From the NCBI GenBank assembly GCA_003647765.1, contig QMNM01000074.1, forward strand, positions 1 through 7,109: a stretch of DNA of 7,109 bases. The letters run 5' to 3'. Below the pieces are notes generated by a model. That model had not been told where the DNA came from and did not search any database. It worked only from the letters and a program-made list of their open reading frames with translations. The stretch comes from Candidatus Cloacimonadota bacterium (lineage in GTDB: Bacteria; Cloacimonadota; Cloacimonadia; JGIOTU-2; B8-G9). Positions within the stretch are counted from its first letter, which is position 1; each line of letters starts with the position of its first letter. Below are positions 1-7,109 of the stretch, in pieces. The translations under genes and the position numbers were made by a program.

Positions 1-39
1 GCAGTGTAGTAATTTTATTATTATAAGTTTAAACTAAGT

Positions 40-150
40 GCGAGTGGATAAATCCACACGCTAAGTCAAAGAAAGCATTCTAAAGAACGCTATATTATAG
101 AACGCTTTAGCATTCTTTTATTGACTCAGCCTCGGTGTTTACACCGTCGC
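40..150. repeat. 111-bp two-armed palindromic (REP/BIME-like) element
   Basis: The two 55-bp arms are inverted copies of each other without any gap, centred on base 95 (CTATA-T-TATAG); by hand alignment 37 of 55 positions match. Each arm starts with GCGA and then carries its own small hairpin: GTGGAT-AA-ATCCAC at 44-57 in the left arm and CGGTGT-TT-ACACCG at 133-146 in the right arm. Next to each hairpin lies the best conserved block, GCT(A/G)AGTCAA. The hairpins differ in sequence between arms but each keeps its own pairing. This layout resembles paired REP sequences (BIMEs). It sits about 60 bp beyond the stop codon of the minus-strand operon, so it could also act as a terminator or mRNA-stabilising structure, but there is no clear T-run. 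The family is not one I recognise. Confidence 0.75.
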
Positions 151-175
151 AACCTGAATTGTATAAATCCAATAT

Positions 176-199
176 TCTTCCCTTGGGACTTAGTGGCAA
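176..199 (+). repeat. Partial copy of a dispersed 'CTTGG...GTGGCAAA' repeat
   Basis: The stretch reading CTTGGGACTTAGTGGCAAAC at 182-201 resembles the block at 2303-2321 (TTGGTGCCTTTGTGGCAAA). It lies between the palindrome at 40-150 and the stop codon of the outer-membrane protein gene. The similarity is short and could be partly chance. It is listed because related words appear three times in this window. Confidence 0.35.
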
Positions 200-211
200 A
201 CTCACATTATC

Positions 212-1483
212 TTAAAAGAATATCCTCATCCATAGCTCCAACTTTTGCTGATTCTGTTTATTACCAAATTCTGTTCCGTCATTTCCAGTTAGAAATGTGG
301 GACGAACAATAAATTCAAAATTTGTAATCGGCTTATAACTCAGTGAGATTGAAAGCAAAAAACTTCTGTCAGCCATATTATAAATCGTAGAAAGATACGG
401 TGTAAAATAAAGCCAATTAAAAGGTTCTGGATGTTGAATCTTCAAATAAAGATAATTCTGCATCAAAGTCCTGTTCTTAAAATATTTCTGGCTATATCCC
501 AATGCTTTATCTATCTCATCTTCATCATTACTATCAATGTTATTCTGGATAAAATCCATATAGTTCGTATATTCAGTTTTAGTCAATCCAATATCATTGT
601 GATAATATTCAGCGATAATTGTAGTATTCCATTGAAATAGATAACGCAATCCAAATAGATAAGTATAACCATCCTCTTTAGTGCTAAAAAGATTATTATT
701 AACAATAGTGTTTTTAGGATGATCCATAGAATAAGACAACTCACCGTGAATTTCTATATTTTGCCTGAGATTAGCGGAAAAGTCCGCTCCAAAACGACAG
801 GGATTTACTTTACTAAAATAACGCATTATATCAATATCAATATCCCATAGCATAAAATAGTTCTTTATCGCAATATCCGTATTTTCTATTTCAGCATATT
901 GATTATTGATGATTTCAGAGGGTGGGATGATTACCGCTGTCATCGCAAAAGTTTTCAAAATATTCGTATTGAAGCTTTTTATCATCTCAAAATTCACTGA
1001 CAATAGACCTGCTTGTGAAAGTTCTGGATTTTCAGGGTCCTTGAATGGATTGACATATCCTACCGGATTGAACGCATAGCCCTTTCCCCAATTATACATC
1101 TTTTTACCAGCCTGTATAAATGAGTTCAAAGACAGGTTAATATCGCCATAAGCTTCAAACAAGTCAAAACTGGCTTTTGAATCGTTATAATAATTAGAAT
1201 GTGTTTTCAGGTGAAAGCCAATATCTTTGGTCTGATAGTCTGCATTCAAGTAGAGCTCTAACCGATATTGAGATAAATATCCAGACATATCATCTTGATT
1301 AAAAAATTGAAGCTGATAAAAAGGAGAAGACCTTCTGGTGTGAAATGCCAAATATTTACCATCAAGATTGCCATTCCATTCAAGTTTCTTTTCAGGTTCC
1401 TCAGGAATATCAAAAGAATAATCTTCGGCAAAAACAACCATACATTGAAATATTAATAGTGTGATTGTCAGGAAAGATTTCAT
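212..1483 (-). CDS. Outer-membrane beta-barrel protein (DUF1302/alginate-export-like), last gene of the export operon
   Basis: This encodes 423 residues. Residues 1-19 look like a Sec signal peptide (hydrophobic stretch ending VVFA, then EDYS). There is a cysteine at 14 but no lipobox, so signal peptidase I cleavage is likely. The mature part is rich in alternating polar/aromatic strands and ends in RIFF; a terminal phenylalanine is the usual signal for BAM-dependent insertion. Residues 126-160 (GKKMYNWGKGYAFNPVGYVN, then a KDPENPE segment) resemble the WG-x-G ... NP ... KDPE motif that I associate with DUF1302-type barrels found beside LolA-like proteins. The start is supported by GGAGA six bases upstream, and the ATG overlaps the preceding gene's stop (ATGA), implying translational coupling. 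I infer that it is the outer-membrane end of the transport system encoded upstream. Barrel class is fairly sure; substrate and exact family are not. Confidence 0.75.
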   Translation of the reverse strand: MKSFLTITLLIFQCMVVFAEDYSFDIPEEPEKKLEWNGNLDGKYLAFHTRRSSPFYQLQFFNQDDMSGYLSQYRLELYLNADYQTKDIGFHLKTHSNYYNDSKASFDLFEAYGDINLSLNSFIQAGKKMYNWGKGYAFNPVGYVNPFKDPENPELSQAGLLSVNFEMIKSFNTNILKTFAMTAVIIPPSEIINNQYAEIENTDIAIKNYFMLWDIDIDIMRYFSKVNPCRFGADFSANLRQNIEIHGELSYSMDHPKNTIVNNNLFSTKEDGYTYLFGLRYLFQWNTTIIAEYYHNDIGLTKTEYTNYMDFIQNNIDSNDEDEIDKALGYSQKYFKNRTLMQNYLYLKIQHPEPFNWLYFTPYLSTIYNMADRSFLLSISLSYKPITNFEFIVRPTFLTGNDGTEFGNKQNQQKLELWMRIFF

Positions 1484-2220
1484 CGCAAATCTCCGAGTTT
1501 TGGCAAATAATTTAATGTAAATACCTCATCAGGGAGCTTGCGTACTTTTATTTTAGAATAAATCATTATTGAACGATAATCTTTATATAATGGACTATGT
1601 GTCTCAATAATTGAAGGACGAACTATTCCATTCCCAAAATCCTTAATCTCTTTGAATTCCAATGTCTTAATCAGCATACCACTGGCAGAATAACATTCAA
1701 TTTTAGTAACTAACAAGGACTTTTTTGTAATCCACATTTTTAATTTGTCATAAGCCACTGTATTACTTTTGGCTTTTAAATCCAGGATATATTCCGTTTC
1801 TGTTTTTTTCAGAATTGTGGCATCATATTCAAAGTGAAAATCCAATCGCATAATATCTGCATTGTTGAACACACCGCCAATAACTGATTGCAGACTGGTA
1901 ATTCTAATAGGTTTTCCAACATTGGGGATATATAGCCACATATTATCACCAAGTCGCAGAGAGGCTCTCCCTTTTTCACTTGCAGGTGAAAGATAAAGCA
2001 TAGCCATTTTATCATTGCCCTTCTTTACCGTGTAGAAGATGTATTCCTTCTTCTTGCCATCCGGCTCTTCATTAATCAACTTACGATACGCTTCAAAGGA
2101 CTCTGGAAAAAGTTTTTCGTCAATAGATTTTAATAACTCATTAGCATCCTGGGCAAATCCTGTAGATACTGAAATAAGCAGGATAACTATCCATATAATC
2201 ATCATTTTTACTTGTAACAT
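1480..2220 (-). CDS. Periplasmic LolA-like 'outer membrane lipoprotein-sorting protein' (PF17131-type)
   Basis: This encodes 246 residues. Residues 1-23 form a signal peptide (MLQVKMM, a hydrophobic run, then GFA|Q), placing the protein in the periplasm. Several segments match the LolA-like family usually annotated as outer membrane lipoprotein-sorting protein: GRASLRLGDNMWLYIPNVGK (84-103), the FNNADIMRLDF block (118-128), LDLKAKS..AYDKLKMWI (147-164), a GMLIKTLEF strand (181-189) and the terminal FTLNYLPKL (234-242). LolA-fold proteins shelter acyl chains in an open half-barrel. The protein therefore probably ferries a lipid or lipoprotein between the upstream ABC transporter and the downstream outer-membrane barrel. 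The first ATG is chosen because AGGTGG lies six bases upstream; an internal Met at residue 6 has no such site. It follows the permease after a 149-bp repeat-filled gap and overlaps the barrel gene by 4 bp. The family is clear; the cargo is unknown. Confidence 0.87.
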   Translation of the reverse strand: MLQVKMMIIWIVILLISVSTGFAQDANELLKSIDEKLFPESFEAYRKLINEEPDGKKKEYIFYTVKKGNDKMAMLYLSPASEKGRASLRLGDNMWLYIPNVGKPIRITSLQSVIGGVFNNADIMRLDFHFEYDATILKKTETEYILDLKAKSNTVAYDKLKMWITKKSLLVTKIECYSASGMLIKTLEFKEIKDFGNGIVRPSIIETHSPLYKDYRSIMIYSKIKVRKLPDEVFTLNYLPKLGDLR

Positions 2221-2251
2221 AATTTTCCACCTTTTTGGTTATCATTTATTT

Positions 2252-2322
2252 CACTGCAAAGATGCAGAGACGCAAAGATTTATATTTATTTTTCTTGGTG
2301 TCTTGGTGCCTTTGTGGCAAAA
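2252..2322. repeat. Fold-back dispersed repeat in the permease/LolA-like gap
   Basis: The left block (2252-2277, CACTGCAAAGATGCAGAGAC then GCAAAG) and the right block (2294-2321, CTTGGTGTCTTGGTGCCTTT then GTGGCAAA) are imperfect inverted copies; about 16 of 25 positions agree by hand. They are separated by an AT-only spacer of 16 bases. Sequences of this kind (contexts like GCAGAGACGCAAAG and GGCACCAAGACACC) recur in intergenic DNA of many unrelated bacteria. The pair sits in the middle of an apparent operon, so its RNA hairpin could affect relative expression of the genes on either side. Confidence 0.65.
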
Positions 2323-2341
2323 TTAAACAAATGCAAAAACT

Positions 2342-2369
2342 TTATTTCGCGATTTTCGTGGGCATCTCT
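2342..2369. repeat. Possible 'TTTCGCGATTTTCG' dispersed repeat fragment
   Basis: Immediately after the permease stop codon lies TTATTTCGCGATTTTCGTGG followed by GCAT. It contains two spaced TTTCG words and resembles short repeats of the form TTTCGCG..TTTCGCGGGC that I have seen in intergenic DNA of other bacteria. Only one copy is present here, so the call rests on resemblance. Confidence 0.25.
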
Positions 2370-3623
2370 TTATACATGTCGCAATGCATCAACTGGCTCC
2401 AATTTTGAGGCTTTTATTGCTGGTTGCAGACTGGACACTACCGAAATAATGATAACTATCAAACTTGTAAAAATAACTTCACTTAACTGGATTTCAGGCG
2501 ATAGAGCGAGTTCCATCCTACCAAAAGTGAAATTGAGTTTGATAATACTGAATAAAAACAAAATAGCAATTCCTAACAAACTACCTACTATACTACTAAT
2601 CAGTCCAAGAGAGAATCCTTCTACAAGAAATAATGAAAGTATCTTTCCCGGTGGTGTGCCGATTGATGCAATAGTTCCTATTTCACTGACCCTTTCATAT
2701 ACCGACATAATCATTACATTTAGAATGCTTACAAGCACAATAAAAATAAGCACAATTTTAACCACAATAATCAATAAATCTATAATTCTAACAATACTGG
2801 CGAAAGGAGAAAGTTCTTTCCAGGTGCTTATCTCATACATTGGTTTGCCAGATTGGGTTTTGAATTTCATCAATTCAGATTTCAATTGATTATAAACATA
2901 ATCCAGTTTATCAAAATTATTGAGTTTGATAGCTATTTCAGTAACTTCGTTCTGACTGGTCGGGATTCGTAGTAATGTCCTGGCATCGTCTAAATGCAAA
3001 TAACCATCTTTTCCAGTGGGTCCTAAAATATTCTCGGAAATTCCACTTACTCGTAAAGTAATGCCATTTACAGAACCATCTTTATTATTGGCAACCAATA
3101 CTACATCGGAACCGACCTTTAGATCAAGTCCTTGTGCAAGATTAATCGGAACAATAAGTTCTCCTCGTCTAACAAAATTGGATGGTTCATTTTTACTGTT
3201 TTTAATTCTTTTGGGCAAATCTGGACAGGTCTGACTCTCCATTTCTGGATAGACAGCAGTCAAACGAATATTAGTCGTCTGAACAAAATTACTAATTGCC
3301 GAACCAAACCTAAATCGCTTTGAAAAGGCTTTAATCTGTTCATTCTCTTTCAGCAGATTCTCTATCTTATTTATACCCTCGCCACTTATGGTCAAATCCA
3401 ATGGCAGATTATCAATGGAGCTGATATAGCCTTTTTTGTGAATTTGTATGTCAGCAAGGTTGGAATTAGTCAGAATACCAATAACTTTATTTTTGAACGA
3501 ATTAGCAATACCTCCAAAAACAACTACCAAAATAACTCCAATAGCTATCAATGAAGCAGTCAGAAGAGTTCGGCGCTTATATCTAAAAAGATTACGCAAT
3601 GCGATTTTTAATATATTACCCAT
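2370..3623 (-). CDS. ABC transporter permease, FtsX/MacB/LolC-type (type VII)
   Basis: This encodes 417 residues from the chosen start. One N-terminal transmembrane helix (about 20-42) follows a basic segment (ALRNLFRYKRR). A periplasmic MacB-PCD-like domain spans about 43-278. Three C-terminal helices lie at about 281-306, 332-359 and 382-400. The end, PAIKASKLEPVDALRHV, is the hallmark of FtsX-fold permeases, and the ERVSEIGTIASIGTPP stretch (310-325) is the usual coupling-helix region facing the ATPase. An upstream in-frame ATG (3674) would add 17 residues lying inside the ATPase gene. The ATG at 3623 is preferred because it starts one base after the ATPase stop and has AGGAAGGG eight bases upstream. 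Such permeases do not import; they transmit ATP-driven motion to periplasmic or outer-membrane partners, as in LolCDE and MacAB. Only one permease gene is present, so a homodimer is likely. No MacA-like adaptor is encoded nearby. Confidence 0.93.
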   Translation of the reverse strand: MGNILKIALRNLFRYKRRTLLTASLIAIGVILVVVFGGIANSFKNKVIGILTNSNLADIQIHKKGYISSIDNLPLDLTISGEGINKIENLLKENEQIKAFSKRFRFGSAISNFVQTTNIRLTAVYPEMESQTCPDLPKRIKNSKNEPSNFVRRGELIVPINLAQGLDLKVGSDVVLVANNKDGSVNGITLRVSGISENILGPTGKDGYLHLDDARTLLRIPTSQNEVTEIAIKLNNFDKLDYVYNQLKSELMKFKTQSGKPMYEISTWKELSPFASIVRIIDLLIIVVKIVLIFIVLVSILNVMIMSVYERVSEIGTIASIGTPPGKILSLFLVEGFSLGLISSIVGSLLGIAILFLFSIIKLNFTFGRMELALSPEIQLSEVIFTSLIVIIISVVSSLQPAIKASKLEPVDALRHV

Positions 3624-3624
3624 T

Positions 3625-4329
3625 TTAGTTTCCCTTCCTGTCATTATGGATTTTTTTATCAACGACCAATCCATCTTCTAATGTATAAATAGTTTCAACT
3701 TCGCCAACTACTTTAGGATCGTGAGTTGCAAAAATGAAGGTTGTTCCCAATTCGTTCTTCATTATATGCATAGTTTTTATGACTCTGTAAGCGGTTTTAT
3801 GATCCAGATTAGCTGTAGGTTCATCAGCCAGAACTATCTTCGGATTGGTTACAAGTGCCCTTGCAACTGCCACTCTTTGCTTTTGTCCACCGGAAAGCTG
3901 ATTTGGATATTTATCTTTTTGGTCTAACATACCAACCTTTTCCAATAGAGTAAGCACTCTTTTCTTTCGTTCGGTTTTTGGAACACTATGCACCATAATT
4001 AGAGGGTATTCCACATTTTCAAATACTGTCAGAACTGGCAGAAGGTTGAAATTTTGAAATATAAAACCGATATTATCTCCTCTGAACTTTGCTGATTCTT
4101 TTCTACCCAATTGATTGACTTTTACATCATTGATGAAAATCTCACCATTAGTTGGTTTATCCAAACAGCCAATTAAATTCAATAGTGTAGTCTTACCGCT
4201 TCCTGAAGGTCCGATAAATGAAATAAATTTACCTTTGTTAATATTAAGATTAATATCTTTCAAAGCAGATACCTTAACTTCACCTACTTGATAAATTTTC
4301 TTAACATTTTTTAATTTTACTAAACTCAT
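3625..4329 (-). CDS. ABC transporter ATP-binding protein, LolD/MacB-type
   Basis: This encodes 234 residues, the usual size for LolD-like ATPases. The motifs are all intact: Walker A GPSGSGKTT (40-48), Q-loop Gln92 in IFQNFNLLP, signature LSGGQKQRVAVARAL (145-159), Walker B IVLADE (165-170) with PTANLD, and the H-loop His203 in FATHD. The family pairs with FtsX-fold permeases and powers mechanotransmission at the inner membrane rather than classical import. The permease gene begins one base after this stop codon. The ATG has GAGG five bases upstream. It is the first gene of the operon; an IS-derived element ends 47 bp upstream, so its promoter is either within those 47 bp or supplied by the element. 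Nothing separates LolD, MacB and FtsE-like roles by sequence alone. The LolA-like neighbour favours a LolD-like role, but this may be an accessory system rather than the housekeeping Lol pathway. Confidence 0.95.
   Translation of the reverse strand: MSLVKLKNVKKIYQVGEVKVSALKDINLNINKGKFISFIGPSGSGKTTLLNLIGCLDKPTNGEIFINDVKVNQLGRKESAKFRGDNIGFIFQNFNLLPVLTVFENVEYPLIMVHSVPKTERKKRVLTLLEKVGMLDQKDKYPNQLSGGQKQRVAVARALVTNPKIVLADEPTANLDHKTAYRVIKTMHIMKNELGTTFIFATHDPKVVGEVETIYTLEDGLVVDKKIHNDRKGN
3631..3639 (-). promoter_or_regulatory. Ribosome binding site deciding the permease start
   Basis: On the minus strand AGGAAGGGA precedes the ATG at 3623-3621. It lies within the last codons of the ATPase gene, which ends (TAA, 3627-3625) one base before the permease ATG. 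This supports the shorter 417-residue permease and translational coupling of the two proteins. Confidence 0.75.
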
Positions 4330-4351
4330 TTTTTCCTCATATTCTTTTTAT

Positions 4352-4365
4352 ATTTTGCCACAAAT
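4352..4365. repeat. Short 'TTTTGCCACAAA' echo of the gap repeat
   Basis: TTTTGCCACAAA (4353-4364) is the exact reverse complement of TTTGTGGCAAAA at 2311-2322. It lies between the ATPase start codon and the IS-derived element. It may be the left part of a repeat copy that was interrupted by that element, but only 12 bases match. Confidence 0.3.
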
Positions 4366-4395
4366 CCTGCAACTAAGAGGGTGTTTTAAAAGTTT

Positions 4396-4765
4396 CTATA
4401 GGACATTTACAGTATATTGAGCAAGCCGTTTTAACATCAACCGAACCATTGCTGCATAAATGATAGCTTCACTTGGTTCAGTATGATGTCCAGATTGTAT
4501 CCTCACTGCTTCTCGCAGTGCGTCATTCATCTCTTCCTATATGCCATCTTTACGCCAATTATTAAAGTAGCCATAGACTGTTGACCAAGTGGGAAGTCAT
4601 GAGGGAGCATACGCCAGGAATAGCCACTTCGCAGAACATAAAATATACCATTGACTATTTCTCGCATATCTACTTCTCTGCGATGTCCACCTGGCTTGGC
4701 GGATGGTATGCTCTAAAATGACCCACTCTCTATCTGTTAAATCACTCGGGTATAATTTTTTTCAT
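4396..4765 (-). pseudogene. Remnant of IS5-family transposase (deleted and frameshifted)
   Basis: Starting at the ATG at 4765-4763, the frame breaks in a run of seven A; with one A fewer it reads MKKLYPSDLTDREWVILE, the classic start of IS5/IS427 transposases. A second shift near 4708-4713 restores AKPGGHRREVDMREIVNGIF and YVLRSGYSWRMLPHDFP. A third near 4587-4594 leads into TWSTVYGYFNNWRKDGI, then an in-frame TAG at 4539-4537 where Trp is expected, then EEMNDALREAV...TEPSEAII. The text then jumps directly to YAAMVRLMLKRLA, the C-terminal signature, and a TAG at 4398-4396. The DDE catalytic core between them is absent. It is clearly non-functional. Confidence 0.88.
4411..4440 (-). promoter_or_regulatory. 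Possible outward promoter inside the IS remnant
   Basis: On the minus strand TTGATG (4440-4435) and TATACT (4416-4411) are separated by 18 bases. The pair resembles a sigma-70 promoter and would read out of the element into the ABC operon, with a start near 4404. The match is partial (4 of 6 and 5 of 6), and AT-rich DNA gives such pairs by chance. Confidence 0.25.
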
Positions 4766-4818
4766 ACCCTATATATTAACTGGTTTTTTCAACAACAAAT
4801 CTTTTAAAATACGCTCTC

Positions 4819-5122
4819 AGACAAAACATCTGAATATTATTAAAGACAAATAAAAAATTAGTAGATATTATGTCAAATTTTTAACGAAAGGAAGATATTT
4901 TTATAGATAAGTTCATTTTAAAAAGTCAAAAACTGCAAGTCCCACCAAATTGTCATTGCGAACCCAGATAAGAATCGGAACTCTCGCAATGATACCTGAC
5001 CTTTATAGCAATTAGAAGAGTAATCATATAATCAACAGAATCAAAATGAAAATTACTTATCTTAATAGCAGTTGGGATGTTACTCCATATATCTGGCCAG
5101 TTCCAATTTTCTTATCAAATCA
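4819..5122. other. Intergenic stretch without a recognisable gene
   Basis: Between the IS remnant and the end of the AAA ATPase gene I find no coding sequence with a ribosome binding site and no RNA gene. It contains the TGTCATTGCGA inverted repeat (4951-4994). At its right end a minus-strand frame (5130-5080) would extend the ATPase if one base were removed. No clear intrinsic terminator is visible. Confidence 0.6.
4951..4994. repeat. 'TGTCATTGCGA' inverted repeat
   Basis: TGTCATTGCGA (4951-4961) and TCGCAATGATA (4984-4994) are inverted copies matching at 10 of 11 positions around a 22-base centre. Palindromes built on GTCATTGCGAG...CTCGCAATGAC are common dispersed intergenic elements in several bacterial groups. 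It lies downstream of the AAA ATPase gene and could form a hairpin in its transcript, but no T-run follows. Confidence 0.65.
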
Positions 5123-6280
5123 TCATATAATTTTACCTTCCCACAAATCACGAAGAAATCTTCTATATGGCATTATTCGTATCTGCCTATGAATTCTCTC
5201 TTCTCTTTCGTTACAAACAACTAAAGCCTTAGTCGGCGAATATTCTTCTATGAAGGCGTTCAGAGGTCGCAAATCCTTTTTATTTATATGATCCTTGCCC
5301 TTCACTTCAATAGCAATTTCACCACTGCCAAGCACAAAATCAACTTCCAGACCTGACTTTGTCCGCCAAAAATTGATTTCATAATCTAATTCGTTGTAAG
5401 AGTTATAAGCTGCTATTTCCATAAATATGAAATGTTCAAATGCTTTTCCGAACAATTCACCTTTCTCTTCCGTCAGATGTCGCTTTGTTATTGCACCTGC
5501 AACTCCTACATCAAACAAATAGAACTTTGCCATCCTGCTTATGACTTGCCGATTTTGCCTTCTCTTGAAAGGCTCTACCATTGTTCCAAGAAGTGTGTCA
5601 ACAAGTATCTGGTAATACTCTTTTACTGTCTTTGAATCCACTCCGCACTCACGCGCTATGTTTGAGTAGTTAGTAAGCTCACCATGAGAGTATCCCATAG
5701 CATCAAAGAACCTGGAAAATGCTGGAATGTTCCGAGTCAATCCCTCAGCAAAAACCTCTTCTTTTAAGTAATCTTGAATATAAGACCTCAAAGTTTTCTT
5801 ATAGTTTTCCTGTAGATAATGATCTGGTATCATACCGCGATTCAGAATTCTCAATAAATCCCAGTTTTCCAGTTCAGCAGTAACGAATGGGAACATTTCA
5901 TAACGCCATGCTCGTCCTCCAAGTAAATTGGCTTTTCCTCGCTTAAGTTTCCGTGCGCTTGAACCACACAGTATAAAACGCAATCCAATGTTCTCTATCA
6001 ACCAATGCACTTCATCTAAAATCTGAGGAATCTTCTGGACTTCATCTAATATTATCGGATAGTTCAAAACATCATCTTTCTTTGCCAGCAATTGTTCTCG
6101 CAATAGAGAGGGCTTTTTGGAGAACTCAAAGAACAGATCTGTTTGAAGAAAATCATAGACCACACTGCAAGGAAACTTTGCTTTCAGATAGGTCGTTTTA
6201 CCTGTTTTTCTTGGTCCCCATAAAAACGCAGATTGTTGAGGTGGAAGAGCAATATTTAGAATCCTTTTGATATTTTGCAT
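5123..6280 (-). CDS. AAA_14/DUF4143 family ATPase
   Basis: This encodes 385 residues, the usual length for the family. The N-terminal AAA domain has Walker A GPRKTGKTT (22-30), Walker B IILDE (76-80) followed by VQK, and a sensor strand ILCGSSARKLKRG (103-115). The LLGGRA motif (119-124) and the RSYIQDYLKEEV region (165-176) follow. The DUF4143 half (about 195-345) shows the LTNYSNIARECGV winged-helix segment (202-214), KTVKEYY and FYLFDVGV. It ends with a PD-(D/E)XK-like pattern: TKSGLEVDFVL (308-317) then IAIEVKG (322-328). Family members are widespread, often laterally mobile and mostly uncharacterised; some are annotated as ATP-binding proteins of the archaeal-type ATPase superfamily. The first in-frame ATG follows a stop; a GGAG lies about 12 bases upstream, which is distant. 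It stands alone, not in the ABC operon. The key residues are intact. Cellular role unknown. Confidence 0.93.
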   Translation of the reverse strand: MQNIKRILNIALPPQQSAFLWGPRKTGKTTYLKAKFPCSVVYDFLQTDLFFEFSKKPSLLREQLLAKKDDVLNYPIILDEVQKIPQILDEVHWLIENIGLRFILCGSSARKLKRGKANLLGGRAWRYEMFPFVTAELENWDLLRILNRGMIPDHYLQENYKKTLRSYIQDYLKEEVFAEGLTRNIPAFSRFFDAMGYSHGELTNYSNIARECGVDSKTVKEYYQILVDTLLGTMVEPFKRRQNRQVISRMAKFYLFDVGVAGAITKRHLTEEKGELFGKAFEHFIFMEIAAYNSYNELDYEINFWRTKSGLEVDFVLGSGEIAIEVKGKDHINKKDLRPLNAFIEEYSPTKALVVCNEREERIHRQIRIMPYRRFLRDLWEGKII

Positions 6281-6466
6281 TTTCGTATATTACTCCTATT
6301 TAGTCAAACTTTTTTGGAGATAACTGCAAATTCGTATAGAAAATTGTCAAAAAAATAATATTCTTACCACTGAACTTGATACTTGACATAAGTCTGAAAA
6401 ACTCTGATTCTATAAGATTAAGTGTGTTTGTGTATTGACCTACGGAGTTTTAAAAGGGAGGAGAAA

Positions 6467-6555
6467 TAGAACGCGGATTACACTGATAACACGGATAAAA
6501 AATATTATAATAAAAATCTGTGAAAATCTGTATAATCCGTGTCATCTGTGTTCTA
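6467..6555. repeat. Large imperfect inverted repeat, 'CGGATTACAC...GTGTCATCTGTG' type
   Basis: The left arm, 6467-6496 (TAGAACGCGGATTACACTGA and on to CACGGAT), is matched at 23 of 30 positions by the reverse complement of the right arm, 6526-6555. The arms contain internal near-repeats (CGGATTACAC / TGATAACAC), and the centre has two tandem AAAATCTGT words. Elements of this form (acgcggattacacggat...atccgtgt) are dispersed in intergenic DNA of many bacteria, so I read it as a copy of a mobile or otherwise spreading palindromic family rather than a local regulator. Confidence 0.75.
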
Positions 6556-6668
6556 TCTTTATAGTATTACACTAAGTAAGTACCGAATGTAATTTATTGT
6601 TTTTGTAGAGTCCTTTCCGAACTAGTTCCAGTATGTATCTGGAAAATCCGAGCTAAAACAGAAAAAAT

Positions 6669-6699
6669 TTGACATACAAAAAATCATAACACTTATGAT
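6669..6699 (+). promoter_or_regulatory. Likely promoter of tRNA-Ala
   Basis: A perfect -35 TTGACA (6669-6674) is followed after 19 bases by TATGAT (6694-6699), one mismatch from the sigma-70 -10 consensus. The spacer is slightly long. Transcription would start about 6706, giving a 5' leader of some 34 bases to be removed by RNase P. A TATAAC at 6725-6730 is an alternative -10, without a matching -35. Confidence 0.45.
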
Positions 6700-6739
6700 A
6701 AAAATTAATAGTTCTTTATTTTATTATAACTTATAATTT

Positions 6740-6814
6740 GGGGAAGTAGCTCAGTGGGAGAGCATAGCATTCGCATTGCTAAGGTCGAGGGTTCAAATCC
6801 CTTCTTCTCCACCA
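6740..6814 (+). tRNA. tRNA-Ala (anticodon CGC)
   Basis: The full cloverleaf is 75 bases with CCA encoded. The acceptor stem GGGGAAG pairs with CTTCTCC and includes G3:U70, the main alanine identity element, followed by A73. The D stem is GCTC/GAGC with loop AGTGGGA. The anticodon stem is TAGCA/TGCTA with loop TTCGCAT, so the anticodon is CGC at 6772-6774, reading codon GCG. The variable loop is AGGTC. The T arm is GAGGG-TTCAAAT-CCCTT with one G:U pair. All stems close, so the gene looks functional. It is transcribed toward the broken ATPase gene on its right. No repeat of its 3' end is seen in this window, so there is no sign here of an integrated element. Confidence 0.97.
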
Positions 6815-6990
6815 TTCTTGAAAGGACTATAGAAAGAAGTATACCACACTTTAATTGAAATATTAAATTATCTCTATTCTATAAATAAAAAATATCCAAT
6901 AATTTTTATTTGTGAAAATGAAAAAATTTGCCTATATCTTTGATAAATCCAATAAATATCTCTATAGAAAATTAATAAATAGAGGATAAT

Positions 6991-7109
6991 GTGCTTAAAA
7001 GAAATCTATATTATGAATGTCTGAAATATATTAAGAGCAAAGAAGTTATTATTATTACTGGTGCCAGATGAGTGAGCAGATTGGTGGTTTGTTGAATATG
7101 AATACTCTA
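6991..7109 (+). pseudogene. Broken AAA_14/DUF4143 ATPase gene, runs off the right edge
   Basis: From a GTG start with AGAGG five bases upstream, the reading frame gives VLKRNLYYECLKYIKSKEV then IIITGAR and a TGA at 7069-7071. This is the N-terminal beta-strand leading to the P-loop of AAA_14 ATPases, where GARRVGKT would be expected. The expected P-loop does not follow in any frame. Instead the frame starting at 7065 reads QMSEQIGGLLNMNTL up to the edge, resembling the 'R.GqLLN.ssLa' helix-turn-helix segment of the DUF4143 part that normally lies roughly 180-200 residues downstream. I infer an internal deletion with loss of frame, removing the whole ATPase core. It is distinct from the intact family member at 5123-6280, which has a different N-terminus and opposite orientation. 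Confidence 0.65.

Follow-up and report, generated by a model that had tools for sequence, protein, structure and literature searches.

A conserved four-gene cassette with an ABC transporter, a LolA-like carrier and an outer-membrane barrel suggests a shuttle-type export route

Related transport systems

Outside the Lol, Lpt and Mla systems, it is poorly understood how hydrophobic compounds traverse the periplasm when no continuous tunnel is present. The closest published parallel to the locus described here is the Borrelia BBJ23-29 cluster, which likewise combines a type VII ABC pair (an ATPase and one permease), a LolA-like protein and an outer-membrane barrel (PMC13078400, 2026). Its permease was modelled as a homodimer, and transfer of a non-polar ligand to the outer membrane was proposed (PMC13078400). 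The cluster contains seven genes, with two TPR proteins and one unknown protein, is present in Borrelia only, and its barrel (BBJ25) is of the Omp85 type. In contrast, the present module has an 18-strand OprD-like barrel and no TPR protein, and is found in at least 12 phyla.

Systems combining an RND/MMPL pump, a LolA-superfamily protein and a DUF1302 barrel, such as AmeABCD (PMC6394551) and the Cloacimonadota loci L040–L046, share the carrier plus barrel logic, but are energised by an RND pump and not by an ABC transporter. MacAB-TolC has a type VII permease with the same MacB periplasmic core, whereas the module lacks a MacA-type adaptor and TolC, and its ATPase is separate from the permease. 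YbbAP-TesA, likewise a type VII transporter, moves hydrophobic compounds out of the inner membrane and on to a partner in the periplasm, yet this partner is a hydrolase, the permease has ten helices, and there is no outer-membrane component (PMC12646458). LolCDE-LolA-LolB resembles the module in its LolC/E-fold permease, LolD-like ATPase and LolA-superfamily carrier, but has LolB where the module has a barrel.

The cassette and its distribution

The window, the whole 7,109-nucleotide stretch that was analysed, carries four ORFs on its minus strand, encoding an ABC ATPase, a permease with FtsX domain and MacB-like core, a LolA-like protein and an outer-membrane barrel (Table 1). A preliminary description of the sequence had placed these genes in one operon, and all four ORFs were found at that place and on that strand.

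Table 1. Coordinates of the cassette and its features in the window
Feature	Position	Strand	Evidence
Four-gene cassette	212..4329	-	
ABC ATPase, 234 aa, LolD/MacB type	3625..4329	-	ABC_tran (PF00005) 4.4e-38
Single FtsX-type permease, MacB-like periplasmic core, 417 aa	2370..3623	-	PF02687 + PF12704
Hairpin tip NKDGSVNG, permease residues 180-187, at LolC Hook position	3063..3086	-	permease conservation
LolA_like periplasmic carrier, 246 aa, signal peptide, no lipobox	1480..2220	-	PF17131 6e-47
ATGA overlap, LolA-like stop / barrel start	1480..1483	-	window junction GCGATGAAA; identical 4-bp overlap in 56/80 loci
Outer-membrane beta-barrel, 18 strands, 423 aa, signal peptide, C-terminal Phe	212..1483	-	AlphaFold2
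Barrel loop, strands 5-6 (MYNWGKGYAFNPVG...)	1007..1099	-	mean column conservation 0.74 (whole barrel 0.53)
Periplasmic turn HPEPFNWLY, barrel strands 14-15	407..433	-	conservation 0.74; periplasmic side by strand counting

Scanning about 85,000 species genomes yielded 80 loci; a carrier alignment of all energiser types was too diverse to serve as the query. The complete order ATPase-permease-LolA-like-barrel is present in 66 loci, and the remaining 14 are cut by contig ends, the barrel being unrecognised in one of them. The loci are distributed over at least 12 phyla, including the cultured Desulfosarcina widdelii and Desulfogranum japonicum. The four proteins co-vary, with pairwise Mantel r of 0.83–0.89 against a permutation maximum of 0.14. 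The shared order and this co-variation place the conservation far above chance, and the cassette is a real, mobile module. It is apparently undescribed so far; the openly available literature gave no description of the gene set beyond that in Borrelia.

The ATGA overlap is predicted to couple the translation of the LolA-like and barrel genes. The permease and LolA-like genes are separated by about 150 bp, which hold a dispersed repeat and no gene. In 21 of the 80 loci a secreted PF02579 (NifX-like) gene lies between these two genes; it is absent from the window and from most loci. No other recurrent gene was found inside the 80 cassettes, nor was a recurring lipoprotein gene, and the cassette holds no MacA-like adaptor, as the preliminary description had stated. 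Promoter and terminator scans stayed at chance level. Several loci have ArsP-like permeases, ArsR or PadR regulators next to them, the ArsP neighbours being confined to a few. A constant biosynthetic neighbour of window-type cassettes was sought and none was found. The cassettes closest to the window mostly stand alone without such a neighbour, which runs against the metabolite cargo favoured below.

The same genome harbors LolA (PF03548) on contig C276 and two LolC/E-like permeases, one adjoining an ATPase. The conservation of the four genes as a unit across phyla, beside this ordinary Lol set, bears out the earlier proposal of a separate inner-to-outer-membrane system; a lack of conserved co-occurrence, which the preliminary description would have taken as its refutation, was clearly not observed. 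The LolB acceptor (PF03550) was not found in the genome, which is 88.8% complete. LolB is not known from most phyla, so that its absence does not set the operon apart. No TolC scored over cut-off in the genome, where OEP (PF02321) gave a sub-threshold fragment only.

The window spans a small contig from end to end, and its cassette clusters with L072 and not with other Cloacimonadota cassettes, as a mis-binned contig might. Mis-binning is the less likely explanation, since the tetranucleotide correlation of the window with its own genome (0.61–0.82) falls inside the own-own range (0.48–0.88) and for the most part exceeds its correlation with foreign loci (0.25–0.62), and since other contigs of the genome carry further copies of a 116-bp element found in the window.

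The four proteins

The permease ORF as listed has 434 residues. The most likely start is the ATG ending at nt 3623, preceded by AGGAAGGG, because relatives begin there. The protein has the FtsX domain, the MacB-like core between TM1 and TM2 and the separate ABC_tran ATPase that characterize the type VII ABC (MacB) superfamily, in agreement with the single FtsX-fold permease proposed earlier. Its AlphaFold2 model (pLDDT 87.2) best matches LolE/LolC (Z 27.6–29.5), followed by MacB (Z 21.9) and the type VII heme exporter HrtBA (Z 21.8). This greater nearness to LolC/E than to MacB does not favour the export route preferred below. Against the LolC/LolE equivalog TIGR02212 the permease scores 88 bits, the cut-off being 362; the host's own LolC/E-like permeases also fall under it, with 296 and 262 bits. 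The permease probably forms a homodimer.

In LolC, the Hook recruits LolA (PMC10865981). The Hook (residues 167–179, TPMGRIP) is replaced by NKDGSVNG in the window permease, whose hairpin is 6 residues shorter and lacks the TPxGxxP motif. The tip follows the pattern N-x-x-GS-x-N: N180, G183, S184 and N186 occur in every one of 49 permeases, and the length never varies. The two permeases of the same genome, L056 and L057, retain the Hook motif as TPFGPIP and SPVGMIP, respectively.

The carrier scores 160.1 bits against PF17131 (gathering cut-off 30), as expected for the LolA-fold periplasmic protein first described, and is the sole match to this family in the genome. It does not match LolA proper, PF03548. 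It has a solved relative, 3BUU (2.4e-33), and shares 58–75% identity with relatives in at least 12 phyla. For the ATPase the suggested likeness to LolD stands in name, TIGR02211 (LolD) being the top NCBIfam model, but its 226 bits are under the cut-off of 307.75. With permease and ATPase below the cut-offs, a carrier of PF17131 instead of PF03548, and the LolC Hook absent, the module falls outside the Lol pathway. Thus, of the Lol-type route with LolB replaced by a barrel, the presence of the barrel and the lack of LolB hold, and the Lol assignment is not supported.

The barrel, modelled with a mean pLDDT of 89.9, has the predicted C-terminal Phe, which is kept in 69 of 73 relatives, and belongs to no family in Pfam or NCBIfam. 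A fold search listed OprD/Occ (Z 23), AlgE (Z 22) and Wzi (Z 19.4); Omp85 is not among the listed folds, which is no exclusion. Membership in DUF1302 (PF06980) was rejected, as 0 of 66 members matched at E<=0.1. Membership in Wzi was rejected as well: PF14052 is weakly matched by 7 of 66 members (best 4.6e-4) and not by the window protein, and these matches are taken as remote fold likeness. The model has no periplasmic tunnel, and its lumen is polar, which is no obvious fit for a very greasy molecule and speaks against the cargo favoured below. By topology the loop between strands 5 and 6 lies on the outer face and is probably folded inward, where it may be positioned like the constriction loops of Occ channels. 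The HPEPFNWLY turn is a candidate docking site for the carrier.

Proposed route, cargo and alternatives

On balance, the operon appears to be a self-contained shuttle-type export machine, and a small hydrophobic metabolite or lipid is a likelier cargo than a lipoprotein. The LolA-like carrier would recognise the permease via the conserved hairpin and take over the substrate, cross the periplasm and deliver it to the cognate barrel, which would insert it into the outer membrane or release it from the cell. Support comes from the fixed gene order, the joint inheritance and the recurring 4-bp overlap, from the LolE/LolC fold (Z 28–29) and the solved structures of carrier relatives, and from the strictly conserved hairpin at the place of the LolA-recruiting Hook. 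The polar-lumen barrel, nearest to the OprD/Occ channels and the exporter AlgE, and the lack of MacA in the cassette and of TolC over cut-off in the genome also argue for it.

The cargo class is suggested by distant relatives, plasmid modules of ABC, LolA-like and barrel genes whose carriers share roughly 24–33% identity. Those of Enterobacter (L169) and Rahnella (L170) adjoin beta-ketoacyl synthases and an acyl transferase, that of Paraburkholderia (L171) a P450, a flavin monooxygenase and a phosphopantetheinyl transferase, and that of E. coli (L032) the N-acyl amino acid synthase FeeM. The barrel profile misses the final genes of L169 and L168 and detects those of L170 and L171 only weakly. 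The Cloacimonadota operons with swapped MMPL/RND pumps, and the link of an RND-LolA-superfamily-DUF1302 system to monoterpene efflux (PMC6394551), point the same way. Lipid or lipoprotein export was first proposed; the gene neighbours of the distant relatives speak for hydrophobic metabolites over lipoproteins as cargo.

A second, specialised lipoprotein route is unlikely. In it, the permease would extract one lipoprotein class, and the barrel would replace LolB or move the carried lipoproteins to the cell surface. The LolE/LolC fold and the LolA superfamily of the carrier agree with it, and the authors of the Borrelia study favour lipoproteins as possible cargo (PMC13078400), but the genome already encodes an ordinary LolA and LolC/E-like permeases, the Hook is missing, and no lipoprotein gene recurs in the cassette. 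Moreover, the family model of the P. gingivalis LolA paralogue LolA3 weakly matches the window carrier, and LolA3 barely binds LolB and is thought to serve a separate role (PMC13103446). We consider it improbable that the module transports a hydrophobic metal-containing or porphyrin-like compound, bound in some copies by the NifX-like protein. The NifX-like gene, the ArsP-like permeases and ArsR/PadR regulators, the HrtBA match and the strong induction of a P. gingivalis MMPL-LolA-like operon under hemin scarcity (PMC10470040) would fit such a compound; however, the NifX-like gene is missing from the window and most loci, ArsP neighbours are few, and the HrtB fold is common to all type VII permeases.

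The opposite direction, with a hydrophobic nutrient or lipid entering through the barrel and being delivered to the inner membrane by the carrier, would suit a barrel closest to the uptake channels OprD/Occ, but the relatives are located in biosynthetic clusters. Characterised type VII transporters are not known to import, those that handle lipids releasing substrate outward; this reading is quite improbable. We give least credence to a MacAB-TolC-like pump with the LolA-like protein as a fixed adaptor. Despite the MacB_PCD domain and the MacB fold match, a MacA-type adaptor and TolC are lacking as noted, the 18-strand barrel offers no periplasmic tunnel, and the LolA fold is a soluble cup.

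The export module is complete in four genes, has cultured hosts, and has relatives in polyketide- and acyl-lipid-type clusters of culturable enterobacteria, so that cargo, hairpin and barrel are directly testable. Moreover, a large set of proteins is annotated, probably wrongly, as 'outer membrane lipoprotein-sorting protein', and the module points to a function for some of them. More tentatively, it might represent a general, horizontally spread envelope exporter, in which an ABC homodimer, a LolA-fold shuttle having a docking hairpin of its own and an 18-strand exit barrel together suffice to export a lipid or hydrophobic metabolite. Such an exporter would be a carrier-based counterpart of the tripartite efflux pumps, with interchangeable ABC and RND energisers. 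In related operons of Cloacimonadota, an MMPL/RND pump takes the place of the ABC pair, beside a retained LolA-like protein and barrel. The window barrel is distantly alike to these RND/MMPL-linked barrels (hhalign probability 86%, E 4.6e-6), of which that of L040 is marginal to DUF1302, with 21.1 vs 23.2 bits.

Gene order and spread of the cassette

The preliminary description treated the four genes as one compact system, and their order is indeed kept across genomes. An alignment of the carrier, the PF17131 LolA-like periplasmic protein, was scanned against 84,980 species genomes and gave 468 relatives; the best 80, with 58-75% identity to the window LolA-like protein, were taken as window-type loci. 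Six-frame profile searches found the full order ATPase-permease-LolA-like-barrel on one strand in 66 of the 80, and in the remaining 14 the absent genes fall at or past a contig end. In one locus, L085, the profiles did not identify the truncated final ORF as a barrel. The LolA-like and barrel genes meet in an NTGA overlap in 56/80 loci; in the window the stop of the former and the start of the latter share ATGA. Over 63 loci the four proteins diverge in step, with distance correlations of 0.83-0.89, far above the permutation maximum of 0.14, and therefore the proteins have been inherited together.

Features of the window, a complete contig (C100) of 7,109 bases
Feature	Position	Strand	Annotation
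Barrel	212-1483	minus	without any Pfam match
LolA-like protein	1480-2220	minus	PF17131 LolA_like, 6e-47 (Pfam)
Dispersed repeat	2221-2345		permease-LolA gap; four weaker matches elsewhere in genome
Permease	2370-3623	minus	FtsX + MacB_PCD (Pfam)
ABC ATPase	3625-4329	minus	ABC_tran (Pfam)
Transposase remnant	4380-4780	minus	IS4/IS5 family (DUF4096); broken by stops and frame changes
ATPase, 385 aa	5123-6280	minus	AAA_14/DUF4143; accessory gene, no relation to operon
Dispersed repeat	6455-6570		12 further genome matches, <=97% identical, one on LolC/E-like contig C317
tRNA-Ala	6740-6814		anticodon CGC

The permease ORF of 434 aa includes an in-frame start further upstream; the start that it has in common with relatives, an ATG, ends at 3623 and is preceded by AGGAAGGG.

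The hosts of the window-type loci are labelled KSB1, Neomarinimicrobiota, Bacteroidota, Ignavibacteriota, FCPU426, Latescibacterota, Elusimicrobiota, Edwardsbacteria, Delongbacteria, Spirochaetota, Thermodesulfobacteriota, Myxococcota, Pseudomonadota and Cloacimonadota. Phyla are intermixed in the concatenated tree of the cassette proteins, where the window cassette groups first with L072, then with an Elusimicrobia/FCB group, apart from other Cloacimonadota cassettes. Such a tree fits horizontal spread of the cassette, although wrongly binned contigs or paralogues can produce the same picture. A close copy is present in only 4 of 59 order- and class-level relatives.

Permease, barrel and the Lol genes of the same genome

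The permease model (pLDDT 87.2) is closest in fold to LolE/LolC (Z 27.6-29.5), followed by MacB (Z 21.9) and the heme exporter HrtB (Z 21.8). The Hook of LolC (aa 167-179), the hairpin that recruits LolA, is an essential element that enters LolA, and its use across Proteobacteria has been predicted (PMC10865981). In an alignment to E. coli LolC, the window permease has 6 residues fewer at the Hook and lacks TPxGxxP; two further permeases encoded by this genome retain TPFGPIP and SPVGMIP there. The hairpin replacing the Hook is constant in length, with N180, G183, S184 and N186 invariant in 49/49 permease relatives, and the plasmid-borne permeases of E. coli and Vibrio show a similar pattern, D-x-A-[IL]-N-A. 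Because of its position and conservation, this hairpin is a candidate for the element that recognises PF17131 carriers, and it is distinct from the Lol Hook.

The source genome (1.97 Mb, 88.8% complete) also carries an ordinary Lol set in addition to the cassette, which bears on the preliminary proposal of a separate export system. PF03548 LolA lies on contig C276, and LolC/E-like permeases scoring above the window permease lie on C317 (296 bits) and on C41 (262 bits), where a LolD-like ATPase follows. No LolB was found in this 88.8% complete genome, the search for a TolC-type OEP gave a single sub-threshold fragment, and PF17131 is represented by the window protein only. The cassette is separate from the genome's Lol genes.

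The barrel was modelled with 18 strands (AlphaFold2, 60 homologues, mean pLDDT 89.9). Among solved structures it most resembles OprD/Occ channels (Z 23, rmsd 3.0-3.5 over ~300 residues), with further matches to AlgE (Z 22), chitoporin (Z 21) and Wzi (Z 19.4). The C-terminal Phe is present in 69/73 relatives. Residue alternation gives a polar lumen face, with 16% acidic and 14% basic residues, and a hydrophobic outer face. Outside the strands, conservation is highest in the loop that follows strand 5 (WGKGYAFNPVG...) and in the HPEPFNWLY turn on the periplasmic side, both at 0.74 compared with 0.53 overall; the loop could be an inward-folded constriction and the turn could dock the carrier. The plasmid modules of E. 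coli, Vibrio and Aliiroseovarius have barrels homologous to that of the window (hhalign probability 98.6%), and Cloacimonadota barrels adjoining RND pumps are distant homologues (probability 86%, E 4.6e-6).

A literature search found no description of the window gene set. The nearest is the Borrelia BBJ23-29 cluster, for which the same idea of a type VII ABC transporter, LolA-like protein and barrel was proposed; however, its barrel is Omp85 and the cluster is confined to Borrelia (PMC13078400). A mechanism of this kind is likely for the window cassette.

Carrier arrangements and cargo clues

Three kinds of carrier arrangement occur in Cloacimonadota. One is the window type, with one permease and a barrel. 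Another has two permeases, often with a barrel-like gene of approximately 360 aa upstream (L043, L045, L047, L049, L050, L053, L054), and a TetR regulator accompanies it in L043 and L051. The third unites an MMPL/RND pump, a patatin-like phospholipase and a barrel with a marginal DUF1302 match in one operon (L040, L041, L042, L044, L046). Since all three use the same carrier, the energisers appear exchangeable around it. The P. gingivalis genes with the strongest induction at limiting hemin include a TetR-MMPL-'lipoprotein-sorting protein'-hypothetical set (PMC10470040). LolA3, a protein from the same species, is LolA-like in fold and shows hardly any LolB binding (PMC13103446).

Window-type cassettes mostly stand alone, and clues to the cargo come from two sources. 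One is the biosynthetic surroundings of more distant ABC-LolA-like-barrel modules carried by plasmids. In those of Enterobacter bugandensis (L169) and Rahnella sikkimica (L170), ketoacyl synthases and an acyl transferase adjoin, and a TPR-like gene lies between ATPase and permease. A P450, a flavin monooxygenase and a phosphopantetheinyl transferase are near the Paraburkholderia module (L171), and a FeeM-type N-acyl amino acid synthase and a crotonase are near that of E. coli (L032), which is rare (2/5,426 genomes). A ketoacyl synthase-like gene lies a few genes from the Aliiroseovarius module. By analogy of architecture, these neighbours point to an acyl or polyketide-like cargo; the carriers of these distant modules share just ~24-33% identity, and the last gene of L168-L171 is recognised weakly or not at all as the window barrel family. 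The other clue is a gene for a secreted NifX/NafY-like protein (PF02579), inserted between those of the permease and the carrier in 21/80 window-type loci (L061, L064-L066, L074, L085, L087, L089-L091, L100, L107, L109-L112, L114, L115, L118, L120, L138), a hint that the ligand of some of these loci is related to a metal or cofactor. This gene is absent from the window cassette, and four PF02579 matches lie elsewhere in its genome. The two clues do not agree, and therefore no cargo is assigned. ArsP/SaoE-like permeases adjoin the cassette in four loci (L078, L082, L084, L092), partly with PadR or ArsR-type regulators.
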